A DNA stretch of 64,000 nucleotides from Candidatus Bathyarchaeota archaeon (GTDB lineage Archaea; Thermoproteota; CALKCG01; B24; DRYS01): contig JAGTQC010000002.1 in assembly GCA_018396535.1 (NCBI GenBank), forward strand, positions 1 to 64,000. Reading direction: 5' to 3'. A model generated the notes under the pieces. The model saw nothing but the letters and a program-made list of their open reading frames with translations. It searched no databases and was not told the DNA's origin. This document shows positions 1 to 64,000 of this stretch, in pieces. Every line of letters begins with the position of its first letter. The first letter of the stretch is position 1. The translations under genes were made by a program, and so were the position numbers.

Positions 1-484
1 TCCCTGCCCCGAATCCTTTCTCTAAAAGTTTAAGCAATTCTGTTAGTTGGCGCCTCCCCCTTAGTGTCGGCGTATCAGGGAAGAGGGCAGTGCCATCAAC
101 AACATGGGTTACACTCTTAACCTCAAGGTAGAATCTTTTGGAACTAGCTCCGAGCAGAAAGTCGAGCCTGACGCTTGAGCCCTCCGGCTTAACATTCTCC
201 CCCACAATTCTATAGCCAGCCAACTCATCTATCAGCCCCAGCTCAATAACCATCCCAGCTAAATAGTTTGAGAATGTCGAATCTACGATGATTGGAATGT
301 TGTTATCATGAATTGCTGCAAAAATGCTATAGGGGCTCTTCCTAAGATGACTTGTCTCTGGCTCCCTCAAGTATAGTCTGACCCTGGGATACAATACTGT
401 TGTTAGCCTACCGGAGTTTGGAAGGTGCGCATAAACATTTCTACCTTCAACCTCCACTAGAGCTAAGAAGCGAATCAAGCACAT
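1..484 (-). CDS. sfsA: SfsA-family protein, partial (N-terminus replaced; C-terminus beyond window)
   Basis: The minus strand reads about 161 codons of an SfsA (sugar fermentation stimulation, DNA-binding/nuclease-fold) protein. Visible family signatures are VEVEGRNVYAHLPNSGRL near the N-terminus, then RLDFLL, FYLEVKSVT and ALFPDTPTLRGRRQL. The C-terminal part runs off the window. Family members usually have about 20 more residues before the RFLALVEVEG segment. Here those positions are occupied by sequence that simultaneously encodes the last residues of the truncated P-type ATPase in another frame. The ATG at 484 (or 502) is therefore an accidental start next to a breakpoint. Codon usage (more GAG, GGC, ATT and CTG-like codons) differs from the rest of the window. 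Probably a non-functional or chimeric remnant; family assignment is firm, gene integrity is not. Confidence 0.75.
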   Translation of the reverse strand, partial: MCLIRFLALVEVEGRNVYAHLPNSGRLTTVLYPRVRLYLREPETSHLRKSPYSIFAAIHDNNIPIIVDSTFSNYLAGMVIELGLIDELAGYRIVGENVKPEGSSVRLDFLLGASSKRFYLEVKSVTHVVDGTALFPDTPTLRGRRQLTELLKLLEKGFGAG

Positions 485-1352
485 TCCGCATATAGAGAGC
501 ATTGATAAAGAATACGAAAATGACGATTAGGAAGGTTACCTGCATTATCATATAACCAAAACCTCTGATCCCCCTCTGAAACTCTGTTTCCGGTCCTCTT
601 TCCGTAAGCTTCTTCGCTATTTTACCATATTCTGTATGACTTCCAGTTTTAACTACGACAGCCATCGCCGTCCCGCTTACAACAGAGGTACCCATAAAGA
701 GGTAGTTACTCCACTCCGTTATCGAAGGATCGTAGGATTTAAGCGGTAAGCTAGTCTTTTCAACAGGGAAGGATTCGCCAGTTAATACAGACTGATTTAC
801 GAACAGGTCTTTTGCATTTATAACCCGCGCATCTGCAGGTACTATATCGCCTGCTGAAAGAAATATGATATCCCCGGGAACTATCTCCGTAAGTCTAACC
901 TCCCTTTTAACACCATCCCTTAAAACGGTAGCTGTAGTCTCCACTCTACGCTTCAGCATCTCAGCAGCTCTCTCAGCCTTATACTCTTGATAAAAGTCTA
1001 GAATTACACTAAACATCACTATAACGAGTATTATAGTTGCATCTGCAACTTCTCTAAGAAAAACTGAAATAAACCCAGCGATAAGAAGTACTATTATCAA
1101 GGGGCTTTTAAAATGCGAGAGGAAATCTAGGATAACGATCCTCTTCTTTCTCATAGCAAGCTCGTTAAAACCGAAAATTTTAAGACGCTTCTCCACCTCT
1201 TCAGAAGAAAGCCCATTCATCGAAGATTTTAAACGTGAAAGAATTTCTTCGATAGGTAGTGTTAAAACTTCTTCAACACTCGGGAGAGCCCAGCTTAGAT
1301 CTTCGCTAACCCCCATCCTCTCTGTATCCTGAACAACCATAGCATCAACCAC
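447..1352 (-). pseudogene. P-type (Mg2+/cation-transporting) ATPase, N-terminal third only
   Basis: A 301-codon frame encodes the N-terminal cation-ATPase domain (about 25-90), membrane helices near 84-99, 104-120 and 267-287, and the actuator domain with the TGES dephosphorylation loop at residues 191-194. Closest by eye to the magnesium-transporting MgtA/MgtB group. Full members have roughly 850-900 residues. This frame stops at 301, just before the helix that would carry the ion-binding Pro motif, so the DKTGT phosphorylation site and nucleotide domain are absent. The final codons overlap an out-of-frame SfsA fragment, which marks a recombination or assembly junction near 460-475. Codon usage (GAA, CTT, ATC, AAA-rich) is unlike the neighbouring CTA/ATA/AGG-rich genes. 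It cannot be an active pump as it stands. Confidence 0.8.
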
Positions 1353-1523
1353 CTATATCCTAACTCAATACTCTTCAAGACAACCTCTCCTTCCTACCTA
1401 TAAACATAGTTGAAGCTAGCGAAGCCCGGTTAGATGATACTAGGTATAAAGTTGTTTAACGTATCGATGGATAGAGAATCATAATATATGGAGACTGATA
1501 GGTGGATATTCATGTATCGTGGG

Positions 1524-2615
1524 TTAACAATATTGGGATGGATATCTTAGTAGAGCTAGTATACCACCTAAAGCTATAAGCTTATCATGCGCTTCAGTAT
1601 CGCATCCTATAAACCTTACTTCACCACCCATTCTCTCTACACCTTCTATCACATTATATAATCTACTCCATCCTTCGCTATCCAGTTTATCAAGCATCCT
1701 CTCAGATACTAGCAGTAGCTTAACAGCCCCATACGATGAAAGCTTCTCTACTTCATCAAACCCGTAAGCTGCAAGACCGCTACCCCTACCAACCTCCTTC
1801 AAGACATTTTCTATAAGCATAGATTCCTCTACAGCCCTACACTCGGATATATACCTGGATAAGCTTCCTGAACGTAGAGCTTCAGCTAAACCAGAAATAC
1901 CGCCACTACTAACCGTACAAAGCCTTATACGATCGGAGTATGCAGGATAAACTGATGAGAAGTATTCTACGAATAGGTTCTTGTAATGCCCTGGTCCTAC
2001 CACTATTATCATAGGTTTAACTTCGAGAGAGTTTACCGTATCTATAACCGCTTTAGCTATATCCGAATAGAATTTCAAAACCTCGGCTTCCCTACTCTCT
2101 AAATCAGATTTACCAGGTATCCTAGATTGTATATCTGCACGGATTTCATAACCATAACCCCTTAGTACAGCTATAGAAGCCTCATCCCTATCGATCGATA
2201 CAAGGATTACAGGTGTAAACCTAGATACACATAGCTTTCTAAGCCTATCCAACTCATATCCATATAGCTTCTCCTTTCTCACCGTTATGATAGAACCAGG
2301 TTTAACGTTTATAGTATGATAGCTACCCTTCACTCCTTCAAACCTCTCAGGTGCATCGAGTATTACACCCCTAACCCTAAGTCTCCTACCATACCGATCG
2401 AATTCGACAACCTCAACCTTCAAAGTTATATCCATAGGAAACCTTCTACCCTCCCTAACATCCCCCATCTCCGTCCTGAGTTTAACCATTCTCACAGTCT
2501 TAGCCTCGATCAAATCTCCAGGCTTCACTAGGATTCTGAGATTCCATAGATCTTCTATATCCTCTACACGCAGCTTTACCACACCATTCTCCTCATCCAA
2601 TTCTAGGATCTTCAA
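1524..2615 (-). CDS. pelA: Pelota/Dom34 mRNA-surveillance factor
   Basis: The 363-residue product has the archaeal Pelota three-domain layout: an N-terminal Lsm-like domain (about 1-130, with SYHTINVKPGS and ITVRKEKLYGYELDRL), a central eRF1-domain-2-like region (about 135-260) and an L7Ae-like C-terminal domain (about 265-360, ending in RMGGEVRFIGCDTEAHDKL). As in other Pelota proteins no GGQ hydrolysis motif is present. Known role of the family: entering the A site of stalled ribosomes and, with aIF2/aEF1A-type GTPase and ABCE1, splitting them. Length matches the family. It is transcribed alone, divergently from the DUF39 gene across a 267-base intergenic region. Confidence 0.93.
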   Translation of the reverse strand: MKILELDEENGVVKLRVEDIEDLWNLRILVKPGDLIEAKTVRMVKLRTEMGDVREGRRFPMDITLKVEVVEFDRYGRRLRVRGVILDAPERFEGVKGSYHTINVKPGSIITVRKEKLYGYELDRLRKLCVSRFTPVILVSIDRDEASIAVLRGYGYEIRADIQSRIPGKSDLESREAEVLKFYSDIAKAVIDTVNSLEVKPMIIVVGPGHYKNLFVEYFSSVYPAYSDRIRLCTVSSGGISGLAEALRSGSLSRYISECRAVEESMLIENVLKEVGRGSGLAAYGFDEVEKLSSYGAVKLLLVSERMLDKLDSEGWSRLYNVIEGVERMGGEVRFIGCDTEAHDKLIALGGILALLRYPSQYC

Positions 2616-2882
2616 ACATACAACCTCCTAAGACTAGCTGAGAGACTTATGCTACCATATATGCTACCCTAACCTCTATCATAACTATTACGGTATTAGA
2701 CTAAGCTATGACTATTCATAGCTACGATTACAATTGTACCCTATCTATCCGATATCTATGTACCACACCATCTATATTAGTCGTAACTGCTACTATGGTA
2801 TGCATACCGATACTGGATACAGATATGGCAGCAGATAAAGCTTAATAGCTTGCTAGATAACAGCGTTTTAGTTGTGACCTAG

Positions 2883-4412
2883 ATGAATAGTGGAAGAGGC
2901 ATTGAGACAATGAGAAGTTACGAAGAGATTAACAAGAAGATTAAGCATGGTGATGTAGTAGTCCTAACAGCGGATGAATATGCTAGGCTAGCAGAAGATA
3001 AAGGATGGGAGAAAGCTTCCAAGGAGGTGGATATAGTTACTACAGGTACCTTCGGAGCTATGTGTAGTAGTGGCGCATTCCTTAACTTCGGTCATACAGA
3101 GCCCCCGATGAAGATGTACCGATGCTGGCTTAACGATGTACCAGCCTATAAGGGGTTGGCGGCCGTAGATGCGTATATAGGTGCTACAGCTATGAGCGAA
3201 ACTAGACCGTTTGAGTATGGTGGTGGACATGTTATAGAGGATCTAGTAGCTGGTAGAGAGGTTGAGCTTAGAGCTGAAGCTTATGGAACTGATTGCTATC
3301 CTAGGAGGTATCTCGAAACATCTATAACCATATACGATCTCAACCAAGCTATACTGGTTAACCCTAGGAATGCTTATCAACGCTATAACGCTGCTACCAA
3401 TTCTACCGATAGAGTTCTATACACATATATGGGTACGCTTCTTCCATATTATGGTAACGTAACCTTTAGCGGTTCAGGTGTTTTAAGCCCGCTATACAAG
3501 GACCTATACTTAGAGACTATAGGTATAGGTACACGTATATTCTTAGGTGGAGGAATAGGGTATATCATAGGCGAGGGTACACAACATAATCCTGGTGCAG
3601 CTATGTCCACTATTATGGTTAAAGGTGATCTTAAGAAGATGAATCCAAGGTATCTCAGAGGCGCATCGATCTATAGGTATGGTACTACTATGTATGTTGG
3701 TTTAGGTATAGCTATACCGTTAATAAACGAGAGGGTTGCTAAAACCGCTGCTCTAAAGGATGAGGAGATATACACGGATATAGTGGATTATGGGGTCCCA
3801 TCTAGAAGTAGACCATCTGTACGTAGGGTCAGCTATGCTGAATTAAAAACTGGTCGCGTAGTCATAAACGATAGGACGGTTAGGGTTTCACCCTTATCCA
3901 GCGTGAAGTTGGCTATGGAGATAGCTTATACGCTTAAGAAGTGGATAGAAAACGGAATCTTCTACCTATCTAGACCTATCGAGCTTCTACCACTAGATAC
4001 TGTTTTTAAACCTCTAGAAGTTAGGAGGAGGGAGCCTAGGGTTTTCGAAGTTATGCGTCGAGATATACCGACTATAAGATCTGATGAGGATTTGAGGAAT
4101 ACAGCTAGGATACTCATAGAACGTGGTATCGATCATCTACCAGTGGTGGATGATAGAGGTAGGCTTATAGGTATAGTGACTAGCTGGGATTTAGCTAGAG
4201 CTCTAGCCTATGGCAAGATGAGGTTGGAGGATATCATGACTAGACATGTCATAACAGCTACACCCTACGAGCCTATACACAGTGTGGTTGCTAAGATGGA
4301 GAGGTACAATATATCTGGTCTACCAGTAGTGGATGAAGAGAATAGAGTTCTAGGTCTGGTAACTGCGGATGATATATCCCGTAGATATGTTGTAAGAGGT
4401 GGGATACCTTGA
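2883..4412 (+). CDS. DUF39 homocysteine-biosynthesis sulfurtransferase with C-terminal CBS pair
   Basis: Residues about 10-390 are a DUF39 domain, the L-aspartate-semialdehyde sulfurtransferase family of anaerobic archaea that makes homocysteine by persulfide chemistry. The two conserved family cysteines appear to be Cys61 (in [12 protein letters not shown]) and Cys138 (in GTDCYPRRY). Two CBS domains follow (about 395-450 and 455-505), which in this family are thought to bind an adenosyl ligand such as SAM. The gene overlaps the NIL-ferredoxin gene by four bases (TTGA), the usual partner arrangement, so the pair likely acts as one enzyme. Starts are possible at 2883 or at the ATG at 2910, where family similarity begins ([10 protein letters not shown]). 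Function by family: strong; substrate in this organism: inferred. Confidence 0.88.
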
Positions 4413-4804
4413 GGTTTAAGCTTACATTCCCTAAGGAGCTTGCTGATAAACCTGTATTCTCCGAAGCTATATTAAGGTTTCATAGACCCTTCAATATAAT
4501 AGAAGCGGATGTAGATGCTGAGAAGGGGGTTATAGTAGCATCTACAGATCTACCCGAAGACGATGTGATGGAGCTTGTAAAATTCTTCGAGGAGAGGGGT
4601 GTTAGGGTAGAACTCCTAGCTAAGCTACTAGAAGTTGATCTAGAGAAGTGTATAAGTTGTGGTGCATGCGTAAGTCTATGCCCGGTGGAGGCTATAAGTA
4701 TAGCTAGGGATTGGAGCGTAGTCTTCGATGAAGAGAAGTGTGTAGCATGCGGTTTATGCGTGAACGCATGCCCTGTACGTGCTTTAAAACTCAGCATACA
4801 TTAA
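4409..4804 (+). CDS. NIL domain plus 2x[4Fe-4S] ferredoxin, partner of the DUF39 protein
   Basis: The 131-residue protein has an N-terminal NIL domain (about 1-75) and a two-cluster ferredoxin domain: Cys81, 84, 87, 91 and Cys111, 114, 117, 121. This architecture is the known companion of DUF39 proteins and is thought to supply electrons or sulfur for persulfide transfer to aspartate semialdehyde. The start is a TTG whose last two bases are the TG of the upstream TGA, giving a four-base overlap and probable translational coupling. No other start fits the NIL domain. Confidence 0.9.
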
Positions 4805-4838
4805 TCCTTATATAATCTAGCCCTATGATAGATATTTT

Positions 4839-5885
4839 ATGTTTCTAAACCTATTCATGCTACCAAGCTATAAGACATGCCGTATGCTATACGCATCGAC
4901 TACGCATCCTATAGATGGGGGTAAGCATAGAGACTGGGTTTCTATACCATCGGGTGAGAAGTATACAGTGCTGGATGTTGATGGATGTGGATATGTAGCG
5001 TCTATATGGTTTACTATAAGCTCGAGGGATAGATACGTTCTACGTAATACTATACTCAATATATACTGGGATGGAGAGTCTAAGCCTAGTGTAGATACCC
5101 CTATAGGCGACTTTGTAGGCGTAGGTTTTGGTGAGTATAAACACCATAACTCCCTACTTACTGGTGAAACTAGTGGTGGATATTATAGCTTCATACCGAT
5201 GCCGTTCTCTAAAAGTTGTAGAGTAGAGTTCATCAATCGAGGTTTTGAACCGATACGTAGCCTATACGTTATGCTAGGATACTACCTATTTGATGAATAT
5301 CATGGATGCGATGTTAGATTTCATGCTAAATGGCGTAGGGAGAATCCCACCGAGGAGGGGAAGCCATACACTATACTTGAAGCTGAGGGGTCAGGCTTCT
5401 ATATAGGTACTAGACTAGATATGAGCCCTATAAATAAGAGTCATGGATTCACCTATCTGGAGGGAAACTTCGAGTTTATAGTCGATGGATGTAGGGATCT
5501 ATCATATGGATCTACAGGAACTGAGGATTATTTTCTGAGCGGATGGTATTTCATACATGGCGTATACGCTGCAGCTACTCACGGATTACTCATTAAGGAT
5601 GAACATAGATACAGGACATCATGCTATAGATATCATGTATTCGATCCTATACCATTCCGTAGAAGTATAACGGTTAGGGTACATCATGGAGAATATGATG
5701 AAGTACCTACAGACTACTCTAGTGTAGCATACTGGTATCAATGCGAGCCGCATAGGGATTTCGGTAAGCTATGCGTAGAGGAGGATCGCATACCTAGAGA
5801 GGAGTTTACAGATATGATGAAAACTGTCTACGGCAAGCCTTCGATAGAGTATGAGCATGTTAAAGGCTTAGAAGAGGTATTATAG
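4839..5885 (+). CDS. DUF2961 / GH172-family protein (furanosidase-type)
   Basis: A 348-residue cytosolic protein of the DUF2961 family, now classified as glycoside hydrolase family 172 (fructofuranosidases and D-arabinofuranosidases). Recognisable blocks are DTPIGDFVGVGFG (residues 86-98), a GETSGGYYSFIPMPF segment (109-123) and STGTEDYFLSGWYF (225-238), the acidic GTEDYF block being a probable catalytic element. No signal peptide or membrane segment is present, so it would act on intracellular or imported sugars. It sits 34 bases after the homocysteine pair but is probably unrelated to it. Substrate cannot be read from sequence. Confidence 0.8.
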   Translation: MFLNLFMLPSYKTCRMLYASTTHPIDGGKHRDWVSIPSGEKYTVLDVDGCGYVASIWFTISSRDRYVLRNTILNIYWDGESKPSVDTPIGDFVGVGFGEYKHHNSLLTGETSGGYYSFIPMPFSKSCRVEFINRGFEPIRSLYVMLGYYLFDEYHGCDVRFHAKWRRENPTEEGKPYTILEAEGSGFYIGTRLDMSPINKSHGFTYLEGNFEFIVDGCRDLSYGSTGTEDYFLSGWYFIHGVYAAATHGLLIKDEHRYRTSCYRYHVFDPIPFRRSITVRVHHGEYDEVPTDYSSVAYWYQCEPHRDFGKLCVEEDRIPREEFTDMMKTVYGKPSIEYEHVKGLEEVL

Positions 5886-5906
5886 GCTACAAGATTCCGG
5901 ATAATG

Positions 5907-6626
5907 CTATCGTAACCGTCTAGATACGCTTAGTATCTTAGGATTCCATCCTATACAGCCTACATACCCGCCAACTACGATAAAGCATCCCTTAACACCG
6001 GGTATACTATAGGTCTCTCTTAAAGCATATTCGATACTATCCTTAGATACACTATCTACTAGGTTGCATAACCTAGTAGCGGCTGCATCAGCTAGAGCTG
6101 CGTTTTCAGCGAAGACCGTAGCTAGATCAGCTATACCGAAGCTTATTCCTCCACCATGCCTAGCTGAGCTTGAAGCTACACCTAGAGGTGTATCGCATGG
6201 ATCGATTTCGAAATATATATAATCCAATTCATCTGATCCTATATAAGCTTCTAAGACTATAGGTATAGTAGATACTATGGAAGCTTCACCCCCATTCTCA
6301 GCTATAGCTACACTGGCATCTAATTCAAGCATAGATTCGCATATCAGATCGGCTAAAGCACCTGCGACTGAAGCGAGGGGTCCTACACCTGCTATCGATG
6401 AGGCTGATACCATACGTTTGACTACTTCAGGCATACCATCATCTATATCTATAGGGTCTAGAACATACTTTATCCAAGGATTGGATGATACGTAATCCTC
6501 AAGCTCTATCCTCCTAGCTAGGAAAGTCTTGAATCCATAATCTATGGCTGCTATGTTATCGGATCTAAGTCTGAGTATACTCTCCTTATACCTATACCTC
6601 TTCTCGTATATCTTAATGGACTTCAA
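5907..6626 (-). CDS. UPF0280 family protein (ApbE-like fold)
   Basis: The 239-residue product matches UPF0280, a mostly archaeal family structurally related to the flavin transferase ApbE, function unproven. Conserved features include MVSASSIAGVGPLASVAGAL (residues about 71-90), the ENGGEA motif and the Ala/Gly-rich block beginning SSSARHGGGISFGIAD. It starts at a TTG that overlaps the TGA of tiaS by four bases (6623-6626), so the two are translationally coupled. There are no membrane segments. I infer a cofactor- or RNA-modification-related role only from the neighbourhood. Confidence 0.8.
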   Translation of the reverse strand: MKSIKIYEKRYRYKESILRLRSDNIAAIDYGFKTFLARRIELEDYVSSNPWIKYVLDPIDIDDGMPEVVKRMVSASSIAGVGPLASVAGALADLICESMLELDASVAIAENGGEASIVSTIPIVLEAYIGSDELDYIYFEIDPCDTPLGVASSSARHGGGISFGIADLATVFAENAALADAAATRLCNLVDSVSKDSIEYALRETYSIPGVKGCFIVVGGYVGCIGWNPKILSVSRRLR

Positions 6627-7945
6627 GGCTCATGCCACGGATAGAACCATACAACTCCTCCAGTCTTCTCCCTACCATACCTCTCTATAGGTTTAGTTAA
6701 ATGTCTAAAAGCTCTAGGTGGTGGTAGATATAGGCCCGGCTTCAGATCTCTATCCATGTAGATCTCTATCTTAGCCGACCCTCTATCTCTGAAACCACAT
6801 CTACCACATCTGAAGCCTTTACCTAAACCCGCACTCTTCATCCTCCTACCACAATACGGACATAGTGGATTCATAATTCTGGTGATAGCCCTAGCTTCTA
6901 AAACCTCTATCTTCTCGATATTGAATGTTAATCCTTTATCGAATGGTTTAACACCCCCATACACTCTAACCCTATCCCCGTCTACAAGTTTCGATGCTAT
7001 AACCCTCAATCTACCTGTAGGTTCGTATACAGCACAATCTATAGTACCAGTACCATCGCTAAGCTTGAATATTACATGCCCTCCAGGTATGATCCTAGGT
7101 CTATCTGAAACTACACCTTCCAATACTGCTGCTACATAGGGTTTCAGAGATGATATCGTACGTTTACTCTTTAGATGAGCATCGGTACACTGATTACTCC
7201 TAAATATAACCCACCTCTCCACTTCTTCGTAGGATTTTATAAACCTATGCGCTCTATAAACCGCTTCAGGCGTCTCTCCTCTTATACCGTAGAGTACTGG
7301 ATCCATCCCTCTAGGTGTTACGAGAATCCTACCAGTCTCAGGATCTATATTCGCATATGTTTCGCCTCTCGTAGCCTCATCCATAGCTATAACAGATCCC
7401 GGATCTATCATTCTAGGCTTACCACGCATAGAAAACGTTCGATAAGCTATAAGCTCATACGTATAGTCTCCTCTAAGATCTTCACCTATAGCTGCTAAAG
7501 CTCCTACCAATCCTCGCGGATTTCTGAATACCCATCTAGCCACTCCTAAGCTATCAGCTAGTTTTAAAGCATACTCTACATCCACAACTTCTGTTTCAGC
7601 TAGATAGGCGAAACGTCTAAGCTCATCGGTTATACAGCCCCTATACACTGCTAGCACCGGATCTACATTCTCATCATCGATCATAGACTCCTTCTCGATA
7701 ACTTTCAAAGCTACATCTACAACGTCATCGATCATAGACTTATCTACCTCGAATCTGAGTGATACAGCTCCATTACCCCTAGTTTTCCACGGTATATTAG
7801 GGTTAAGCCTTACTAGGTTAGGATAATCCATCCATGAAACACCGAGCTTCGAATACTCGTAGACTAGTAGAGCAGCTATATACGTTGTACAACCACCCTT
7901 CATAGAATCTGTATCATCTATCCCTAGATGCAGCTTTACATTCAT
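6623..7945 (-). CDS. tiaS: tRNA(Ile2) 2-agmatinylcytidine synthetase TiaS
   Basis: Archaeal TiaS attaches agmatine to C34 of tRNA-Ile(CAU) using ATP, so that the tRNA reads AUA instead of AUG. The 440-residue product shows the N-terminal LHLGIDDTDSMKGGCTTYIA block (residues 5-24), the central domain, an OB fold (about 270-350) and a four-cysteine zinc ribbon (Cys362, 365, 380, 383) near the C-terminus, the full family architecture. ATA is a dominant Ile codon in this window, which makes this enzyme important for this genome. First gene of a two-gene unit with UPF0280 (TTGA overlap). Confidence 0.94.
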   Translation of the reverse strand: MNVKLHLGIDDTDSMKGGCTTYIAALLVYEYSKLGVSWMDYPNLVRLNPNIPWKTRGNGAVSLRFEVDKSMIDDVVDVALKVIEKESMIDDENVDPVLAVYRGCITDELRRFAYLAETEVVDVEYALKLADSLGVARWVFRNPRGLVGALAAIGEDLRGDYTYELIAYRTFSMRGKPRMIDPGSVIAMDEATRGETYANIDPETGRILVTPRGMDPVLYGIRGETPEAVYRAHRFIKSYEEVERWVIFRSNQCTDAHLKSKRTISSLKPYVAAVLEGVVSDRPRIIPGGHVIFKLSDGTGTIDCAVYEPTGRLRVIASKLVDGDRVRVYGGVKPFDKGLTFNIEKIEVLEARAITRIMNPLCPYCGRRMKSAGLGKGFRCGRCGFRDRGSAKIEIYMDRDLKPGLYLPPPRAFRHLTKPIERYGREKTGGVVWFYPWHEP

Positions 7946-7955
7946 ATTCTATCCT

Positions 7956-8234
7956 TCAACCTCCATGCACCACAGGTATAAACGTAACCTTACATCCATC
8001 AGTAATCCTTGTACCTAATCCATCTAGGACTCCTATATCCCTTCCATCAACTAGTATGATAACGTTGACTACGGTATCCCCGCGTAGAGTTATATATTCA
8101 TCAATCCCGTGCCATCTATCCTTAACCATAGATATCAGATCTCTAATCGTAGCACCACTCGGTAGATCTACAACTATACTCCTAGTATTAGCTATCCTAG
8201 CTAGAACTCCTAGAAATTCTAGCTCTATCTTCAT
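7956..8234 (-). CDS. MoaD/ThiS ubiquitin-like sulfur carrier (SAMP-like)
   Basis: A 92-residue beta-grasp protein ending in the diglycine ...VVHGG-stop that is adenylated and thiolated in MoaD/ThiS/SAMP proteins. Family blocks are VDLPSGATIRDLISMV and VNVIILVDGRDI. It could serve molybdopterin/tungstopterin synthesis, tRNA thiolation or protein tagging; no partner (MoaE, ThiF/UbaA) lies in the window. It is 10 bases upstream of tiaS on the same strand and may be co-transcribed. Confidence 0.87.
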   Translation of the reverse strand: MKIELEFLGVLARIANTRSIVVDLPSGATIRDLISMVKDRWHGIDEYITLRGDTVVNVIILVDGRDIGVLDGLGTRITDGCKVTFIPVVHGG

Positions 8235-8367
8235 AAAGATCCCTCACACCGGATTCAGATGAGATGCATATCGTCATCCCCATCTATAGGGGTCGGTGCA
8301 GGTCAGTATCAACATCCTAGAATAGGTAATAGTAGATTGCTACTAGGTAAATCTTACCTACGGATAC

Positions 8368-8757
8368 TCAACCTAGTATCATTGAAGCTATCTTATTCAC
8401 TATCCTAATATACACTTCAACCTTATACTGGAGTCTAACTAGATCACGTTCAACCTGAGCTTCCTGGAATAGCTTCTCCATCTCGCATATAATGCTTGGA
8501 AGACCTCTAGGTACAACTTCTGAGGATAGGATCCTAGCTACACCCGCTTCTACGAATCTAGGATCACCTAGTAGATAGTATAGGGCAGCCCTTGCCTTCA
8601 CCATACCGTTTATCAACAGGTTTCTCTTAAGCTCTGAATCACTAACCCTAATAGCACACTGATACCTACTCTCTGCTTCACGTATAAATCTACGAAACCA
8701 GCTTTCTCTATAGTAATCGATGTAGAAACCGGTCTCCCTTATAGAATCGCTGAACAT
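8368..8757 (-). CDS. Uncharacterised 129-residue helical protein downstream of aEF1B
   Basis: I do not recognise a family. The 129-residue sequence is predominantly alpha-helical by composition, charged, without signal peptide, membrane helix or cysteine clusters. It begins 8 bases after the aEF1B stop on the same strand and its codon usage matches its neighbours, so it is a real gene likely expressed with aEF1B and the zinc-ribbon protein. The position in a translation cluster suggests an information-processing role, but that is inference only. Confidence 0.7.
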   Translation of the reverse strand: MFSDSIRETGFYIDYYRESWFRRFIREAESRYQCAIRVSDSELKRNLLINGMVKARAALYYLLGDPRFVEAGVARILSSEVVPRGLPSIICEMEKLFQEAQVERDLVRLQYKVEVYIRIVNKIASMILG

Positions 8758-8764
8758 ACCAACT

Positions 8765-9037
8765 CTATACGCGTCTAGTTAGTATAACCTCTACTTCACT
8801 TACACCTTCGATAGATCTTATAGCTTCCTCGACTCTATCCAATACCTCACCCATAGTCTCTTCTGGTACCAGTATATCTAGTATTAGAGCTTCTATACCG
8901 AAAGCTATAGGCTCCCTCCTATAAGTATAGAGTCTAGCATCGCTAGGTAGCTTCTCATTTATGCTTTCTACAAGTATGTTTAGATCCTCATCGATACTCG
9001 ATGGGAATACACGGATAGTAGCCATAACTCTAGCCAT
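8765..9037 (-). CDS. ef1b: Elongation factor 1-beta (aEF1B)
   Basis: Guanine-nucleotide exchange factor for aEF1A. The compact archaeal form is recognisable from VMATIRVFPSSIDEDLN at the N-terminus, the central PIAFGIEALILDILVP block and the C-terminal IEGVSEVEVILTRRV strand. The longest frame opens with GTG at 9043, but the ATG at 9037 lies behind a G-rich stretch (GGGTGGG) at good ribosome-binding distance and gives the usual family length (90 residues), so I use it. Same strand as, and between, the zinc ribbon and the 129-residue gene. Confidence 0.92.
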   Translation of the reverse strand: MARVMATIRVFPSSIDEDLNILVESINEKLPSDARLYTYRREPIAFGIEALILDILVPEETMGEVLDRVEEAIRSIEGVSEVEVILTRRV

Positions 9038-9124
9038 ACGCACCCACCCTATAGGTATTATGGCTGCATTTAGAGTTATCAGATATATATAAACAATACC
9101 TTAAAGATAGCATCTAGATTTAAT

Positions 9125-9325
9125 CTACGGCCCCTCGAATCCGCATACAGGACATACATACCTTCTAGCAAGCTTCCTACAAAGCTCACAGCGCCATATA
9201 GTTATCTTACCGCAGTTAGGGCATAGAAAGCTTACAGCATTCTCGTTAGGTGTTATAAGTCTCTCACAGGAGCTACAGCTAGGAGTTCTAACGCCGGTTA
9301 TACGCGATGAAGATGATCGAAGCAT
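9125..9325 (-). CDS. Small zinc-ribbon RNA-binding-type protein (DUF1610)
   Basis: The 66-residue product has four CxxC knuckles: Cys17/20, Cys35/38, Cys46/49 and Cys58/61, with the archaeal signature AVSFLCPNCGK...IWRC...CPVCGFEGP. This conserved archaeal family is usually encoded just upstream of aEF1B, as here, and is thought to bind RNA or the ribosome. Four knuckles predict two zinc ions. Confidence 0.9.
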   Translation of the reverse strand: MLRSSSSRITGVRTPSCSSCERLITPNENAVSFLCPNCGKITIWRCELCRKLARRYVCPVCGFEGP

Positions 9326-9357
9326 AACGTGCTTTTAAAAGGTTTGATATCCTAAAT

Positions 9358-10764
9358 TTAAACATTTAGCCCTTGATCATGAATCTTCAAAGCTTCTAGA
9401 AGTTTCCTACCCTTCTCAGATATACGGTAGTATCTCCTACCATCCGATACATAGGAGGTTATCAACCCCTCAAACTCGAGCCTCTCTAGATGCTGATATA
9501 CAGCTTGTAGACTTACGATCCCGCCTAGACTTTTCCATACTTCATATCCGTATCTAGGTTTAGATGATAGAAGCTCTAGTATCCTCGTCTTCATAGGCTT
9601 CCCACCATATAGGATCGTAGCCTTCCTACGCCTACCTGGTACTTCGATTAGAGAAGCTGTTTTAAGACCGCTACTCGTAGCTATACATACGATAACATCG
9701 CCTTTATCTACGATGTTATCCTCTATCAATCTTCTAACAGCTGCTATGCTAGATGCACTAGAGAACTCTGCGAATATGCCTTCACACCTCGCTAACAGTA
9801 TCATGGATTTCATTATCTCAGAATCTGAGACTGTCAACGCCCATCCTCCACTATCCCTCAACGCTTTAACAGCGATATCTATCAGTACTGGCTTAGATAC
9901 TAGCAGAGCTAAAGCTTTAGATAGAGGCCTCCTTTCCCATCTATCCTCACCCCCTCTAAACTTATCTACTATAGGATGTAGACTCTCAGTCTGTACGCAT
10001 ACAAGCCTAGGGATGTCATCTATCAAACCCGCAGCTTCAAGCTCCTTGAACCCCTTCCATAGAGATACGAGTAGGCTTCCACCCCCTACAGGTACTACTA
10101 CGATATCGGGTACACCCATCTCCTCCCATATCTCGAAAGCTATAGTCTTCAAAGCTTCGAATGTCAATGCGTTAAGCTCTGGTGTAGCTTGATACCATCC
10201 GCTACCGTATGTAATCTTAGAGATGTACTCTATAGCTTCATCTACGTACACCCCATACTCTATTATATCTGCTCCGTACGCTATCATCTGCGCTAGCTTC
10301 CCCTCATCTACATATCTAGGTATGACTATATGCGCATGTAGACTTGCTCTCCTAGCGTATGCAGCTAACGATGCACCCATATTACCATTGGAGGCGGCTG
10401 CTACATGTTTAAACCCATAGCGTAGTGCATCGGTAGTTAATATGGATGCACATCTATCTCTAAACGATCCAGTTGGATTCCTCCCCTCATCCTTTATGTA
10501 TAGGTTTCCAACACCTAGAAGCCTCCCTAAACTTTCAGCTTTAATCGTAGGGGTAAATCCCTCGGATAATGTTATAATCCTAGCGTATATCGTAGGTATA
10601 CACGAGGCATACCTCCATATGGAGTGGATATCCTGCTCAACCTTAAACTCGTATACATCCTCCATATCGTATAACAATGTCGATCCGCATCTAACGCATC
10701 TACTCCAAGGCTTAGCATCACCATTCTCCAAACCACATAAGGGGCACTTCAACCTATATTTCAA
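9358..10764 (-). CDS. Threonine-synthase-like protein lacking the PLP lysine, fused to a winged helix
   Basis: Residues 1-388 are a threonine synthase-type fold-II PLP protein: N-terminal zinc ribbon (Cys7, 10, 23, 26), the GRNPTGSFRDR loop (95-104), the Asn loop ASNGNMGASLAAYA (124-137), the phosphate loop PVGGGSLL and a C-terminal TSSGLKTA. In threonine synthases the loop reads SFKDR and its lysine forms the PLP Schiff base; here residue 102 is Arg (codon AGA) and the following DRG is DRC. Residues 389-462 form a PadR/MarR-like winged helix (KTRILELLSSKPRYGYEVW ... DGRRYYRISEKGRKLLE). It is therefore more likely a ligand-sensing transcription regulator than an enzyme. TTG start, overlapping the gatE stop by four bases (TTGA), implies co-expression with the Glu-tRNA amidotransferase. 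Confidence 0.85.
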   Translation of the reverse strand: MKYRLKCPLCGLENGDAKPWSRCVRCGSTLLYDMEDVYEFKVEQDIHSIWRYASCIPTIYARIITLSEGFTPTIKAESLGRLLGVGNLYIKDEGRNPTGSFRDRCASILTTDALRYGFKHVAAASNGNMGASLAAYARRASLHAHIVIPRYVDEGKLAQMIAYGADIIEYGVYVDEAIEYISKITYGSGWYQATPELNALTFEALKTIAFEIWEEMGVPDIVVVPVGGGSLLVSLWKGFKELEAAGLIDDIPRLVCVQTESLHPIVDKFRGGEDRWERRPLSKALALLVSKPVLIDIAVKALRDSGGWALTVSDSEIMKSMILLARCEGIFAEFSSASSIAAVRRLIEDNIVDKGDVIVCIATSSGLKTASLIEVPGRRRKATILYGGKPMKTRILELLSSKPRYGYEVWKSLGGIVSLQAVYQHLERLEFEGLITSYVSDGRRYYRISEKGRKLLEALKIHDQGLNV

Positions 10765-12665
10765 CCGATAATCCTCCTAATCTCATCCTCGATAATCTTA
10801 GCTAGAATAGATGTATCAACCCTACCCCTATACTTCTTCATGATAGATCCAAGTATCATCTTAGCAGCATTCAAACCATGCCTCTCTATAAGACTCCTAC
10901 TCCTAGAAACTTCATCTGATACGATAGCCGAGAGCTCCTCGCTTGTTAAAGGCTTTAGCTTAAGCTCTTCTATAGCCTCAGTTATACTAGCACCACTACC
11001 AGCTATGTATGCGAGGATATCTGGTATAGCTTCCTTAAACAGCCTCCCCTCAGCTATAGATCTGAATAGATCGTATAATCTATCAGATGGTATGCGATCG
11101 ATATTAACACCCCTCCTCTTCAACATAGTCATAGTCTCTGTTAGCGTCGAAGCTACTACTGAAGCTGGTAGTGAAGGGAAGCTTCTACAAACCTCCTTGA
11201 ATAGATTCTCATAGATGGAGTTAACAAGCTCCTCAGCTAGCTTTCTACTCAACCCATACTCTTCGATATACCTTTTAACCCTTATCGATGGGAGTTCAGG
11301 TAGGTTGGATTTCAAACGTTCTACCCTAGCAGGATCGACTACTAGTATAGGTATATCTGTCTCAGGATACATACGTGCAGCTCCAGGTCTGGGACGCATA
11401 TACCTAGTTATACCGGTAGGTTCAGCTCTCCTAGTTTCTTCAGGTACCCCATCGAACGCTACTAGAATCCTATCCAATACCGCTTTCAACCCATCTTCGA
11501 CATTCTCCTTCGGCCCAGCTGCTATGATCACAGCATCCTGCTCATATGCACCTACAGTTCTTCTAAGCTCTTCCACTTCCCTATCCGTTATACCGTAACC
11601 TGGGAGCTCATCTGTATGGAATATACCACCCAGCCTACCCCAGAATATAGCATAATCCGCGAGTTCTGTCCCGAATCTCAACCCCTCGTTTAATCTCCAC
11701 GATAATAATCCTCTAAACCCAGGTAGCTTCAAAGCATAGATGACGCCACCGTTACCTATAGCTTTAGCTAGAATCCTACATCCAGTCTTCCTGAATACAT
11801 CAGTTACATCATAGAATGTAGGATCTATGGAATCCTTAGATAACCCCCTCCTCCTCAACTCCTCCCTAAGTTCTAGTAGCCTAACCTGTCTCTCAACCTC
11901 ATTCTCGACAACCTTAGGTATAAGGCTTAGATGTTGTACACCTTTAACCTCTACTAAAGCCCCCTCTCTAATCGATATATTTATATCCTGTCTTATAGAT
12001 CCAAGCTCACCCTTCACCCTACCTGTCGATAAGACTATCCTACCTATAGCTAAAGCCACCATACCTGCTTCCTCAGGGCTGCGTATATCTGGGCTTGTAG
12101 ATACTTCGACTAGAGGTATCCCCAGCCTATCCAGTCTATAGTAGACTTTATCACCACTCCTCTCAAGTATACGTGCAGCATCCTCTTCTAGACATATACT
12201 TTGTATACCGATCCGTTTACCATCGATATCCGTCCATCCGCCTAGAGCTACTACGCACGTCCTCTGGAACCCTGTAGTATTGGATCCATCGATTACAACC
12301 TTCCTCATAACATGTATCTCATCTACAGGTTTAGCATTCAGCATCAAAGCTATAGTTAACGCTATATCTACAGCCTCCTCGTTTATAGCATGAGGAGGCT
12401 CTTCATCAAGCTCAACTAGACATGAAGAGTTATCATCGGCTTCGTAGACTATAGTTAATCCTTTACGAAACTCGAATAAAGCTGCAGGATCAACCTCGCC
12501 TAACTCGCTTTGAGTAGGTCTAAGTCTTCTTTCAAACTTAAGCTTAGCCTCACCCTCTGATAGAGCTGCGGGGCATCTGCAGAAGAGCTTGTAGCTAGTA
12601 GCTAGCTGGAAGTGTAATTCTAAGCCTACCTTTAAGCCTAGGTCTTCATAGTTGAAGCCGCTCAT
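10761..12665 (-). CDS. gatE: Glu-tRNA(Gln) amidotransferase subunit E
   Basis: GatE phosphorylates and transamidates Glu-tRNA(Gln) together with GatD, the archaeal route to Gln-tRNA. The roughly 634-residue product shows the GatB/E catalytic blocks (KVGLELHFQL, LFCRCP, VDPAALFEF, TGFQRTCVVALGG, RLGIPLVEVST), the GatE-specific AspRS-like insertion, and the C-terminal YqeY-like helical tail (about 500-634). I place the start at the ATG at 12665, three bases after the gatD stop; an upstream in-frame start at 12680 would overlap gatD. Length matches family members. Confidence 0.95.
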   Translation of the reverse strand: MSGFNYEDLGLKVGLELHFQLATSYKLFCRCPAALSEGEAKLKFERRLRPTQSELGEVDPAALFEFRKGLTIVYEADDNSSCLVELDEEPPHAINEEAVDIALTIALMLNAKPVDEIHVMRKVVIDGSNTTGFQRTCVVALGGWTDIDGKRIGIQSICLEEDAARILERSGDKVYYRLDRLGIPLVEVSTSPDIRSPEEAGMVALAIGRIVLSTGRVKGELGSIRQDINISIREGALVEVKGVQHLSLIPKVVENEVERQVRLLELREELRRRGLSKDSIDPTFYDVTDVFRKTGCRILAKAIGNGGVIYALKLPGFRGLLSWRLNEGLRFGTELADYAIFWGRLGGIFHTDELPGYGITDREVEELRRTVGAYEQDAVIIAAGPKENVEDGLKAVLDRILVAFDGVPEETRRAEPTGITRYMRPRPGAARMYPETDIPILVVDPARVERLKSNLPELPSIRVKRYIEEYGLSRKLAEELVNSIYENLFKEVCRSFPSLPASVVASTLTETMTMLKRRGVNIDRIPSDRLYDLFRSIAEGRLFKEAIPDILAYIAGSGASITEAIEELKLKPLTSEELSAIVSDEVSRSRSLIERHGLNAAKMILGSIMKKYRGRVDTSILAKIIEDEIRRIIG

Positions 12666-12667
12666 AT

Positions 12668-14005
12668 CTAGGTATACCACCTAAAACTTGTCCTAACAGA
12701 TATCTCTCCAGCTATATTCGTAAGCATAAGGCTTCTAGCTTCATCCATACTGCTTGCTCTAGCTAGAACCCACATAAGCTTAACTAGAGCTGTCTCAGGA
12801 AGCATATCCTCTAGGGGTACTACACCTATTGCTTGAAGCTCACGTCCAGTCCTATATACATTCATATTAACTCTACCCCATATACATTGTGAAGTCATAC
12901 CTACGAATACACCTGAATCTATAGCTCTCTTAATCGAAGGTATACATCTATTAGAAACGTGGCCTAGACCTGTACCCTCGATAATAATACCTCTATAACC
13001 TCTATCTACATACCAATCTATGATACTAGGATCGAAGCCTGGGTAAAACTTAACCAGTGTAACCTTATCTTCGAAATCTGCTTCAATCTTAAACCCTTCG
13101 ATCCCACCTCTTCTCCTATAATCCTCGACTAGCATCCTAATCTCGCAACTATTATAGACTGCTATAGGATCACCGTTAACCGATTTGAAAGCATCCCTCC
13201 TACTAGTATGGCATTTACGTACCCTTGTCCCTCTATGAAAGACTATCTCATCATCTGATAAACCTCTATGCATAGCTACGACCACCTCTGCAAAAGGTGC
13301 TTTAGCAGCAGCCGTCGCAGCGCCTAGGAGGTTTAGAGCAGCATCAGAGCTAGGCCTATCAGGCGATCTCTGTGCTCCTACGAGTACCACAGGTACGGGT
13401 AGGTTCCTCAGAGCAAAACTTAGTGCGGCAGCCGTATACCCCATAGTATCTGTTCCATGAGTTACGACCACACCCTTAACCCCACTCTCTACGTATTCAC
13501 CTATCTTCGATGCAATAGTAGACCAATGTCGAGGTGTCATATCCTCGCTAAATATGTTGAATATCGTTTCGACATCTATCCTAGCTATATCCGCAAGCTC
13601 GGGTGTAAACCCGTATAGATCGTCTGCTGAGAATATAGGTGTAACAGCACCTGTTCTATAATCTACACGGCTAGCTATAGTTCCACCCGTACCTAAGATA
13701 GCTATTCTCGGAAGATCGGCTTTAGCTTCGGGTATGGTTGGAGGCTTATACCTAACCTCCCTCCTAGCTGGAAGTTTTTCTACCTTTACATCACCGCTGG
13801 TTACCCTTATACCTATATTATACCCGCTCCTAAGCTTGATAACTATATATTCATCACCACCGTACTCGACCCTAGGAGCTAGTACGCCTTCGTATATGAT
13901 ACCATCCCTAATTATCCTTACCTCATCTCCAACTCTTACACCAGCTGATAGAAGTAGTTCCCTAGCTCGACCCTTATATCCTTGAAGATCTATACTCTCA
14001 CTCAA
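12668..14005 (-). CDS. gatD: Glu-tRNA(Gln) amidotransferase subunit D
   Basis: GatD is the asparaginase-like glutaminase that supplies ammonia to GatE. The 445-residue product has the small N-terminal GatD domain (about 20-80) and an L-asparaginase I-type domain with AILGTGGTIAS (catalytic Thr near 106-109), VVTHGTDTMGYTA (Thr185, Asp186) and a conserved Lys further on. It starts with TTG (14005) and is the first gene of the gatD-gatE-regulator unit. Confidence 0.95.
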   Translation of the reverse strand: MSESIDLQGYKGRARELLLSAGVRVGDEVRIIRDGIIYEGVLAPRVEYGGDEYIVIKLRSGYNIGIRVTSGDVKVEKLPARREVRYKPPTIPEAKADLPRIAILGTGGTIASRVDYRTGAVTPIFSADDLYGFTPELADIARIDVETIFNIFSEDMTPRHWSTIASKIGEYVESGVKGVVVTHGTDTMGYTAAALSFALRNLPVPVVLVGAQRSPDRPSSDAALNLLGAATAAAKAPFAEVVVAMHRGLSDDEIVFHRGTRVRKCHTSRRDAFKSVNGDPIAVYNSCEIRMLVEDYRRRGGIEGFKIEADFEDKVTLVKFYPGFDPSIIDWYVDRGYRGIIIEGTGLGHVSNRCIPSIKRAIDSGVFVGMTSQCIWGRVNMNVYRTGRELQAIGVVPLEDMLPETALVKLMWVLARASSMDEARSLMLTNIAGEISVRTSFRWYT

Positions 14006-14084
14006 ACTGTATCAGATTCTATGTTTAAACTCCTATAATTTAACCTTAAATCTATGTTTAAACCTCCAACTAGTAGATACCTAT

Positions 14085-14603
14085 ATGTCAATTACGATAT
14101 TTAAGCTAGCTCTAGTATCGCATTGCATACTGAATCAAGCTGTTAGATACTGGCCTCCAGGAGCTAAACTCGAGAGACCAGTCTTCGATATAGAAATCGT
14201 ATCTAAGCTCTACAGGATGGGGTTCTCCCTACTGCAGCTTCCATGCCCTGAATTCACGTTTAAAGGAAATCCTAGATTCCCGTATACGCGTACAGAATAT
14301 GAGAGAATATATGGGTTCATAGATCATTGTAGGAAGCTAGCTTTTGATGTAGCTTCTAGTATAGAGCGTATTGTTAAACTATCCACAGAGCCTAGGATAG
14401 AGCTTGCAGCAGTAGTAGGTATCGAGCGATCGCCTAGCTGTGCTGTATTTAAGGTTCCGGTATTAGTACAGGATAGCCGGGTATACGTGGATGGTAGGGG
14501 TGTATTCATGGATATACTGGAGGAGGAGCTTAGAAGTAGAGGACTCTATCCGAAGTTTATATCAGTGGATTTTAAAACTAAATCTATAGTAGAGGCTCTA
14601 TAG
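14085..14603 (+). CDS. Cys-containing DUF523-like conserved archaeal protein
   Basis: A 172-residue soluble protein with an N-terminal LVSHCILNQ block, a LLQLPCPEFTFKG segment and a GIERSPSC motif; the spaced conserved cysteines resemble the DUF523/COG5418 group, whose biochemical role is not established (some relatives are linked to desulfuration). No signal peptide is evident. It converges with pyrK and overlaps its 3-prime end by 20 bases, so the two mRNAs are antisense over their tails. Confidence 0.65.
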   Translation: MSITIFKLALVSHCILNQAVRYWPPGAKLERPVFDIEIVSKLYRMGFSLLQLPCPEFTFKGNPRFPYTRTEYERIYGFIDHCRKLAFDVASSIERIVKLSTEPRIELAAVVGIERSPSCAVFKVPVLVQDSRVYVDGRGVFMDILEEELRSRGLYPKFISVDFKTKSIVEAL

Positions 14604-15420
14604 TACCTGAAGCTCTTCTCCGACGTAAACCTATCTCACCTATCTCCAACAGCTTATCTCGATCGAATACAGGTCCATCCCTACATACTAGGTAGGCTCC
14701 TCTCACACAGCTACCACATACCCCCATACCACACTTCATGTATCCTTCGATACTCGCCTCCATAGGTAGATCCTTCTCGACACATAGTACAAGGATTCTT
14801 CTTATCAACTCCTCAGGCCCGCATACGTAAACCATATCGAAGCTTTCATCCAGGATTCTTGAAGCTATATCGTAAGCTGTAGCTTTAAACCCGTAGCTTC
14901 CATCTTCTGTAGCTATACAGAGCTTTATCCTACCTTCTACCGATAGCTTCTCCATCTCCTCCAGGTATATCGTATGAAGCTTATCCCTAAACCCGAATAC
15001 GACATAGGTATCAACGCCTACATCTATAAGCCTATAGATGAGATATCTTAACGGAGCTACACCTACACCTCCACCTACTACTAAGCTTCTACCTTTCACT
15101 ATGGTGAAACCTCTACCTAGGGGTCCTCTAACCCCGATCGTATCCCCTGGTTGGAGGGAGCATAGGATTCTAGTAGCTTCACCTACACCTCTAACAGTTA
15201 CTCCTAGTATACAGCTATCCATATATGATATGCTTAAAGGTATCTCATCAACACCCGGTATCCATATCATAGTGAACTGCCCCGGTATAGGATCAGATGA
15301 AAACGGGTTATGCATATATAGTGAAACAGTATCTAAGCATTCATCCACCCTCCTAACGATCCTAACTATTCTACGTCTATGCCTATCTAGCATCGATCTA
15401 TCTATGTGATAAACCGACAA
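14584..15420 (-). CDS. pyrK: Dihydroorotate dehydrogenase electron-transfer subunit
   Basis: PyrK carries FAD and a [2Fe-2S] cluster and passes electrons from PyrD to NAD+ in pyrimidine synthesis. Visible are the FAD block (PGQFTMIWIPG), the glycine-rich nucleotide site GGGVGVAPLRYLI and the cluster cysteines Cys230, 235, 238 and 246 (CGMGVCGSC). The first ATG lies 23 bases inside pyrD; the ATG at residue 10 (15393) would start just after the pyrD stop and is equally plausible. Operon: pyrD then pyrK. Confidence 0.92.
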   Translation of the reverse strand: MSVYHIDRSMLDRHRRRIVRIVRRVDECLDTVSLYMHNPFSSDPIPGQFTMIWIPGVDEIPLSISYMDSCILGVTVRGVGEATRILCSLQPGDTIGVRGPLGRGFTIVKGRSLVVGGGVGVAPLRYLIYRLIDVGVDTYVVFGFRDKLHTIYLEEMEKLSVEGRIKLCIATEDGSYGFKATAYDIASRILDESFDMVYVCGPEELIRRILVLCVEKDLPMEASIEGYMKCGMGVCGSCVRGAYLVCRDGPVFDRDKLLEIGEIGLRRRRASGTIEPLL

Positions 15421-16315
15421 TCTCCCTCACACTCCTAAACCCCTTCCTCTCAAGGTAGCTAGATAATCCTTCAGCCAACTCTCTGAATACGCCTACACCC
15501 TTAAACGCTATTACTGAACCTAAAGCTACAGCTGAAGCCCCAGCTAGGATGAATTCGACTACATCTAAGCTATTCGATACACCTCCACACCCTACTATAG
15601 GTATATCGACCTCCTTGTATATCTCGTATACGCATCTAAGAGCTATAGGCTTTAAAGCTGGGCCTGAAAGACCCCCGTATACGCCTGATAGTATGGGTCT
15701 AAACAGCTCTGTATCTATAGCTAGAGCTTTAACCGTATTAATAGCGGTCAACCCGTCTGCTCCAGCTTCAGCAGCCGCTCTAGCTACATCGACTATTAAA
15801 TGAGTATTGGGGCTTAGCTTTACGAATAGAGGCTTATCTATAATTTTCTTCACCTTAGATACTGCTTCAGCTACAAGCTCAGGTTTAAATCCCAATTCAT
15901 ATACGCCAGACACGTGCGGGCATGACACGTTAAGTTCTAGAGCTGATACACGTGGATGCTTAGCTATAATCCTAGCTGTTTCAACTATCTCATCGACGCT
16001 ATACCCGTAGAAGCTCGCTATGAGCGGGGAGCTTAGATCCTCAGCTTCATCCAACTCCTTTAAGAATGCCTCAGCTCCAGGATTTGGTAAACCCATAGAG
16101 TTTATTAATCCATATGGAAGTAGGATTATCGTAGGGTTAGGATACCCGTCTCTAGGCTTTAACCCTATAGATTTAGTAGTAACGGCTCCAACACCCTCAG
16201 CTCTACTTATCTTTGCTAGAAGTCTACCAGATAAACCCAGTATACCTGAAGCTAGTATTAACGGAGTCTTTAGACTTAATCCAGCTATATCGACACTCAG
16301 ATCTAAACTACGCAT
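15398..16315 (-). CDS. pyrD: Dihydroorotate dehydrogenase, class 1B catalytic subunit
   Basis: FMN barrel enzyme that oxidises dihydroorotate to orotate. Family blocks: LILASGILGLSG near the start, INSMGLPNPG, ELNVSCPHVSG with the active-site cysteine region, FVKLSPN, INTVKALAID, GLSGPALKPIALR, and the phosphate-binding GCGGVSN...AGASAVALGS. The adjacent pyrK makes it class 1B. A longer frame opens at 16369, but similarity starts at the ATG at 16315 (RSLDLSVDIAGL). Confidence 0.93.
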   Translation of the reverse strand: MRSLDLSVDIAGLSLKTPLILASGILGLSGRLLAKISRAEGVGAVTTKSIGLKPRDGYPNPTIILLPYGLINSMGLPNPGAEAFLKELDEAEDLSSPLIASFYGYSVDEIVETARIIAKHPRVSALELNVSCPHVSGVYELGFKPELVAEAVSKVKKIIDKPLFVKLSPNTHLIVDVARAAAEAGADGLTAINTVKALAIDTELFRPILSGVYGGLSGPALKPIALRCVYEIYKEVDIPIVGCGGVSNSLDVVEFILAGASAVALGSVIAFKGVGVFRELAEGLSSYLERKGFRSVREIVGLSHR

Positions 16316-16386
16316 ACTTAGATCACGATATTCAAGGTAAATGTTTATTAGGTTTACCTCGCATATCATGAATCTCGGTGGTATAT

Positions 16387-16566
16387 ATGCCTACGCATGG
16401 AAGCTTAACTAAAGCTGGCAAGGTTAGGAGTCAGACACCTAAACTTCCAGCTAGAGAGAAGCATAGCCCTATACCTAAGATTAGGAATGTTAGAAACTAT
16501 ATGAAGAGGATCGTAATGGGTAGAAGTGCGGGTCAGAATATGAATAATCTACCTAGATCTAGGTAG
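16387..16566 (+). CDS. rps30e: Ribosomal protein S30e
   Basis: The 59-residue basic protein begins MPTHGSLTKAGKVRSQTPK, the diagnostic start of archaeal and eukaryotic S30e, and ends in a basic tail. The in-frame GTG at 16378 is ignored because GGTGGT lies 5-10 bases before the ATG at 16387. S30e occurs in TACK/Asgard archaea and is typically missing from Euryarchaeota, so it helps place the organism. It is divergent from pyrD. Confidence 0.95.
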   Translation: MPTHGSLTKAGKVRSQTPKLPAREKHSPIPKIRNVRNYMKRIVMGRSAGQNMNNLPRSR

Positions 16567-16676
16567 ATTTACCCTAGATATACTGCTCCGTATATCGGTA
16601 TCCTTTGTAATGTTGTTGCCTCGTAGGGTAGATGGAAAATAGGAGAGGTTATGATCGGATATTTATCTATTCCGTT

Positions 16677-17855
16677 TCAACGGTTTAGTTTTCCTAGGAG
16701 CTGGTAGATTAGCGATCCTATCCTAGCGTATCCAGTCGAATCTCTCTGATCGAATCCTACCCTCTTCAAACTTCTGAGTTCTGGTGCGAATAGCGATGTC
16801 GGCGATTCCCTACCGACTATGTAGAAGTTACCTTTATACAGCTTCACGTATACCGTTCCATTCACGTATTTCTGCGTGGAGTCTATGAACGCATCTAGAT
16901 CCCTTCTAAGTGGGTGGAACCACATAGCATGGTACACCATATCAGCCCACAGCATATCTACTATACTCTTGAATCTGAGTTGATCCTTTGTTAGAGTAAG
17001 CTGCTCAAGATCTCTATGAGTTTTGAGTAGTATAGTCGCAGCGGGAGCTTCATATAACTCTCTAGATTTCAATCCTATCATCCCATCTTCGAGTATATCT
17101 ATCAATCCTACACCATGCATCCCGCCTACACGATTGAGGTATAGTATGATTTCAACAGGATCTTTAACATCATCAACCCTTACAGGTACACCCTCCCTAA
17201 ACTCTATAGAGATCTCCTGAGGTTTATCTGGTGCTTGCTCTGGTGGTGTAACCCATATGTAGTCTTCAGGATATTGCGAGTATAGATCCTCCACCTGTCC
17301 GCTCCCTATAGAATGCGACCAGAGGTTTATATCGCCTCCAAGCTTACCCTTCCTAGGCTTAGGTGTAATACCATACTTTGCTAGCATTTCCTCTTCTTCC
17401 GTCCTCACTAGGTTAAGCTCTCTTATAGGCGCTACGACTTCTAGGTGTGGTGCTAGATATTTAACGGTGAATTCTATCCTAAACTGGTCGTTACCTTTAC
17501 CTGTACATCCATGAGCTACGGCTTCAGCCCCCTCCTTCAAAGCTATCTCAACGCATTTGGAAGCTATAAACACCCTACTCATAGACGTACCTATAGGGTA
17601 TCCTTCATAGCTTCCGTTAGCCTTTATACATCTATGAACGAAGTTCTCAACAAACTCCCTCTTACCATCTATGAATACTATGTTAAGACCAAGCTTCTCA
17701 GCTCTCTCGAACGCGGTCTCTATCTCCTCCTCTCCCTGACCCACATCTACTAGTACTGGTATAACCTCATCAAACTTGTAGTGTTCTCTTAGAAGTATCG
17801 TTACTAGGGTTGAATCGAGTCCACCCGAATATGCTGATACAACCTTTCTACCCAC
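16677..17855 (-). CDS. argG: Argininosuccinate synthase
   Basis: Condenses citrulline and aspartate with ATP in arginine synthesis. The 392-residue product shows the PP-loop AYSGGLDST (residues 8-16), the IGTSMSRVFIA and AHGCTGKGNDQFR blocks, and DINLWSHSIGSGQVEDL. Length is normal for the family. It is monocistronic here, without argH nearby. Confidence 0.95.
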   Translation of the reverse strand: MGRKVVSAYSGGLDSTLVTILLREHYKFDEVIPVLVDVGQGEEEIETAFERAEKLGLNIVFIDGKREFVENFVHRCIKANGSYEGYPIGTSMSRVFIASKCVEIALKEGAEAVAHGCTGKGNDQFRIEFTVKYLAPHLEVVAPIRELNLVRTEEEEMLAKYGITPKPRKGKLGGDINLWSHSIGSGQVEDLYSQYPEDYIWVTPPEQAPDKPQEISIEFREGVPVRVDDVKDPVEIILYLNRVGGMHGVGLIDILEDGMIGLKSRELYEAPAATILLKTHRDLEQLTLTKDQLRFKSIVDMLWADMVYHAMWFHPLRRDLDAFIDSTQKYVNGTVYVKLYKGNFYIVGRESPTSLFAPELRSLKRVGFDQRDSTGYARIGSLIYQLLGKLNR

Positions 17856-18024
17856 TTAACCGACACCCTCAGTTAGGATGAGAGGCCATCTATAAAAACA
17901 TTACTTCCAATACTCTATAGACCCGTATCTAAACTAGCTTTTGAAATCTATCTAAAACCGCTATCGGTTATCGATGTCTTAGTATTAAGCTTTTTATAGA
18001 ATAGTATACGCTTGTCTGTTTCAG

Positions 18025-19101
18025 GTGTATCCGGGTTTGAGGGAGATCGGTGTAGGTGTCGTAGGTTTAGGTAATATAGGCGTTACGCATGTTAGAGCTT
18101 TTATGAATGTTAAGGGTGCTAAACTCGTAGCTGTAGTAGATACTCTACGTGAGAGAGCCGATTCTATAGCTAAGATGTATGGTGTGAAAAGCTATTATAC
18201 GCTAGAGGATCTACTACGAGACCCAGAGGTTGAACTTGTATCGATAGCTACACCTTCATATCTTCACGCTCCCCAAGCTATATACGCTATGGAGTATGGT
18301 AAGCATGTGATAGTCGAGAAGCCTATGGCTGTAACCCTTAGGGGAGCTAAAACTATGATAGATAGAGCTAGGAAGAATGGTGTTAAACTCGGTGTCGTAT
18401 TCCAGCAGAGGTTTGCAGATGATATACAGCGTCTAAAGAAGCTTATAGATGATGGAGCTTTAGGAAAGCTATTCTTCCTATCAGCAGAGATGATGTGGTG
18501 GAGGAGTGAGAGCGACTACTACTTTAAAGATGAGGTTGCAAGATCGTGGCGTGGGTTATGGCTTACAGAAGGTGGGGGTGCTATAACGAATCAGGGTATA
18601 CACTATGTAGATCTACTTATATGGCTTGGAGGAGGTAAGGTTGAAGAGGTTATAGGTTTGATAGATAAGTTAACCCATCCCAATATAGAAGTTGAGGATA
18701 TAGCTCTAGGTATGTTCCGGTACTCTGGCGGACATCTTGGAAGTATAGTCGCAACAGTCTCTGTACAGCCGCAGAATGCTCAGTATACTAAGATTAAGGT
18801 ATTTGGAGATGAAGGATGTGCTGAGATACATGATAGAAACCTCGCTGTACTTAAGACTGTGAAGGGTGTGGAAGCAGAGGCTAGGAAGGTGGAGGAGGGT
18901 GTGAAAGAGACTTTAAGACAGCCTCCAAACCTACATCAGAAGATGTTCCAGAGCTTCATAGATGCTCTACTCGAGGATAGAGATTTCCCGATACCTGGTG
19001 AAGAAGGTATTAAGAGTTTAGAGGTTATAAAGGCGATCTACCTATCATCGAAGCTAGGTCAGAGAATGAAGCTACCTCTAGATATAGATATGGTGATATA
19101 G
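18025..19101 (+). CDS. Gfo/Idh/MocA-family oxidoreductase
   Basis: A 358-residue NAD(P)-dependent sugar-type dehydrogenase. Rossmann motif GLGNIG (14-19), VVEK-type motif HVIVEKPMAVT (94-104) with the catalytic EKP at 98-100, and the substrate-domain segment GGGAITNQGIHYVDLLIW with the expected histidine. Starts with GTG; no better upstream start is visible. Several other sugar-related genes occur in the window (FGGY kinase, two sugar isomerases, GH172, PmoA-like), so a role in sugar or polyol metabolism is likely. The substrate is unknown. Confidence 0.85.
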   Translation: MYPGLREIGVGVVGLGNIGVTHVRAFMNVKGAKLVAVVDTLRERADSIAKMYGVKSYYTLEDLLRDPEVELVSIATPSYLHAPQAIYAMEYGKHVIVEKPMAVTLRGAKTMIDRARKNGVKLGVVFQQRFADDIQRLKKLIDDGALGKLFFLSAEMMWWRSESDYYFKDEVARSWRGLWLTEGGGAITNQGIHYVDLLIWLGGGKVEEVIGLIDKLTHPNIEVEDIALGMFRYSGGHLGSIVATVSVQPQNAQYTKIKVFGDEGCAEIHDRNLAVLKTVKGVEAEARKVEEGVKETLRQPPNLHQKMFQSFIDALLEDRDFPIPGEEGIKSLEVIKAIYLSSKLGQRMKLPLDIDMVI

Positions 19102-19128
19102 AGATATACTATACAAACCTACACACGC

Positions 19129-19135
19129 TTTTTTT
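19129..19135 (+). terminator. T7 tract after the Gfo/Idh gene
   Basis: Seven consecutive T residues begin 28 bases after the stop codon of the oxidoreductase gene. Intrinsic archaeal termination commonly uses such U-rich tracts. It also lies upstream of the SCP2-like gene, so that gene would need its own promoter. Confidence 0.45.
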
Positions 19136-19178
19136 ACATTCAACCAGCTTCTATCCCAGGGTTAGGTAAGGCTTATAT

Positions 19179-19547
19179 ATGTTAGGGATAGATTTAAAGA
19201 TGATCGTTATGACCTTATATGAGGAGGCTAGAAGCCTATTCGAAGGTAAGAAGGATTTTATAAGAAGGGATATAGAGGGGTTCGATAGAGTTTTCCAATT
19301 TATATTTACCGATAAGCCTGAAGAGAACTATTACATAGAATTCTCTAAGGGGAATGTGGTAGTTGGTAAAGGTATCCATAGCAGCCCCCATGTAAAGTTC
19401 TCGATGAAAACGGATACCTATAGGAGGATAACATCGGGTGAACTCGATGGTGAACAAGCATATATGCTCGGTTTAATATCTATAGATGGCTCGATATATG
19501 ATGCTGCTAGATTCGGCTATATACTTCAGAAGTTATTAAGGAGGTAG
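19179..19547 (+). CDS. SCP2-like lipid-binding domain protein
   Basis: The 122-residue protein resembles stand-alone SCP2 (sterol carrier) domains: a beta-sheet segment with YYIEFSKGNVVVGKG, then KFSMKTDTYRRITSGELDGEQAYMLGLISIDG split over residues about 72-105, which is the characteristic helix-strand ending of the fold. In prokaryotes these bind lipids or acyl-CoA-like ligands. Archaeal members are uncharacterised. It lies between the oxidoreductase and an MscS channel. Confidence 0.75.
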   Translation: MLGIDLKMIVMTLYEEARSLFEGKKDFIRRDIEGFDRVFQFIFTDKPEENYYIEFSKGNVVVGKGIHSSPHVKFSMKTDTYRRITSGELDGEQAYMLGLISIDGSIYDAARFGYILQKLLRR

Positions 19548-19640
19548 ACAGCCTATATAGATTAACTATACTATTTCCGACTTCACAACTAATTTTACAA
19601 AAAATTTTTATCCTCCCTTATACATTATCTTTGAATTTGT

Positions 19641-20258
19641 ATGAGCGCGTCACGTGAAGAGAATGTATCTAAAATGTTCGCTACAGCTGTAGCTAAGCTT
19701 ATACTCACGATAGCTTTATTTATAATATTTAGTGCTATAATCCAGTATCTAGCAGTAGATTTCCTTCCAAGATTCGGCATAGATATTTCACCCTATAAGA
19801 TCTATGTGGATATTCCGGTATCCCTCCTATTCGGGTATCTCATAGTTCAGAGGTTCTCTACCGTCATATACTGGTCTCTTAGAGCTAAGTATACTCATCC
19901 CGTAGCTGCATCAGTGAAGAGTATAATCCGTATAATAGGTATAGGTGTTATGGTATCAGTAATATCTGGTGCTTTAACGAATCCTACAGCTGGTGTAGCT
20001 TTAGGAGGGTTTATAGGTATGGTTGTAGGCTTTGCATCTCAGAACGTTCTAAGTCAGGTTTTATCAGGCTTATTTATACTGATAGCTAGACCTATAGCTA
20101 TAGGAGAGGTGGTTGAGCTTGGCGGGGTTAAAGGTGTTGTGGAGGATGTATCTACGTTATTCACATGGATAAGAGCTGATGATGGAAGACTCATATTGAT
20201 ACCGAATAACACCGTGATAGGTCAGAGGATTGTAAAGTATCAGCAGAAATCTTCCTAG
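19641..20258 (+). CDS. Small MscS-family mechanosensitive channel
   Basis: The 205-residue product has three membrane helices (about 17-37, 54-72 and a pore-lining region 97-150). The pore helix is Gly/Ala-rich (AGVALGGFIGMVVGFASQN), followed by the MscS beta domain (VVELGGVKGVVEDVS ... LILIPNN). The usual C-terminal alpha/beta cage domain is missing because the protein stops right after the beta domain, so it is a minimal MscS. Expected role: release of solutes under osmotic stress. Confidence 0.88.
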   Translation: MSASREENVSKMFATAVAKLILTIALFIIFSAIIQYLAVDFLPRFGIDISPYKIYVDIPVSLLFGYLIVQRFSTVIYWSLRAKYTHPVAASVKSIIRIIGIGVMVSVISGALTNPTAGVALGGFIGMVVGFASQNVLSQVLSGLFILIARPIAIGEVVELGGVKGVVEDVSTLFTWIRADDGRLILIPNNTVIGQRIVKYQQKSS

Positions 20259-20277
20259 AGTAGCATGGGGTTAGCTA

Positions 20278-21333
20278 TCATCTCCTTATATGTACTCTAT
20301 TCTCTCCTCTAACCTTCTCTACTCTAAGAAGACCGCTTTTCTCAAGCCTCCTGATCATACGCCACACTGTTGTTTTAGGTAGTTTAAGAGATTCTCTGAG
20401 ATCAGATTCGTATGCTACACCACCCTTCTCCCATAATATCCTTAGTAGATTCCTCTCATCATCGTTGAGCCAAGGATTCTTCTCGAATAGATCATCTAGG
20501 CTTCTATATATTTTCATCCTCCTCGAGAGTATCAGAGCAGCAGCACCTAAGCCTAAACCTAACAGTATATACCAGTAGCTTACAAGTATAAGGTATATTA
20601 TACCGAGTATATTCGTAGGTGGTTTAACAGCCTTCCTTGCAGCTTCCAATGCTTCTAAAGCTTTAGCTTCAGCTTCAAGATACATTTTCCTAGATAATAG
20701 ATTTATAGCTTCAGATAGTAGGCTTCTCGCTTTCTCTAACCCCTCCACCCTACCTTCAGCTTCAGCCTCTTCTATACTCTTTAAAGCTTTAGCTATAGCT
20801 TCTAACACCTTCGAAGCTGGATCATAGAGAGCAGAGATGTATTCTATATACTGTAGTCCTCTAGGCATAACTATAGCTATTCTTCCATCTGGTAGTGTGG
20901 ATACTCGTATGGGTATAGATGATAGGTTAACTATCGTAGAGTTCGGCGGTATAGTTACTGTGAAGTTTACTGGTGCATATACTTTAAATCCCCATAGTAC
21001 ACCGTCTTTATAGGTTAACTCAGCCGTCTCGTATTCTACTGTTAAACTCGTAACTCCTAGAGTCTGTATCGTAAGGTTGGAGTCCTCCAGTGTATAGGAT
21101 AGTAGCTCACCGCTACTTGAAACTACCATCAGGTTATCTGCTGTACTCGATGGAATTCTAATAGTGATAGCAGGGTATATCTCATCTACCGTCAACCTCA
21201 TTCTAACAAATACTACTCCATCACCATACACTATGAAATCTAGACTCTCCACCTTATACTCACAGTTTAACGCTACTGTAAGCATAGCAAGAAGTAATAC
21301 GGCTATAAGCGTAAAGATAATCTTCCTACGCAT
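20278..21333 (-). CDS. Membrane-anchored winged-helix protein with extracytoplasmic sensor
   Basis: The 351-residue protein has an N-terminal signal anchor (5-22), a beta-rich extracytoplasmic domain (about 23-165), a charged Ala/Glu/Leu-rich coiled coil (about 172-235), a membrane helix (242-270) and a cytoplasmic winged-helix DNA-binding domain (about 290-351, with LPKTTVWRMIRRLEKSGLL and a basic wing). This is the layout of a one-component transmembrane transcription regulator; the outer domain would sense a cell-surface signal. Related architectures (membrane-bound archaeal wHTH proteins) are known but mostly uncharacterised. The target genes are unknown; it converges with the MscS gene 20 bases away. 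Confidence 0.75.
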   Translation of the reverse strand: MRRKIIFTLIAVLLLAMLTVALNCEYKVESLDFIVYGDGVVFVRMRLTVDEIYPAITIRIPSSTADNLMVVSSSGELLSYTLEDSNLTIQTLGVTSLTVEYETAELTYKDGVLWGFKVYAPVNFTVTIPPNSTIVNLSSIPIRVSTLPDGRIAIVMPRGLQYIEYISALYDPASKVLEAIAKALKSIEEAEAEGRVEGLEKARSLLSEAINLLSRKMYLEAEAKALEALEAARKAVKPPTNILGIIYLILVSYWYILLGLGLGAAALILSRRMKIYRSLDDLFEKNPWLNDDERNLLRILWEKGGVAYESDLRESLKLPKTTVWRMIRRLEKSGLLRVEKVRGENRVHIRR

Positions 21334-21427
21334 ATCCCATACACCTTCACCACATCCCTTTTAGTCTCAAATAGGATACATAATTTCTTGGTATGTTATA
21401 AAAACATATACTATTACTTATTTAGGT

Positions 21428-22924
21428 TTAGGTATCGTCTGAATATGTATTAGATATTATTTCTAGAAACCTTTGATAGGATTCCTCATGTCTACTGGAT
21501 GTATTAGGCGTGTATTCCCGAATATGGAACGAGTTCCTAACTATCCTTCTCAAATCCTTAAGCGAATCTACATAACCTAGACCAGCTGCCTGTATTAGTA
21601 TATTACCTATGGAGGTAGCTTCTTCAGGACCAGCGTATACTGGTATACCGGTATAGTCGGCTGTTAGCTGATCGAGTAGCCAGTTTCTAGATCCTCCACC
21701 GAATATATTTATACGATTAAGCCTCCTTCCTATTAGATGTGAAGCTTGATCGAAGACAAGCCTATACTTAAGTGCTAGACTTTCAAGTATAACTCTCACT
21801 AACTCTCCTATACTCGATGGCTTCTCCTGCTCTGTTTCATCTATGAAGTCGTTGATTTCCTCGATCATATTACCTGGAGCTAGGAATCTCGGATCATCCG
21901 GATCTATGAAGGCTTTAGGCTGCTCAACCCTATACGCCATATCTATAAGCTCCTCGTATCCGTATGTATAGCCCCTCTCAGCTAGATTCCTCCTAACCTC
22001 TTCTAGGATCCACATACCCTGCACATTCCTAAGGAAGGTTATGGTACCGAATGCTCCCCCCTCGTTTGTGAAGTTGTAGTTTAAAGCATCATCGTTTATA
22101 AGCGGTTCATTCAGCTCAACTCCTACGAGGGACCATGTACCTGAGCTTACATAACCAGTCTCCCTATCTACTAGTGGAGCTGCAGCTATAGCAGATGCTG
22201 TATCATGGGTAGCTGGAGCTACTACTTCGATACCATCCACTCCGATATCCTCTGAGATACTATCCAGTAGGGGGCCTAGCCTAGTAGCCGGCTCTACTAT
22301 ACTCGGGAGGATATATGTAGGTATACCTAGATCCTCTAGTATATCTATACACCACTCCTTCCTACGGGGATCTAGGAATTGTGTAGTCGATGCTTCAGTA
22401 TATTCTGCAACCTTAACCCCTGTCAGCCAATAGTTGAAGAGATCTGGTATCATTAGTAGGGTTGATGCTATCTTGAGTTGTGGAGAGCTGTTTCTTACCA
22501 TAGAGTAGAGCTGGTATAACGTATTTATCCTCATGAATTGTATACCAGTCCGTTCGTATATCCTTCTACGAGGTATCCTTTCTAAAACTTCATCCATAAC
22601 ACCTTCAGTCCTAGGATCCCTGTATGTATGCGGATTTCCGATAAGCTCTCCTCTACTATCTAGGAGAGCGAAATCTACACCCCAAGTATCTATACCTACC
22701 GATACTAGTTCGCTACGATACTTCTTAGAAGCAATCTTTAAGCAATCTTTAATCCTCTGCCAGAGGTATAGTACATCCCAGTATAAGCTTCCGTGAAGTT
22801 TAACCATATAGTTTGGGAATCTATCAACCTCCTCGACCACTAGCCTCTCATCCTCGAGTATACCTACGATAGCTTTACCCCCACTAGCACCTAGATCTAT
22901 AGCTAGGAATACTGGCCCTCCCAT
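21428..22924 (-). CDS. FGGY carbohydrate kinase, rhamnulokinase-like
   Basis: A roughly 498-residue FGGY kinase. The VGIDTWGVDFALLD motif, LFNYWLTG, HDTASA and SSGTWSLVG blocks are typical of rhamnulokinase (RhaB) rather than glycerol or xylulose kinases; the phosphate-binding FGGGSRN is also present. It would phosphorylate a ketose such as L-rhamnulose, but no rhamnose isomerase or aldolase is adjacent. I take the ATG at 22924 (GGPVFLAIDLGASGG follows), because an AT-rich box sits about 30 bases upstream; an in-frame ATG at 22957 would lie inside that box. Confidence 0.83.
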   Translation of the reverse strand: MGGPVFLAIDLGASGGKAIVGILEDERLVVEEVDRFPNYMVKLHGSLYWDVLYLWQRIKDCLKIASKKYRSELVSVGIDTWGVDFALLDSRGELIGNPHTYRDPRTEGVMDEVLERIPRRRIYERTGIQFMRINTLYQLYSMVRNSSPQLKIASTLLMIPDLFNYWLTGVKVAEYTEASTTQFLDPRRKEWCIDILEDLGIPTYILPSIVEPATRLGPLLDSISEDIGVDGIEVVAPATHDTASAIAAAPLVDRETGYVSSGTWSLVGVELNEPLINDDALNYNFTNEGGAFGTITFLRNVQGMWILEEVRRNLAERGYTYGYEELIDMAYRVEQPKAFIDPDDPRFLAPGNMIEEINDFIDETEQEKPSSIGELVRVILESLALKYRLVFDQASHLIGRRLNRINIFGGGSRNWLLDQLTADYTGIPVYAGPEEATSIGNILIQAAGLGYVDSLKDLRRIVRNSFHIREYTPNTSSRHEESYQRFLEIISNTYSDDT

Positions 22925-22954
22925 ATCCTCTAGCAATTTATCGTTATAGAGAAG

Positions 22955-22966
22955 CATAAAAGTTAA
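22955..22966. promoter_or_regulatory. Shared TATA-like box for divergent genes
   Basis: A single AT-rich box (CATAAAAGTTAA) lies about 31 bases from the kinase start at 22924 and about 25 bases from the divergent start at 22988. This is the archaeal TATA-to-TSS distance for leaderless transcripts in both directions. Confidence 0.4.
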
Positions 22967-22987
22967 GCTTAGAGTCTAGTAGATAGT

Positions 22988-23710
22988 ATGGTTGTAGCAG
23001 TTTTGTTCGCTCTATATACTGCTATAGCGAAGAATCTTAGAGGAGTAGTATTGCTAGATGTAAGCGAGGATTGGGTTGTAGATCTACTTAGATGGCTAGC
23101 TAAGAGGTTTAAGTATAGGGATCTAGGTTTCACGCCTAGGATGGTTGCTAGACTTAAAGCATATGATGAGAAGCTTAGAAGACCGTTTAGAGAGCTTACA
23201 TATCCATCGTCTAGCTTCGAAAATCTAGTAGAGATACTTTCAAGTAGGCTTCGTATACCATCTGAGCTATCCGAGCTGCTAGTCTTCTCCTCCATGTATA
23301 TATCTCCAGCAATCCTGATAGGTGAATCTTATAAGCCTTGCATAGAATCTCTATCGTGTAGTATCGTAAGAACGGGTAGGAGTTTAACAGTTAGGGATTG
23401 GAAGCTGCATTTGAGGATAGCAGGCTATACTATCCTAGATCTCTATGAGGATTCGGTTAGGGAGGCTTTAGAAGCTATGAAAAGAGGTGTATATACATCG
23501 TTGATGGATAGGAGGAGGAAGATAGATAGAGATACTAGGAGGTATTGGAGGATAACTGATACCGAGGGTAGGCCTATAGTATACTATGTAGATAACTTAG
23601 AGCTGGCGTTTAAAGCTGGTATACGGGAGGGGGAGGCTGATTGGGCTGCAGCTTTATCGATCATAACGATAGTAAATCTAAACCATGAGCTTATCCATAA
23701 TAAAGACTAG
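22988..23710 (+). CDS. Uncharacterised 240-residue protein
   Basis: I do not recognise a family. The sequence is basic and helix-rich, with no clear membrane segment apart from a mildly hydrophobic start (residues 1-12), no cysteine cluster and no signal peptide. Conserved-looking features are a central pair of cysteines (SYKPCIESLSC) and Trp/Arg-rich blocks (TVRDWKLHLRIAGYTILDLY; RRKIDRDTRRYWRI). Codon usage matches the neighbours, so it is a real gene. Its divergence from the sugar kinase over 63 bases could mean co-regulation. Confidence 0.6.
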   Translation: MVVAVLFALYTAIAKNLRGVVLLDVSEDWVVDLLRWLAKRFKYRDLGFTPRMVARLKAYDEKLRRPFRELTYPSSSFENLVEILSSRLRIPSELSELLVFSSMYISPAILIGESYKPCIESLSCSIVRTGRSLTVRDWKLHLRIAGYTILDLYEDSVREALEAMKRGVYTSLMDRRRKIDRDTRRYWRITDTEGRPIVYYVDNLELAFKAGIREGEADWAAALSIITIVNLNHELIHNKD

Positions 23711-23758
23711 TTGAAGCGTTGGTTTACGGATACTTTATTCACTATATTTATGATTCCG

Positions 23759-24652
23759 CTACCCCTCCTCTACCTCACCTATTATATCTAGGTATCTCCT
23801 ATGCATCTCTATGATGCGATTCATAGCCTTATCCATAACGCGATTCCTAATCATACTCCTTACCTCGTTTAGAAGCGACTCGATTTCATTCAGTTTGAGC
23901 CCTATCCTCTCCCTTATAGTATGCGGAATCCCTCTAAGCTTATCGTAGATTCTCGATCTAGCTTCCTCAAACTTATCTATATACTTCTCCATCCTCCTAG
24001 CCATTATACGCTCACTATGCGCTATTATCTTAAGCGTTGCTAAAGCTTCAGCTGCTTTAGCTCTAGCATCACCTAGAAGCTTTGCTGCACCGCTTACGTT
24101 TCCATCAGCTAGTAGAGACTTGATCTCAGCTATAGTATCGTTTACCTCTTTCAGTAGATTTTCTACGCTTGATACATCTACACCGTATGCTTCAAGCGCT
24201 TCTGCACTTTCATTCACCCTCTCTACGAACTCTTCTAATCTATTCACCGCTACTGTTAACCCTATCCACCCCATACTGATGTTAGATTTATCTTCAGCTA
24301 TCATCTTAGTAGAGTTGCGTATACATTCTCTGAAAGCGTTCATAGCTTGAAGAGCATAGCTATAGTTTCCTTCACCTAGAGCTCTATTCATAAGTTGTAG
24401 ACCTAGATTATACATTTCTCGTAACCGCGATATATCGAAGCCTAGGTTTTGCGCTATCTGTAGGGATACGTTTGCTCTAATCCTAGCCTTCTCGGCTAGA
24501 TCTATGATCTGCTCTAGCTTTTCATCACCCTTACCCTGAAGTCTATAAGCTACTCCTCCTTGATACGCATATGTAGCTAGAGGGATGTATGCTAGTATCG
24601 ATAGTACCAGTATGCATGGTATAACCCATGTTACCCTCTCCATATGATTCAC
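23759..24652 (-). CDS. Secreted or membrane-anchored coiled-coil protein
   Basis: The 297-residue product has an N-terminal signal/anchor (about 5-30, ending in YIPLATYAYQGG) and then an almost entirely helical, charged Ala/Glu/Leu/Met-rich body with heptad-like spacing, no cysteines after the signal and no recognised enzyme motif. Such archaeal proteins are usually described as hypothetical extracytoplasmic coiled-coil proteins; its composition recalls the coiled coil of the membrane winged-helix protein at 20278. No function assigned. Confidence 0.65.
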   Translation of the reverse strand: MNHMERVTWVIPCILVLSILAYIPLATYAYQGGVAYRLQGKGDEKLEQIIDLAEKARIRANVSLQIAQNLGFDISRLREMYNLGLQLMNRALGEGNYSYALQAMNAFRECIRNSTKMIAEDKSNISMGWIGLTVAVNRLEEFVERVNESAEALEAYGVDVSSVENLLKEVNDTIAEIKSLLADGNVSGAAKLLGDARAKAAEALATLKIIAHSERIMARRMEKYIDKFEEARSRIYDKLRGIPHTIRERIGLKLNEIESLLNEVRSMIRNRVMDKAMNRIIEMHRRYLDIIGEVEEG

Positions 24653-24720
24653 CTCGAAACATATATGTCTATACCTGGATGATATATAGGATTCTATGGT
24701 ATTCTACCGAATAGATCGTT

Positions 24721-26022
24721 TCAACCCGTTTCTCTACCCATACCTGTCAGCTCTGAGAGTATCTCTTTAGCTCTATCTATCCTTATCACACCCTCCTCAA
24801 CCATCCTCCTAGCTACCTCATCTATCAGATCTCCTGTAGCTCCAGCAGCTATAGCTATATTCCTAGCGTGTAGCTTCATATGGCCTCTCTGTATACCCTC
24901 GGTAGCTAGAGCTCTCAACGCTGCTAGATTCTGAGCTAACCCTACCGAAGCCATAACCTCTGCCAGCTCTCTAGCAGTCTTCACACCTAGTATCTTTAAA
25001 GCTATCCTAGCTGTAGGATGGCTACGTGTAGCTCCCCCGACTACACCTACCGCTAACGGTAGCTCTATCGTTCCTATAAGATCCCCATCTGGCGTTTTAT
25101 CCCATGTAGTTAAGGGTTTATATCTTCCATCCATAGCTGCGTAGGCGTGCGCACCAGCTTCTATAGCTCTATGATCATTCCCCGTCGCTAAGGCTACAGC
25201 TATCACCCCGTTCATTATACCTTTATTATGCGTTGCACATCTATACGGATCGGCTACGGCGAATGCGTAAGCATCTAGTATACCTTCGATAGCATCCTCC
25301 CCTCCTAGGATATCCTTATCGAATATAGCCCATGCTCTAGCAAGCCTATAGGAGGCTAAATTCGATACTATTCTAAGCCTAACCCTACCACCAGCTATAC
25401 GCTCTACTAGCGGCGCCACGGCTTCAGCCATGGTATTCACAGCATTCATACCAGCTGCATCTCTACAATCTACTAGTAGCTCGACTATAACCATGGATCC
25501 TCTGAACGTCTCTAGGACTTTCACTCTTAGATCCTTCGCTCCCCCTCCAAGCCCGACTAGTACCGGATCTCTACTATTAGCTAGATCTAGTATCTCATCC
25601 TTACGCTGTAGTAGTTCGAGTCTAGCTTTATATGGGTTTGGAGGTCTTACAACCTGTATCTGCCCTATCATTATAGGTTCTGTACTAGAAGCATGGAATC
25701 CACCTTTAACCCTAGCCATCCTAGCTCCATTACTAGCTGCAGCTACTACGCTAGGCTCCTCTATAACCATAGGGATTAGATAGTCTCTACCATTTATGAG
25801 GAAGTTTGTAGCTATAGCGAAGGGCATAGCCATCAATCCTACCACATTCTCTATCATCCTATCGGCTATATCATAGCTTAACCTACCGCTTCTTAAGGTT
25901 TCAACCTCTTCATCTGTTAGATCTGCATACTTTCTAACTATACTAAGCCTCTCTTCTACAGAAAGCTTATAGAACTCAGGTATCCTAGATGATTTCGTAG
26001 ACAAGAATAGTTCACCCGCCAA
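24721..26022 (-). CDS. Hydroxymethylglutaryl-CoA reductase, class II
   Basis: Reduces HMG-CoA to mevalonate, the committed step to archaeal isoprenoid lipids. The 433-residue product shows SSRIPEFYKLSVEERL near the N-terminus, ENVVG at 58-62, DAAGMNAVNTMAEA, GNDHRAIEAGAHA and IELPLAVGVVGGATRSHP. The SSRIPEFYKLS start and the GNDHRAIEAGAHAYA block are of class II (bacterial-type), whereas most archaea use class I. Complete length. It may have been acquired by transfer. Single gene, divergent from a sugar isomerase. Confidence 0.92.
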   Translation of the reverse strand: MAGELFLSTKSSRIPEFYKLSVEERLSIVRKYADLTDEEVETLRSGRLSYDIADRMIENVVGLMAMPFAIATNFLINGRDYLIPMVIEEPSVVAAASNGARMARVKGGFHASSTEPIMIGQIQVVRPPNPYKARLELLQRKDEILDLANSRDPVLVGLGGGAKDLRVKVLETFRGSMVIVELLVDCRDAAGMNAVNTMAEAVAPLVERIAGGRVRLRIVSNLASYRLARAWAIFDKDILGGEDAIEGILDAYAFAVADPYRCATHNKGIMNGVIAVALATGNDHRAIEAGAHAYAAMDGRYKPLTTWDKTPDGDLIGTIELPLAVGVVGGATRSHPTARIALKILGVKTARELAEVMASVGLAQNLAALRALATEGIQRGHMKLHARNIAIAAGATGDLIDEVARRMVEEGVIRIDRAKEILSELTGMGRETG

Positions 26023-26067
26023 TTCACCCTATACTTTTTACGAATTAAACTTTTAGCTAACCTGAGA

Positions 26068-26078
26068 GTTAAAAATAC
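26068..26078 (+). promoter_or_regulatory. TATA-like box of the sugar-isomerase gene
   Basis: GTTAAAAATAC lies 25-35 bases before the ATG at 26103, the position expected for leaderless archaeal transcription. It argues against the longer TTG start at 26079. Confidence 0.4.
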
Positions 26079-26102
26079 TTGAATGGAGAGTGCTCTATCG
26101 GG

Positions 26103-26954
26103 ATGGAGGAGGGTGAAACTTACGTTATAGCAGCTTCGACGCATAATGTTAAAAGACCTATATCTGATTGGCTCCGCCTCCTCATACACCTCGGCTTCAG
26201 CTATCTAGATGTGGAATGTATTAGGAGTCCTGATGAGAGGGGTAGCATGATGGATAATAGGGTTAGCTTAGAGGAGGTTCAGATAATAGAGAGAGCGGTG
26301 GAAAAGGGTTCTATAAACGTGGTAAGCGTCGAAGCTGGGGGATTATTCGTCGATACACCTCAGATAGCTAGCAGGTATGAGGAGATTGTTAAGAGGATGC
26401 TTAAGCTTGCAAAACGGTTGAAGGCGAAGATAGTAAGCTTTACACCAGCTTCTATGACTGGGAGGGTTTCATGGAAGAGTCTTGTAGATAGCTGTAAATC
26501 TATATGTAAGGAGGCCGATACCCATAAGCTGACTATAGCCTTCGAGAATGGCGAGGTAGGTTCTAGGAAGATTATACAGAGTGTAGAAGATGTGCGTAGA
26601 CTACTAGAGGATGTCGATCAGGATAACCTAGGCTTATGCCTAGATATCTCTGCTGCAGCAACATACGATTTCGATGTAGCTAGGATAATGAAGAACCTGA
26701 TAGACTCTATAGAGATAATCCATATAAACGATATAACGGCCGATCTATTATTCAAGAATCTACCTGTAGGGGTAGGTGATCTAGATTATGAATCTATAGC
26801 TCTAGTACTATCCAGTGTCAAAGCTCCTATGATACTAGAGCTATACTCGGGTTATGGACCAGTAGAGCTATACCTATGTAAACGTAAACTTGAGCAGCTA
26901 TTATCGAAAGCGGCTAGGATGAAGAGGGATTCCTGGCTAAAGAGTGACGGCTAG
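26103..26954 (+). CDS. Sugar phosphate isomerase/epimerase (xylose-isomerase-like TIM barrel)
   Basis: About 283 residues of an AP-endonuclease-2/xylose-isomerase-like TIM barrel: KIVSFTPASMTG, TIAFENGEVGS with the metal-binding Glu, LGLCLDISAA with Asp, IIHINDI with His/Asp and a terminal LELYSGYG Glu. These Glu/Asp/His positions form the divalent-metal site of the family. The substrate is unknown. It converges with nuoH, overlapping its end by 18 bases. Confidence 0.8.
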   Translation: MEEGETYVIAASTHNVKRPISDWLRLLIHLGFSYLDVECIRSPDERGSMMDNRVSLEEVQIIERAVEKGSINVVSVEAGGLFVDTPQIASRYEEIVKRMLKLAKRLKAKIVSFTPASMTGRVSWKSLVDSCKSICKEADTHKLTIAFENGEVGSRKIIQSVEDVRRLLEDVDQDNLGLCLDISAAATYDFDVARIMKNLIDSIEIIHINDITADLLFKNLPVGVGDLDYESIALVLSSVKAPMILELYSGYGPVELYLCKRKLEQLLSKAARMKRDSWLKSDG

Positions 26955-27884
26955 TAGGGTTTGGATGAGGGCTAGAGGCGTTAGTATCAGCCATGCACCC
27001 CTAGCAGCTTGATCTATACGGAATCTAGCTAGTAATGCTCTTACATTAGACATTAAGGCTAGGATTATGATCGATTTCAGTATCAGCCATAGGATGGGGG
27101 GTAATAGGGGTCCGGATCCCCCTCCAAGGTATACACATGCGAGGAGCATACTAGCGACTAGAAGCTCTACATCCATGCTCAATCTTACCAACGCTAGCTT
27201 TCTACCACTAAATTCTGTAGCCCATCCAGCTACGAGCTCTGTTTCAGCATGGGGGATATCGAAGGGTATTCTTTCAAGCTCACCTATGAAGCATAAGAAG
27301 GCTACTATGAATCCTATAGGCTGCATTATTATGAAGGGTAGATTCCTACTCTGCCATAGGACTAGCCCTCCTATAGATAGGGTGCCGGCTTCTATCGATG
27401 GGGTAAGTATAGATATTACGAGAGGTATTTCGAAGCTGAATAGCTGTATAGCTGTACGTATACCGCCTATAGAGCTGAATCTATTAGTCGAAGCCCAAGC
27501 AGCTAGTACGATAGATACGCTATACAACGTTAATAGTAGTAGTACGAATACTAGATCACCTTCGAATGATACGAGACCCCTACCCAATTCTAACATAGGT
27601 ATGTACATGGATGCTGTGAGTGGTAGTGTTAGAAGCGCTATGGGTGTTAATCTGAATATCCATCTATCTGCTACTTCGGGTTCTATATCCTCCTTCGATA
27701 GGAGTTTTATTATATCTGCTAGGGGTTGGAGGATACCTGATGGGCCTGTATATAATGGGCCATACCTATGCTGTAGTCTAGCATAGATCTTCCTATCTAG
27801 CCATTCGTATATTAGCGAGAGTATAGTTACGAAAAGTACCCCTGGGAATATGATCATTTCTAGTATAAATATTATGTAATCCAT
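26937..27884 (-). CDS. nuoH: Complex I membrane subunit H
   Basis: The 315-residue product is NuoH-like: ARLQHRYGPLYTGPSGILQPLADIIKLL split over the first loop (residues about 36-64), the acidic loop with EDIEPEVADRW, LFSFEIPLVISILTP and IGELERIPFDIPHAETELVAG, the segment facing the quinone cavity. About eight membrane helices. It couples quinone or electron-acceptor chemistry to the pump modules. Four bases after nuoA on the minus strand. Confidence 0.93.
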   Translation of the reverse strand: MDYIIFILEMIIFPGVLFVTILSLIYEWLDRKIYARLQHRYGPLYTGPSGILQPLADIIKLLSKEDIEPEVADRWIFRLTPIALLTLPLTASMYIPMLELGRGLVSFEGDLVFVLLLLTLYSVSIVLAAWASTNRFSSIGGIRTAIQLFSFEIPLVISILTPSIEAGTLSIGGLVLWQSRNLPFIIMQPIGFIVAFLCFIGELERIPFDIPHAETELVAGWATEFSGRKLALVRLSMDVELLVASMLLACVYLGGGSGPLLPPILWLILKSIIILALMSNVRALLARFRIDQAARGAWLILTPLALIQTLLAVTL

Positions 27885-27887
27885 AGT

Positions 27888-28229
27888 CTAGCCCCCCGCA
27901 TCCTCTATTCTCAAAGCTATGAATAGTAGAGCTGCGATGGTCGGTGCGATGAATAGAGCTACATAGATTGGGCTAGCTGTTAAAGCTAGTGATAGTATAA
28001 CACCTAGGATATCGAATATCATGAAGTATACTAGGTATACGTAGAATCTCGTCACATCTATATTTAATCTGATACCTGGTAGATCTTCACCGCATGCGTA
28101 TGGTTTAACTTTTCCAGGGCTAGCTGAACCCTTAGCCGATATCCTTCCACCTATCCAGTAGATTATCGATGCGAAGATTAGGGGTATCACGATGCTGAGA
28201 GCTACTTCTATCACAGCTTCAACCCCCAT
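27888..28229 (-). CDS. nuoA: Complex I membrane subunit A
   Basis: A 113-residue three-helix protein. The loop YACGEDLPG after helix 1 and FYVYLVYFMIFDILGVI in helix 2 are NuoA signatures (the Cys loop lies near the quinone site). First gene of the minus-strand nuoA-nuoH pair, divergent from the nuoJ block across 208 bases. Confidence 0.9.
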   Translation of the reverse strand: MGVEAVIEVALSIVIPLIFASIIYWIGGRISAKGSASPGKVKPYACGEDLPGIRLNIDVTRFYVYLVYFMIFDILGVILSLALTASPIYVALFIAPTIAALLFIALRIEDAGG

Positions 28230-28373
28230 CTATACTTGGATTCAACCTAGCTATGCTTCATCTTAATATACTACTTATTATACAAAAATCTTCACCCATA
28301 AATTAGGTTTGAAGTTGTATTCTAGTCTAAGCCTTGATAGATATATTAACTATACGTAGCTCTACAGACTTTA

Positions 28374-28386
28374 GCTTTAATAAAAA
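28374..28386 (+). promoter_or_regulatory. Likely TATA box of the nuoJ-M operon
   Basis: CTTTAATAAAAA-like AT-rich box about 55 bases before the first gene of the J-K-N-L-M unit, leaving room for a short leader with a ribosome-binding site. Confidence 0.4.
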
Positions 28387-28424
28387 TATCGTACCATACA
28401 GTCTCATGTAAACATCTTAGCAGC

Positions 28425-28429
28425 GGAGG
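28425..28429 (+). promoter_or_regulatory. Shine-Dalgarno site of nuoJ
   Basis: GGAGG 8 bases before the ATG at 28438; one of the few strong ribosome-binding sites in the window. Confidence 0.6.
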
Positions 28430-28437
28430 AATGGATA

Positions 28438-28680
28438 ATGCTATTCGAAGCGATACTAGCAGCTTTACCAGTTATCCTAGCTATACTAGCTTTAGAATTT
28501 GAAGATCTCGTTAAGAGTATAGTATCCTTCGGTGCTATGTGCTTATCTATAGCGGTTATATACTGGATCCTTAATGCTCCATACGTAGCTGTATTCCAAG
28601 CTCTGATATATGGTGGAGCTATACTTGCTCTATTCTTAGCAGCGGTTATAGCTATAGGTAGGGGTGAGGGGGATGGGTAG
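28438..28680 (+). CDS. nuoJ: NuoJ N-terminal half as a separate protein
   Basis: The 80-residue product has three short membrane helices, with VFQALIYGGAILALFLAAVI corresponding to the NuoJ helix that contains the pi-bulge region. Normal NuoJ is one protein of about 160-200 residues; here it ends after helix 3 and the rest is supplied by the next overlapping frame. Many archaeal complex I-like enzymes have NuoJ in two pieces, so this is a split gene, not a frameshift: each part has its own start and a short overlap. Confidence 0.8.
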   Translation: MLFEAILAALPVILAILALEFEDLVKSIVSFGAMCLSIAVIYWILNAPYVAVFQALIYGGAILALFLAAVIAIGRGEGDG

Positions 28681-28927
28681 GATAGCTAGTCGTATACCTG
28701 CATACATCATGCTTATGCTATCGATCCTCATACTCTCGTATCTAGCTTCTACGTATAAGCCTATCATAGTGAAACGCTTCCCATCACCATATACACCTAT
28801 AGGTGATGCTATAGGACGTGAATCAGCAGCCTTCCTATGGGGTTATAGATGGCTCGATATACTAGTCTTAAGCCTACTTCTACTAGTATCTGCAGTTTCA
28901 TGTATCGCTCTCCTTAGGAGGGGTTAA
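28673..28927 (+). CDS. NuoJ C-terminal half as a separate protein
   Basis: About 84 residues with two membrane helices (about 8-25 and 60-80). Between them is FPSPYTPIGDAIGRESAAFL, resembling the periplasmic loop of NuoJ C-terminal parts. The ATG at 28673 follows a GGGGTGAGG stretch; an in-frame GTG at 28664 is also possible. It overlaps the first half by 8 bases and precedes nuoK by two bases. Confidence 0.75.
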   Translation: MGRIASRIPAYIMLMLSILILSYLASTYKPIIVKRFPSPYTPIGDAIGRESAAFLWGYRWLDILVLSLLLLVSAVSCIALLRRG

Positions 28928-28929
28928 CG

Positions 28930-29238
28930 ATGTATGAAGCTATACTAGTGTGTAGCGTAGCTTTAATCGCAGTTGCTCTCTACGGATTCTACTCTAAGAG
29001 GCATATGATTAAGATGGTGATCTCTGTAGAGATCCTGGTTAACGCTGCGAACCTTCTACTCATAGCTTTCGGAGCTTACAGAGCTCCAGGATACGTTGAG
29101 CTTCTACCTCAGAGTCTAGCTATACTCTCTATATCATCCGCTGGAGGTGTGACAGCTGTAGCTTTAGCTCTTATACTAGCGGTTTACAAGGTTTACGGAA
29201 CAGTGGATGTTAGGAAGCTGCGTAGGCTAAGGGGGTGA
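28930..29238 (+). CDS. nuoK: Complex I membrane subunit K
   Basis: A 102-residue three-helix protein. Helix 2 retains the conserved glutamate (Glu34 in MVISVEILVNAANLLL), equivalent to E. coli Glu36. In helix 3 the usual AAAEAAIGL motif is replaced by SSAGGVTAVALAL, so the second conserved glutamate is absent and that helix has no acidic residue. Stop codon followed directly by the TTG of the next gene. Confidence 0.9.
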   Translation: MYEAILVCSVALIAVALYGFYSKRHMIKMVISVEILVNAANLLLIAFGAYRAPGYVELLPQSLAILSISSAGGVTAVALALILAVYKVYGTVDVRKLRRLRG

Positions 29239-30732
29239 TTGTATCTGATAGAGTTGGTGATATGGACTTTAGCCTTCGGATGCTGTACTATACCTATAGT
29301 AGGCTGGGTATCGGATAGACTAGGGTTAAGGTATGTTAGGGAGTGGTATTCCTCGCTAGTTATAGCTCTCGCATTCATACCCTATATACTCCTAATCAGA
29401 CTTGTAGCTCGTGTAGGTGTGGTAGTCTACCCTATCCCATCCCTATTTCATTCAATCCTCACAGTCGATATGGTATCAGTATTCTTCATACTACCAATAC
29501 TGATAGTAGGCTTTGCCTCATCGATATACTCTACATCCTATATGAGCCATGATACAGGTCTCAATAGCTACTATACACTCCTCTCAGCTATGATACTAGG
29601 TATGATAGGAGTCGTATCTGCAGGAGATTTCTTCACATTCTTCCTATTCTGGGAGGTTATGAGTATATCCTCCTATGCTCTAGTAGCCTTTCGTAAAGAT
29701 AGATGGGAGCCTGTGGAGGCGGGGTTCAAATACCTTGTTATGAGTAGTGCTGGATCAGCTCTCATGCTATCTGGTATAGCTATAGTGTATGGTATAGCAG
29801 GGACTCTAAACTTTGCAGGTATAGCCTTAGCTATGAGGACTCCTGTACTAGCATCCGATCCATGGTTAATACTAGCTATATCCCTCATCATAGTTGGTCT
29901 TGGTATTAAAGCTGCTATAGCTCCTATGCATACATGGCTTCCAGATGCTCACCCAGCAGCTCCAAGCCCTATAAGCTCACTCCTATCAGGTGTTATGATA
30001 AAAACTGGCGTCTACGGTCTACTTAGATTCTACATACTCTTCCAAACTCTCCACGCATACTGGAGTCTAATCCTATCCATACTAGCTTTCCTCACGATGT
30101 TTATAGGAAATCTCACAGCTATGTTTCAGACAGATATAAAGAGGCTTCTAGCCTATAGCAGTATAGCGCAGATAGGATACATAACCTTCGCTCTATCGAT
30201 AGGAACTATCCAATCGATATCAGCAGCCCTCCTCCATGTATTCAATCACGCTATGATGAAGGGGCTCCTCTTCATGGCTGCAGGCGCCTTCTACCATGCT
30301 ACAGGCTCGCGGGATATATCAGTACTCGAAGGTGTAGGTAGGCGTATGAAGCTAACTGGGGTAATACTCTCGATAGGCCTCTTAGCTATAGCAGGTATGC
30401 CTGGACTAAATGGATTTGTAAGCGAGCTTCTAATAGTATCAGCAGCTATACAACAAGAACTATATCTTCAAGCAGCGTTAACGATAATAAACTTCGTAAT
30501 ATCAGTAGCTTATTATTTAAGACTCTTACAGCGTATAATGCTTAAAGAGCCTAGGAGTGATCTATCGAGGGTTGAGGAGGCTCCTGCTACTATGATAGCC
30601 GGTATGGTTATACTCGCATCGCTATGCGTATTCGTAGGAGTATACCCATCGATGTTTATATCGATATCAGAGCTTGCTGGTAGAGTAGCATTGGATATCG
30701 GTTCATATATAACCTCTATACTAGGGGGTTAG
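29239..30732 (+). CDS. Antiporter-like complex I subunit (NuoN/NuoM type)
   Basis: The 497-residue product is an antiporter-like pump subunit with about 14 helices. Key residues are the helix-5 Glu in FFLFWEVMSISSYALVAF, the helix-7 Lys in GIKAAIAPMHTWLPDAH and the helix-8 Lys in GVMIKTGVYGLLRF, all intact. It starts with TTG immediately after the nuoK TGA, so translation is coupled. By position after nuoK it probably takes the NuoN place. Confidence 0.88.
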   Translation: MYLIELVIWTLAFGCCTIPIVGWVSDRLGLRYVREWYSSLVIALAFIPYILLIRLVARVGVVVYPIPSLFHSILTVDMVSVFFILPILIVGFASSIYSTSYMSHDTGLNSYYTLLSAMILGMIGVVSAGDFFTFFLFWEVMSISSYALVAFRKDRWEPVEAGFKYLVMSSAGSALMLSGIAIVYGIAGTLNFAGIALAMRTPVLASDPWLILAISLIIVGLGIKAAIAPMHTWLPDAHPAAPSPISSLLSGVMIKTGVYGLLRFYILFQTLHAYWSLILSILAFLTMFIGNLTAMFQTDIKRLLAYSSIAQIGYITFALSIGTIQSISAALLHVFNHAMMKGLLFMAAGAFYHATGSRDISVLEGVGRRMKLTGVILSIGLLAIAGMPGLNGFVSELLIVSAAIQQELYLQAALTIINFVISVAYYLRLLQRIMLKEPRSDLSRVEEAPATMIAGMVILASLCVFVGVYPSMFISISELAGRVALDIGSYITSILGG

Positions 30733-30738
30733 ACCGCT

Positions 30739-32829
30739 ATGATGGAGGCATGGCTATGCTGGTTGACTCCTATATGCGGTGCACTCCTAACACCTATACT
30801 CGCTAGATTGGGGCATAAGGTTAGAGATTATGGAGCTGTAGTATTCAGCCTCCTAGCTGCACTATTCGCATCTAGGCTTATACCCATAGCGGTTGAGGGG
30901 AAGATTATCTGGGAGAGGTATGGCTGGATGCCTATACCTGGTGCACCCGTATACGTAGGGGTACTCGTCGATCCTCTAAGCGTGATTATGGCTAACGTAG
31001 TATCCTGGATATCCTTCCTCATAATGCTCTACTCCCTAGAGTATATGCATGGCGAGCCTGGACTTACTAGGTATTGGTTCCTTATGAATTTCTTCATAGG
31101 GAATATGCTTCTACTAGTGTTAAGCGATAATCTACTTCAGATGTTCTTCGGATGGGAGGGTGTAGGTCTATGTAGCTATGGTCTTATAGGCTTCTGGTAT
31201 AGGGATGATAGGAAGTACTGGGTTGGCACTCCTCCAGATGAGTATCCACCGAGCCATTCCGGTATGAAGGCTTTCATAACCACTAGGATGGGTGATGTAG
31301 GTATGCTTGTAGCTATGCTAGCTATCTATAGCTATTCTGGTACATTCTCTATACCTGAGCTTCAATCTAATACTATGTGGGCTTCCACCCTGATGGAATC
31401 TGGTCTTCTAACACCTATACTCCTACTTATGCTTCTAGGACCGATAGGTAAATCAGCTCAATTCCCGCTTCACGAATGGCTTCCAGAAGCTATGGCTGGC
31501 CCTACGTCTGTAAGCGCTCTTATACATGCAGCTACAATGGTTAAGGCGGGTGTCTACCTAGTAGCTAGGATAGCGATCATAGCGGCTAGCTTAACGCATA
31601 TAATCGGGTTCGAATCCTTCCATACATTCTTCATAGTCGTAGCTTGGATCGGGGGGTTTACAGCATTCCTAGCGGCTACGCAAGCTATGGTAGCTAGGGA
31701 GTTGAAGAAGGTTCTCGCATACTCTACGATAAGCCAGATAGGGTATATGATGCTAGCTCTCGGAGCGGCAGGTATAACTGCTAACTTCGTAGAGGGTTTG
31801 ACAGCTGGTATATTTCATCTAGTGAGCCACGCTGTCTTCAAAGCTAGCCTATTCCTAGCCTCTGGTGCTGTACTACATGTATGTGAAACTAAGTATATGG
31901 ATGAGATGGGTGGGTTGAGGAAGTATATGCCTGTAACGTTCACCTCTATGCTTATCGCTGCTCTCTCACTATCAGGTGTACCTCCACTCCTAGGATTCTG
32001 GAGTAAGGAAGCTGTGCTTAAAGTATGCTTCGAGACGGGTGATGTGGCTTTATTCGTATTATCGGCTGCTACGGCTGCTATAACATTCTTCTATAGTCTT
32101 AGGATGATTAGTATAACTTTCTTATATCCTAAGAGTAAGCATCTCGAAGAATTGGAGGCTGAAGGTTTGCATATACACGAGGTATCACCGATTATGTGGA
32201 TACCATACTGTCTTCTAGCATTCTCTACGTTGATACTAGGTGTTCTAGGTCGGTTAGTGGAGGAGTTCTTCCATGAATCGTTATCCCATATCATAGCTGC
32301 CGGTCACCTAGAAGCTGTGGTCGAATCTCATGGAGTAGGCTTCGATCCATCTATAGCTTCCCTACTAGCTAGCGTATCTGCTCTAGTAATCGGTGGGCTT
32401 CCCGGGTACTGGTTCTACGTAGCTAGGAGGGGTGACCCCTACTCGATCGTGGAGGGTAGCGTTATCCTTAAAGCTGTATGGAGATTCCTCTGGAATAGAT
32501 GGTATATAAATAGGTTGTACTATATACTATTCGTGAATATACCTATATCGCTAGCTAAGATTATGAATAGATGGATCGAGGTAGGCTTCTTCAATGGCTT
32601 ACAGTATGGTGTATCATTGATCACCCTCCGCCTCGCTATACTCGTAGATAGGTTTATGGAAGTAGGCTTTTTCAATAATCTACAATATGGTGTAGCTGAG
32701 TTGATAGCTCGTATATGTAGATCTTCTAGATATCTTCAGACAGGCTCTCTGAATATCAATATGTATCAGGTTTCGATTATTCTTATCATAATCCTACTCA
32801 TACTACTCGTATCCATGGGGGTGTTATAG
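30739..32829 (+). CDS. nuoL: Complex I antiporter-like subunit L with long C-terminal tail
   Basis: The 696-residue product has the NuoL core (MFFGWEGVGLCSYGLIGFWY with helix-5 Glu; GKSAQFPLHEWLPEAM with helix-7 Lys; HAATMVKAGVYLVAR with helix-8 Lys) plus the C-terminal amphipathic lateral helix region and a final anchor helix. The tail contains a 27-residue tandem duplication (see repeat entry). It is the distal pump of the enzyme. Six bases after the previous gene; ends directly at the ATG of nuoM. Confidence 0.92.
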   Translation: MMEAWLCWLTPICGALLTPILARLGHKVRDYGAVVFSLLAALFASRLIPIAVEGKIIWERYGWMPIPGAPVYVGVLVDPLSVIMANVVSWISFLIMLYSLEYMHGEPGLTRYWFLMNFFIGNMLLLVLSDNLLQMFFGWEGVGLCSYGLIGFWYRDDRKYWVGTPPDEYPPSHSGMKAFITTRMGDVGMLVAMLAIYSYSGTFSIPELQSNTMWASTLMESGLLTPILLLMLLGPIGKSAQFPLHEWLPEAMAGPTSVSALIHAATMVKAGVYLVARIAIIAASLTHIIGFESFHTFFIVVAWIGGFTAFLAATQAMVARELKKVLAYSTISQIGYMMLALGAAGITANFVEGLTAGIFHLVSHAVFKASLFLASGAVLHVCETKYMDEMGGLRKYMPVTFTSMLIAALSLSGVPPLLGFWSKEAVLKVCFETGDVALFVLSAATAAITFFYSLRMISITFLYPKSKHLEELEAEGLHIHEVSPIMWIPYCLLAFSTLILGVLGRLVEEFFHESLSHIIAAGHLEAVVESHGVGFDPSIASLLASVSALVIGGLPGYWFYVARRGDPYSIVEGSVILKAVWRFLWNRWYINRLYYILFVNIPISLAKIMNRWIEVGFFNGLQYGVSLITLRLAILVDRFMEVGFFNNLQYGVAELIARICRSSRYLQTGSLNINMYQVSIILIIILLILLVSMGVL
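32575..32694 (+). repeat. Tandem 27-codon repeat in the NuoL tail
   Basis: IEVGFFNGLQYGV (from 32575) and MEVGFFNNLQYGV (from 32656) are spaced exactly 81 bases apart in frame. The repeat is in protein more than in DNA (third-base differences), so it is old or under selection. It lies in the lateral helix/anchor region. Confidence 0.75.
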
Positions 32830-34317
32830 ATGAGTCTCCCGATATTGATCCAAGCAGTCCTCACACCTATAGTTTTAGCACCTATAGTATACCTAGCTGG
32901 TAGGAGGCTATCCCATCATGTGGGTTGGCTAGCCTTCGCTATACTCATCCACTCTACAGCTATGATACTCATGGTAGCTGGTTCAGAGTATCTTGAGGTA
33001 TACTCTTGGGTTCCTAGGATGGGGTGGGATATAGGTTTCAAGCTTGATGGATTAAGCCTACCCTTCGCTTTAAATATAGCAGTATTATCGACTGTTATCG
33101 CTGTCTACTCTATACCCTATATGGAGCATAGGATAGGGGATAGGCCTGGGGAGTATGGGAGCTATTATGCTCTATACCTACTCTACGCAGCCGGTATGCT
33201 AGGTGCGGTTTTAGCTACAGATCTAGTTGAATTCTACATATTCTACGAGCTTATGCTGATACCAAGCTATCTATTGATAGCTAGATGGGGGTATGGTGAG
33301 AGGGAGAGGATAGCTTTCATGTACTTCCTATGGACTCATATAGGTGCACTAGCTCTACTAGCATCTATAGTAGCGGTCTACTGGGTTACAGGAGCTACAT
33401 CGATAGAGGTTGTTAAGACTATACTGCGGAATACTAGGATTCCATTCCAATTGGAGGCGGGTATGGCTACAGCTATGCTTGTAGGATTCCTAGTTAAGAT
33501 GGCTGTGCTAGGCTTACACGTATGGCTTCCACACGCTCACGCTGAGGCTCCTACACCTATAAGCGCGTTGCTATCACCTGCTATGATAGGTATAGGTGGG
33601 TATGGTGTTATCAGGATAGCTTTAAGCTTCTTCCCACGATTCTTTACAGCTTATAGTCTTCCGATAGCTCTATGGGCTTTTCTAACTATGCTATACGGTG
33701 GTCTTATGGCTTTAAGCCAGGATGATATAAAGAGGCTTCTAGCCTATAGTAGTATAAGCCAGATGGGCTACCTACTGTTCGGTATATCCTCCGTGAATAT
33801 GCTAGGTGTATCAGGCTCTATCCTACACTATCTATCCCACGGTCTAGGTAAGGGCATCCTCTTCATGATAGCGGGTATACTGATAATGCAGACAGAGCTT
33901 AGGAGTATAAGCCGTATGGGTGGGTTAGCTTCTAAGATGCCTCTAACAGCTTTATCCACCCTCATAGGCTTTCTAACACTGATAGGTCTACCTACGACTA
34001 GCGGCTTCATATCAGAGTGGATGATCTTCGGAGGGGTTATAAGGAGCAGTCTAGCTTCTGGAAGTATGGATAAGCTGATAGTAGCTATACTCGGGTTGCT
34101 AGCTACGATGCTCACAGCAGGGTATGGGCTTTGGACTGTGAGGAGGGTATTCTTCGGCTCTATACCTAAACATCTAGAGGAGGTTAGGGAGGGTTCTGTA
34201 ATAGCTCTTACACCGATAATAGCTCTCGCAATCCTAACTTTCGTTATAGGCGTCTATCCAGCACCTATACTTGATAGGCTAACCCAGACGGTGATGCTAT
34301 CTCTGAATCTAGGTTGA
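32830..34317 (+). CDS. nuoM: Complex I antiporter-like subunit M
   Basis: The 495-residue product has the helix-5 Glu (FYIFYELMLIPSYLLI) and the helix-7 Lys (GFLVKMAVLGLHVWLPHAH). The helix-8 lysine, normally in an LLKxGxYG motif, is replaced by Gly in AMIGIGGYGVIR. Otherwise of standard length, about 14 helices. Last gene of the nuo block; it overlaps a convergent zinc-finger gene by 9 bases. Confidence 0.9.
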   Translation: MSLPILIQAVLTPIVLAPIVYLAGRRLSHHVGWLAFAILIHSTAMILMVAGSEYLEVYSWVPRMGWDIGFKLDGLSLPFALNIAVLSTVIAVYSIPYMEHRIGDRPGEYGSYYALYLLYAAGMLGAVLATDLVEFYIFYELMLIPSYLLIARWGYGERERIAFMYFLWTHIGALALLASIVAVYWVTGATSIEVVKTILRNTRIPFQLEAGMATAMLVGFLVKMAVLGLHVWLPHAHAEAPTPISALLSPAMIGIGGYGVIRIALSFFPRFFTAYSLPIALWAFLTMLYGGLMALSQDDIKRLLAYSSISQMGYLLFGISSVNMLGVSGSILHYLSHGLGKGILFMIAGILIMQTELRSISRMGGLASKMPLTALSTLIGFLTLIGLPTTSGFISEWMIFGGVIRSSLASGSMDKLIVAILGLLATMLTAGYGLWTVRRVFFGSIPKHLEEVREGSVIALTPIIALAILTFVIGVYPAPILDRLTQTVMLSLNLG

Positions 34318-34509
34318 CTGTGTCTTTCTCCTCCTTCTCCATACACCTAGGGCTCCTGAATCAGAGTATTCGGTTAGGATTTTATGCCTCTCCTCCCATA
34401 GGCAATGCTCTGTATAGTGTTGTTCACAGAAGTAGCGGTTGCAGTAGGGGCATTTCTTCAATTCGCCTCCACTCTTACCGCATATATAGCATACCTCGCT
34501 TCCACTCAT
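34309..34509 (-). CDS. AN1-like zinc-finger protein, 66 residues
   Basis: Residues Cys7, 10, 20, 23, 28, His31, His35 and Cys36 form a two-zinc AN1-like finger (CYICGK...CPYCNRYFCEQHYTEHC); a basic tail RRRRK follows. Archaeal AN1-type proteins are small and uncharacterised. Convergent with nuoM and divergent from atpA. Confidence 0.8.
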   Translation of the reverse strand: MSGSEVCYICGKSGGELKKCPYCNRYFCEQHYTEHCLWEERHKILTEYSDSGALGVWRRRRKTQST

Positions 34510-34630
34510 AGTGAAAACCCTATACGCTGATACTATCTAGAATATACTCATATACTTTAGCTTTTATACTCGTATAGGTTTAGGATGGTGAAGCATGTAT
34601 TCGGTAGCTATATTACGTGTATCTACATAG

Positions 34631-34645
34631 TAAAGTTTAAAGAAT
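34631..34645 (+). promoter_or_regulatory. TATA/BRE-like element of the A-ATPase A-B unit
   Basis: TAAAGTTTAAAGA-type element about 30-40 bases before the atpA ATG at 34672, consistent with a nearly leaderless transcript. Confidence 0.45.
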
Positions 34646-34671
34646 ATGCAGGATCATAGTTGAATCTAGGT

Positions 34672-36435
34672 ATGGAGAGACGTGGAAGGATAGTTAGGAT
34701 CGCCGGACCTGTAGTCGAGGCTGAGGGTGTAGCTGGTGTCAGGATGTATGAGGTTGTTAGGGTTGGGGAGCTCGGGCTTATCGGGGAGGTTATAAGGGTT
34801 GAGGGTGACCGCTGTACGATACAGGTTTATGAGGAGACTACCGGTCTTAGACCTGGGGAGCCTGTAGTAGCTACGGGTGAACCGCTTTCTGTAGAGCTTG
34901 GCCCAGGATTGATAGGTCATATCTTCGACGGTGTTCAGAGACCCCTTACTAGGCTTCAACTTATCGTAGGAGACTTCATAAGTAGAGGGGTATCTATCGA
35001 AGCTCTAGATAGGAGTAGGAGATGGCTCTTTAAGCCTACAGTTAAGGTTGGCGATGTAGTAGGTGAGGGTGATATTATAGGTGTGGTGCAGGAGACGCCT
35101 ATGGTTGAGCATAGGGTGATGGCTCCTATAGGTGTGAGGGGGGTTGTTAGAAGGGTTGAGGAGGGGGAGTTCACAGTCAATGATGTAGTGGTATCTGTGG
35201 AAACTGAGCGTGGAATGGTAGGCTTAACTATGCTACAGAGGTGGCCTGTTAGGAAGCCTAGACCGTATGCTAGGAAGCTCCCGGTTGAGGAGCCTCTTAT
35301 AACCGGGCAGAGGGTTCTCGATACGTTATTCCCGCTAGCTTTAGGCGGTACGGCTGCTATACCTGGAGGCTTCGGTACTGGGAAGACTATAATGCAGCAT
35401 CAGCTAGCTAAATGGGCTAGCGCTGATATAGTGATATACGTTGGATGTGGTGAGAGGGGGAATGAGATGGCTGAGGTTCTAGAGGATTTCCCGAAGCTTA
35501 CAGATCCTAGGACTGGTAGACCGCTTATGGAGAGGACTGTCTTGATAGCTAACGTATCTAATATGCCTATAGCAGCTAGGGAGGCTAGCATATATACTGG
35601 TGTCACTATAGCCGAGTATTTCAGGGATATGGGCTATAACGTAGCTTTGATGGCTGACTCTACTAGTAGATGGGCTGAGGCTTTAAGGGAGATTTCTGGT
35701 AGGCTTGGTGAGATACCTGGGGAGGAGGGTTACCCACCCTACCTAGCTAGCAGGCTTGCAGAATTCTATGAGAGAGCTGGTAAGGTTGAAGCTCTAGGTA
35801 GACCTGTGAGGACTGGTTCTGTATCTATCATAGGAGCGGTATCACCTCCTGGTGGAGATTTCTCAGAACCTGTAACCGTTAATACTCTAAGAATAGTGAG
35901 GGTTTTCTGGGCTTTGGATGAGGAGCTTGCGAGGAGGAGGCATTTCCCAGCTGTTAACTGGCTTAGAAGCTATTCGCTATACCGTGACGAGCTGGAAGCT
36001 TGGTTTAGACGTAAGCTTGATCCTGAGTGGAGTAATATGATACGCGAATGTATGTATATACTTCAGAGGGAGGAGGAGCTTAAGGAGATAGTTCAGCTAG
36101 TAGGCCCTGATGCTCTTTCAGATGAGCAGAGATCTATACTAGAGGTTGCTAGGATGATAAGGGAGGATTTCCTAGCTCAGCATGCATATCATCCGGTAGA
36201 TACGTACTCAGATCTCGAGAAGACTAGGATTATACTCGGTATAATACTAGACTTCTACAGGTTTACTAGCGAATCTGTGAAGAAGGGTGTAGCTCTGCAT
36301 AGGATACTAGATCTACCTATAAGAGGGGAGATAGCTAGACTTAAGATAAGACCCCTCGAGGAGCTTAGGGGTATCGCTGATAGCTTACGTACGGATATGG
36401 AGAGGCAGTTTAGAGAATTGATGAAGGAGGTTTGA
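34672..36435 (+). CDS. atpA: A-type ATPase catalytic subunit A
   Basis: The 587-residue catalytic subunit: beta-barrel start ([14 protein letters not shown]), the A-type non-homologous insertion (about 110-210), P-loop GGFGTGKT (at 232-239 counted from the ATG at 34672), ERGNEM and [12 protein letters not shown]. Start at 34672 chosen over the TTG at 34660 because family proteins begin at the strand RGRIVRI. It hydrolyses or makes ATP in the A1 head with subunit B, 25 bases downstream. Confidence 0.96.
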
Positions 36436-36460
36436 TATATTTGATCGAGGTGGTTTCGAA

Positions 36461-37864
36461 GTGAGTATAGCTCTTAAGAGGTATAGGAGTATATCTAGGA
36501 TTTCAGGTCCGCTACTATTCGTAGAGGCTGTTAGAGGCGTAGCCTATGGTGAACTGGTACGTATAGAAACGCCTAGTGGTGAGGAGAGGCGTGGACAGGT
36601 TCTAGAGGTTACGGATAGGTTTGCTGTGATACAGGTTTTCGAGGGTACTGAAGGGTTAAGCCTAGATAAGACTGCTGTCAAGTTTACGGGTGAGACTATA
36701 AAGCTACCTGTATCCGGTGATCTCCTAGGTAGGATATTCAACGGTAGGGGTGATCCTATAGATGGTGGGCCGCAGATAGTACCTGAGGATTATTGGGATA
36801 TCCACGGTATGCCTATAAACCCATCTTCTAGGGAGCATCCTAGAGAATTCATACAGACAGGTATATCCGCTATCGATGGCTTATATACGCTAGTTAGAGG
36901 GCAGAAGCTACCTATATTCTCGGGTTCAGGCTTACCCCATAATACGCTAGCTGCTCAGATAGCTAGGCAGGCTAAGGTCTTGGGTAAGGAGGAGGAGGCT
37001 GTAGTAGTACTCGCGACTATGGGTATAACCGCTGAGGAGGCAAGGTTCTTCATAGAGGATTTTAGATCGAGAGGTGTGATGGATCATATAGTACTATTCA
37101 TAAACCTAGCTAACGATCCTGCTATAGAGCGTATAATAACGCCTAGACTAGCTCTTACATGCGCTGAGTATCTAGCCTTTCATGAAGGGTATCATGTACT
37201 TACCCTACTCACAGATATGACGAATTATGCTGAAGCTTTGAGAGAGGTAAGCGCTGCTAGGAGGGAGGTTCCAGGTAGGAGGGGTTATCCAGGATACCTG
37301 TATACAGATCTAGCGACGATATACGAGAGGTGTGGACGTATACATGGTGTGAAGGGTAGTCATACAGTATTCCCGATACTAACTATGCCTCACGATGATA
37401 TAACTCATCCTGTACCAGATCTGACAGCGTATATAACTGAGGGGCAGATAATACTTAGTAGAGCTATGCATCGTAAGGGGATATATCCGCCTATAGATAT
37501 ACTACCATCGCTATCTAGGCTTATGAGGACGGGTATAGGAGAGGGTAGGACTAGGTTTGATCATAGAGAAGTCGCCGACTGCTGCTACTACGCCTATGCT
37601 GAAGGTGTATCGCTGAGGGAGCTTATAGCAGTTATAGGTGAAGCTGGGCTTACAGCTAGGGATAGGTTATACCTACAATTCGCAGATGAGTTTGAGAAGA
37701 GGTTTGTAAACCAGGGGGTTTATGAGGAGCGTAGTATAGAAGAGACTCTAGATCTGATGTGGGATGTCCTATCGATACTACCTGAGAGGGAGCTTAAGAG
37801 AGCTGATCCTAAAACGATAGAGTGGGCTAAGCAGCAGGGTAAATACAAGTATAGATCATCTTAG
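36461..37864 (+). CDS. atpB: A-type ATPase regulatory subunit B
   Basis: The 467-residue non-catalytic subunit: [11 protein letters not shown] at the start, [15 protein letters not shown] where a catalytic subunit would have a P-loop, [28 protein letters not shown] (split segment, about 246-273) and the C-terminal helical domain. GTG start. Follows atpA directly. Confidence 0.96.
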
Positions 37865-37981
37865 ATGGATTGTATACGTAGAGTATTCCATCTAAACTCG
37901 GATTAACTCTTCCGATTTACGTAAGTTATAGATCTTACTGGTACTATTCTTATAGCAGGACTCTTTTATGAAACATGATGA

Positions 37982-39241
37982 ATGAAGCCGGTAAAGCTAT
38001 ATAAGGTTCGTATAGATATAGAGGATCAAAGCGTAGTAGAGGATCTGCTACATTTCCTAGAGGATTTCGGTAACTTCCATCTATCCATATTCGTCGAAAC
38101 ACCTACATCTACAGATATGAACCCCTATATCATAGGATGGATACCTCAAGCTATGAAGAATAGGTTCGATTACGAGATAAGGAGTCTATATGGCGGCCGA
38201 TTAGATGTAGAGTATAGCCTCTCTGAGCATGATGATAAACCTCCAAGCCTAGTTTATCGTAGTAGATTCCTAGAGCCGTTTGGGAGGATAGTAGATTCAT
38301 TCGGGTATCCATCATATAACGAGATAGATCCTACCATATTCGTAATGTTCTCCTTCGCACTACTATTTGGGTTTATGTTTGGGGATATGGGTCATGGATT
38401 AATCCTCTTCGCATCTGGATTAATCCTCTACCTAGTTAGGGATAGGATCTATGTAAACTCTGATATGATCCGATACGTGCTTAGCGGATCTACCCTATAC
38501 ATAGTATGCGGTTTATCGAGTATACTCTGTGGTATACTATTCGGTGAGTTCCTAGGGTATAGGATTGGTATACTGAGTTTTAAGCTTACGATACCACCCC
38601 CCTTCAACATATCGTTCCCGTTTAAACCTCTAGATAGCCCGATAGCTATGTTCAAGCTATCCATACTTGTAGGTGCTGTACATGTATTATCTGGTATAAC
38701 GTTGAATCTAGCTAATAAGATCCTGAATAGAGAGTATATGGAGGCTCTGATAGAACCTATACCGTGGATATGCATGTATATAGGAGTTATATACAATCTA
38801 TTCTGCTTTAAGCTAGACTTCGCTGCATGGATAGCCAGCCCTACACTATACATACTAGTGATACTACCAGTATGTGTAATGCTACTAGGTAAGCTGTATA
38901 TGGAGAGGCTGGAGGGGTTGATCCAGTTCTTCGAAGCTATGATATCTACTGTGAGTAATACCGTATCCTACCTAAGGATAATGGCTCTATCGTTATCGCA
39001 TAGTATATTAACGCATATAATCTTAGAGCTAGGAGGGGGGAGTTTAGCAGCAGCGTTAATCGGAGCTATTCTCGTAGTTATCTTAGAGGGTCTTATGATA
39101 TTCATACATACGACACGGCTTATATGGGTTGAATGGTTCTCGAAATTCTATAGAGGTGATGGTATACCGTTTAAACCTTTGAAGATATCAGAGGTGAAAG
39201 CTGTACGTATCGAAGCAGCTAGTATCCCTAGGAGGAGCTAG
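37982..39241 (+). CDS. Short second copy of A-type ATPase subunit I
   Basis: The 419-residue product aligns by eye with the C-terminal two-thirds of subunit I: the motif SFGYPSYNEIDPTIFVMFSF, GDMGHGLIL, LANKILNREYMEALIEPIPW, SNTVSYLRIMALSLSHSIL and TTRLIWVEWFSKFYRG. The membrane stator half, including the functional Arg (in SYLRIMAL), is complete. The cytosolic N-terminal arm is cut to about 100 residues; it lacks the coiled-coil stalk that binds the peripheral E/H stalk. It is a genuine paralogue (about 560 codons shared pattern with atpI at 40566), not a fragment. Confidence 0.85.
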   Translation: MKPVKLYKVRIDIEDQSVVEDLLHFLEDFGNFHLSIFVETPTSTDMNPYIIGWIPQAMKNRFDYEIRSLYGGRLDVEYSLSEHDDKPPSLVYRSRFLEPFGRIVDSFGYPSYNEIDPTIFVMFSFALLFGFMFGDMGHGLILFASGLILYLVRDRIYVNSDMIRYVLSGSTLYIVCGLSSILCGILFGEFLGYRIGILSFKLTIPPPFNISFPFKPLDSPIAMFKLSILVGAVHVLSGITLNLANKILNREYMEALIEPIPWICMYIGVIYNLFCFKLDFAAWIASPTLYILVILPVCVMLLGKLYMERLEGLIQFFEAMISTVSNTVSYLRIMALSLSHSILTHIILELGGGSLAAALIGAILVVILEGLMIFIHTTRLIWVEWFSKFYRGDGIPFKPLKISEVKAVRIEAASIPRRS

Positions 39242-39902
39242 ATAATCCTTCGAGAAACTTTATCAGCTGGTATAGATTCTCCACTATGCAATCCGCTGCT
39301 TTAACTATATGCTTCTTAACCACCGTCTCTGTTAGAACTATTATCGTATAGACTCCTGCAGCTTTAGAAGCTTTCAAATCGTTTTCATCTGAACCGATGA
39401 ATACGACTCTATCCCTATCCACACCCATCTCCGATATACATTGGATTATCTGATCTGGGTAGGGTTTAACCCTATTCCTCATACTCCTCCCTACGATCAC
39501 ATCGATGTAATTCTGTAGGTTGAATTTAGAGATAAGCTCTGAAGCTACTCTTCTAGTAGATAGAGTAACTACTCCTACTCTAAGATTCCTCCATCTAACC
39601 CATCTCAACACATCCCATGCATACGATCTAAGCTTGGAATACTGGATAGCGGATAGCTCATACTCTTCGAGTTTAGTAGAGGAGTCCTCCCATAACCCGG
39701 CTGCTCTATGGAATGGTATACCTTCGACTAGCTTATCGAAATTCGAGAGAAACTCATCCCTACTAGCTAGTAGCTTCTCATCTACGGATACACCGTTATA
39801 CTCGAAAATCCTTGTAATATCTATCTTAGCTCTCCTCCAATCTATCGATCTATAGAAGTCTGTGATCGTCCTCTCTAGATCGAATATTACGCTATCGAAC
39901 AT
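39228..39902 (-). CDS. HAD-superfamily hydrolase
   Basis: The 224-residue product has HAD motifs I (VIFDLERT, nucleophile Asp8), II (VVTLSTR), III (Lys in RNRVKPYPDQ) and IV (FIGSDENDLKA). The +2 position of motif I, usually Asp in phosphatases, is Glu10. Role unknown: phosphoglycolate-like or nucleotide phosphatase. It converges with the short subunit-I gene, overlapping its 3-prime end by 14 bases. Confidence 0.8.
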   Translation of the reverse strand: MFDSVIFDLERTITDFYRSIDWRRAKIDITRIFEYNGVSVDEKLLASRDEFLSNFDKLVEGIPFHRAAGLWEDSSTKLEEYELSAIQYSKLRSYAWDVLRWVRWRNLRVGVVTLSTRRVASELISKFNLQNYIDVIVGRSMRNRVKPYPDQIIQCISEMGVDRDRVVFIGSDENDLKASKAAGVYTIIVLTETVVKKHIVKAADCIVENLYQLIKFLEGLSSSS

Positions 39903-40059
39903 CGATCATACCTAACCTCGTATACCGATATACGAGGATTAAACCTAGTTATCGATCATTTAAATATATCTATGAAGCTAGCGTGCAGCTGGCATACACT
40001 AGGTTCGACATAATGTTTAAACGCTTAGCATACTCTTCTAAGGATATCGGTATCTGGCT

Positions 40060-40476
40060 ATGTCTAGCGAGAGAGCTAGAGAAATGATATCATCGATTAT
40101 AGAAGCTATCGGTATAGAACGATTCCTATCTGAAATGAATGTTTCACGAGAGGATGTGGATGCATGGCTTAAAGGTGAACGCCCCATACCGTTTCATATA
40201 CTTTCGAAAGCGTTGAAGATGAAGGCTGAGCTTTATTATAGAAAGCCTAGGATAGCCAGGGTTGAAGCCTATGCGAGATCTAGGAGTGTAGTCTCTACCG
40301 CTGTATTTAAGAAGATGCTGATCAAAAGTACTATTATCGTACTAGCTATGCTCACCTCTTCTATGATCGGTTATACAGTTGGGAGCTGGTATAGCTCATT
40401 CTACGCTGGTCTAGGTTTATTCCTACCTCTAACCATAGGTTTGGTTTTAATCTTAATCTTAGGGTTGAAGAGCTGA
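40060..40476 (+). CDS. Small HTH-like protein with two C-terminal membrane helices
   Basis: The 138-residue product starts with a helical, HTH-like segment (SREDVDAWLKGERPIPFHIL resembles the recognition-helix region of XRE-type domains), a basic linker (about 60-88), then two hydrophobic helices (about 90-108 and 116-136). I do not recognise a family. Its place between the two subunit-I genes on the same strand hints at a link with the ATPase, but this is only positional. Confidence 0.6.
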   Translation: MSSERAREMISSIIEAIGIERFLSEMNVSREDVDAWLKGERPIPFHILSKALKMKAELYYRKPRIARVEAYARSRSVVSTAVFKKMLIKSTIIVLAMLTSSMIGYTVGSWYSSFYAGLGLFLPLTIGLVLILILGLKS

Positions 40477-40565
40477 ACTACTACGTTTAATCTATACGCT
40501 AATCTTATAATCGTCTCAAACCTAAACGTAGTAGCTTGAAAATAGGTAGCGGATGGGTTAGAGAT

Positions 40566-42176
40566 ATGATTAAACCATTAAAGATGAAGAAGATTAGAGC
40601 TATAACCTATCGACCATACTTCCATAGGGTAGCGGCTGTACTAGCGGAGAGCGGGGTGTTCCACCCATTCATCTCTAGCGAAGCGGAGGATTGGCTTAGG
40701 AAGGGGCTTGTAAGAAGGGTGGATGTATCGAAGGATCTATCTAAGATAGATGCTATACTAGGTAGCATAGACAAAGCTGCTATAGAGCTATCTGAGACTA
40801 GCTCTATAGATCTACCGAGTTTCAAATCTTTAGATGAGGCTATGAAGATGTTAGAGGATATAGAGGATGAGGGGTATCTATGTAGGGTTAAAGATCTACT
40901 AGAGGAATGTAGGAAGAGTATAGCTGAGGGATACATAGATACGGCTAGAAGTAGTTTAGGTAAGCTGAGGGATCTAGTTGGAACCTATAGGTTTTCGCTA
41001 GAATTCATGTCTTCGACATTAGAGGTATGTGATTGTATAGTATTCGAGGGGTGGACTCCAGCAGGATACGTTGAGAAGCTATGTGAAGATATAAAGAGGG
41101 CTTCTGAAGGTTATTCTATAGTAGAGGTAGCTGATCCTGGTGAGGAAGATCATCCTCCTACGGTGATAGAAACGCCTAGGACGCTTAAAGTATTCGAACG
41201 CCTAGCTGTAGCATACGGTCTACCTTCATACCATGAATTCAACCCTGCTATATTCTTCTCGATAACCTTTCCGATCATATTCGGGTTGATGTTCGCAGAT
41301 GTTGGGCATGGACTCCTCCTACTAATACTCGGCTTAGCATGTATAAGAGCTAAGAGGATGGGTGGTGAGTATGGGGAGATAATCGGGTATTTCGTAGATA
41401 ACGGTCTATTCTTCGTATCTCTAGGAGTATCATCTATCATAGGTGGACTCCTCTACGGTGATATATTCGGTTTCCACGGTGTAATCCATCCGATAGGGTT
41501 CAGCATAAGGATAGGGAATACATGGATACCTATAGGAGGCTATAACCCGGTAGCTATGCTTGAGCATGGGAATCTCATGCCTATGTTTAAATTCGCTCTA
41601 TTCGTAGGAGCAATCCATATAACACTAGGGCTTCTGATAAACCTAGCTGTTAAACTGGTTAATAGAGAGTATCTAGAAGCTTTAACAGAGCCTATCCCAT
41701 GGCTCTGGCTGTATGTAGGGTTAATCTATATGGTATTCACACTGAAATACGATATATTCAATATAGTAAACCTATTCTCCCAGCATCTAACTATGGTGAT
41801 AGTAGCATTGGTAATACCATTAGCATTGATGATCCTAGGTAAGGGGTTGCTAGAAGGCTTTATGGAAGCCGCATCCTTCACATTCGAAGCTGTTATATCT
41901 ACTATAGGTAATACGGTATCATATGGACGTGTGATGGCTCTCCTCCTATCCCACGGTATGATGAGTAGTATGTTCATCCAGCTATCCCACGGTATGTCTC
42001 TACCAGTTCAGATAGCTGTGATAGCTCTAGGTACATTCCTAGTAATGTTCATAGAGGGGTTGATAGTATTCGTGCATACTGTACGTCTACACTGGGTTGA
42101 ATGGTTCAGCAAATTTTATAAAGGGGAAGGTATAGAGTTCAAACCGCTGAGGATCGGTAAAGGTGGTTACGTATGA
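40566..42176 (+). CDS. atpI: A-type ATPase subunit I (stator, a-like)
   Basis: About 536 residues: a cytosolic arm with coiled coils (about 1-200) and the membrane half with SYHEFNPAIFFSITF, MFADVGHGLLLL, LAVKLVNREYLEALTEPIPW, GNTVSYGRVMALLLSHGM and VRLHWVEWFSKFYKG. The conserved Arg (in SYGRVMAL) faces the c-ring carboxylates. Start at ATG 40566 (family begins KMKKIRAI); an in-frame TTG lies at 40536. Shorter than many homologues (roughly 630-700). It overlaps atpK by four bases (ATGA). Confidence 0.93.
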   Translation: MIKPLKMKKIRAITYRPYFHRVAAVLAESGVFHPFISSEAEDWLRKGLVRRVDVSKDLSKIDAILGSIDKAAIELSETSSIDLPSFKSLDEAMKMLEDIEDEGYLCRVKDLLEECRKSIAEGYIDTARSSLGKLRDLVGTYRFSLEFMSSTLEVCDCIVFEGWTPAGYVEKLCEDIKRASEGYSIVEVADPGEEDHPPTVIETPRTLKVFERLAVAYGLPSYHEFNPAIFFSITFPIIFGLMFADVGHGLLLLILGLACIRAKRMGGEYGEIIGYFVDNGLFFVSLGVSSIIGGLLYGDIFGFHGVIHPIGFSIRIGNTWIPIGGYNPVAMLEHGNLMPMFKFALFVGAIHITLGLLINLAVKLVNREYLEALTEPIPWLWLYVGLIYMVFTLKYDIFNIVNLFSQHLTMVIVALVIPLALMILGKGLLEGFMEAASFTFEAVISTIGNTVSYGRVMALLLSHGMMSSMFIQLSHGMSLPVQIAVIALGTFLVMFIEGLIVFVHTVRLHWVEWFSKFYKGEGIEFKPLRIGKGGYV

Positions 42177-42640
42177 TAGAGGATCTACTACCTGTATTAT
42201 CTGTGCTGATAGCTTCTGGAGCTCCATCGATCGGAGCGATCTATGCTATAACTACGGTAGGAACCACTATGGCTGGAGCGGGGACGGAGAAGCCGGAGAT
42301 ACTAACGAAGGCATTGATAGCTGTGGTATTAGCAGAAGCTATAGCTATATATGGGCTACTCACATCCTTCATGCTAGTAACGAAGATCCCTACTATAACA
42401 ACCCTAGCGGATAGCTATAAAGCATTAATAGCTAGCCTTATCATGGGTATAAGCGGCCTATCAGCTGCGATAGGTATAGCTCGTTCAGGATCAGCTATGG
42501 CTGGAGCTATGCTTGAAAGACCTGAAACATTCTCTAAAAACGTAGTTGGAGTAGTATTAGCAGAAGCTATAGCTATATACGGGCTACTCGTAGCATTCAT
42601 GCTGATAGCTCAGATAGGCGTAGCACCTATACCTCATTAA
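42173..42640 (+). CDS. atpK: A-type ATPase proteolipid subunit c (duplicated hairpin)
   Basis: A 155-residue, four-helix proteolipid formed by duplication of a two-helix hairpin: both hairpins end in VVLAEAIAIYGLL, with ion-binding Glu55 and Glu131. Both carboxylates are retained, so the rotor keeps one ion site per hairpin. No Gln/Glu-Tyr sodium signature is obvious, but ion specificity cannot be settled by eye. Convergent with atpC, overlapping its end by 14 bases. Confidence 0.95.
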   Translation: MIEDLLPVLSVLIASGAPSIGAIYAITTVGTTMAGAGTEKPEILTKALIAVVLAEAIAIYGLLTSFMLVTKIPTITTLADSYKALIASLIMGISGLSAAIGIARSGSAMAGAMLERPETFSKNVVGVVLAEAIAIYGLLVAFMLIAQIGVAPIPH

Positions 42641-43691
42641 ACACTACAACTTTCTCTAAAACCTCCACAGGTATATTCTCGACTATACCGTAGAGTATTA
42701 TTCTAAGATTCCTCGCTTCAACCCATTTAAGATTTATATATGAAAGCAGCCAGCCTATATGAGATAGGGATGGATACCTTTTAACGATCTCTCTACTAAA
42801 CCTAGCTATAAGCTTCATCATCTCATTATCGATTAGAGATATACTATTTCTAAGCCTATAATCTTCGAATACTTTACTTAGTAGATATCCATAGATACCT
42901 CTTTTAATTATACTAAATACATCATCGATATCTTTAGATCTAAGCATATCAATAAGATCTGCCTCACTGATAGTATAGTATATAGGTATTATAAACTCAC
43001 GTATATCATCAAAACTTAATCCAAGCTTCTTACCTCTAAGTATAGTTCTAATATTTAGAAGATCCGCCTCTAAGCCTAGAAATCCTTCAGCTATTTTTCT
43101 ATCTAAATGTTTAAGTATCCTTTCTTTCATAAACCAAAGTTTTAGATAGACATGCTTATCTAGATCAGAATCTATGAATATATACGAGTCACCCCTATCC
43201 AAATACTTCCTAATTATGTTACTATAATCGATACCGTCCAATAAGCGTAATAACCCTTCTATATCTCTAGATTTCTCGAAAATATTATAATAGTCATCGA
43301 GAGTTAACCCTAAGGGTACTGGTACTATATATCTAACTATCTCCTTAGGATTCATCTTCAAAAATAACCCTTTTATGATAACTTTCATATTCTCAACTTC
43401 AAATCTATCTAAAAAATTAACTATAAAATTATATGCATTTTTAGGAGAATATCTTATAATAACCATTATATCATCAAACAAACTTTTCAAAATGATACCT
43501 TCCATTAATTGTAGATTAACTTCTCTAACATCCTTAATATACTGATTATATACTGTTTTAGATAATATATTAATATATTCATCAATACTCCTAGTTTTAA
43601 TTAGTTTAATGTATATATCTCTTTCTAGTAATCTACTATACATAGCTTTAATTTTAGCTGCTATAAAATTGTAATTTAAATTGATAGACAT
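42627..43691 (-). CDS. atpC: A-type ATPase subunit C (central stalk adapter)
   Basis: The 354-residue product is the funnel-shaped AC39/subunit C that links the rotor stalk to the c-ring. Three repeated helical domains are apparent, with ARNLRIILYGIVENIP near the end. The gene and its upstream neighbour are much richer in AAA, AAT and ATA than the other ATPase genes. Last gene of the minus-strand ATPase block. Confidence 0.88.
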   Translation of the reverse strand: MSINLNYNFIAAKIKAMYSRLLERDIYIKLIKTRSIDEYINILSKTVYNQYIKDVREVNLQLMEGIILKSLFDDIMVIIRYSPKNAYNFIVNFLDRFEVENMKVIIKGLFLKMNPKEIVRYIVPVPLGLTLDDYYNIFEKSRDIEGLLRLLDGIDYSNIIRKYLDRGDSYIFIDSDLDKHVYLKLWFMKERILKHLDRKIAEGFLGLEADLLNIRTILRGKKLGLSFDDIREFIIPIYYTISEADLIDMLRSKDIDDVFSIIKRGIYGYLLSKVFEDYRLRNSISLIDNEMMKLIARFSREIVKRYPSLSHIGWLLSYINLKWVEARNLRIILYGIVENIPVEVLEKVVVFNEV

Positions 43692-43708
43692 ATCAAATCC
43701 CTCATAAT

Positions 43709-44215
43709 TTATTTTAAAACTTCCTCTACTATATTGATACCTCTTTTATAAATCCCTACATTCCTTTTAAGTATATCTATTTTTACTAAAATTTTTGATT
43801 CATATTTTTGAGAATTAATTTTCCCCTTTACCATATCTAGCTTTATAAAGAAATCATTACGTATCCTATTATAATATTCTGCATATCTTAATCTACTTCT
43901 TATCTTATTAAAGATGGAGCCTATATAGACGTTAACTTTATCCTGTATCTTCTGTATATTATTTATAGCTTCTTCCTTAACATTTTTAATATCGTTTTCT
44001 GATCTCATTTTAATATCCTCTATTTTTTGAATACTATTTTCTATCTTTATTAAAGAATCCTTTGATTCTACATTAGTAGCTAATCTATTTAATACGAATT
44101 TCATTTTAGCTTTATTCTCATCTAGTTTATCTATATATTTTAGTATTCCTAACGCTTTATTAATCCTGAATATAAATTTCCAATCAGTAATGCCTTCTTC
44201 CTTCGGCATCCACAC
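43709..44215 (-). CDS. Unknown AT-rich coiled-coil protein inside the ATPase operon
   Basis: A 168-residue Lys/Ile/Asn-rich helical protein. No family recognised; residues about 40-110 have heptad-like spacing and there is no membrane helix or cysteine. It sits between atpD and atpC on the same strand, where archaeal ATPase operons have no standard subunit (H, E, F, D, C, A, B, I and K are all accounted for elsewhere). Its AT-rich codon usage resembles only atpC. It could be an extra stalk or assembly factor, or a fast-evolving insert. Confidence 0.6.
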   Translation of the reverse strand: MWMPKEEGITDWKFIFRINKALGILKYIDKLDENKAKMKFVLNRLATNVESKDSLIKIENSIQKIEDIKMRSENDIKNVKEEAINNIQKIQDKVNVYIGSIFNKIRSRLRYAEYYNRIRNDFFIKLDMVKGKINSQKYESKILVKIDILKRNVGIYKRGINIVEEVLK

Positions 44216-44283
44216 TCTATGGAGAGGATAGAGCTTATATTCGTAAATAAAGCTTTTCTACAAATTTTTAGCCTACCTTGATT

Positions 44284-44904
44284 CTAGCTTTGCTGTTCAC
44301 CTACTATACGTTCTATCCTGAATAAGTGTTCACGCTCCATCTCCTCCAATCTGAATTCTATGAATGCTATATCTCTTCTAAGCCTTGGTATAACTATATG
44401 TTCGAGAGCGTTAACTCTACGTTTAATCTTCTCTAGCTCAGCGGCTAGAGCTTTCACCGTAGCTTCTATCTCAGCTACCTTAACCATAACCTTTAACGTA
44501 TCCTCCATCATTGATACCGCTTCATCTAGATATGTTGTTGTCCCTATAAGACTGTATGATGCTCTCCTCTCCCCTCCAGCTTCCTCTACCAGGTTGAATA
44601 CAGGTGTTTCTACACCCATAATCCTCCTTCTATCTATCTCTATCCTAAATCTTGTAGGTGTCTTTATAGCTAATCCTAGCAGTCCACTACGCCCCATAGT
44701 CGCTTCGGCTAGACTAAAGGATTGGTAGGCTTTCCTAAGTTTAATCTCCATCTCATCTATCAACCCTCTAGCTCTAGATATTGTAGATAGGATCTCCATA
44801 GCTAGGATAGTCCTCTTCTCCTCTAGTAGAGATTTAGCTCTCTCAGCTATACCTAGTAGCCTCTTAAGTCTTAGAAGCTCCATCCTAGTAACGTTTACAC
44901 TCAA
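44284..44904 (-). CDS. atpD: A-type ATPase subunit D (rotor stalk)
   Basis: The 206-residue antiparallel coiled-coil shaft: VTRMELLRLKRLLGIAERA at the N-terminus and KRRVNALEHIVIPRL near the C-terminus are the subunit D signatures. It rotates inside the A3B3 head. Located three bases after atpF in the H-E-F-D block. Confidence 0.95.
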   Translation of the reverse strand: MSVNVTRMELLRLKRLLGIAERAKSLLEEKRTILAMEILSTISRARGLIDEMEIKLRKAYQSFSLAEATMGRSGLLGLAIKTPTRFRIEIDRRRIMGVETPVFNLVEEAGGERRASYSLIGTTTYLDEAVSMMEDTLKVMVKVAEIEATVKALAAELEKIKRRVNALEHIVIPRLRRDIAFIEFRLEEMEREHLFRIERIVGEQQS

Positions 44905-44907
44905 ACC

Positions 44908-45228
44908 TTAGATCGCCACCTCGAATCCTATAGCTCTCTTAACAATCTCTCTTAAAGTATCTGTAGCCTTAGCTGGTATACCCCTCCTATCTGGGAATGT
45001 TATAGGTGTAACCATCTTAAGATTTACAGCTAGCTCTTCGAAACCATCTATAGAAGAAGCTATCTTATCCGATATTAAAGCTAATACGTAATCCTCCCCC
45101 TTCTCAAACTGCTCTAGGATCCTCCTAGCTTCGTTTGGATCTACTACACTATATGTTTCGCCTACCCCTGCTAAACGGAATAACGTACATGTCTCTTCAT
45201 CAGCTATCACGATTATCCTACCTGGCAA
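44908..45228 (-). CDS. atpF: A-type ATPase subunit F
   Basis: The 106-residue product: IIVIADEETCTLFRLAGVGE start and a central DYVLALISDKIAS, typical of subunit F, which sits on the rotor with D. Starts with TTG three bases after atpE. Confidence 0.92.
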   Translation of the reverse strand: MPGRIIVIADEETCTLFRLAGVGETYSVVDPNEARRILEQFEKGEDYVLALISDKIASSIDGFEELAVNLKMVTPITFPDRRGIPAKATDTLREIVKRAIGFEVAI

Positions 45229-45231
45229 ATA

Positions 45232-45858
45232 CTAAACCCCCATAAATAGTATCCTAGCTAGCATAGGTTGAAGCTTAGGCTTCAACCTTTCGAATACAGC
45301 TTCAAGACTCCCATCGATCTCTACACTTCCATCAAGCCTCCTAACTACCACACCCCACCTACTCTTTAATCTACTATCAGAAACTCTTATAGTGGTAGGG
45401 ATGCCTACGGTAGCTTCAACCCTTTCAGCTATTCTATCGATATCTAACTTAAACCCTCTATCATCCTCTGATAATACAACTTCAAGATCTCCTCCACCAG
45501 CTAGAACGCCATACTCGTATATCCTATCCTCGAGGAACCTCCTATACCTATCGTCCCTAGGCATATTCTCCAACCTCCTAGCTGCTTCTCGAAGAACATC
45601 CTCTATCAGCTTATTCTTCTCCACAATCTCCATCCATTTAGCTCTCATCCTAGCATCGACTAATATACGCCGTTTAAGATATGCAGCTTCGACCTCAGCC
45701 TTCATAATTATAGATGAAGCTTCTCTTCTAGCAGCTTCGATAGCCTCCCTCCTCCTAGCTTCGATCATAGCTTTAGCCTCCCTCTCAGCTTCATCTATAA
45801 TCCTCTGAGCTTTAACCCTAGCATCCTCTATTATACGATTAACTAGCGGATCGATCAT
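45232..45858 (-). CDS. atpE: A-type ATPase subunit E (peripheral stalk)
   Basis: The 208-residue product has a long N-terminal coiled coil (ARVKAQRIIDEAEREAKAMI) and a globular C-terminal head (about 110-208; VVVRRLDGSVEID). It pairs with H to form the peripheral stalk. Its ATG overlaps the TGA of atpH (ATGA). Confidence 0.93.
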   Translation of the reverse strand: MIDPLVNRIIEDARVKAQRIIDEAEREAKAMIEARRREAIEAARREASSIIMKAEVEAAYLKRRILVDARMRAKWMEIVEKNKLIEDVLREAARRLENMPRDDRYRRFLEDRIYEYGVLAGGGDLEVVLSEDDRGFKLDIDRIAERVEATVGIPTTIRVSDSRLKSRWGVVVRRLDGSVEIDGSLEAVFERLKPKLQPMLARILFMGV

Positions 45859-46196
45859 AAACTACCCTCCATAACCTCCTTCAATACGAGCTTCACAGCC
45901 TCCTCAAACCTATCCCTAGCCTTCGCTCTCAATTCATCTAGCATCTCCTCAGCCTTTACTAATATACTAGATGCCTCCCTCTCAGCTTCAACCCTAGCAT
46001 CCTCTATTATCCTAGAAGCCTCCTCCTCCATCCTCTTTACCTCTTCAAGATACGCCTCCCTATAGATTCTATGAGAGCTCGATTGAGCCTCCTCCAATAT
46101 CTTATCAGCTCTATCCTGAGCTTCCTCTATAAGTGCTCGAACATCTTCCTCAACCTCTCTAAGTTTCATAATAATAGCTGCGAAATCCTCCGTCAA
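45855..46196 (-). CDS. atpH: A-type ATPase subunit H (peripheral stalk coiled coil)
   Basis: A 113-residue, almost continuous coiled coil (LIEEAQDRADKILEEAQ ... ASRIIEDARVEAEREASSIL), partner of subunit E. TTG start at 46196. First gene of the minus-strand ATPase block H-E-F-D-unknown-C. Confidence 0.88.
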   Translation of the reverse strand: MTEDFAAIIMKLREVEEDVRALIEEAQDRADKILEEAQSSSHRIYREAYLEEVKRMEEEASRIIEDARVEAEREASSILVKAEEMLDELRAKARDRFEEAVKLVLKEVMEGSL

Positions 46197-46225
46197 TCCC
46201 GATACCTAGAAGAGTTAGGTTTGAA

Positions 46226-46240
46226 TACATATAAAGGTTA
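46226..46240 (-). promoter_or_regulatory. Promoter of the minus-strand ATPase block
   Basis: On the minus strand, AACCTTTATATGTA lies about 30-40 bases before the atpH TTG, a good TATA box with an upstream purine/pyrimidine BRE position. It suggests a very short leader. Confidence 0.5.
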
Positions 46241-46456
46241 CCTCCATAAGCATAGCGTTACGGTATTCGAATCATGTAATCCTCAGTAGTATAGAGCTTT
46301 ACTTAACAGTTAGCGATTAAATCGATAATCTACCTACGATTCGATAGAGGGATTAAGATATGACCTGGATAGAGGATAACGATAACTATACTATGCAGCG
46401 AGTAACTACCAATAAATCTAATCTAACTATAACGGGTAGAAGATATCTATACTGAA

Positions 46457-46580
46457 TGGTCCCGCGGGCAGGATTTGAACCTGCGACCATCCGGTTTCTG
46501 TCACCTGGAAGGCTGGTATACTCCGCCTAGCTTAGGCGGGGCCTACAGCCGGACGCTCTTCCAGGCTGAGCTACCGCGGG
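46457..46580 (-). tRNA. tRNA-Tyr(GUA) with intron, CCA encoded
   Basis: Minus strand: acceptor CCCGCGG/CCGCGGG with C1-G72, the archaeal tRNA-Tyr identity pair; D arm at 46571-46555; anticodon stem TCCGG/CCGGA; loop CT-GTA-G then A38 after intron removal; T arm GCAGG/CCTGC; discriminator A and an encoded CCA (46459-46457). The exon-only cloverleaf is complete. The intron occupies 46496-46542. Confidence 0.93.
46496..46542 (-). other. 47-nt tRNA-Tyr intron at position 37/38 (BHB)
   Basis: Removing 47 bases between G37 and A38 restores the seven-base loop. A bulge-helix-bulge is visible: anticodon-loop CTGU pairs with intron ACAG (4 bp), flanked by three-base bulges AG|G and AA|A. Inside the intron, CCGCCTA/TAGGCGG forms a 7-bp hairpin. 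Confidence 0.85.
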
Positions 46581-46610
46581 ACCTATCTATAGTTTGCGTA
46601 TCCGGATACT

Positions 46611-46623
46611 GATAAGCTTTATC
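46611..46623 (-). promoter_or_regulatory. TATA-like box of tRNA-Tyr
   Basis: Minus-strand GGATAAAGCTTAT lies 31-43 bases upstream of the tRNA 5-prime end, as expected for an archaeal tRNA promoter. Confidence 0.4.
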
Positions 46624-46666
46624 CACAACTACTCTATGCTACATTTCGTAGAGGTGGCTCCTAGAT

Positions 46667-47758
46667 ATGTATTTCGATGAGGAGAGTATATCTATACTCA
46701 AATCGCTATGCGACTCATTCGGTCCAGCTGGGTTTGAGAGGGAGACTGCATCGATAGTGAAGAAGGAGGCTTCGAAATATGCTGATAGCGTACTGACTGA
46801 TAAGCTTGGATCTGTAATATTCGTTAAGAGAGGATTATCGGATAAGCCTAGAGTACTCATAGCTGGGCATATAGATGAAGTCGGATTCGTAGTTTCAGGT
46901 ATAGATAAGGATACTGGCTTTCTATCATTCGATCCTCTAGGCGGATGGTTCGATCAAACACTACTATCCCAAAGGGTTGTGGTTAGAACTCGTAAAGGAG
47001 ATCTGATAGGCGTTATAGCTGCTAAACCACCACATATACTTACACCTGAGGAGAGGGATAAGGTTGTCAAGATAAGCGATATGTTCATAGATATAGGCGT
47101 ATCGAGTAGGGAGGAGGCTGAAGCTCTAGGTGTTAGGATAGGGGATCCGATAATTCCATGGTCTCCGTTCACTTTGATAAATGGTGGTAGAGTAGCTATA
47201 GGTAAAGCCTTCGATGATAGGATAGGAGCATTCATAGCTTTAGAAGTAGTTAAAAGATTTAGGATGGGATCCGTCGATCATCCGAATACAATCTATGGAG
47301 CAGCTACAGTCCAAGAGGAGGTTGGGTTAAGGGGTGCTACAACGGTAGCCCACGTCGTTAACCCAGATGTAGCTATAGTAGCAGAGGTAGATATAGCGGG
47401 AGATATACCTGATGTTAAACCATCAGTAGCGCCAGCTAAGCTTGGTAGAGGACCTACCATAGTTACATACGATAACTCCATGATACCCAACCAGCTTTTT
47501 AAAGAATTCGTTATAAACGTAGCTGAGAAATGTGGGATACCCTACCAGCTTAGCCATGCTAGAGGGGGTACGGATGCTGGTAGAATCCATATAAGTAGAG
47601 CTGGATGCCCTAGTATAGTTATAGGAGTCCCTACGAGACATATCCATACACATACATCTATGGTGAACCTCTCAGATCTAGCTAACGCAGTAAAGCTTGT
47701 ATACGAGGTGGTTAGAAGATTAGATCAGAAGATTGTAGATAGTTTCACAAGCTTCTAG
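46667..47758 (+). CDS. M42-family metallo-aminopeptidase
   Basis: The 363-residue product belongs to the M42 (TET/deblocking aminopeptidase, FrvX-like) family: metal ligands in LIAGHIDEVGF (His68, Asp70), GKAFDDRIGAF, VQEEVGLRGA (catalytic Glu pair), VAEVDIAGD and the C-terminal VPTRHIHTHTSM histidine. Forms large cytosolic tetrahedral peptidases that trim peptides released by the proteasome. The gene overlaps the convergent CDP-alcohol transferase by 14 bases. Confidence 0.92.
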   Translation: MYFDEESISILKSLCDSFGPAGFERETASIVKKEASKYADSVLTDKLGSVIFVKRGLSDKPRVLIAGHIDEVGFVVSGIDKDTGFLSFDPLGGWFDQTLLSQRVVVRTRKGDLIGVIAAKPPHILTPEERDKVVKISDMFIDIGVSSREEAEALGVRIGDPIIPWSPFTLINGGRVAIGKAFDDRIGAFIALEVVKRFRMGSVDHPNTIYGAATVQEEVGLRGATTVAHVVNPDVAIVAEVDIAGDIPDVKPSVAPAKLGRGPTIVTYDNSMIPNQLFKEFVINVAEKCGIPYQLSHARGGTDAGRIHISRAGCPSIVIGVPTRHIHTHTSMVNLSDLANAVKLVYEVVRRLDQKIVDSFTSF

Positions 47759-48335
47759 ATCTAACATAGACGTATATGAATCTCTGTATCGATGTAATCG
47801 TAGCTACTACAGCTACCACTATCACAGCTATACCTGGATACCCAAACATCGTTAGAAAGCTTAGGATAAGTATACGTTCAGCTCTCTCACCCAAGCCAAC
47901 CCCTGCAAGATTTATACCGATAGATTCAGCTCTAGCTCTCATATAGCTTGTTAGAAAGCTTCCTATCAAAGCTATAAGACCAGCATGAATACTACATAAA
48001 CCACCTAGCATAATACCACCTAGTATTATAGACTCTTCCACCCGATCCACAGTAGAATCTAGGAAAGCTCCAAATCTAGATACTCTATTAGTTAATCTAG
48101 CTACCGCTCCATCGAGCGCATCCATAAATCCTGATAATAGTATTAGTATACCAGCATAGGGGAGGAGGCTAGATCCATAGATGTATAATATACAGCCTGA
48201 TGCAGAAGCAAAGAGTAGACCTAGTAGACATATAGATCCAGGTGTAAGCTTAAGCTTAACAGCTATCTCCGCTACCGAATCTATATACCCTGCTACTATC
48301 CGTCTTATACGTTCAAGCAATCCTAGATATAACAT
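47745..48335 (-). CDS. CDP-alcohol phosphatidyltransferase (archaetidylinositol-phosphate synthase type)
   Basis: The 196-residue, six-helix protein carries the complete motif D(x2)DG(x2)AR(x8)G(x3)D(x3)D at Asp72, Asp75-Gly76, Ala79-Arg80, Gly89, Asp93 and Asp97. It attaches a polar headgroup to CDP-activated lipid. By length and by the MDALDGAVARLTN segment it resembles archaetidylinositol-phosphate synthase; another headgroup is possible. Confidence 0.88.
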   Translation of the reverse strand: MLYLGLLERIRRIVAGYIDSVAEIAVKLKLTPGSICLLGLLFASASGCILYIYGSSLLPYAGILILLSGFMDALDGAVARLTNRVSRFGAFLDSTVDRVEESIILGGIMLGGLCSIHAGLIALIGSFLTSYMRARAESIGINLAGVGLGERAERILILSFLTMFGYPGIAVIVVAVVATITSIQRFIYVYVRSRSL

Positions 48336-48379
48336 TAATTAAACCCTATAAAGATAGCTAAACCTTACTTAGCTACTAT

Positions 48380-48856
48380 ATGTCTAGAGGCGTCTACACA
48401 CTTATTCTAGCATTATACTCAGGGAAATCTATAAGAGTAGGCAGACTCGGAGTACTAACCTTCGATAAAGGCTTCTACGCTTACACTGGATCCGCTATGG
48501 GTAAAGGAGGATCCAGCTTAGAAAATAGGATTGCTAGATATCTACGTAGAAGTATAGATAAACCATTCTGGCATATAGATTACCTCCTAATGGAGGCTGA
48601 ATCGGAGGCTGTAATCTACGCTGTATGCGAGCAGAGCTTCGAGCATAGGATAGCATCAGAGTTATCTAGAAGAGTAAAACCGATCGACGATTTCGGTTCA
48701 TCAGATTGTAGATATGAGTGTAGAGCTCACCTACACTATCTAGGTTTAGATATATCCCATGCTATGAATACGGTATTATCCATTTATACAAGCTTAAACC
48801 TAGAACCCAGGGTGATATACCCTAACAGAGATATTTTTAAACAGAGGGAGTTATAG
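48380..48856 (+). CDS. DUF123 / GIY-YIG-like nuclease-family protein
   Basis: The 158-residue product fits DUF123: GVYTLILAL, GFYAYTGSAMGKGGSSLENRI, RRSIDKPFWHIDYLL and a Cys-containing centre (SSDCRYECRAHLHYLG). This archaeal/bacterial family has a GIY-YIG-like fold, though activity is unproven. It ends 25 bases before the aIF5A gene. Confidence 0.82.
   Translation: MSRGVYTLILALYSGKSIRVGRLGVLTFDKGFYAYTGSAMGKGGSSLENRIARYLRRSIDKPFWHIDYLLMEAESEAVIYAVCEQSFEHRIASELSRRVKPIDDFGSSDCRYECRAHLHYLGLDISHAMNTVLSIYTSLNLEPRVIYPNRDIFKQREL
48830..48842 (+). promoter_or_regulatory. TATA-like box upstream of aIF5A
   Basis: GATATTTTTAAAC about 40-50 bases before the aIF5A ATG, inside the end of the DUF123 gene; leaves a short leader that contains the ribosome-binding site. 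Confidence 0.4.
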
Positions 48857-48868
48857 TATAGCAGTAGT

Positions 48869-48874
48869 GGAGGG
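48869..48874 (+). promoter_or_regulatory. Shine-Dalgarno site of aIF5A
   Basis: GGAGGG ends 7 bases before the ATG at 48882, which fixes the start of exon 1. Confidence 0.6.
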
Positions 48875-48881
48875 ATAGGCT

Positions 48882-49309
48882 ATGAGTAGACCTTCAGATA
48901 TAGGTTCGATTAAACCAGGTATGTATGTAGTTATAGATGGGGAGCCATGCAGAGTTTTATCTGTAGATAAATCTAAACCCGGAAAAGCCTAGTAGGTGCT
49001 CGAAGCCTCTAGGCTCCGAAACATGGAAGCGCGAAAGCAAGGATAGTAGGCATAGGATTATTCGATAATGTTAAGAGATCTATAGTAGCACCAGTAGATG
49101 CAACTATCGATATACCTATAGTAGATAAGAGAGTTGGGCAGGTAATATCGATCATGGGGGATAGTGTTCAACTCATGGATTCAGAAACATACGAAACATT
49201 CGAATTGAATATACCAGAAGACCTTGAAGGAAGAGATAGATTAGCTCCAGGAGTAGAAGTCGAGTATTGGAGGATTATGGGCAGAAATAAGCTCGTGAGA
49301 GTTAAGTAA
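48882..49309 (+). CDS. eif5a: Translation factor aIF5A, interrupted by a 35-nt intron (join 48882-48985, 49021-49309)
   Basis: Exon 1 (104 nt) encodes 34 residues plus two bases of codon 35; exon 2 (289 nt) completes 130 residues. The joined protein reads [20 protein letters not shown] at the hypusine loop, then [15 protein letters not shown] and the OB-fold C-terminus ending in GRNKLVRVK: a normal aIF5A. Lys35 (GKHG) is the residue modified to hypusine/deoxyhypusine, and its AAA codon is split AA|A. Unspliced mRNA would end at TAG TAG after 36 residues. The factor promotes peptide-bond formation at stalled ribosomes. It is essential in all archaea studied, so splicing must happen for this gene to work. 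Confidence 0.93.
48986..49020 (+). other. 35-nt BHB intron in the aIF5A coding sequence
   Basis: A bulge-helix-bulge is readable in the RNA: CGGA (48980-48983), bulge AA|A (48984-48986), inner stem GCCTAG (48987-48992) with CTAGGC (49009-49014), TCCG (49015-49018) pairing with CGGA, bulge AA|A (49019-49021). Both cuts fall after the second bulge base, as the archaeal splicing endonuclease does. The outer helix beyond CGGA is weak, so it is a relaxed BHB. The intron contains in-frame stops and is not a multiple of three. Confidence 0.92.
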
Positions 49310-49311
49310 AC

Positions 49312-49320
49312 CCTTTATAT
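49312..49320 (+). promoter_or_regulatory. TATA-like box of tRNA-Ile
   Basis: CCTTTATAT about 35-43 bases upstream of the tRNA 5-prime end, immediately after the aIF5A stop. Confidence 0.45.
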
Positions 49321-49354
49321 CCGCATCATCTATAAAGTTATACCTGATTAAAGT

Positions 49355-49429
49355 GGGCCGGTAGCTCAGCCTGGTCAGAGCGTCCGGCTGATAACCGGAA
49401 GGTCGAGAGTTCGAATCTCTCCCGGCCCA
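49355..49429 (+). tRNA. tRNA-Ile(GAU)
   Basis: Complete cloverleaf: acceptor GGGCCGG/CCGGCCC, D arm with GGTCAGAGC, anticodon stem TCCGG/CCGGA with loop CTGATAA (anticodon GAU), T arm GAGAG/CTCTC with TTCGAAT, discriminator A. No intron and no encoded CCA, unlike tRNA-Tyr. Confidence 0.96.
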
Positions 49430-49440
49430 CTCTACCATAC

Positions 49441-49445
49441 TTTTT
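49441..49445 (+). terminator. T5 tract after tRNA-Ile
   Basis: Five T residues start 12 bases past the tRNA end, a probable archaeal terminator. The following 259 bases up to the DUF998 gene show no gene that I can support. Confidence 0.4.
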
Positions 49446-49704
49446 CCCCGGATACTACCATTGCAATATCATATATTCTTCGAAGCAAGACTTTAACAAC
49501 CTTGTAAATGTATTCATAACCTTTCACATAAAAGTAATTCAACTGGATAGCTAGGATAGTATCGATAATCCCTAAACCTAGGTATCTATAGGAGATTCGA
49601 GATCTCATCGATGACGAAATTTATAGTTGAAGCGGGTAGAAAGAATCTGATGAATAATTTTTAGATCAATAGATTTTTACCACACACTATACTTAACTAA
49701 TGTT

Positions 49705-50256
49705 ATGCTTCGCTATCCTGCTCTACTATTATCCATCATATCGTTATCGATCCCACTCATCTCCATAGCCGTATCCATAGCAGCTTCAGATTGGTTTAGT
49801 ATAGCGGATAATGCCTTAAGCGATCTAGGCCATGCTATACGTAGCCCTGTAGCCCCCATATTCAACTTCGGGTTGAGTTTAGGTGGCCTCCTAGTATCCA
49901 TAGTATCGGTACTACATTTTAACAGAATGCATAAGGTACTATCTATAGGTGGAGCTCTAGTAGGGTATACGTTGATACTAGTCGCCGTCTTTGATGAAGT
50001 CTATCAGAATCTACACTTCACGGTATCTGTAGCATTCTTTCTATCTTTAGCATTCATGCTCTTAATCTACACATACCTATACAGGAACCCGCTATCCTTA
50101 CTCGCTTTAACCCTAGGATTACTATCATGGATGCTACACTTATACTATAGGATACCTAGAGGTGCTGCGATACCTGAGCTCATTTCGATAGCTGTGGTTA
50201 TACCATTCTATATAGATCTAGCTAGGAGAGTGGATCTAGCTATGTATGATCCATAA
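49705..50256 (+). CDS. DUF998 family membrane protein
   Basis: The 183-residue protein has about six membrane helices; the block ASDWFSIADNALSDLGHA after helix 1 is the DUF998 signature. Family function unknown (widespread in archaea and actinobacteria). Stand-alone gene. Confidence 0.85.
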   Translation: MLRYPALLLSIISLSIPLISIAVSIAASDWFSIADNALSDLGHAIRSPVAPIFNFGLSLGGLLVSIVSVLHFNRMHKVLSIGGALVGYTLILVAVFDEVYQNLHFTVSVAFFLSLAFMLLIYTYLYRNPLSLLALTLGLLSWMLHLYYRIPRGAAIPELISIAVVIPFYIDLARRVDLAMYDP

Positions 50257-50270
50257 TTATACCTCTAACA

Positions 50271-50798
50271 TTATCCAGCCCCACTTACCTCCTTCTCTAG
50301 ATTCACTATATCGCTGGGCTTCAATATAGAGATACCCGTCATCGGACCTACGATCTCTATGAGTACTATCTTATCTGGATTCTCTAAATCAACCTTCCTA
50401 TCTATCAATTTAGCAGCCTCGACTATGATTTCCCTACTACCTAGTTGCGTATGCCTCTTCTCGATAGTTATACGGAACTTCTCGTTCTCCTTTATCATAT
50501 CCTTCAGCTCCCTAACAGCATCAACTATAGCTTCAATCCTAGACTGTACATACCTCTGTATAGGTATAATCCTCTTAACAACCCCTACCCTATCAGGGTT
50601 CGCTTTTACATAATCCCTAATCCTCCTAACAGCCTCTATAGGATCAAGTCTAGTTTTAGCTAGTATGAGACCGCTAATATCTGTCTCCCATGCTTCAGCT
50701 TCACTATCCCCTACTTCTGATAAAAGATCCTTTATATTATAGACAGCATCGAATTCCATTCCTCTCGGACAGGTTACTATAAGGTTAAACTCCCTCAT
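50271..50798 (-). CDS. THUMP-domain protein (Tan1-like)
   Basis: The 175-residue product: NLIVTCPRGMEFDA at the start, a central linker and the THUMP core RFRITIEKRHTQLGS-like segment (FRITIEKRHTQLGSREII, about 117-134), LIEIVGPMTGISIL. It resembles archaeal homologues of Tan1, the tRNA-binding partner in N4-acetylcytidine formation at C12. There is no catalytic domain, so it is an RNA-binding adapter. Confidence 0.83.
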   Translation of the reverse strand: MREFNLIVTCPRGMEFDAVYNIKDLLSEVGDSEAEAWETDISGLILAKTRLDPIEAVRRIRDYVKANPDRVGVVKRIIPIQRYVQSRIEAIVDAVRELKDMIKENEKFRITIEKRHTQLGSREIIVEAAKLIDRKVDLENPDKIVLIEIVGPMTGISILKPSDIVNLEKEVSGAG

Positions 50799-50877
50799 AA
50801 CACCAATATTATGTTGATCTATCTAGAATATTAAGGATTAAATCTACATCTATAGAATAGGGAGGTAACCAGTATAG

Positions 50878-51870
50878 ATGCGGAGAGCATCGATCATAGT
50901 ACCTGTCAAAAACTGCGAATCAACTATATCCGATCTACTATCATCCATAGCGAACTTAGATTATCCTAAAGATCTACTTGAAGTTATAGTAGTCGACGGC
51001 GGATCGACCGATAGAACGATCGAAATAGCATCTAGATACCCAGTAGAGATAATAGAGGAGCCAGGATTAGGCCCTGGATATGGTAGGATGATTGGGGTTA
51101 AACATTCTAGAGGCGATATACTAGCATTTACAGATGGAGATTGTATAGTTCCTAGCGGATGGCTGAAGACTATATCTAAAGATCTTGAAGATTCGACAAT
51201 AGGTTGTGTAGGTGGAAGTGTACTACTGGATAGACGTTATAGTATAGGCTTCTCAGCTAGATACTTTGAAGAATCCATCATAAGAGTCATGCCCCTCTCA
51301 CACGAAAGAAGAATATACCATACACTTCTACCATTTAAACATCTTGCTTTCGCAAATCTAGCTACTAGGAGAGATGTTCTCGAAGCTGTAGGAGGCATAG
51401 ATACGGTATTCAAAACATTCGAGGATATGGATCTATTACAACGTATATGCGACCATGGCTATAAGATTCTCTTCGATCCAGACGTCTATGTATGGCATAA
51501 GCATAGACAGACTATTAAAGGATTATTGAAACAGGTCTATAACTATGGAGCTGGTGGCCCCAGATTTAGAAGAAAGCATCCGCGAAGCGTGATAACACGA
51601 TGGTATAGAGCTGGACTCCTCCTATTCTATTCCATGCTATCAATTATAGCTATCAGTACAGCATTATCCCCTATCTATGGACTCGCATCATCGTCACCCA
51701 TAGTCTTAGGATACATTGGCAGTCTCATCCATTATTTTCGAAAAACCAACTCTATGGTGAAATCTATAGTATACCCCGCGATAGATATAGCTGTGATAGT
51801 AGCCTTCTGTATAGGGGATACCGTATCGAATCTGAAAACACTATATAGCAGATCTAAGAATAAGAAATAG
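50878..51870 (+). CDS. GT2-family glycosyltransferase with C-terminal membrane helices
   Basis: The 330-residue product has a GT-A fold: ASIIVPVKNCESTI, VIVVDGGSTDRT, the metal-binding FTDGDCIVP, then GGSVLLDRRY and FEDMDLLQRI. Two to three hydrophobic helices (about 245-310) anchor it to the membrane. It probably adds sugars to a lipid or S-layer/glycoprotein precursor; the donor is unknown. Confidence 0.85.
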   Translation: MRRASIIVPVKNCESTISDLLSSIANLDYPKDLLEVIVVDGGSTDRTIEIASRYPVEIIEEPGLGPGYGRMIGVKHSRGDILAFTDGDCIVPSGWLKTISKDLEDSTIGCVGGSVLLDRRYSIGFSARYFEESIIRVMPLSHERRIYHTLLPFKHLAFANLATRRDVLEAVGGIDTVFKTFEDMDLLQRICDHGYKILFDPDVYVWHKHRQTIKGLLKQVYNYGAGGPRFRRKHPRSVITRWYRAGLLLFYSMLSIIAISTALSPIYGLASSSPIVLGYIGSLIHYFRKTNSMVKSIVYPAIDIAVIVAFCIGDTVSNLKTLYSRSKNKK

Positions 51871-51878
51871 AATTAAGC

Positions 51879-52769
51879 CTAGATAGATGCATATTCACGA
51901 TAGTACTCCTCTATATCATCCCTAGATAATCTACCCCTATGGAGCATTATCCTATATCTGAACTTAACATTTGACCCCCTATCTATCTTCATACTACCAT
52001 CTACATCTTTTCTCCCTTCAAAATCCCTTAGACCAAAGCAGTTGACCGCGAAGAGCCCATATGCTCTTACATGCCAGTATGTGGGATGCCTAGGATTACT
52101 AGGATGATCGAATATAGTTATACCCACTATCTCTCCATCAACTCTACCCGTATAATCGCACCACCTAGCTCTCTTACCCCAACACTGAGGTTCACCTACA
52201 CCCCCCTCGGAATTCATTATAACTCCACCACCCACAGATTCTCTCATACTATCTACAACCCTCAATGCGACAATACCCCCCTCCTTAGTATCCCCCAAAG
52301 TTACATCCCCGTAACTCGCTCGAAACTCTACCTCATAATCTATAAGCCTAATATCGTTTCGAGTTTTCCAAAATGCTACAACCCTACTTTCATCCATAAG
52401 CCTCCCACCTTCTACAGATAACCAAAGGTTTATGGAATTCAATACGCATACATCACTTCTCAGCGATATAGTTGGGTTATCTGCACATTTTATAAATCCA
52501 GCAGTAGGTTTCTCACTCCATAAATCAACGCCGTTTACATCTCCATGCGCAGTCCATAGAGATCTATGATGTATATGATCTGGCGGCTCATCCCTAGTAA
52601 CCATCATACCTTTAGGAGCATATATTGGGTAGAAATATGGCTTACGAATACCTCCACCATACCTGTATATCGCTATCAGCGTATCATCCTCAAATACCTC
52701 TAAGAAGCCATCCCTGACTAATCGAACCGAGAACACCATTCCATGACACCAATCCTTAATACTCTGCAA
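51879..52769 (-). CDS. PmoA-like (DUF6807) protein
   Basis: The 296-residue product has the block PDHIHHRSLWTAHGDVNGVDLW (split, about 64-85) of the family annotated PmoA/DUF6807. The family name is historical: it is unrelated to the membrane methane monooxygenase subunit and is found mostly next to sugar-catabolism genes, with a galactose-mutarotase-like beta fold. It overlaps the sugar isomerase upstream by 14 bases, forming a two-gene unit. Confidence 0.78.
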   Translation of the reverse strand: MQSIKDWCHGMVFSVRLVRDGFLEVFEDDTLIAIYRYGGGIRKPYFYPIYAPKGMMVTRDEPPDHIHHRSLWTAHGDVNGVDLWSEKPTAGFIKCADNPTISLRSDVCVLNSINLWLSVEGGRLMDESRVVAFWKTRNDIRLIDYEVEFRASYGDVTLGDTKEGGIVALRVVDSMRESVGGGVIMNSEGGVGEPQCWGKRARWCDYTGRVDGEIVGITIFDHPSNPRHPTYWHVRAYGLFAVNCFGLRDFEGRKDVDGSMKIDRGSNVKFRYRIMLHRGRLSRDDIEEYYREYASI

Positions 52770-53583
52770 AAAACCTCTTAAGATTTTCTATACTAATCTT
52801 AACAGCACCAGCCGGATCCTCCTCTCTCCTTAAAATCTCTACGGATACGTAACCCTTAAATCCGATTTTCCTCAAGCTTCTAACGACTGCCCTATAATCG
52901 GCGGATCCGAAACCAGGCCCACCCATATTATCATCGTTAGCATGAAAATGCATAAGATATCTCCCACCCTTTTCTATCTGTCTATCAATAGGCTCATCCG
53001 CACCAGTCATAGCGTACACATCTAGTATAAGCCTGAAATTAGGATGATTCACATCCTCTATAAGCTTGATAGCTTCATCTACCGTATTTATGAAGTTAGT
53101 CATCCCTTTCCTTAGAGGTTCTATACATATATAGACGTCGTATTGCTCAGCATACATCGAACATCTTCTAAATATATCTGCAGCCCATCTCCATGCATCT
53201 GCATGATTAACTCCCTCAGGTATACTTCTCTGAGCTGGAGAACCGAAGACTATAATCTTACCGTCGAGATCACTACAAAAGTCTATCAACGCCCTTAGAT
53301 AAGATTCCGTTCTCTCTCTCACGTTAGAATAGGGACTCGTTAGATGAACACCTTCGACACCTCTAAGAACCCAGTGTATTCCGACGATCTCTATATCGAA
53401 GCTTTCAGCATCATTTCTTATAGATCTCCTCGTATCTTTATCAACATCTGTAACCCTACTAGCTATGGTGAACGGGGCTATCTCAACACCGTTATACCCA
53501 ATGCTCGATACGTACTCGAAAACACGTCTAAGACTCCATCCTTCAAATACCTCATTACATACAGCAAATCTGGGCATACTCAT
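52756..53583 (-). CDS. Sugar phosphate isomerase/epimerase (TIM barrel)
   Basis: The 275-residue product: FAVCNEVFEGWSLRRVFEYV start, IVFGSPAQRSIPEG, YICIEPLRKG with metal-binding Glu, FRLILDVYAM with Asp, LMHFHANDDN with His, and VSVEILRREEDP with the final Glu. Metal-dependent xylose-isomerase-like family. Translationally linked to the PmoA-like gene. A sugar-oxidising or -isomerising role is likely, substrate unknown. Confidence 0.85.
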   Translation of the reverse strand: MSMPRFAVCNEVFEGWSLRRVFEYVSSIGYNGVEIAPFTIASRVTDVDKDTRRSIRNDAESFDIEIVGIHWVLRGVEGVHLTSPYSNVRERTESYLRALIDFCSDLDGKIIVFGSPAQRSIPEGVNHADAWRWAADIFRRCSMYAEQYDVYICIEPLRKGMTNFINTVDEAIKLIEDVNHPNFRLILDVYAMTGADEPIDRQIEKGGRYLMHFHANDDNMGGPGFGSADYRAVVRSLRKIGFKGYVSVEILRREEDPAGAVKISIENLKRFFAEY

Positions 53584-53749
53584 CGTACTACATCGCTCAT
53601 CGTATTAACTTAATATTTAAAGTTATTCTCGACCAGCCTGTAAACTATAAACTGGAAGCTAGTTAGCCTACAGAGCTTCACTCGCTGCTCAGATTTGGAC
53701 TCTAAATCAGTAAAACTTAACTATGGGTTATTAAAATACTTATAGTTTT

Positions 53750-55180
53750 ATGCATACGCGGGTTATGAGAAAACGTAATAGTTTAGCGGTAAGCCTTGCA
53801 GTATTCCTCATCTGCACAGTAGTAGCTGTAGTAGTAGCAGGTATAGCAGGATACTATATAGGTCATGATGGGGGCTATCGCTCAGGATATAATGCCGGCT
53901 ATAACGAAGGATATGGCAAGGGTCGAGATGAAGGCTTGGTAGCTGGTGCGCAAGCAGCCTACCGTGAAGGCTATAATACAGGTTATAGCACAGGTTATCG
54001 TCACGGCTTCTCCAACGGTACACTTAATGTTGCTAAAGCATTGTATATGGGGCTTAAAGATAGGATATTAAGAGAGATCGTACAAGTATCTGCACCCAAC
54101 CTCCCATCAAAGATAAAGGTCGGGTGTCTAATGGCCTTAACAGGCGAATTAGGGCCTATGGGTGTCGAGATAGCTAAAGGTGCTCAGCTAGCCGTAGCTC
54201 TCGTAAATCGCCTTGGAGGTGTAGCTGGTAGACCTGTAGAGCTTATACTAGAAGATACCGGTACAGATCCTAGTAAAGCTTTAACAGCTTGTAAGAAACT
54301 AGTCGAGGTCGACGGTGTCAAGGTTATAGTAGGCCCTATGGCTAGTGGTGAAGTTATGGCTGTAGGAAGTTATGTTAACGAGAGAAAAGTCGTACTAGTA
54401 TCTCCATCAGCTACATCACCATACATAACTCTAAACTTCCCAGATGACTACGTATTCAGAGTCGTAGGCAGCGATACAGCTCAAGCTAAAGCTCTAGTTA
54501 AGCTAGCTCTGGATGCAGGTTGTAGGAAGATAGCGACTTTAGTTATGGATAACCCATATGGTGTAGGTATAGAGGATGTAGTTTCATCTCTTATAAAAGA
54601 TAAAATAGTACTCAAGGTGAGATACGACCCTAAGAAGATGGATTTCAGAACAGAGTTAACACAGATTAAAGGCGCAGGCGTAGATGGCGTTATATATGTA
54701 GGCTATTATGAAGATGGTCGTGTAATGTTTAGACAAGCCTTAGAGCTAGGTTTAGATAATATAAAGTGGTTTGCAGCAGAAGGTGTATACGGAGAACCAA
54801 TGCTAGTAGTTCCTGAATCCGCTGAATTCATGTATAGAGCCGTATTAGGTACTAGACCTCTACCTCCACTTATATCGTTCTATGATGAATTCTTAGAGGA
54901 ATACGAAGCAGTATTCGGAGCTAAACCAGCAGCCCCATACATAGAGTATTGCTTTGACGCTACACTTATGCTCTTAGAGGCTATAGCTAAAGCAGGGGTA
55001 TATGATGGAGCAGCTATAAAAGAGAAGCTGATGGAAATATCAAGCTCCTTCCTAGGTGCTTCAGGCTATAAAGCCTTTGACAGCGTAGGAGATCAGCTTA
55101 TGCAGATATATTCAACATGGAAAGTTGTCAAAGATGATGGTAAATATAAGATAATAGATGTAGGAGCCATAACACCATAG
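53750..55180 (+). CDS. livK: ABC importer substrate-binding protein (LivK type) with GX3 stalk
   Basis: The 476-residue lipoprotein-free binding protein has an N-terminal membrane anchor (about 12-38), a stalk of Gly-every-fourth residue (42-90), a helical linker, and a type-I periplasmic-binding fold from residue 122 (KVGCLMALTGELGPMG, LILEDTGTDPSKA, VKVIVGPMASGEV, VLVSPSATSPYI). The fold matches LivK/branched-chain amino-acid-type binding proteins. It heads the livK-H-M-G-F operon. Ligand class is inferred from the family; other ligands (amides, urea) are possible. Confidence 0.9.
   Translation: MHTRVMRKRNSLAVSLAVFLICTVVAVVVAGIAGYYIGHDGGYRSGYNAGYNEGYGKGRDEGLVAGAQAAYREGYNTGYSTGYRHGFSNGTLNVAKALYMGLKDRILREIVQVSAPNLPSKIKVGCLMALTGELGPMGVEIAKGAQLAVALVNRLGGVAGRPVELILEDTGTDPSKALTACKKLVEVDGVKVIVGPMASGEVMAVGSYVNERKVVLVSPSATSPYITLNFPDDYVFRVVGSDTAQAKALVKLALDAGCRKIATLVMDNPYGVGIEDVVSSLIKDKIVLKVRYDPKKMDFRTELTQIKGAGVDGVIYVGYYEDGRVMFRQALELGLDNIKWFAAEGVYGEPMLVVPESAEFMYRAVLGTRPLPPLISFYDEFLEEYEAVFGAKPAAPYIEYCFDATLMLLEAIAKAGVYDGAAIKEKLMEISSSFLGASGYKAFDSVGDQLMQIYSTWKVVKDDGKYKIIDVGAITP
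53873..54019 (+). repeat. GX3 (Gly every fourth residue) stalk in the binding protein
   Basis: Glycine occurs at residues 42, 46, 50, 54, 58, 62, 66, 74, 78, 82, 86 and 90, i.e. 12 of 13 consecutive period-4 positions (Ala at 70), mostly as GYxx. This is the pattern of the deca-GX3 motif of Yae1/Lto1 proteins. Confidence 0.85.
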
Positions 55181-55204
55181 ATCAGCTGGGGGATCAAAAT
55201 ATAA

Positions 55205-56104
55205 ATGTATACACTGAATCTCCCTCAAATATTTTTTAATTCTATAATAACTGGGAGCATATTTATGCTTGCAGCTATAGGCTTAAGCCTATCCTATAGC
55301 CTATCTCGTTTCCCGAATTTTGCTCATGCAGAATACATAACCTTAGGAGGGTACATCGGTTTTCTTCTATTTGAACAGTTGAATATGCACCTCTATATAG
55401 CGTTCACAGCTTCTTTCCTAGTATCTGGGCTTCTCTCTCTACTATCCTATACGGTTCTATTCAAGCCTCTCCAAGATAGGGGGGCCCCCATGGTTTATCT
55501 TATGGTTGCATCCATAGGTTTAGGTATAACCATTAGACACATAATTCAACAGATATGGGGTGGATCCCCTTTAACTATAAGAGCCGTATGGCCTAGATGG
55601 GATATAGGACCTCTAACGATCTCGGGTCTCTATCTATACCTAATAGCTACGGTTATCTCAACATCTATAGTACTACACTTACTACTAGCTAGCACTATTA
55701 TAGGTAAATGTATTAGAGCGGTATCTGATAATATAGAGCTAGCTTCCTCAGTAGGTGTGAATGTGGATAATGTATCTAGGTTTGTATGGTTTGTAGGAGG
55801 GGGGTTAGCAGGTTTATCAGGGTTTTTCATGGTAGCTATAGCTAACGCTATACCTCTCTTAGGTTGGAGACTGCTAATACCCGCATTCGCCGTAACGGTT
55901 TTGGGAGGAGTGGGCAGCTTCTATGGAGCTTTAATTGCAGCTTATACTCTCGGCTTTGCTGAGAATATAAGTGTAATAGGTTTAACCGCTCTAGGTCTAC
56001 CTACAGATCTGAAAATGCTCGTTTTCTTCATTACGATAGTCGTCGTATTATTAGCTAAACCTGAAGGTATAATCGCATCGATAAGGAGGGGTTTACGTGT
56101 CTGA
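55205..56104 (+). CDS. livH: ABC importer permease LivH
   Basis: The 299-residue permease has the LivH blocks LSYSLSRFPNFAHAEYITLGGYIG and AGLSGFFMVAIANAIPLLG (parts of about 29-50 and 205-225), with about eight helices. Pairs with LivM. It overlaps livM by 8 bases. Confidence 0.92.
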   Translation: MYTLNLPQIFFNSIITGSIFMLAAIGLSLSYSLSRFPNFAHAEYITLGGYIGFLLFEQLNMHLYIAFTASFLVSGLLSLLSYTVLFKPLQDRGAPMVYLMVASIGLGITIRHIIQQIWGGSPLTIRAVWPRWDIGPLTISGLYLYLIATVISTSIVLHLLLASTIIGKCIRAVSDNIELASSVGVNVDNVSRFVWFVGGGLAGLSGFFMVAIANAIPLLGWRLLIPAFAVTVLGGVGSFYGALIAAYTLGFAENISVIGLTALGLPTDLKMLVFFITIVVVLLAKPEGIIASIRRGLRV

Positions 56105-57080
56105 TCCAGCGATCTTCATAATGCACATAGCCTACAAGATCGGAGTTTATGGTATAGCAGCTTTAAGTCTCAATATAGAATATGGGTATACAGGTCTATC
56201 CAATTTTGGTAAAGCGGCATTCCTCATGATAGGCGCATACACAGCTGCGATAGCACTCGAGAATGGTCTACATCCCGTCATAGCTATAATCCTATCTGTA
56301 ATTATATCTGGTGTTATAGGTCTACTAGCATCTGCTTTTACATTAAAGTTTAGAGAGGATTATCTAGCTATAACACTACTAGCCTTTGCTGAGATCACTA
56401 GACTTATAATACGGAGCTTCGATGACTCCGCAAAAGCTTTAACCAGATTGATAACCGGTATGGAAAACTACGTTAACATATTCGGCGGGGTTCACGGTAA
56501 AGTAGTAAGAAGCTTCATAAGCATCATAGGCGATTACAGGCTATACAATGTAGCTCAGCTATGTCTAGCCTACGGATTTCTAATATTCTCCTACATATTC
56601 GTAAAACTACTGTTAGACTCACCTTATGGCCGTGTTCTCAGAGCTATCAGGGAGGATGAGCTTGCCTCTCAAACACTAGGTAAGGAGACATGGCGTTATA
56701 AACTACAAGTTATAATCCTAGGCTCCATGCTTGCAGGGTTAGCTGGTGCTTTAATCGCACAGTTTGAAGGATATATAAGTCCTGAAAGCTTCCAACCCCA
56801 TCTAACTTTCGCTATATGGATGATGGTTATACTCGGTGGTGTAGGGAATAACCTGGGAGTTATCCTAGGAGCCGCTCTTGTAGAATCTATAGAAGCAGCT
56901 GCTTTATTCATTAAAGGCTTCCTCGGCTATCTGCCATTAGATCCTATAAATATACAGTGGATATTTGTCGGTATATCTATCATAGTAATCGTAGCATTCA
57001 AACCTAAGGGTCTCGTAGAAGAACGCCCTATCAAAACACCCGCCATGGAGGTGGCTATAGCTGGCTCTACTAGAGATTAG
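56097..57080 (+). CDS. livM: ABC importer permease LivM
   Basis: The 327-residue permease: SLNIEYGYTGLSNFGKAAFLMIGAY at the start (split, residues about 21-45), the EAA-like loop GRVLRAIREDELASQTLGKE, GSMLAGLAGAL and FKPKGLVEERPI at the end. The last codons overlap the start of livG by 20 bases. Confidence 0.92.
   Translation: MSDPAIFIMHIAYKIGVYGIAALSLNIEYGYTGLSNFGKAAFLMIGAYTAAIALENGLHPVIAIILSVIISGVIGLLASAFTLKFREDYLAITLLAFAEITRLIIRSFDDSAKALTRLITGMENYVNIFGGVHGKVVRSFISIIGDYRLYNVAQLCLAYGFLIFSYIFVKLLLDSPYGRVLRAIREDELASQTLGKETWRYKLQVIILGSMLAGLAGALIAQFEGYISPESFQPHLTFAIWMMVILGGVGNNLGVILGAALVESIEAAALFIKGFLGYLPLDPINIQWIFVGISIIVIVAFKPKGLVEERPIKTPAMEVAIAGSTRD
57047..57053 (+). promoter_or_regulatory. 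Shine-Dalgarno site supporting a CTG start for livG
   Basis: GGAGGTG ends 7 bases before the CTG at 57061, an ideal distance. It is the strongest ribosome-binding site in this operon. Confidence 0.6.
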
Positions 57081-57831
57081 AAAATTATCGAAAAGTTTCG
57101 GTGGGCTAAAAGCCGTAAACTCAGTCGATCTAGATGTAGAGGAGGAAAGTATAACCGGGCTTATAGGTCCTAACGGCAGCGGGAAAACTACTTTATTCAA
57201 TATGATCTCTGGTGTTGTGCAGAGGGATAGCGGCGAGATATGGTTTATGAAGGAGCGTATAGATGGTCTCCAGCCGTTCAAGATCTATGCGAAGGGTATA
57301 GTTAGAAGCTTCCAAATACCAAGACTATTTTGGAGGCTTACCGTCTTAGACAACATGTTGATAGCAGCTAGAGAATTTATAGGTGAAAGCTTTACAGGAA
57401 CATTATTCAGAAGGGGTAAATGGGTATCAGAAGAGAGGAAGCTTGTAGATAAAGCTCTAGATATACTTAGGTTACTAGGATTGTCTGAGTCGGCTTTCAG
57501 ATTTGCATATCAGCTTTCAGGAGGACAGATGAAGCTTCTAGAGATAGGTAGAGCTCTAATGGCTGATCCCAAGCTTCTTCTTTTAGATGAGCCTACAGCT
57601 GGTGTTCATCCCAAACTTGCACAGGATATATTCAGGAAGATAGAAGAGATACGGAGAATATACGGTACAGCAGTCTTCGTTATAGAGCATAGAGTTGAAA
57701 CATTATTCTCTTATGCAGATTGGGTATACGTTATGGATAATGGTAGCCTCATATATAGTGGTAAACCTAGCGGCGTAGTTCTAGATGCCAGGGTTCAGAA
57801 AGCGTATCTAGGTGATATATATGTTGCTTAG
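57061..57831 (+). CDS. livG: ABC importer ATPase LivG, apparent CTG start
   Basis: The 256-residue ATPase: LEIRKLSKSFGGLKAV at the N-terminus, Walker A GPNGSGKTT (36-44), signature LSGGQMKLLEIGRA and Walker B LLLLDEPTAG. The frame is open from a TAG at 57058-57060 and contains no ATG, GTG or TTG before Walker A. The first usable codons are CTG 57061 (preceded by a perfect ribosome-binding site) or ATT. Starting at the first internal ATG (57202) would remove Walker A and cannot be right. Overlaps livM and livF. Confidence 0.85.
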   Translation: MALLEIRKLSKSFGGLKAVNSVDLDVEEESITGLIGPNGSGKTTLFNMISGVVQRDSGEIWFMKERIDGLQPFKIYAKGIVRSFQIPRLFWRLTVLDNMLIAAREFIGESFTGTLFRRGKWVSEERKLVDKALDILRLLGLSESAFRFAYQLSGGQMKLLEIGRALMADPKLLLLDEPTAGVHPKLAQDIFRKIEEIRRIYGTAVFVIEHRVETLFSYADWVYVMDNGSLIYSGKPSGVVLDARVQKAYLGDIYVA

Positions 57832-58552
57832 AACAGTTGATCTAAGCGTAGGCTACGGAGATCTAAAAATCGTACAAAACGTATCGGTAGAAGTTAAAGG
57901 TGGGGAGGTTGTAAGCCTGATAGGCCCTAACGGTAGCGGTAAATCAACCTTGATAAAGGGTATAGTAGGTCTAGCTAAGGTATTCAGCGGCAGGGTCCTC
58001 CTTGATGAATTGGATGTAACAGGTTTACCAACGTATAAGCTTATCAGGATGGGTATAGGCTATGTACCCCAGAGACTCAATATATTCCCTAACCTATCGG
58101 TTAAGGAGAATCTTGAAGTTAGTGGAAGCTGGCTTGATAAGAATAGGATGAGGAGGAAAATCCAAGAAGTGATGGATATATTCCCGGAGATTAAACATAA
58201 AATGGACTGTAAAGCTGGACTTTTAAGCGGAGGAGAAAGGCAGATACTAGCTTTGGCTAGAGCTTTAGTAGCAGAGCCTAGGGTACTCTTACTCGATGAG
58301 CCTACAGCCAGTCTTAGCCCTATGATGGCTGATAAGATCTTCAGATATATAAGGGACATAGCATTCACTAATGATATTGCAATCATGATCGCAGAGCAAA
58401 ACGTAGCTAAAGCTTTGAAAAACTCTGACAGGAGTTACGTGTTAGTTTCAGGTAGATGCGTATCTGTAGAATCATCTAAAGCTCATCTATCAGACGATCA
58501 GCTTAAAAGGATATACCTTGAATTTATGAGCATTAAACCCGATAGCTTATGA
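57821..58552 (+). CDS. livF: ABC importer ATPase LivF
   Basis: The 243-residue ATPase: LLRTVDLSVGYGDLKIV, Walker A GPNGSGKST, LSGGERQILALARAL, Walker B LLLDEPTASLSP. Start ATG 57821 in the last codons of livG; an upstream GTG (57812) is in frame but less likely. Last gene of the operon. Confidence 0.93.
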   Translation: MLLRTVDLSVGYGDLKIVQNVSVEVKGGEVVSLIGPNGSGKSTLIKGIVGLAKVFSGRVLLDELDVTGLPTYKLIRMGIGYVPQRLNIFPNLSVKENLEVSGSWLDKNRMRRKIQEVMDIFPEIKHKMDCKAGLLSGGERQILALARALVAEPRVLLLDEPTASLSPMMADKIFRYIRDIAFTNDIAIMIAEQNVAKALKNSDRSYVLVSGRCVSVESSKAHLSDDQLKRIYLEFMSIKPDSL

Positions 58553-58609
58553 TAACTGATTCTAGAAAGATATACTTAAAAACATCGATAATATATATGA
58601 TCTATAGGG

Positions 58610-60928
58610 ATGCAGATAACCTTCTACCCTATAGATATCGATTACAGAGAATCTCCATCATTATCAGTTAGGCTTTGGGGTATAGATAGGGATGGAAAAC
58701 GTATAATGGCTTTTGACGATAGATTTAAACAATATTTCTTCGTCATACCTAAAGAGGGGTGTTCGACTAAGCTTTTTGAAGAATTAAACCTCCTAGGCGT
58801 ATCAGTTGATGAAATAGAAAAAAGATTCTTCGGCAAACCTATCAGGGTATTAAAGGTTGAATCCAGTAATGTCAAGCTTATCAACGAAGCCTTAGCTAAA
58901 ATATCTAGGAGCCGATATGTCGATAAGGTTCTCGAAGACGACCTTAGAGCTTCTACACATTATCTGCTGGAAAAGCAAATTAAACCATGTAATTGGGTTG
59001 AAGTGAGTGCAGAGTACGGGGGTATAGAAGGGGTTAGAGTTGATAAAATATACCGTATCATAGGTGATTTTAGAACGATCGATACAGCTATACCTCGACT
59101 CCGTATATTAGCATTCCATGTATACCCGTTATCGCGCTTCGGATCACCGAATCCAGATATCGATCCTATAGCCGTTATAACGGTAGGGACATCCGATGGA
59201 CATATAGAGCAGTATACGATAGATGATGGAGAGAAAACCATACTTTTGAAATTTATAGATTTCATAGATGAGTATGACCCAGATATAATCGTAGGGTTTG
59301 AATCGAACAGAGTATACTGGCCTTTCATAAATAGGAGAGCTTCCATCAACAATATTAAACTATCTATAGGTAGGGACGGGGGCTCTCCGCATACAAGCGT
59401 GTATGGTCATATATCGATACCTGGTCGTGTAAACCTAGACTTATACGATTTCGTGGAAGATTTGTATGAGGTTAAATCCAAAGATATAGAAGGCTTAGCC
59501 GACTATCTAGGATTGAAGTTTCCACGTAAACTTGTACCTAGCTTTAAGGTTTCGGAACTATGGAGTAGAGGATCGGATGGAAGGATAGATGTTAAGGAAT
59601 CTAGTAGATCGATCGTAGAAGCCATGCTAAAGCTATCTGAGGATATAGTCCCACTTGCACTTCAACTATCCTCGGTAGTGGGTCTACCACCTGACCATGT
59701 ATTCACCGCTGCTGTAGGTTTTAGAGTTGAGTCACATCTGATGTTCGAAGCAGCTAGTAGAGGCGAACTGATACCTAAACGTAGCGAGGTAGAATACGAA
59801 AGGTATGCTGGAGCTATAGTTCTAGAACCTACACCAGGTATACATGAGGATATACTCGTATTAGACTTCAAGTCTCTATACCCATCCCTCATAATAAAGT
59901 ACAATATATCACCGGATACTTATATCGAAGAGGGTGTAGCCTCTGATATAGATTTCTATGAAGCACCCGAGGTTAAGCATAGATTTAGAAAGGAGCCTAA
60001 AGGAATGTATGCAGAAGCATTATCTAAACTCCTTAAGGCTAGGGATGAGGTTAGAGTTAAACTTAAGGAAGTTGAGCCCAACAGTCACTTATACAAACTC
60101 CTCGATGCCAGACAGAAAGCTATAAAGATAGTATCTAACGCTACTTATGGTTATGCTGGCTGGATCGGTGCGCGATGGTATATGAAGCCTGTAGCAGAAT
60201 CTGTAGCAGCCTGGGGTAGAGCTACACTTAAATCAGTACTAGATTATGCATCTAAAATAAGCCTTAAAGTAGTTTATGGAGATACAGATTCCATATTTGT
60301 AGAATATGATGAGGAAAAAATAATGAAGCTTACAGAATTCGTAGAGAAGGAGCTTGGCTTAGAGATAAAACCAGATGTACACTATAAACGTGTATTATTT
60401 ACTGAAGCTAAGAAGCGTTACGTAGGTCTAACATTAGATGGACGTATAGATTTCGTGGGATTCGAAGCTGTAAGAGGGGACTGGAGTATGCTGGCTAAGA
60501 TAGTCCAAGAGGCTGTAGCAGACTCTATATTGAGGGAGGGGTCCGTAGCTAAAGCCATCTCCATATCTAGGGACTATATATCCATGGCTCGTAAAGGTTT
60601 ACTACCCTTAGAATACTTCATAGTATGGAAGACTATATCTAAGCCGCTAGAGGAGTATAAGGTTAGAACACCTCATACAGAAACTGCTAGAAAGCTTGTA
60701 GCTAAAGGTTTCAAGGTAAACCCCGGCGACCGTATAGGCTTTGTTATCGTCAAGAGAGCGGCGCAGAAACTATATGATAAAGTGGAGCCATACCTATACG
60801 CTAAACTGGAAGATATAGATATAGAATACTATATAGATAACCAGGTAATACCCGCTGCTCTAAGGATATTAGAAGTCTTAGGTGTAAGAAAGGAGCAACT
60901 TCTAGGTAGACAGGTAACCCTCTTTTAG
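58610..60928 (+). CDS. Family-B DNA polymerase with degenerate 3'-5' exonuclease motifs
   Basis: The 772-residue polymerase has intact polymerase motifs: motif A VLDFKSLYPS (Asp419), motif B KIVSNATYGYAG (506-517) and motif C YGDTDS (556-561). The exonuclease domain (about 130-340) keeps the fold but lost its carboxylates: ExoI FDIE is FHVY (His170, Tyr172), ExoII lacks Asn and Asp (GFESNRVYWPF; Tyr236), ExoIII SYxxD is SKDIE (Lys291, Glu294). Expected: synthesis without proofreading. Length and N-terminal domain are otherwise those of archaeal PolB. It may be a translesion or repair polymerase, with another replicative enzyme elsewhere. Confidence 0.9.
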   Translation: MQITFYPIDIDYRESPSLSVRLWGIDRDGKRIMAFDDRFKQYFFVIPKEGCSTKLFEELNLLGVSVDEIEKRFFGKPIRVLKVESSNVKLINEALAKISRSRYVDKVLEDDLRASTHYLLEKQIKPCNWVEVSAEYGGIEGVRVDKIYRIIGDFRTIDTAIPRLRILAFHVYPLSRFGSPNPDIDPIAVITVGTSDGHIEQYTIDDGEKTILLKFIDFIDEYDPDIIVGFESNRVYWPFINRRASINNIKLSIGRDGGSPHTSVYGHISIPGRVNLDLYDFVEDLYEVKSKDIEGLADYLGLKFPRKLVPSFKVSELWSRGSDGRIDVKESSRSIVEAMLKLSEDIVPLALQLSSVVGLPPDHVFTAAVGFRVESHLMFEAASRGELIPKRSEVEYERYAGAIVLEPTPGIHEDILVLDFKSLYPSLIIKYNISPDTYIEEGVASDIDFYEAPEVKHRFRKEPKGMYAEALSKLLKARDEVRVKLKEVEPNSHLYKLLDARQKAIKIVSNATYGYAGWIGARWYMKPVAESVAAWGRATLKSVLDYASKISLKVVYGDTDSIFVEYDEEKIMKLTEFVEKELGLEIKPDVHYKRVLFTEAKKRYVGLTLDGRIDFVGFEAVRGDWSMLAKIVQEAVADSILREGSVAKAISISRDYISMARKGLLPLEYFIVWKTISKPLEEYKVRTPHTETARKLVAKGFKVNPGDRIGFVIVKRAAQKLYDKVEPYLYAKLEDIDIEYYIDNQVIPAALRILEVLGVRKEQLLGRQVTLF

Positions 60929-60968
60929 GAGCATCTGGTCTCATCTCAGAAGCTTATTCCTTGTATAA

Positions 60969-60978
60969 ACTTTAAATA
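60969..60978 (+). promoter_or_regulatory. TATA-like box upstream of tRNA-Gly
   Basis: ACTTTAAATA about 45-55 bases upstream of the tRNA, leaving a short leader. Confidence 0.35.
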
Positions 60979-61022
60979 ACCTCCCCCTCCATATATATTG
61001 GATGAACTAATTCGCCAAGAAA

Positions 61023-61097
61023 GCGGCCGTGGTCTAGGCTGGTTAGGATGGGGGCCCTCCAAGCCTCCGGTCGCGGGTTCAAATCCCGCCGGCCGCA
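61023..61097 (+). tRNA. tRNA-Gly(UCC) with C33
   Basis: Acceptor GCGGCCG/CGGCCGC, D arm GTCT...GGAT, anticodon stem GGGGC/GCCTC with loop CCTCCAA, T arm GCGGG/CCCGC with TTCAAAT, discriminator A; no CCA, no intron. Stem geometry fixes the loop, so the anticodon is UCC and position 33 is C instead of the near-universal U. Confidence 0.9.
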
Positions 61098-61115
61098 TAG
61101 TAATATTTGATGATA

Positions 61116-61265
61116 CTATACGACTCCAATCCACCTATATATAGGTGGTATCGTATACCCTCTAACATATGCTATAACGACTATTATCGTGAGTATGAGT
61201 ATGGTGACTAAAGCTACGGCTAATATAACTCTATAGAGTATACGTGTAGCGAGGGTATTCGACAT
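61116..61265 (-). CDS. 49-residue single-helix membrane protein
   Basis: The minus strand encodes 49 residues: a short basic start (MSNTLATRILYR), one long hydrophobic helix (13-33) and a tail with two Tyr/Pro motifs (GYTIPPIYRW). Codon use matches the neighbourhood and the ATG follows an AT-rich stretch. No family recognised. It lies between tRNA-Gly and the M24 peptidase and would be missed by length cut-offs. Confidence 0.55.
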   Translation of the reverse strand: MSNTLATRILYRVILAVALVTILILTIIVVIAYVRGYTIPPIYRWIGVV

Positions 61266-61334
61266 AATATACCCTACCTAAATAGAGACTAGTATATTCT
61301 CTAATTAAGCATTATTGTTAACGATTATCTCCCC

Positions 61335-62405
61335 TTACTCTAAATAGTTAAAGCTTGTTAGAGATTGCACCTCCTCGCCTACTACATACATATCCTCATC
61401 TCTAACACCTACCATCCCTGGGATATATATCCCAGGCTCTATCGTTACTACACAGTCTTCTGGGATAGGCTTCTCATAAATTGGGCTTAAATATGGAGGC
61501 TCATGGATATCTAACCCGACTCCATGACCAAGCCCATGAATAAAGTACTCCCCATATCCTAGATCTACTAGAATTTTCCTCGCAGCTTTATCGATTTCTC
61601 TAGCTAACATTCCAGGTCTAAGGAGATTTAACGCTTCGTTCTTAGCTTTATGTACCGCTTCGAGGAGATAACTATACTTATGCTTGAAATCCCCAAGTAG
61701 GAATGTTCTAGTCATATCTGATCTATAAGATTCATATACAGCGCCTAGATCGATCACGACAATATCATTCTCCTCTATACGCCTATACGATGGTTTAGCA
61801 TGTGGTTTAGAAGATGAGGAGGATGAAGCTACTATAGTCTGAAACGCTACGGATTCTGCACCCATTTTACGCATAATATACTCTGCCTCGACCGCCAGCT
61901 CCCATTCAGATATCCCTGGTTCTAATATACTTGATACTTTATCCATAGTTCTCCTAGCTATTTCAGCAGCTCTAGCTATAAGTTTCATCTCATATGAATC
62001 TTTCTTCATTCTCATCTCCCATATAGTATCCATACATTCTCTGAGATTTGATGTTATCTTACCCATAGCTTCATAGTCTCTCACCGATAGCTTATCGAAA
62101 AATATAGTGGATGGCTTCACTTCAGAAAGTATACGAACCACCCTATCCATAAGCCTATCCTCAGGCCCATAGACTTCTAAACTTAGAGTTGATCCAACCT
62201 TAGCCTTAACCTCTTCTTCTTCAAGCTTAGGCAGTATAAGTGTAGCTTCATCACAATCGATTATTAAGCATCCTACGCCTACCCCAGCGAAGTAAAGTAG
62301 ATTTGATGAATCCGTCAGGATTATACAAGAACCCTCCTGCAACTCCAACTTATTTATCAATATATCTCTTCTTCTAACCATCACATCCTCCAATGCATAA
62401 TTCAC
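61335..62405 (-). CDS. M24-family Xaa-Pro dipeptidase/aminopeptidase
   Basis: The 356-residue product has an N-terminal creatinase-like domain (about 1-130) and the pita-bread metallopeptidase domain with DIVVIDLGAVYESYRSD (two Asp), HGLGHGVGLDIHE (His), TIEPGIY (Glu) and a final Glu (RDEDMYV). Cleaves peptides with proline in the second position. Convergent neighbourhood; divergent from SMC. Confidence 0.9.
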   Translation of the reverse strand: MNYALEDVMVRRRDILINKLELQEGSCIILTDSSNLLYFAGVGVGCLIIDCDEATLILPKLEEEEVKAKVGSTLSLEVYGPEDRLMDRVVRILSEVKPSTIFFDKLSVRDYEAMGKITSNLRECMDTIWEMRMKKDSYEMKLIARAAEIARRTMDKVSSILEPGISEWELAVEAEYIMRKMGAESVAFQTIVASSSSSSKPHAKPSYRRIEENDIVVIDLGAVYESYRSDMTRTFLLGDFKHKYSYLLEAVHKAKNEALNLLRPGMLAREIDKAARKILVDLGYGEYFIHGLGHGVGLDIHEPPYLSPIYEKPIPEDCVVTIEPGIYIPGMVGVRDEDMYVVGEEVQSLTSFNYLE

Positions 62406-62569
62406 CTCAGAGTATGCTATGGGACATATATCCTTGAAGCTAATATCTAGTTAGTATACAGGTTTTTAACTATTATAGTATATGAGGTTTAATCCTAAGT
62501 ATACTCGAGAATCTCCTAGTTACTAGATGATCGCCTAAAGAAGGTAGGGTAAGGAGATGTAGATGCATC

Positions 62570-64000
62570 ATGGTTTACATAAAGCGTATAGAAATTAAAG
62601 GGTTCAAATCATTCAAAAACCGGACGGTGATAAACCTATGCAAAGGTCTTAACGTTATAACAGGCCCTAACGGATCGGGAAAGAGCAATATAGTCGACGC
62701 TATAAGGTTTGCTTTAGGTGAGCTTAACCCTAGGATGCTAAGGGTTGAAAGATTCTCTGAGCTTATATGCGATAACCTAGATGCAGGATCTAGAAGAGCC
62801 TATGTAAAAATAGTATTAGATAACAGCGATAGAAAAATACCTATAGATAGCGGGGAAGTAGAGATTCAACGTTCGATAGATGAAAAAGGTAGGATGACTT
62901 ACAAGATTAATGGACGTAGATCATCAAGGGAAGCTATCGTAGATATGCTATCTGTTGCAGGTCTATCCCCTTCAGCTATAAACATAATTATGCAGGGTGC
63001 AGTAACCAGGATAGCTGATCTAACACCCAAACGTAGAAGAGAACTCCTGGAAGAGATAATAGGTATATCAATTTATGATGAAAAGAAGGCTAAAGCAGAG
63101 GAGGAGCTAAGGAGAGCTGAGATAAACTTTAGAGTAGCTGAAGCTAAGCTCGAAGCTATGCGGGAGCAGCTGGATAAACTATCTAGAGAAAGGGAGCAGG
63201 CTTTAAAGTATATTGATCTAAAAGCTAAGATCGCAAAGCTGAAGGTTACCCTGCTCTCAGCTAAAATTTTAAGCTTAAGGAGAGAGGTTGCTGAGCTATC
63301 TATAGACTACGAAAATACACGGTCAGAAATCGAAAAACTATTGAGATACCTTGAATCCCTCAAAGCTGAACGTAAGAGTTTAGAAGATGAGCTTGCAAAC
63401 ATACCGATACAACCTATCGAAGCTGATAACTTAACATCTCAGCTTTCACAGCTAAGGGAAGCTAAGGTTAGACTAGAGGAAACTTTAAAATCGATAGATG
63501 ACGAGATCTCATCAATCGAAAAGATACGAGGAAATCTGGCGGAGAGATTATCTAATGTAGAAATAGAGATTAAGTATTTAATCGAAAAGATAGAAGAACT
63601 ATCTAACGAAGAAAATGCATTAGTTAAAGCTTTAGATGAAAAAAGAGCTAAATATCGTTCATTTTTCGATCATATATGTAGTTTAGGATCACATTTCAAA
63701 AATGTAGCGAACGATATTGTTAGACTGCATAACGAGTACGTAGAATCTATTGCTATATACTCTCAGCTACGTAGCTCTATACTAGAATGTAATGCAAAGG
63801 TCTCAGTAATAGAGGAAGCTATTAAAGCTAGAGATGAGATGTTAAAGAAGCTCAATGATGTGGAAATATCTATAGAACAGCAGATGGAATCTATACGTTC
63901 AACTAAACTTCGACTTCGAGAAGTTGCTACTAAACTCCTCGATAAATTACAAACTCTATTATCGAAGATGAAAATGTTAGAGAATGAAACGGAAAAAGCA
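62570..64000 (+). CDS. smc: Chromosome segregation protein SMC, N-terminal part
   Basis: Runs off the right edge after 477 codons. The head begins VYIKRIEIKGFKSFKNRTV with Walker A GPNGSGKSN (32-40), then FALGELNPRMLRVE and the Q-loop region IIMQGA, followed by the long coiled coil from about residue 165. The ATG at 62570 is used; GGAG lies about 15 bases before it. Partners ScpA/ScpB would be expected beyond the window. Confidence 0.95.
   Translation, partial: MVYIKRIEIKGFKSFKNRTVINLCKGLNVITGPNGSGKSNIVDAIRFALGELNPRMLRVERFSELICDNLDAGSRRAYVKIVLDNSDRKIPIDSGEVEIQRSIDEKGRMTYKINGRRSSREAIVDMLSVAGLSPSAINIIMQGAVTRIADLTPKRRRELLEEIIGISIYDEKKAKAEEELRRAEINFRVAEAKLEAMREQLDKLSREREQALKYIDLKAKIAKLKVTLLSAKILSLRREVAELSIDYENTRSEIEKLLRYLESLKAERKSLEDELANIPIQPIEADNLTSQLSQLREAKVRLEETLKSIDDEISSIEKIRGNLAERLSNVEIEIKYLIEKIEELSNEENALVKALDEKRAKYRSFFDHICSLGSHFKNVANDIVRLHNEYVESIAIYSQLRSSILECNAKVSVIEEAIKARDEMLKKLNDVEISIEQQMESIRSTKLRLREVATKLLDKLQTLLSKMKMLENETEKA

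Follow-up and report, generated by a model that had tools for sequence, protein, structure and literature searches.

A threonine-synthase-like winged-helix protein without the PLP lysine as a probable vitamin B6-sensing regulator in Archaea

We describe a fused protein, annotated as threonine synthase, that is encoded in the window, i.e., the whole 64,000-nucleotide stretch of archaeal DNA analysed here, and that is probably a vitamin B6-sensing regulator rather than the annotated enzyme. Judging from its sequence and from the genomic surroundings of its relatives, we consider it likely that the fused protein acts as a PLP-sensing one-component transcription regulator of vitamin B6 supply, representing a fold-type II counterpart of MocR/PdxR. 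With a little less confidence, we also favour the view that it belongs to a new archaeal regulator class, in which a lysine-less fold-type II protein would sense PLP reversibly, repress its own gene, and activate either B6 uptake through an ECF transporter or B6 synthesis through pdxST.

The gene encodes 468 amino acids from a TTG start codon (Table 1). Its PALP domain was assigned with an E value of 2e-69, and its C-terminal domain qualifies as a PadR-family winged helix (PF03551), with an E value of 3e-10 and 40.4 bits against a gathering score of 27 bits. An AlphaFold model, computed from 24 aligned window and locus proteins, reached a pLDDT of 88.3 and comprises two well-predicted domains joined by a weakly predicted linker at residues 368-388. 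The best solved Foldseek matches of this model are the threonine synthases 6nmx, 2d1f, and 2zsj, and threonine synthases also head the phmmer matches. The N-terminal Cys4 ribbon is nearly invariant among the relatives and is present in ordinary archaeal ThrC as well. The fold-type II domain has the PLP phosphate loop and Asn loop of a catalytic threonine synthase, while the Schiff-base lysine of the SFKDR motif is missing: in the alignment to solved threonine synthases, the catalytic Lys aligns with Arg102, and the motif reads SFRDR. The AGA codon for Arg102, the retained zinc ribbon, Asn loop, and phosphate loop, and the C-terminal PadR-like winged helix had all been described in an earlier sequence-only reading of this DNA and are borne out here.

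Table 1. Positions in the window of the fused gene, its domains and the gat genes
Feature	Position	Strand	Basis
Fused protein: Lys-less threonine-synthase (PALP) domain with C-terminal PadR-like winged helix	9358..10764	-	
PadR-like winged helix, residues 395-457	9394..9582	-	Pfam, AlphaFold model
PALP / fold-type II domain, residues 64-363	9676..10575	-	Pfam
Codon 102, AGA (Arg), replacing the PLP Schiff-base lysine	10459..10461	-	Sequence and alignment
N-terminal Cys4 zinc-ribbon-like segment (C7, C10, C23, C26)	10687..10746	-	
gatE, stop overlapping the start of the fused gene	10761..12680	-	Sequence read directly
gatD, first gene of an apparent gatD-gatE-regulator operon	12668..14005	-	

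The loss of the lysine is a property of the family. The PLP lysine is absent from 83 of 88 fused homologues and present in all 37 unfused ThrC proteins compared; 39 rows had initially been classed as unfused by length, and the two of these that carry Arg are in fact fused proteins, one cut by a contig end and one short. Being common to 83 of the 88, the loss is neither chance nor a sequencing error. The pocket itself is kept, with N128 conserved in 87/88, G227 in 87/88, G229 in 88/88, T363 in 84/88, and G366 in 88/88 fused proteins. These positions correspond to the PLP contacts of threonine synthase structures: the SxGN-loop Asn, the glycines of the phosphate loop, and the Thr near the pyridine nitrogen. 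As read from the alignment, the pattern in the fused family is that of a retained PLP pocket and a predicted loss of the aldimine.

Phylogenetic analysis divided the fused proteins into two branches. Branch A comprises 46 rows, in which Arg prevails, and includes the window protein; branch B comprises 42 rows, in which Leu prevails and Lys never occurs. In the unrooted tree, the unfused ThrC proteins fall between the two. A single origin of the fused proteins would be compatible with this topology and is not demanded by it. One genome, G141, carries a regulator of each branch (L102 on contig C57 and L133 on contig C66). In G056, a second fused-type gene (C15:77583-78842) contains four in-frame stops and is apparently a pseudogene, an intact copy being present elsewhere in the same genome.

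In the window, gatE and the fused gene share 4 bases, with the TGA stop of the former overlapping the TTG start of the latter, in agreement with the translational arrangement behind gatD and gatE noted earlier. The order gatD-gatE-fused gene is kept, complete or cut by a contig end, in five of six other genomes of the same taxonomic order (L116, L127-L130); among the loci compared, it is absent from G003 (L105, same order) and from other orders. The window's genome (G000) also encodes a separate, active-looking ThrC with the SFKDR motif, located between thrB and hom, whose existence the earlier reading had proposed to check. The fused protein is thus not the sole ThrC of the pathway and need not make threonine. 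ThiC is present in this genome; PdxS and RibH were not found. The genome further holds a gene for an ECF substrate-binding (S) protein of family PF07155, away from the fused gene (C13:27394-27753), and import of B6 by the organism is probable, given this S gene and the lack of a detectable PdxS. Elsewhere in the window, the region 2883..4804 (+) encodes a 509-amino-acid protein that apparently contains CBS domains and, after it, a short ferredoxin-like protein; the two resemble the archaeal homocysteine-forming pair MA1821/MA1822. The protein encoded at 6623..7945 (-) resembles TiaS (tRNA-Ile2 agmatidine synthetase), judged by its start and zinc ribbon.

The gene neighbourhoods of the relatives point to vitamin B6. 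A PF07155 ECF S gene lies within 1.2 kb of the fused gene in 59 of 86 loci; in branch A it follows the fused gene in the same orientation in 32 of 44 loci, and in branch B it is divergent in 20 of 42. Seven f5 loci have the order regulator-S-ATPase-third gene, apparently a full S-A-T ECF transporter operon, in which the third protein has no family match and is assigned as the T component by position alone. The S proteins match a single PDB entry, 4HZU chain S, at an E value of 1e-14; this entry is HmpT (alias PdxU2), in line with the published account of the structure. The substrate reported for HmpT/PdxU2 is pyridoxamine (PMC4860826), and both PdxU and PdxU2/HmpT are listed under PF07155 (PMC9997740). 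In three branch-B loci (G034, G069, and G159), pdxS and pdxT, encoding PLP synthase, are divergent from the regulator. Many Bathyarchaeota-type loci also contain, after the S gene, a c3 gene whose product is AIR-synthase/HypE/ThiL-like and scores under all curated cut-offs (e.g., L123:5352-6359 and L034:7215-8243); it might act enzymatically on the vitamin after import.

These neighbourhoods also bear on the proposal of the sequence-only reading that the catalytically dead ThrC domain is a sensor of an amino acid such as threonine, or of O-phosphohomoserine, with the winged helix controlling threonine, methionine, or gatDE genes. The ThrC ancestry and the gatDE linkage in the window's order are consistent with this proposal, as are six f13 genomes in which the fused gene is adjacent and divergent to the true thrC. 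However, thrC linkage is confined to f13, where at least four of these loci contain a B6-family S gene as well, and most relatives adjoin S or pdxST. Moreover, four genomes encoding the fused protein (G058, G153, G159, and G177) have no other ThrC and no convincing ThrB. We therefore regard a sensor of an amino acid or O-phosphohomoserine as unlikely, and control of threonine or methionine genes is not favoured. What remains of the proposal is its core, an enzyme-derived sensor-regulator, which agrees with the Lys-less ThrC fold and the winged helix; it is the choice of ligand that the B6-linked relatives argue against.

A profile search of 300 Thermoproteota genomes found the regulator in 80, of which 78 have S and only 11 have PdxS. 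Across the 300 genomes, S and PdxS are largely mutually exclusive (both in 28, PdxS only in 116, S only in 135, neither in 21), with p-values for co-occurrence that ignore shared ancestry. As a control, RibH was found to exclude S as strongly as PdxS does; the PdxS effect on S persists within both RibH-positive and RibH-negative genomes, and the RibH effect persists likewise. Because RibH behaves like PdxS, co-occurrence by itself cannot name the vitamin, and we dropped the PdxS pattern as stand-alone proof of B6. This result, together with the name riboflavin transporter carried by PF07155, would accord with control of a different vitamin, riboflavin being the most likely one; the S protein would then import riboflavin, and the threonine-synthase fold would be only an inherited scaffold. 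We give this explanation little credence: it is opposed by the divergent pdxST in three genomes, an operator-like site before pdxS of G027, the retained PLP pocket, and HmpT as the sole solved relative of the S proteins, and no riboflavin gene was recognised beside the fused gene.

The database name raises the question of whether the protein remains catalytic, its winged helix being a regulatory tail, as would be the case for a threonine synthase that relies on a different lysine. The NCBIfam model PRK05638 (NF004170, 'threonine synthase') spans residues 5-459, including the winged helix, and scores 424.1 bits against a cut-off of 421 bits. The fusion architecture is already in databases, filed under this enzyme name. 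In addition, the five Lys-bearing fused proteins (L037, L039, L040, L041, and L131) form one clade within branch A that keeps SFKDR together with the winged helix and has an S gene nearby in three of five loci. In this clade, PLP may be bound covalently, or the lysine may have been regained. In the family as a whole, however, Lys is replaced by eight different residues (R 39, L 29, T 5, I 4, M 3, and one each of S, V, and A, against K 5). No replacement lysine for the aldimine was found in the alignment, since the conserved Lys91 and Lys368 occur in normal ThrC too. With a true ThrC beside thrB and hom in the same genome, we consider a catalytic role very unlikely. PRK05638 is probably a mis-named family, its name implying a catalysis that the aligned members examined argue against.

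Returning to the B6-regulator reading, we found a candidate operator in branch B, where regulator promoters contain TATATAAG-N6-CCTAYATATAGG upstream of the gene. With at most one mismatch, the palindrome CCTAYATATAGG occurs between -150 and +60 of the start in 18 of 88 regulator loci versus 3 of the 747 remaining gene starts of those loci, a contrast that is partly circular because the motif was discovered in these loci. Less circular is the genome-wide count of the composite, the palindrome with TATAAG-N6, which has 18 matches in the 300 genomes, all directly before a fused gene, versus none for a backward-pattern control; one of them, in G041, revealed a contig-cut regulator gene missed by the profile census. 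The palindrome also precedes S genes on contigs other than that of the regulator in G181 (exact), G048 (1 mismatch), and G027 (2 mismatches), as well as pdxS of G027, again on another contig (2 mismatches), and f9 S genes have the variant CCTTAATATAAGG. Among S genes not adjacent to a regulator, a site with at most two mismatches was present in 6 of 13 branch-B regulator genomes versus 1 of 31 regulator-less genomes (p 0.001), both groups being small and related by ancestry. In the regulator direction, the palindrome lies between the TATA box and the start codon, whereas, read towards S or pdxS, it is located about 6 bases upstream of a TATA-like element. That the palindrome belongs to a different regulator, with the fused gene merely one of its targets, is highly improbable: an exact CCTATATATAGG site does precede the PF07155 S gene of G217 (L237, G217:C20, ~1968), a 95% complete MAG in which the fused gene was not found, but G217 is alone in this among the 31 genomes without the fused gene, and the product of the fused gene has a winged helix of its own, with linkage of this gene to S seen in branch A as well as in branch B.

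The palindrome was seen only in branch B, whereas the window protein belongs to branch A, and a pattern search did not find it in the window's own genome. Like these points, the G217 site without a fused gene, the RibH pattern, and the five branch-A proteins that keep Lys count against the B6-regulator reading. Inspection by eye of branch-A upstream regions revealed no shared motif. In the window's genome and its sister G001, a perfect inverted repeat, ATATTAAAG-N6/7-CTTTAATAT (or with arms one base shorter), lies just before the S gene (L177 ~4926-4950 and L178 ~4928-4951). The strict pattern occurs in G001 only at this site, and neither the region upstream of gatD nor the rest of the window contains the repeat. 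It is a possible branch-A operator, which we treat as a weak lead.

In the simplest model, the protein represses its own gene and, under the control of PLP, activates or represses B6 acquisition, with a PLP effect of either sign. Reversible, non-catalytic binding of PLP or a different B6 vitamer is predicted for the ThrC-like domain, since the Schiff-base lysine is lost and the PLP pocket kept, and the PadR-like winged helix would bind the operator, with ligand occupancy altering DNA binding. The palindromic form of the site suggests binding as a dimer, as in PadR proteins. At its own promoter in the relatives, where the site lies between the TATA box and the start codon, such a dimer would block initiation, i.e., cause autorepression. 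Archaeal activators commonly act just upstream of a TATA-like element, and at the second target, an S gene for B6 uptake or pdxST, the site occupies a position that would suit activation. In the window's lineage, which has neither the palindrome nor adjacent B6 genes, the gene would have moved behind gatDE, and its presumed target would be the distant S gene. We infer DNA binding, PLP as the ligand, the direction of control, and the window protein's control of that S gene from these features, and the B6 function of the window protein is transferred from the branch-wide S linkage rather than drawn from local evidence.

Among known systems, MocR, GabR, and PdxR of the GntR subfamily are the closest in concept: they likewise combine a sensor derived from a PLP enzyme with a winged helix, and PdxR controls B6 supply. 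They keep the PLP lysine, and their N-terminal GntR winged helix and fold type I aminotransferase domain are both absent from the fused protein, in which a fold-type II domain precedes a C-terminal winged helix; the distinction from MocR/GabR drawn in the sequence-only reading thus holds. A PLP-responsive control of B6 genes, as in MocR/PdxR, is putative for the fused protein, for which gene linkage and operator-like sites were observed. Compared with the threonine synthases 6nmx, 2zsj, and 2d1f, the fused protein shares the fold and PLP-pocket residues, but it lacks the Schiff-base lysine, has an extra DNA-binding domain, and is mostly found outside a thr gene context. Its winged helix is alike in sequence to PadR-family regulators, differing in being the C-terminal domain of an enzyme-like sensor. 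Fold-type II PLP proteins have been recruited into signalling in CymR-CysK and CYSL-1/EGL-9, which are separate partner proteins, whereas the fused protein is a single DNA-binding chain. The MocR subfamily is reported to be absent from Archaea (PMC5320631).

Our literature search did not find a description of a threonine-synthase-like winged-helix regulator, or of a PLP-sensing regulator of B6 supply in Archaea. Because PLP-enzyme-derived regulators are known from MocR, the kind itself is already known; as far as the searched literature goes, the type II fold, domain order, lysine loss, and occurrence in Archaea are new. The earlier suggestion of a regulator is supported for the lysine-less winged-helix protein; the fusion as such is already included in PRK05638.

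B6 transporters are poorly known in general (PMC9997740). If our reading is true, it would provide not only a regulator but also the substrate of an entire archaeal ECF family and a testable operator, and the curated family PRK05638 would be giving archaeal regulators the name of threonine synthase. In addition, a PLP enzyme would have been turned into a transcription regulator a second time and independently, here by way of catalytic lysine loss, and Archaea would have invented on their own the role played in bacteria by MocR/PdxR.

Follow-up and report, generated by a model that had tools for sequence, protein, structure and literature searches.

A clade-wide PolB3 DNA polymerase of Bathyarchaeia without an exonuclease site and with a degenerate uracil pocket: a possible accessory polymerase beside PolD and PolB1

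In a stretch of 64,000 nucleotides of Candidatus Bathyarchaeota DNA, referred to here as the window, we identified a PolB3-type family-B DNA polymerase gene (58610-60928, forward strand) whose product has lost its exonuclease site as well as most of its uracil read-ahead pocket. We favor, at a probability of roughly 0.55, the reading that this PolB3 has been relieved by PolD and PolB1 and may now serve as a clamp-binding, non-proofreading, and uracil-tolerant accessory polymerase.

The open reading frame list gives a protein of 772 amino acids plus a stop codon, in agreement with the coordinates, frame, and length assigned in the first-pass annotation. The protein contains the Pfam domains DNA_pol_B_exo1 (PF03104) and DNA_pol_B (PF00136). 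Its top solved relative is the PolB3 of Pyrobaculum calidifontis (5mdn; phmmer E 2.4e-183, 614.6 bits), followed by Thermococcales PolB with 343.8 bits. An AlphaFold2 model built from 41 sequences (mean pLDDT 89.8) likewise had 5mdn as its best fold match (Foldseek E 1.1e-69, 41% identity in the alignment). The model and 5mdn match over the whole chain (VIA-align Z 38.5, 742 residues, rmsd 3.6), which indicates that the exonuclease fold is kept and that only its site is gone. In a quick polymerase-domain tree computed without PolB2, 87 PolB3 rows, among them the window protein, were separated from 4 PolB1 rows with an SH-aLRT support of 100. The nearest named relative is a congener, Candidatus Bathyarchaeota archaeon SKYB62 (L033), with 77% identity. 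The comparison with PolB2 that had been drawn initially was misplaced, given the best match to 5mdn in both sequence and fold and the presence of both Asp residues in motif C; together with the gene neighbors described below, these features rule out a PolB2 identity. On the basis of sequence, we assign the window gene as the PolB3 orthologue of Bathyarchaeia.

Alignment with 5mdn and about 120 PolB3 rows revealed that all six exonuclease-motif residues are replaced in the window protein. At the ExoI site (59117-59125, forward strand), H170 and Y172 stand in place of the Asp and Glu of intact PolB3, and at the ExoII site (59300-59317, forward strand) the positions of Asn and Asp are taken by E231 and Y236; both losses had been recognized in the first-pass annotation. 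The same annotation had rightly called the ExoIII motif lost but had located it at K291/E294 (59480-59491), a placement that is excluded by the alignment and the model, in which residues 291-294 lie where a short helix (293-299) begins. The true ExoIII site is S331/I335 (59600-59614, forward strand) in helix 322-357 of the model, where the Tyr and Asp of the reference stretch in 5mdn, RYVLDDVRS, are aligned. All four catalytic acids are thus missing from their aligned positions, with E231 occupying the site of the ExoII Asn. The PolB3 alignment placed no intact Asp or Glu at any catalytic carboxylate position, nor was a replacement acid evident in it, and the site ranks among the most degenerate of the rows compared. 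These observations make it highly improbable that exonuclease activity persists through a rearranged site, even if the ExoII Asp, as the only one of these acids, is retained in most relatives, and even if motifs do not fully predict exonuclease strength in PolB3, as illustrated by the Aeropyrum enzyme with its conserved motifs and weak activity (PMC5911459).

The initial view that only proofreading had been lost turned out to be too narrow, as a conserved-column comparison revealed a degenerate uracil read-ahead pocket as well. We used the pocket definition of PMC11676844, comprising the seven positions Y7, P36, Y37, P90, V93, R97, and R119 of Pfu. The corresponding residues of the window protein, which are located at positions 12, 41, 42, 88, 91, 95, and 117 in a span of its N-terminal domain (58643-58960, forward strand), read Y Q Y V I L H compared to Y P Y P V R R in the intact set. 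Two of the seven residues are therefore kept, with the alignment near 86-97 being less certain than at 41 and 117. The engineered changes P36H and V93Q are known to abolish or weaken uracil binding (PMC11676844), and guarding against deaminated bases has been put forward as the main role of archaeal PolB (PMC5045986). Across the alignment, all seven pocket residues are kept in 54 of the 57 rows with three or four catalytic acids and in none of the 70 rows without a functional set of acids (exo-dead rows, a number that includes duplicates and two partial rows). The three exceptions, in which a degenerate pocket is combined with intact or nearly intact acids, are all from Asgard archaea (L133, L134, and L136). 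One of them, L133, is sister to the exo-dead Asgard proteins L130 and L131 in the polymerase-domain tree; this single case hints that the pocket may be lost before the exonuclease site.

The loss had been presented as a trait of one protein, which is incomplete, since the PolB3 alignment identifies it as a trait of a whole clade. Among the PolB3 examined, all complete proteins of Bathyarchaeota, Hecatellales, and Methanodesulfokora have lost the exonuclease site, while those of Thermoprotei, Desulfurococcales, Thermofilum, Pyrodictium, and Baldrarchaeota all have it intact. The 80 named loci comprise 46 with an exo-dead and 34 with an intact PolB3. The number of catalytic acids kept is distributed bimodally, with four acids in 55 rows, three in 2, two in 3, one in 55 (including the fragments L122 and L135), and none in 13; six pairs of rows as well as L014/L123 represent the same gene entered twice. 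The acid that persists in most exo-dead relatives is the ExoII Asp. A separate exonuclease loss was observed in the Asgard proteins L130 and L131 (ExoI K/D, ExoII Asn changed to Tyr, ExoIII Tyr lost), which have lost the pocket as well and whose genomes carry PolD. In a tree based on polymerase-domain columns, the exonuclease state requires three changes. A single clade of exo-dead PolB3 from the TACK lineages was not rejected (p-AU 0.82), even though these proteins form a grade in the quick tree; the direction and the number of losses can therefore be read in more than one way. With only about three evolutionary events, the correlations between exonuclease loss, pocket loss, and PolD are descriptive and do not represent independent evidence, and an independent-pairs comparison for correlated evolution comprised just 2-3 pairs and had no power; Fisher values were set aside because they count related rows as if these were independent. 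We also considered H261, present in 65/65 exo-dead proteins, as a new hallmark of this state; the residue was dismissed because it occurs in the exo-intact Baldrarchaeum and other Asgard proteins, and it is therefore probably ancestral.

According to a survey of archaeal family-B polymerases, dnaG is a conserved neighbor of PolB3 in crenarchaea (PMC4104785). We recognized the dnaG family by its Toprim domain and sequence and located it within 5 kb of the polymerase gene at 32 of the 46 exo-dead loci and at 23 of the 34 intact ones. Its presence at many exo-dead loci supports the PolB3 orthology. At the window locus, dnaG was not found; the polymerase gene is followed by a gene for an M24 peptidase and directly preceded by an operon (53750-58552) of branched-chain amino acid ABC transporter genes, which encode a substrate-binding protein, two permeases, and two ATPases. 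The flanking genes at this locus include neither a RadA paralogue nor an arCOG07300 gene. A repair operon around the polymerase was discarded as an option, as the locus has no DNA-repair neighbors.

The polymerase site shows no comparable change. Motif A (VLDFKSLYP, 59858-59884), motif B (RQKAIKIVSNATYGYAGW = RQKAIKIVSNATYGYAGWIG, 60110-60169), and motif C (VYGDTDSIF, 60272-60298, with both catalytic Asp kept), all on the forward strand, are intact in the motif comparison and deserve their earlier description as perfect. The protein ends in RQVTLF (60908-60925, forward strand), a short putative PCNA-binding (PIP-like) motif. This assignment is based on our own loose regular expression, which also matched the C-termini of 56/65 exo-dead and 50/53 exo-intact PolB3. 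Compared to the 77%-identical congener, dN/dS is 0.134 overall, 0.152 for the exonuclease domain, and 0.105 for the polymerase domain, which indicates a working protein under purifying selection.

These data bear on the possibility of neutral decay, according to which the sharing of replication between PolD and PolB1 made PolB3 redundant, so that site and pocket are eroding and the gene is heading to loss. In line with this idea, several families with PolD and PolB1 (f6, f7, and f11) yielded no match of PolB3 strength, and the ratio of exonuclease-domain to polymerase-domain divergence is somewhat higher for exo-dead PolB3 than for intact PolB3 (1.34 vs. 1.13). However, the complete exo-dead proteins retain the polymerase motifs, the frames are of full length throughout, and the exo-dead state is old and common to whole classes. 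The open frame, the dN/dS of 0.13, and a loss shared by the clade argue that the exonuclease site was not lost by chance or decay, and we regard neutral decay as improbable.

To place the polymerase in its genomic context, we counted the PolB and PolD genes. The window's genome harbors exactly two PolB genes, the PolB3 described here and a PolB1 (L002) with intact ExoI-III motifs and most pocket positions kept. It also carries DP2, the large subunit of PolD, in full. The small subunit DP1 was not found in this MAG (G000, 93% complete), probably due to an assembly gap; the congener G001 does encode DP1, and the nuclease motifs of that protein are kept when read by eye. DP2 accompanies exo-dead PolB3 in 62 cases and is missing in 3, while exo-intact PolB3 occurs in 4 cases with and 27 cases without it. 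The three exo-dead cases without DP2 come from G016 (two rows, one gene) and the MAG of L096, and the four exo-intact cases with it are Asgards. G016 (L014, L123), which is 98% complete, encodes an exo-dead PolB3 and a PolB1, and neither DP2 nor DP1 was found in it, making it the one clear PolD exception. For five genomes, the PolD state was known first and the exonuclease state was then as expected, namely exo-dead in the PolD-bearing G027 and G048 and intact in G031, G038, and G043, where PolD is absent. The presence of PolD as a sufficient cause is excluded, as Asgards with PolD can keep the exonuclease site. PolB1 is high-scoring in most exo-dead genomes and absent from a few incomplete ones and from the genome of L102. 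In three PolD-bearing relatives, PolB1 was matched in two pieces inside one long frame of 968-1191 aa (G053:C1:351167-354691, G026:C4:44021-47113, and G054:C17:3544-6249), which may reflect inteins or insertions. A Y-family polymerase was not matched in the window's genome or in the order mates tested. A link of exonuclease loss to the absence of Y-family polymerases was rejected, because many exo-intact genomes lack them and some exo-dead genomes have them.

In the model we propose, PolD and PolB1 would carry replication and proofreading. PolB3 would thereby be freed from its role as replicase and template guardian and be kept as an accessory polymerase, which PCNA might recruit via the C-terminal PIP-like tail. 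It could then elongate primers whose ends are mismatched or contain a lesion, and close gaps where the template carries uracil or damage, a role to which the losses would be suited, as proofreading and uracil stalling would only hinder there. In its mode of action, the enzyme would be a single-subunit archaeal equivalent of an exo-dead family-B extender such as Pol zeta or Dpo2, while being a member of neither family. Several points count against this accessory role, namely the missing repair neighbors, the unchanged fingers, the mismatch with Y-family occurrence, the small number of changes behind the correlations, the genome G016, the DP1 missing from the window's own MAG, and the Asgards that combine PolD with an intact exonuclease site. 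The first-pass annotation had predicted an error-prone or translesion enzyme from the exonuclease loss. This is plausible and yet no automatic consequence: Dpo2 of Sulfolobus is without exonuclease and nevertheless accurate on undamaged DNA, in addition to being an active extender (PMC8764526), and removal of the exonuclease lowers the fidelity of Tgo-Pol by about 4-fold only (PMC4150786). Exo-dead Tgo-Pol with an altered fingers loop does perform translesion synthesis (PMC4150786). We found no longer fingers region in exo-dead PolB3, its length being 36 in 65/65 exo-dead and 51/53 exo-intact proteins; the lesion-bypass route known from Tgo-Pol is therefore not visible here, and an extended loop was rejected as the basis of lesion bypass.

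The main rival to an accessory polymerase is a function in lagging-strand synthesis and Okazaki maturation, in which free strand displacement by the exo-dead PolB3 would complement the poorly displacing PolD, with lesion bypass as a side effect. Such a role would fit the presence of PolD in exo-dead genomes and the frequent proximity of dnaG, and in Thermococcus kodakarensis PolB indeed displaces strands and matures Okazaki fragments better than PolD (PMC13136892). The Thermococcus enzyme, however, is of the kind that bears an exonuclease and senses uracil, so that neither loss is required for a lagging-strand role. Furthermore, PolB1 is also present, and the loss of the uracil pocket agrees better with tolerance of damaged templates. 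We thus consider the lagging-strand role unlikely, although it deserves more weight than neutral decay. Extending the accessory reading beyond the window is a more tentative step, which we would rate somewhat short of even odds: in Bathyarchaeia, Hecatellales, and Korarchaeia-like lineages, and separately in some Asgards, PolB3 might have turned from a proofreading, uracil-stalling replicase and guardian into a dedicated non-proofreading damage-tolerance polymerase. This transition would have been enabled by PolD and PolB1 and would parallel the split between Pol delta and Pol zeta in eukaryotes.

The usual description of PolB3 is that of an archaeal family-B polymerase that proofreads and senses uracil, and the Bathyarchaeota group is among the most abundant archaea in sediments. 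If the double loss holds class-wide, abundant sediment archaea use PolB3 quite differently. In that case, the long-debated division of labor between PolB and PolD would become testable by comparing lineages with PolD and PolB1 to those without PolD. Exo-dead PolB3 would moreover represent natural exo-minus and probably uracil-tolerant polymerases, traits that are otherwise engineered into PCR enzymes. We found no paper describing a class-wide exonuclease loss in PolB3; supplements and subscription papers were outside the search, and the status as not described is thus provisional. The accessible portions of the two main archaeal family-B surveys mention a lost exonuclease in PolB2 but none in PolB3 (PMC4104785, PMC7544198).

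Among known systems, crenarchaeal PolB3 (5mdn; Sulfolobus Dpo3) belongs to the same subfamily and shares the fold over the whole length, the polymerase motifs, and the PIP-like tail with the window protein, as well as the dnaG neighborhood with many exo-dead relatives. It differs in that the PolB3 of Thermoprotei keep all exonuclease and pocket residues, whereas the six exonuclease and most pocket residues are replaced in the window protein. The Thermococcales PolB (Pfu, Tgo, KOD) are also part of the PolB3 group and are also found together with PolD; they proofread and stall at template uracil as template guardians (PMC5045986), in contrast to the window protein, which is without both residue sets. 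PolB1 is missing in Euryarchaeota (PMC4104785) and hence in Thermococcales. PolB2/Dpo2 resembles the window protein in that the exonuclease was lost and the protein kept, with Dpo2 being an active extender (PMC8764526). PolB2 has altered polymerase motifs with one Asp in motif C (PMC7544198) and is surrounded by RadA-like and arCOG07300 genes (PMC4104785); unlike in PolB2, motif C of the window protein has both Asp residues, and no such neighbors were seen. Rev3 of Pol zeta and Pol alpha are family-B enzymes that kept the polymerase site and have an inactivated exonuclease (PMC7544198). The window protein represents a lineage separate from both; partner subunits were not identified, the fingers loop is not extended, and its 772-residue chain includes nothing that corresponds to their C-terminal metal-binding modules. 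By analogy, its proposed mode of working would nevertheless resemble extension by Pol zeta.
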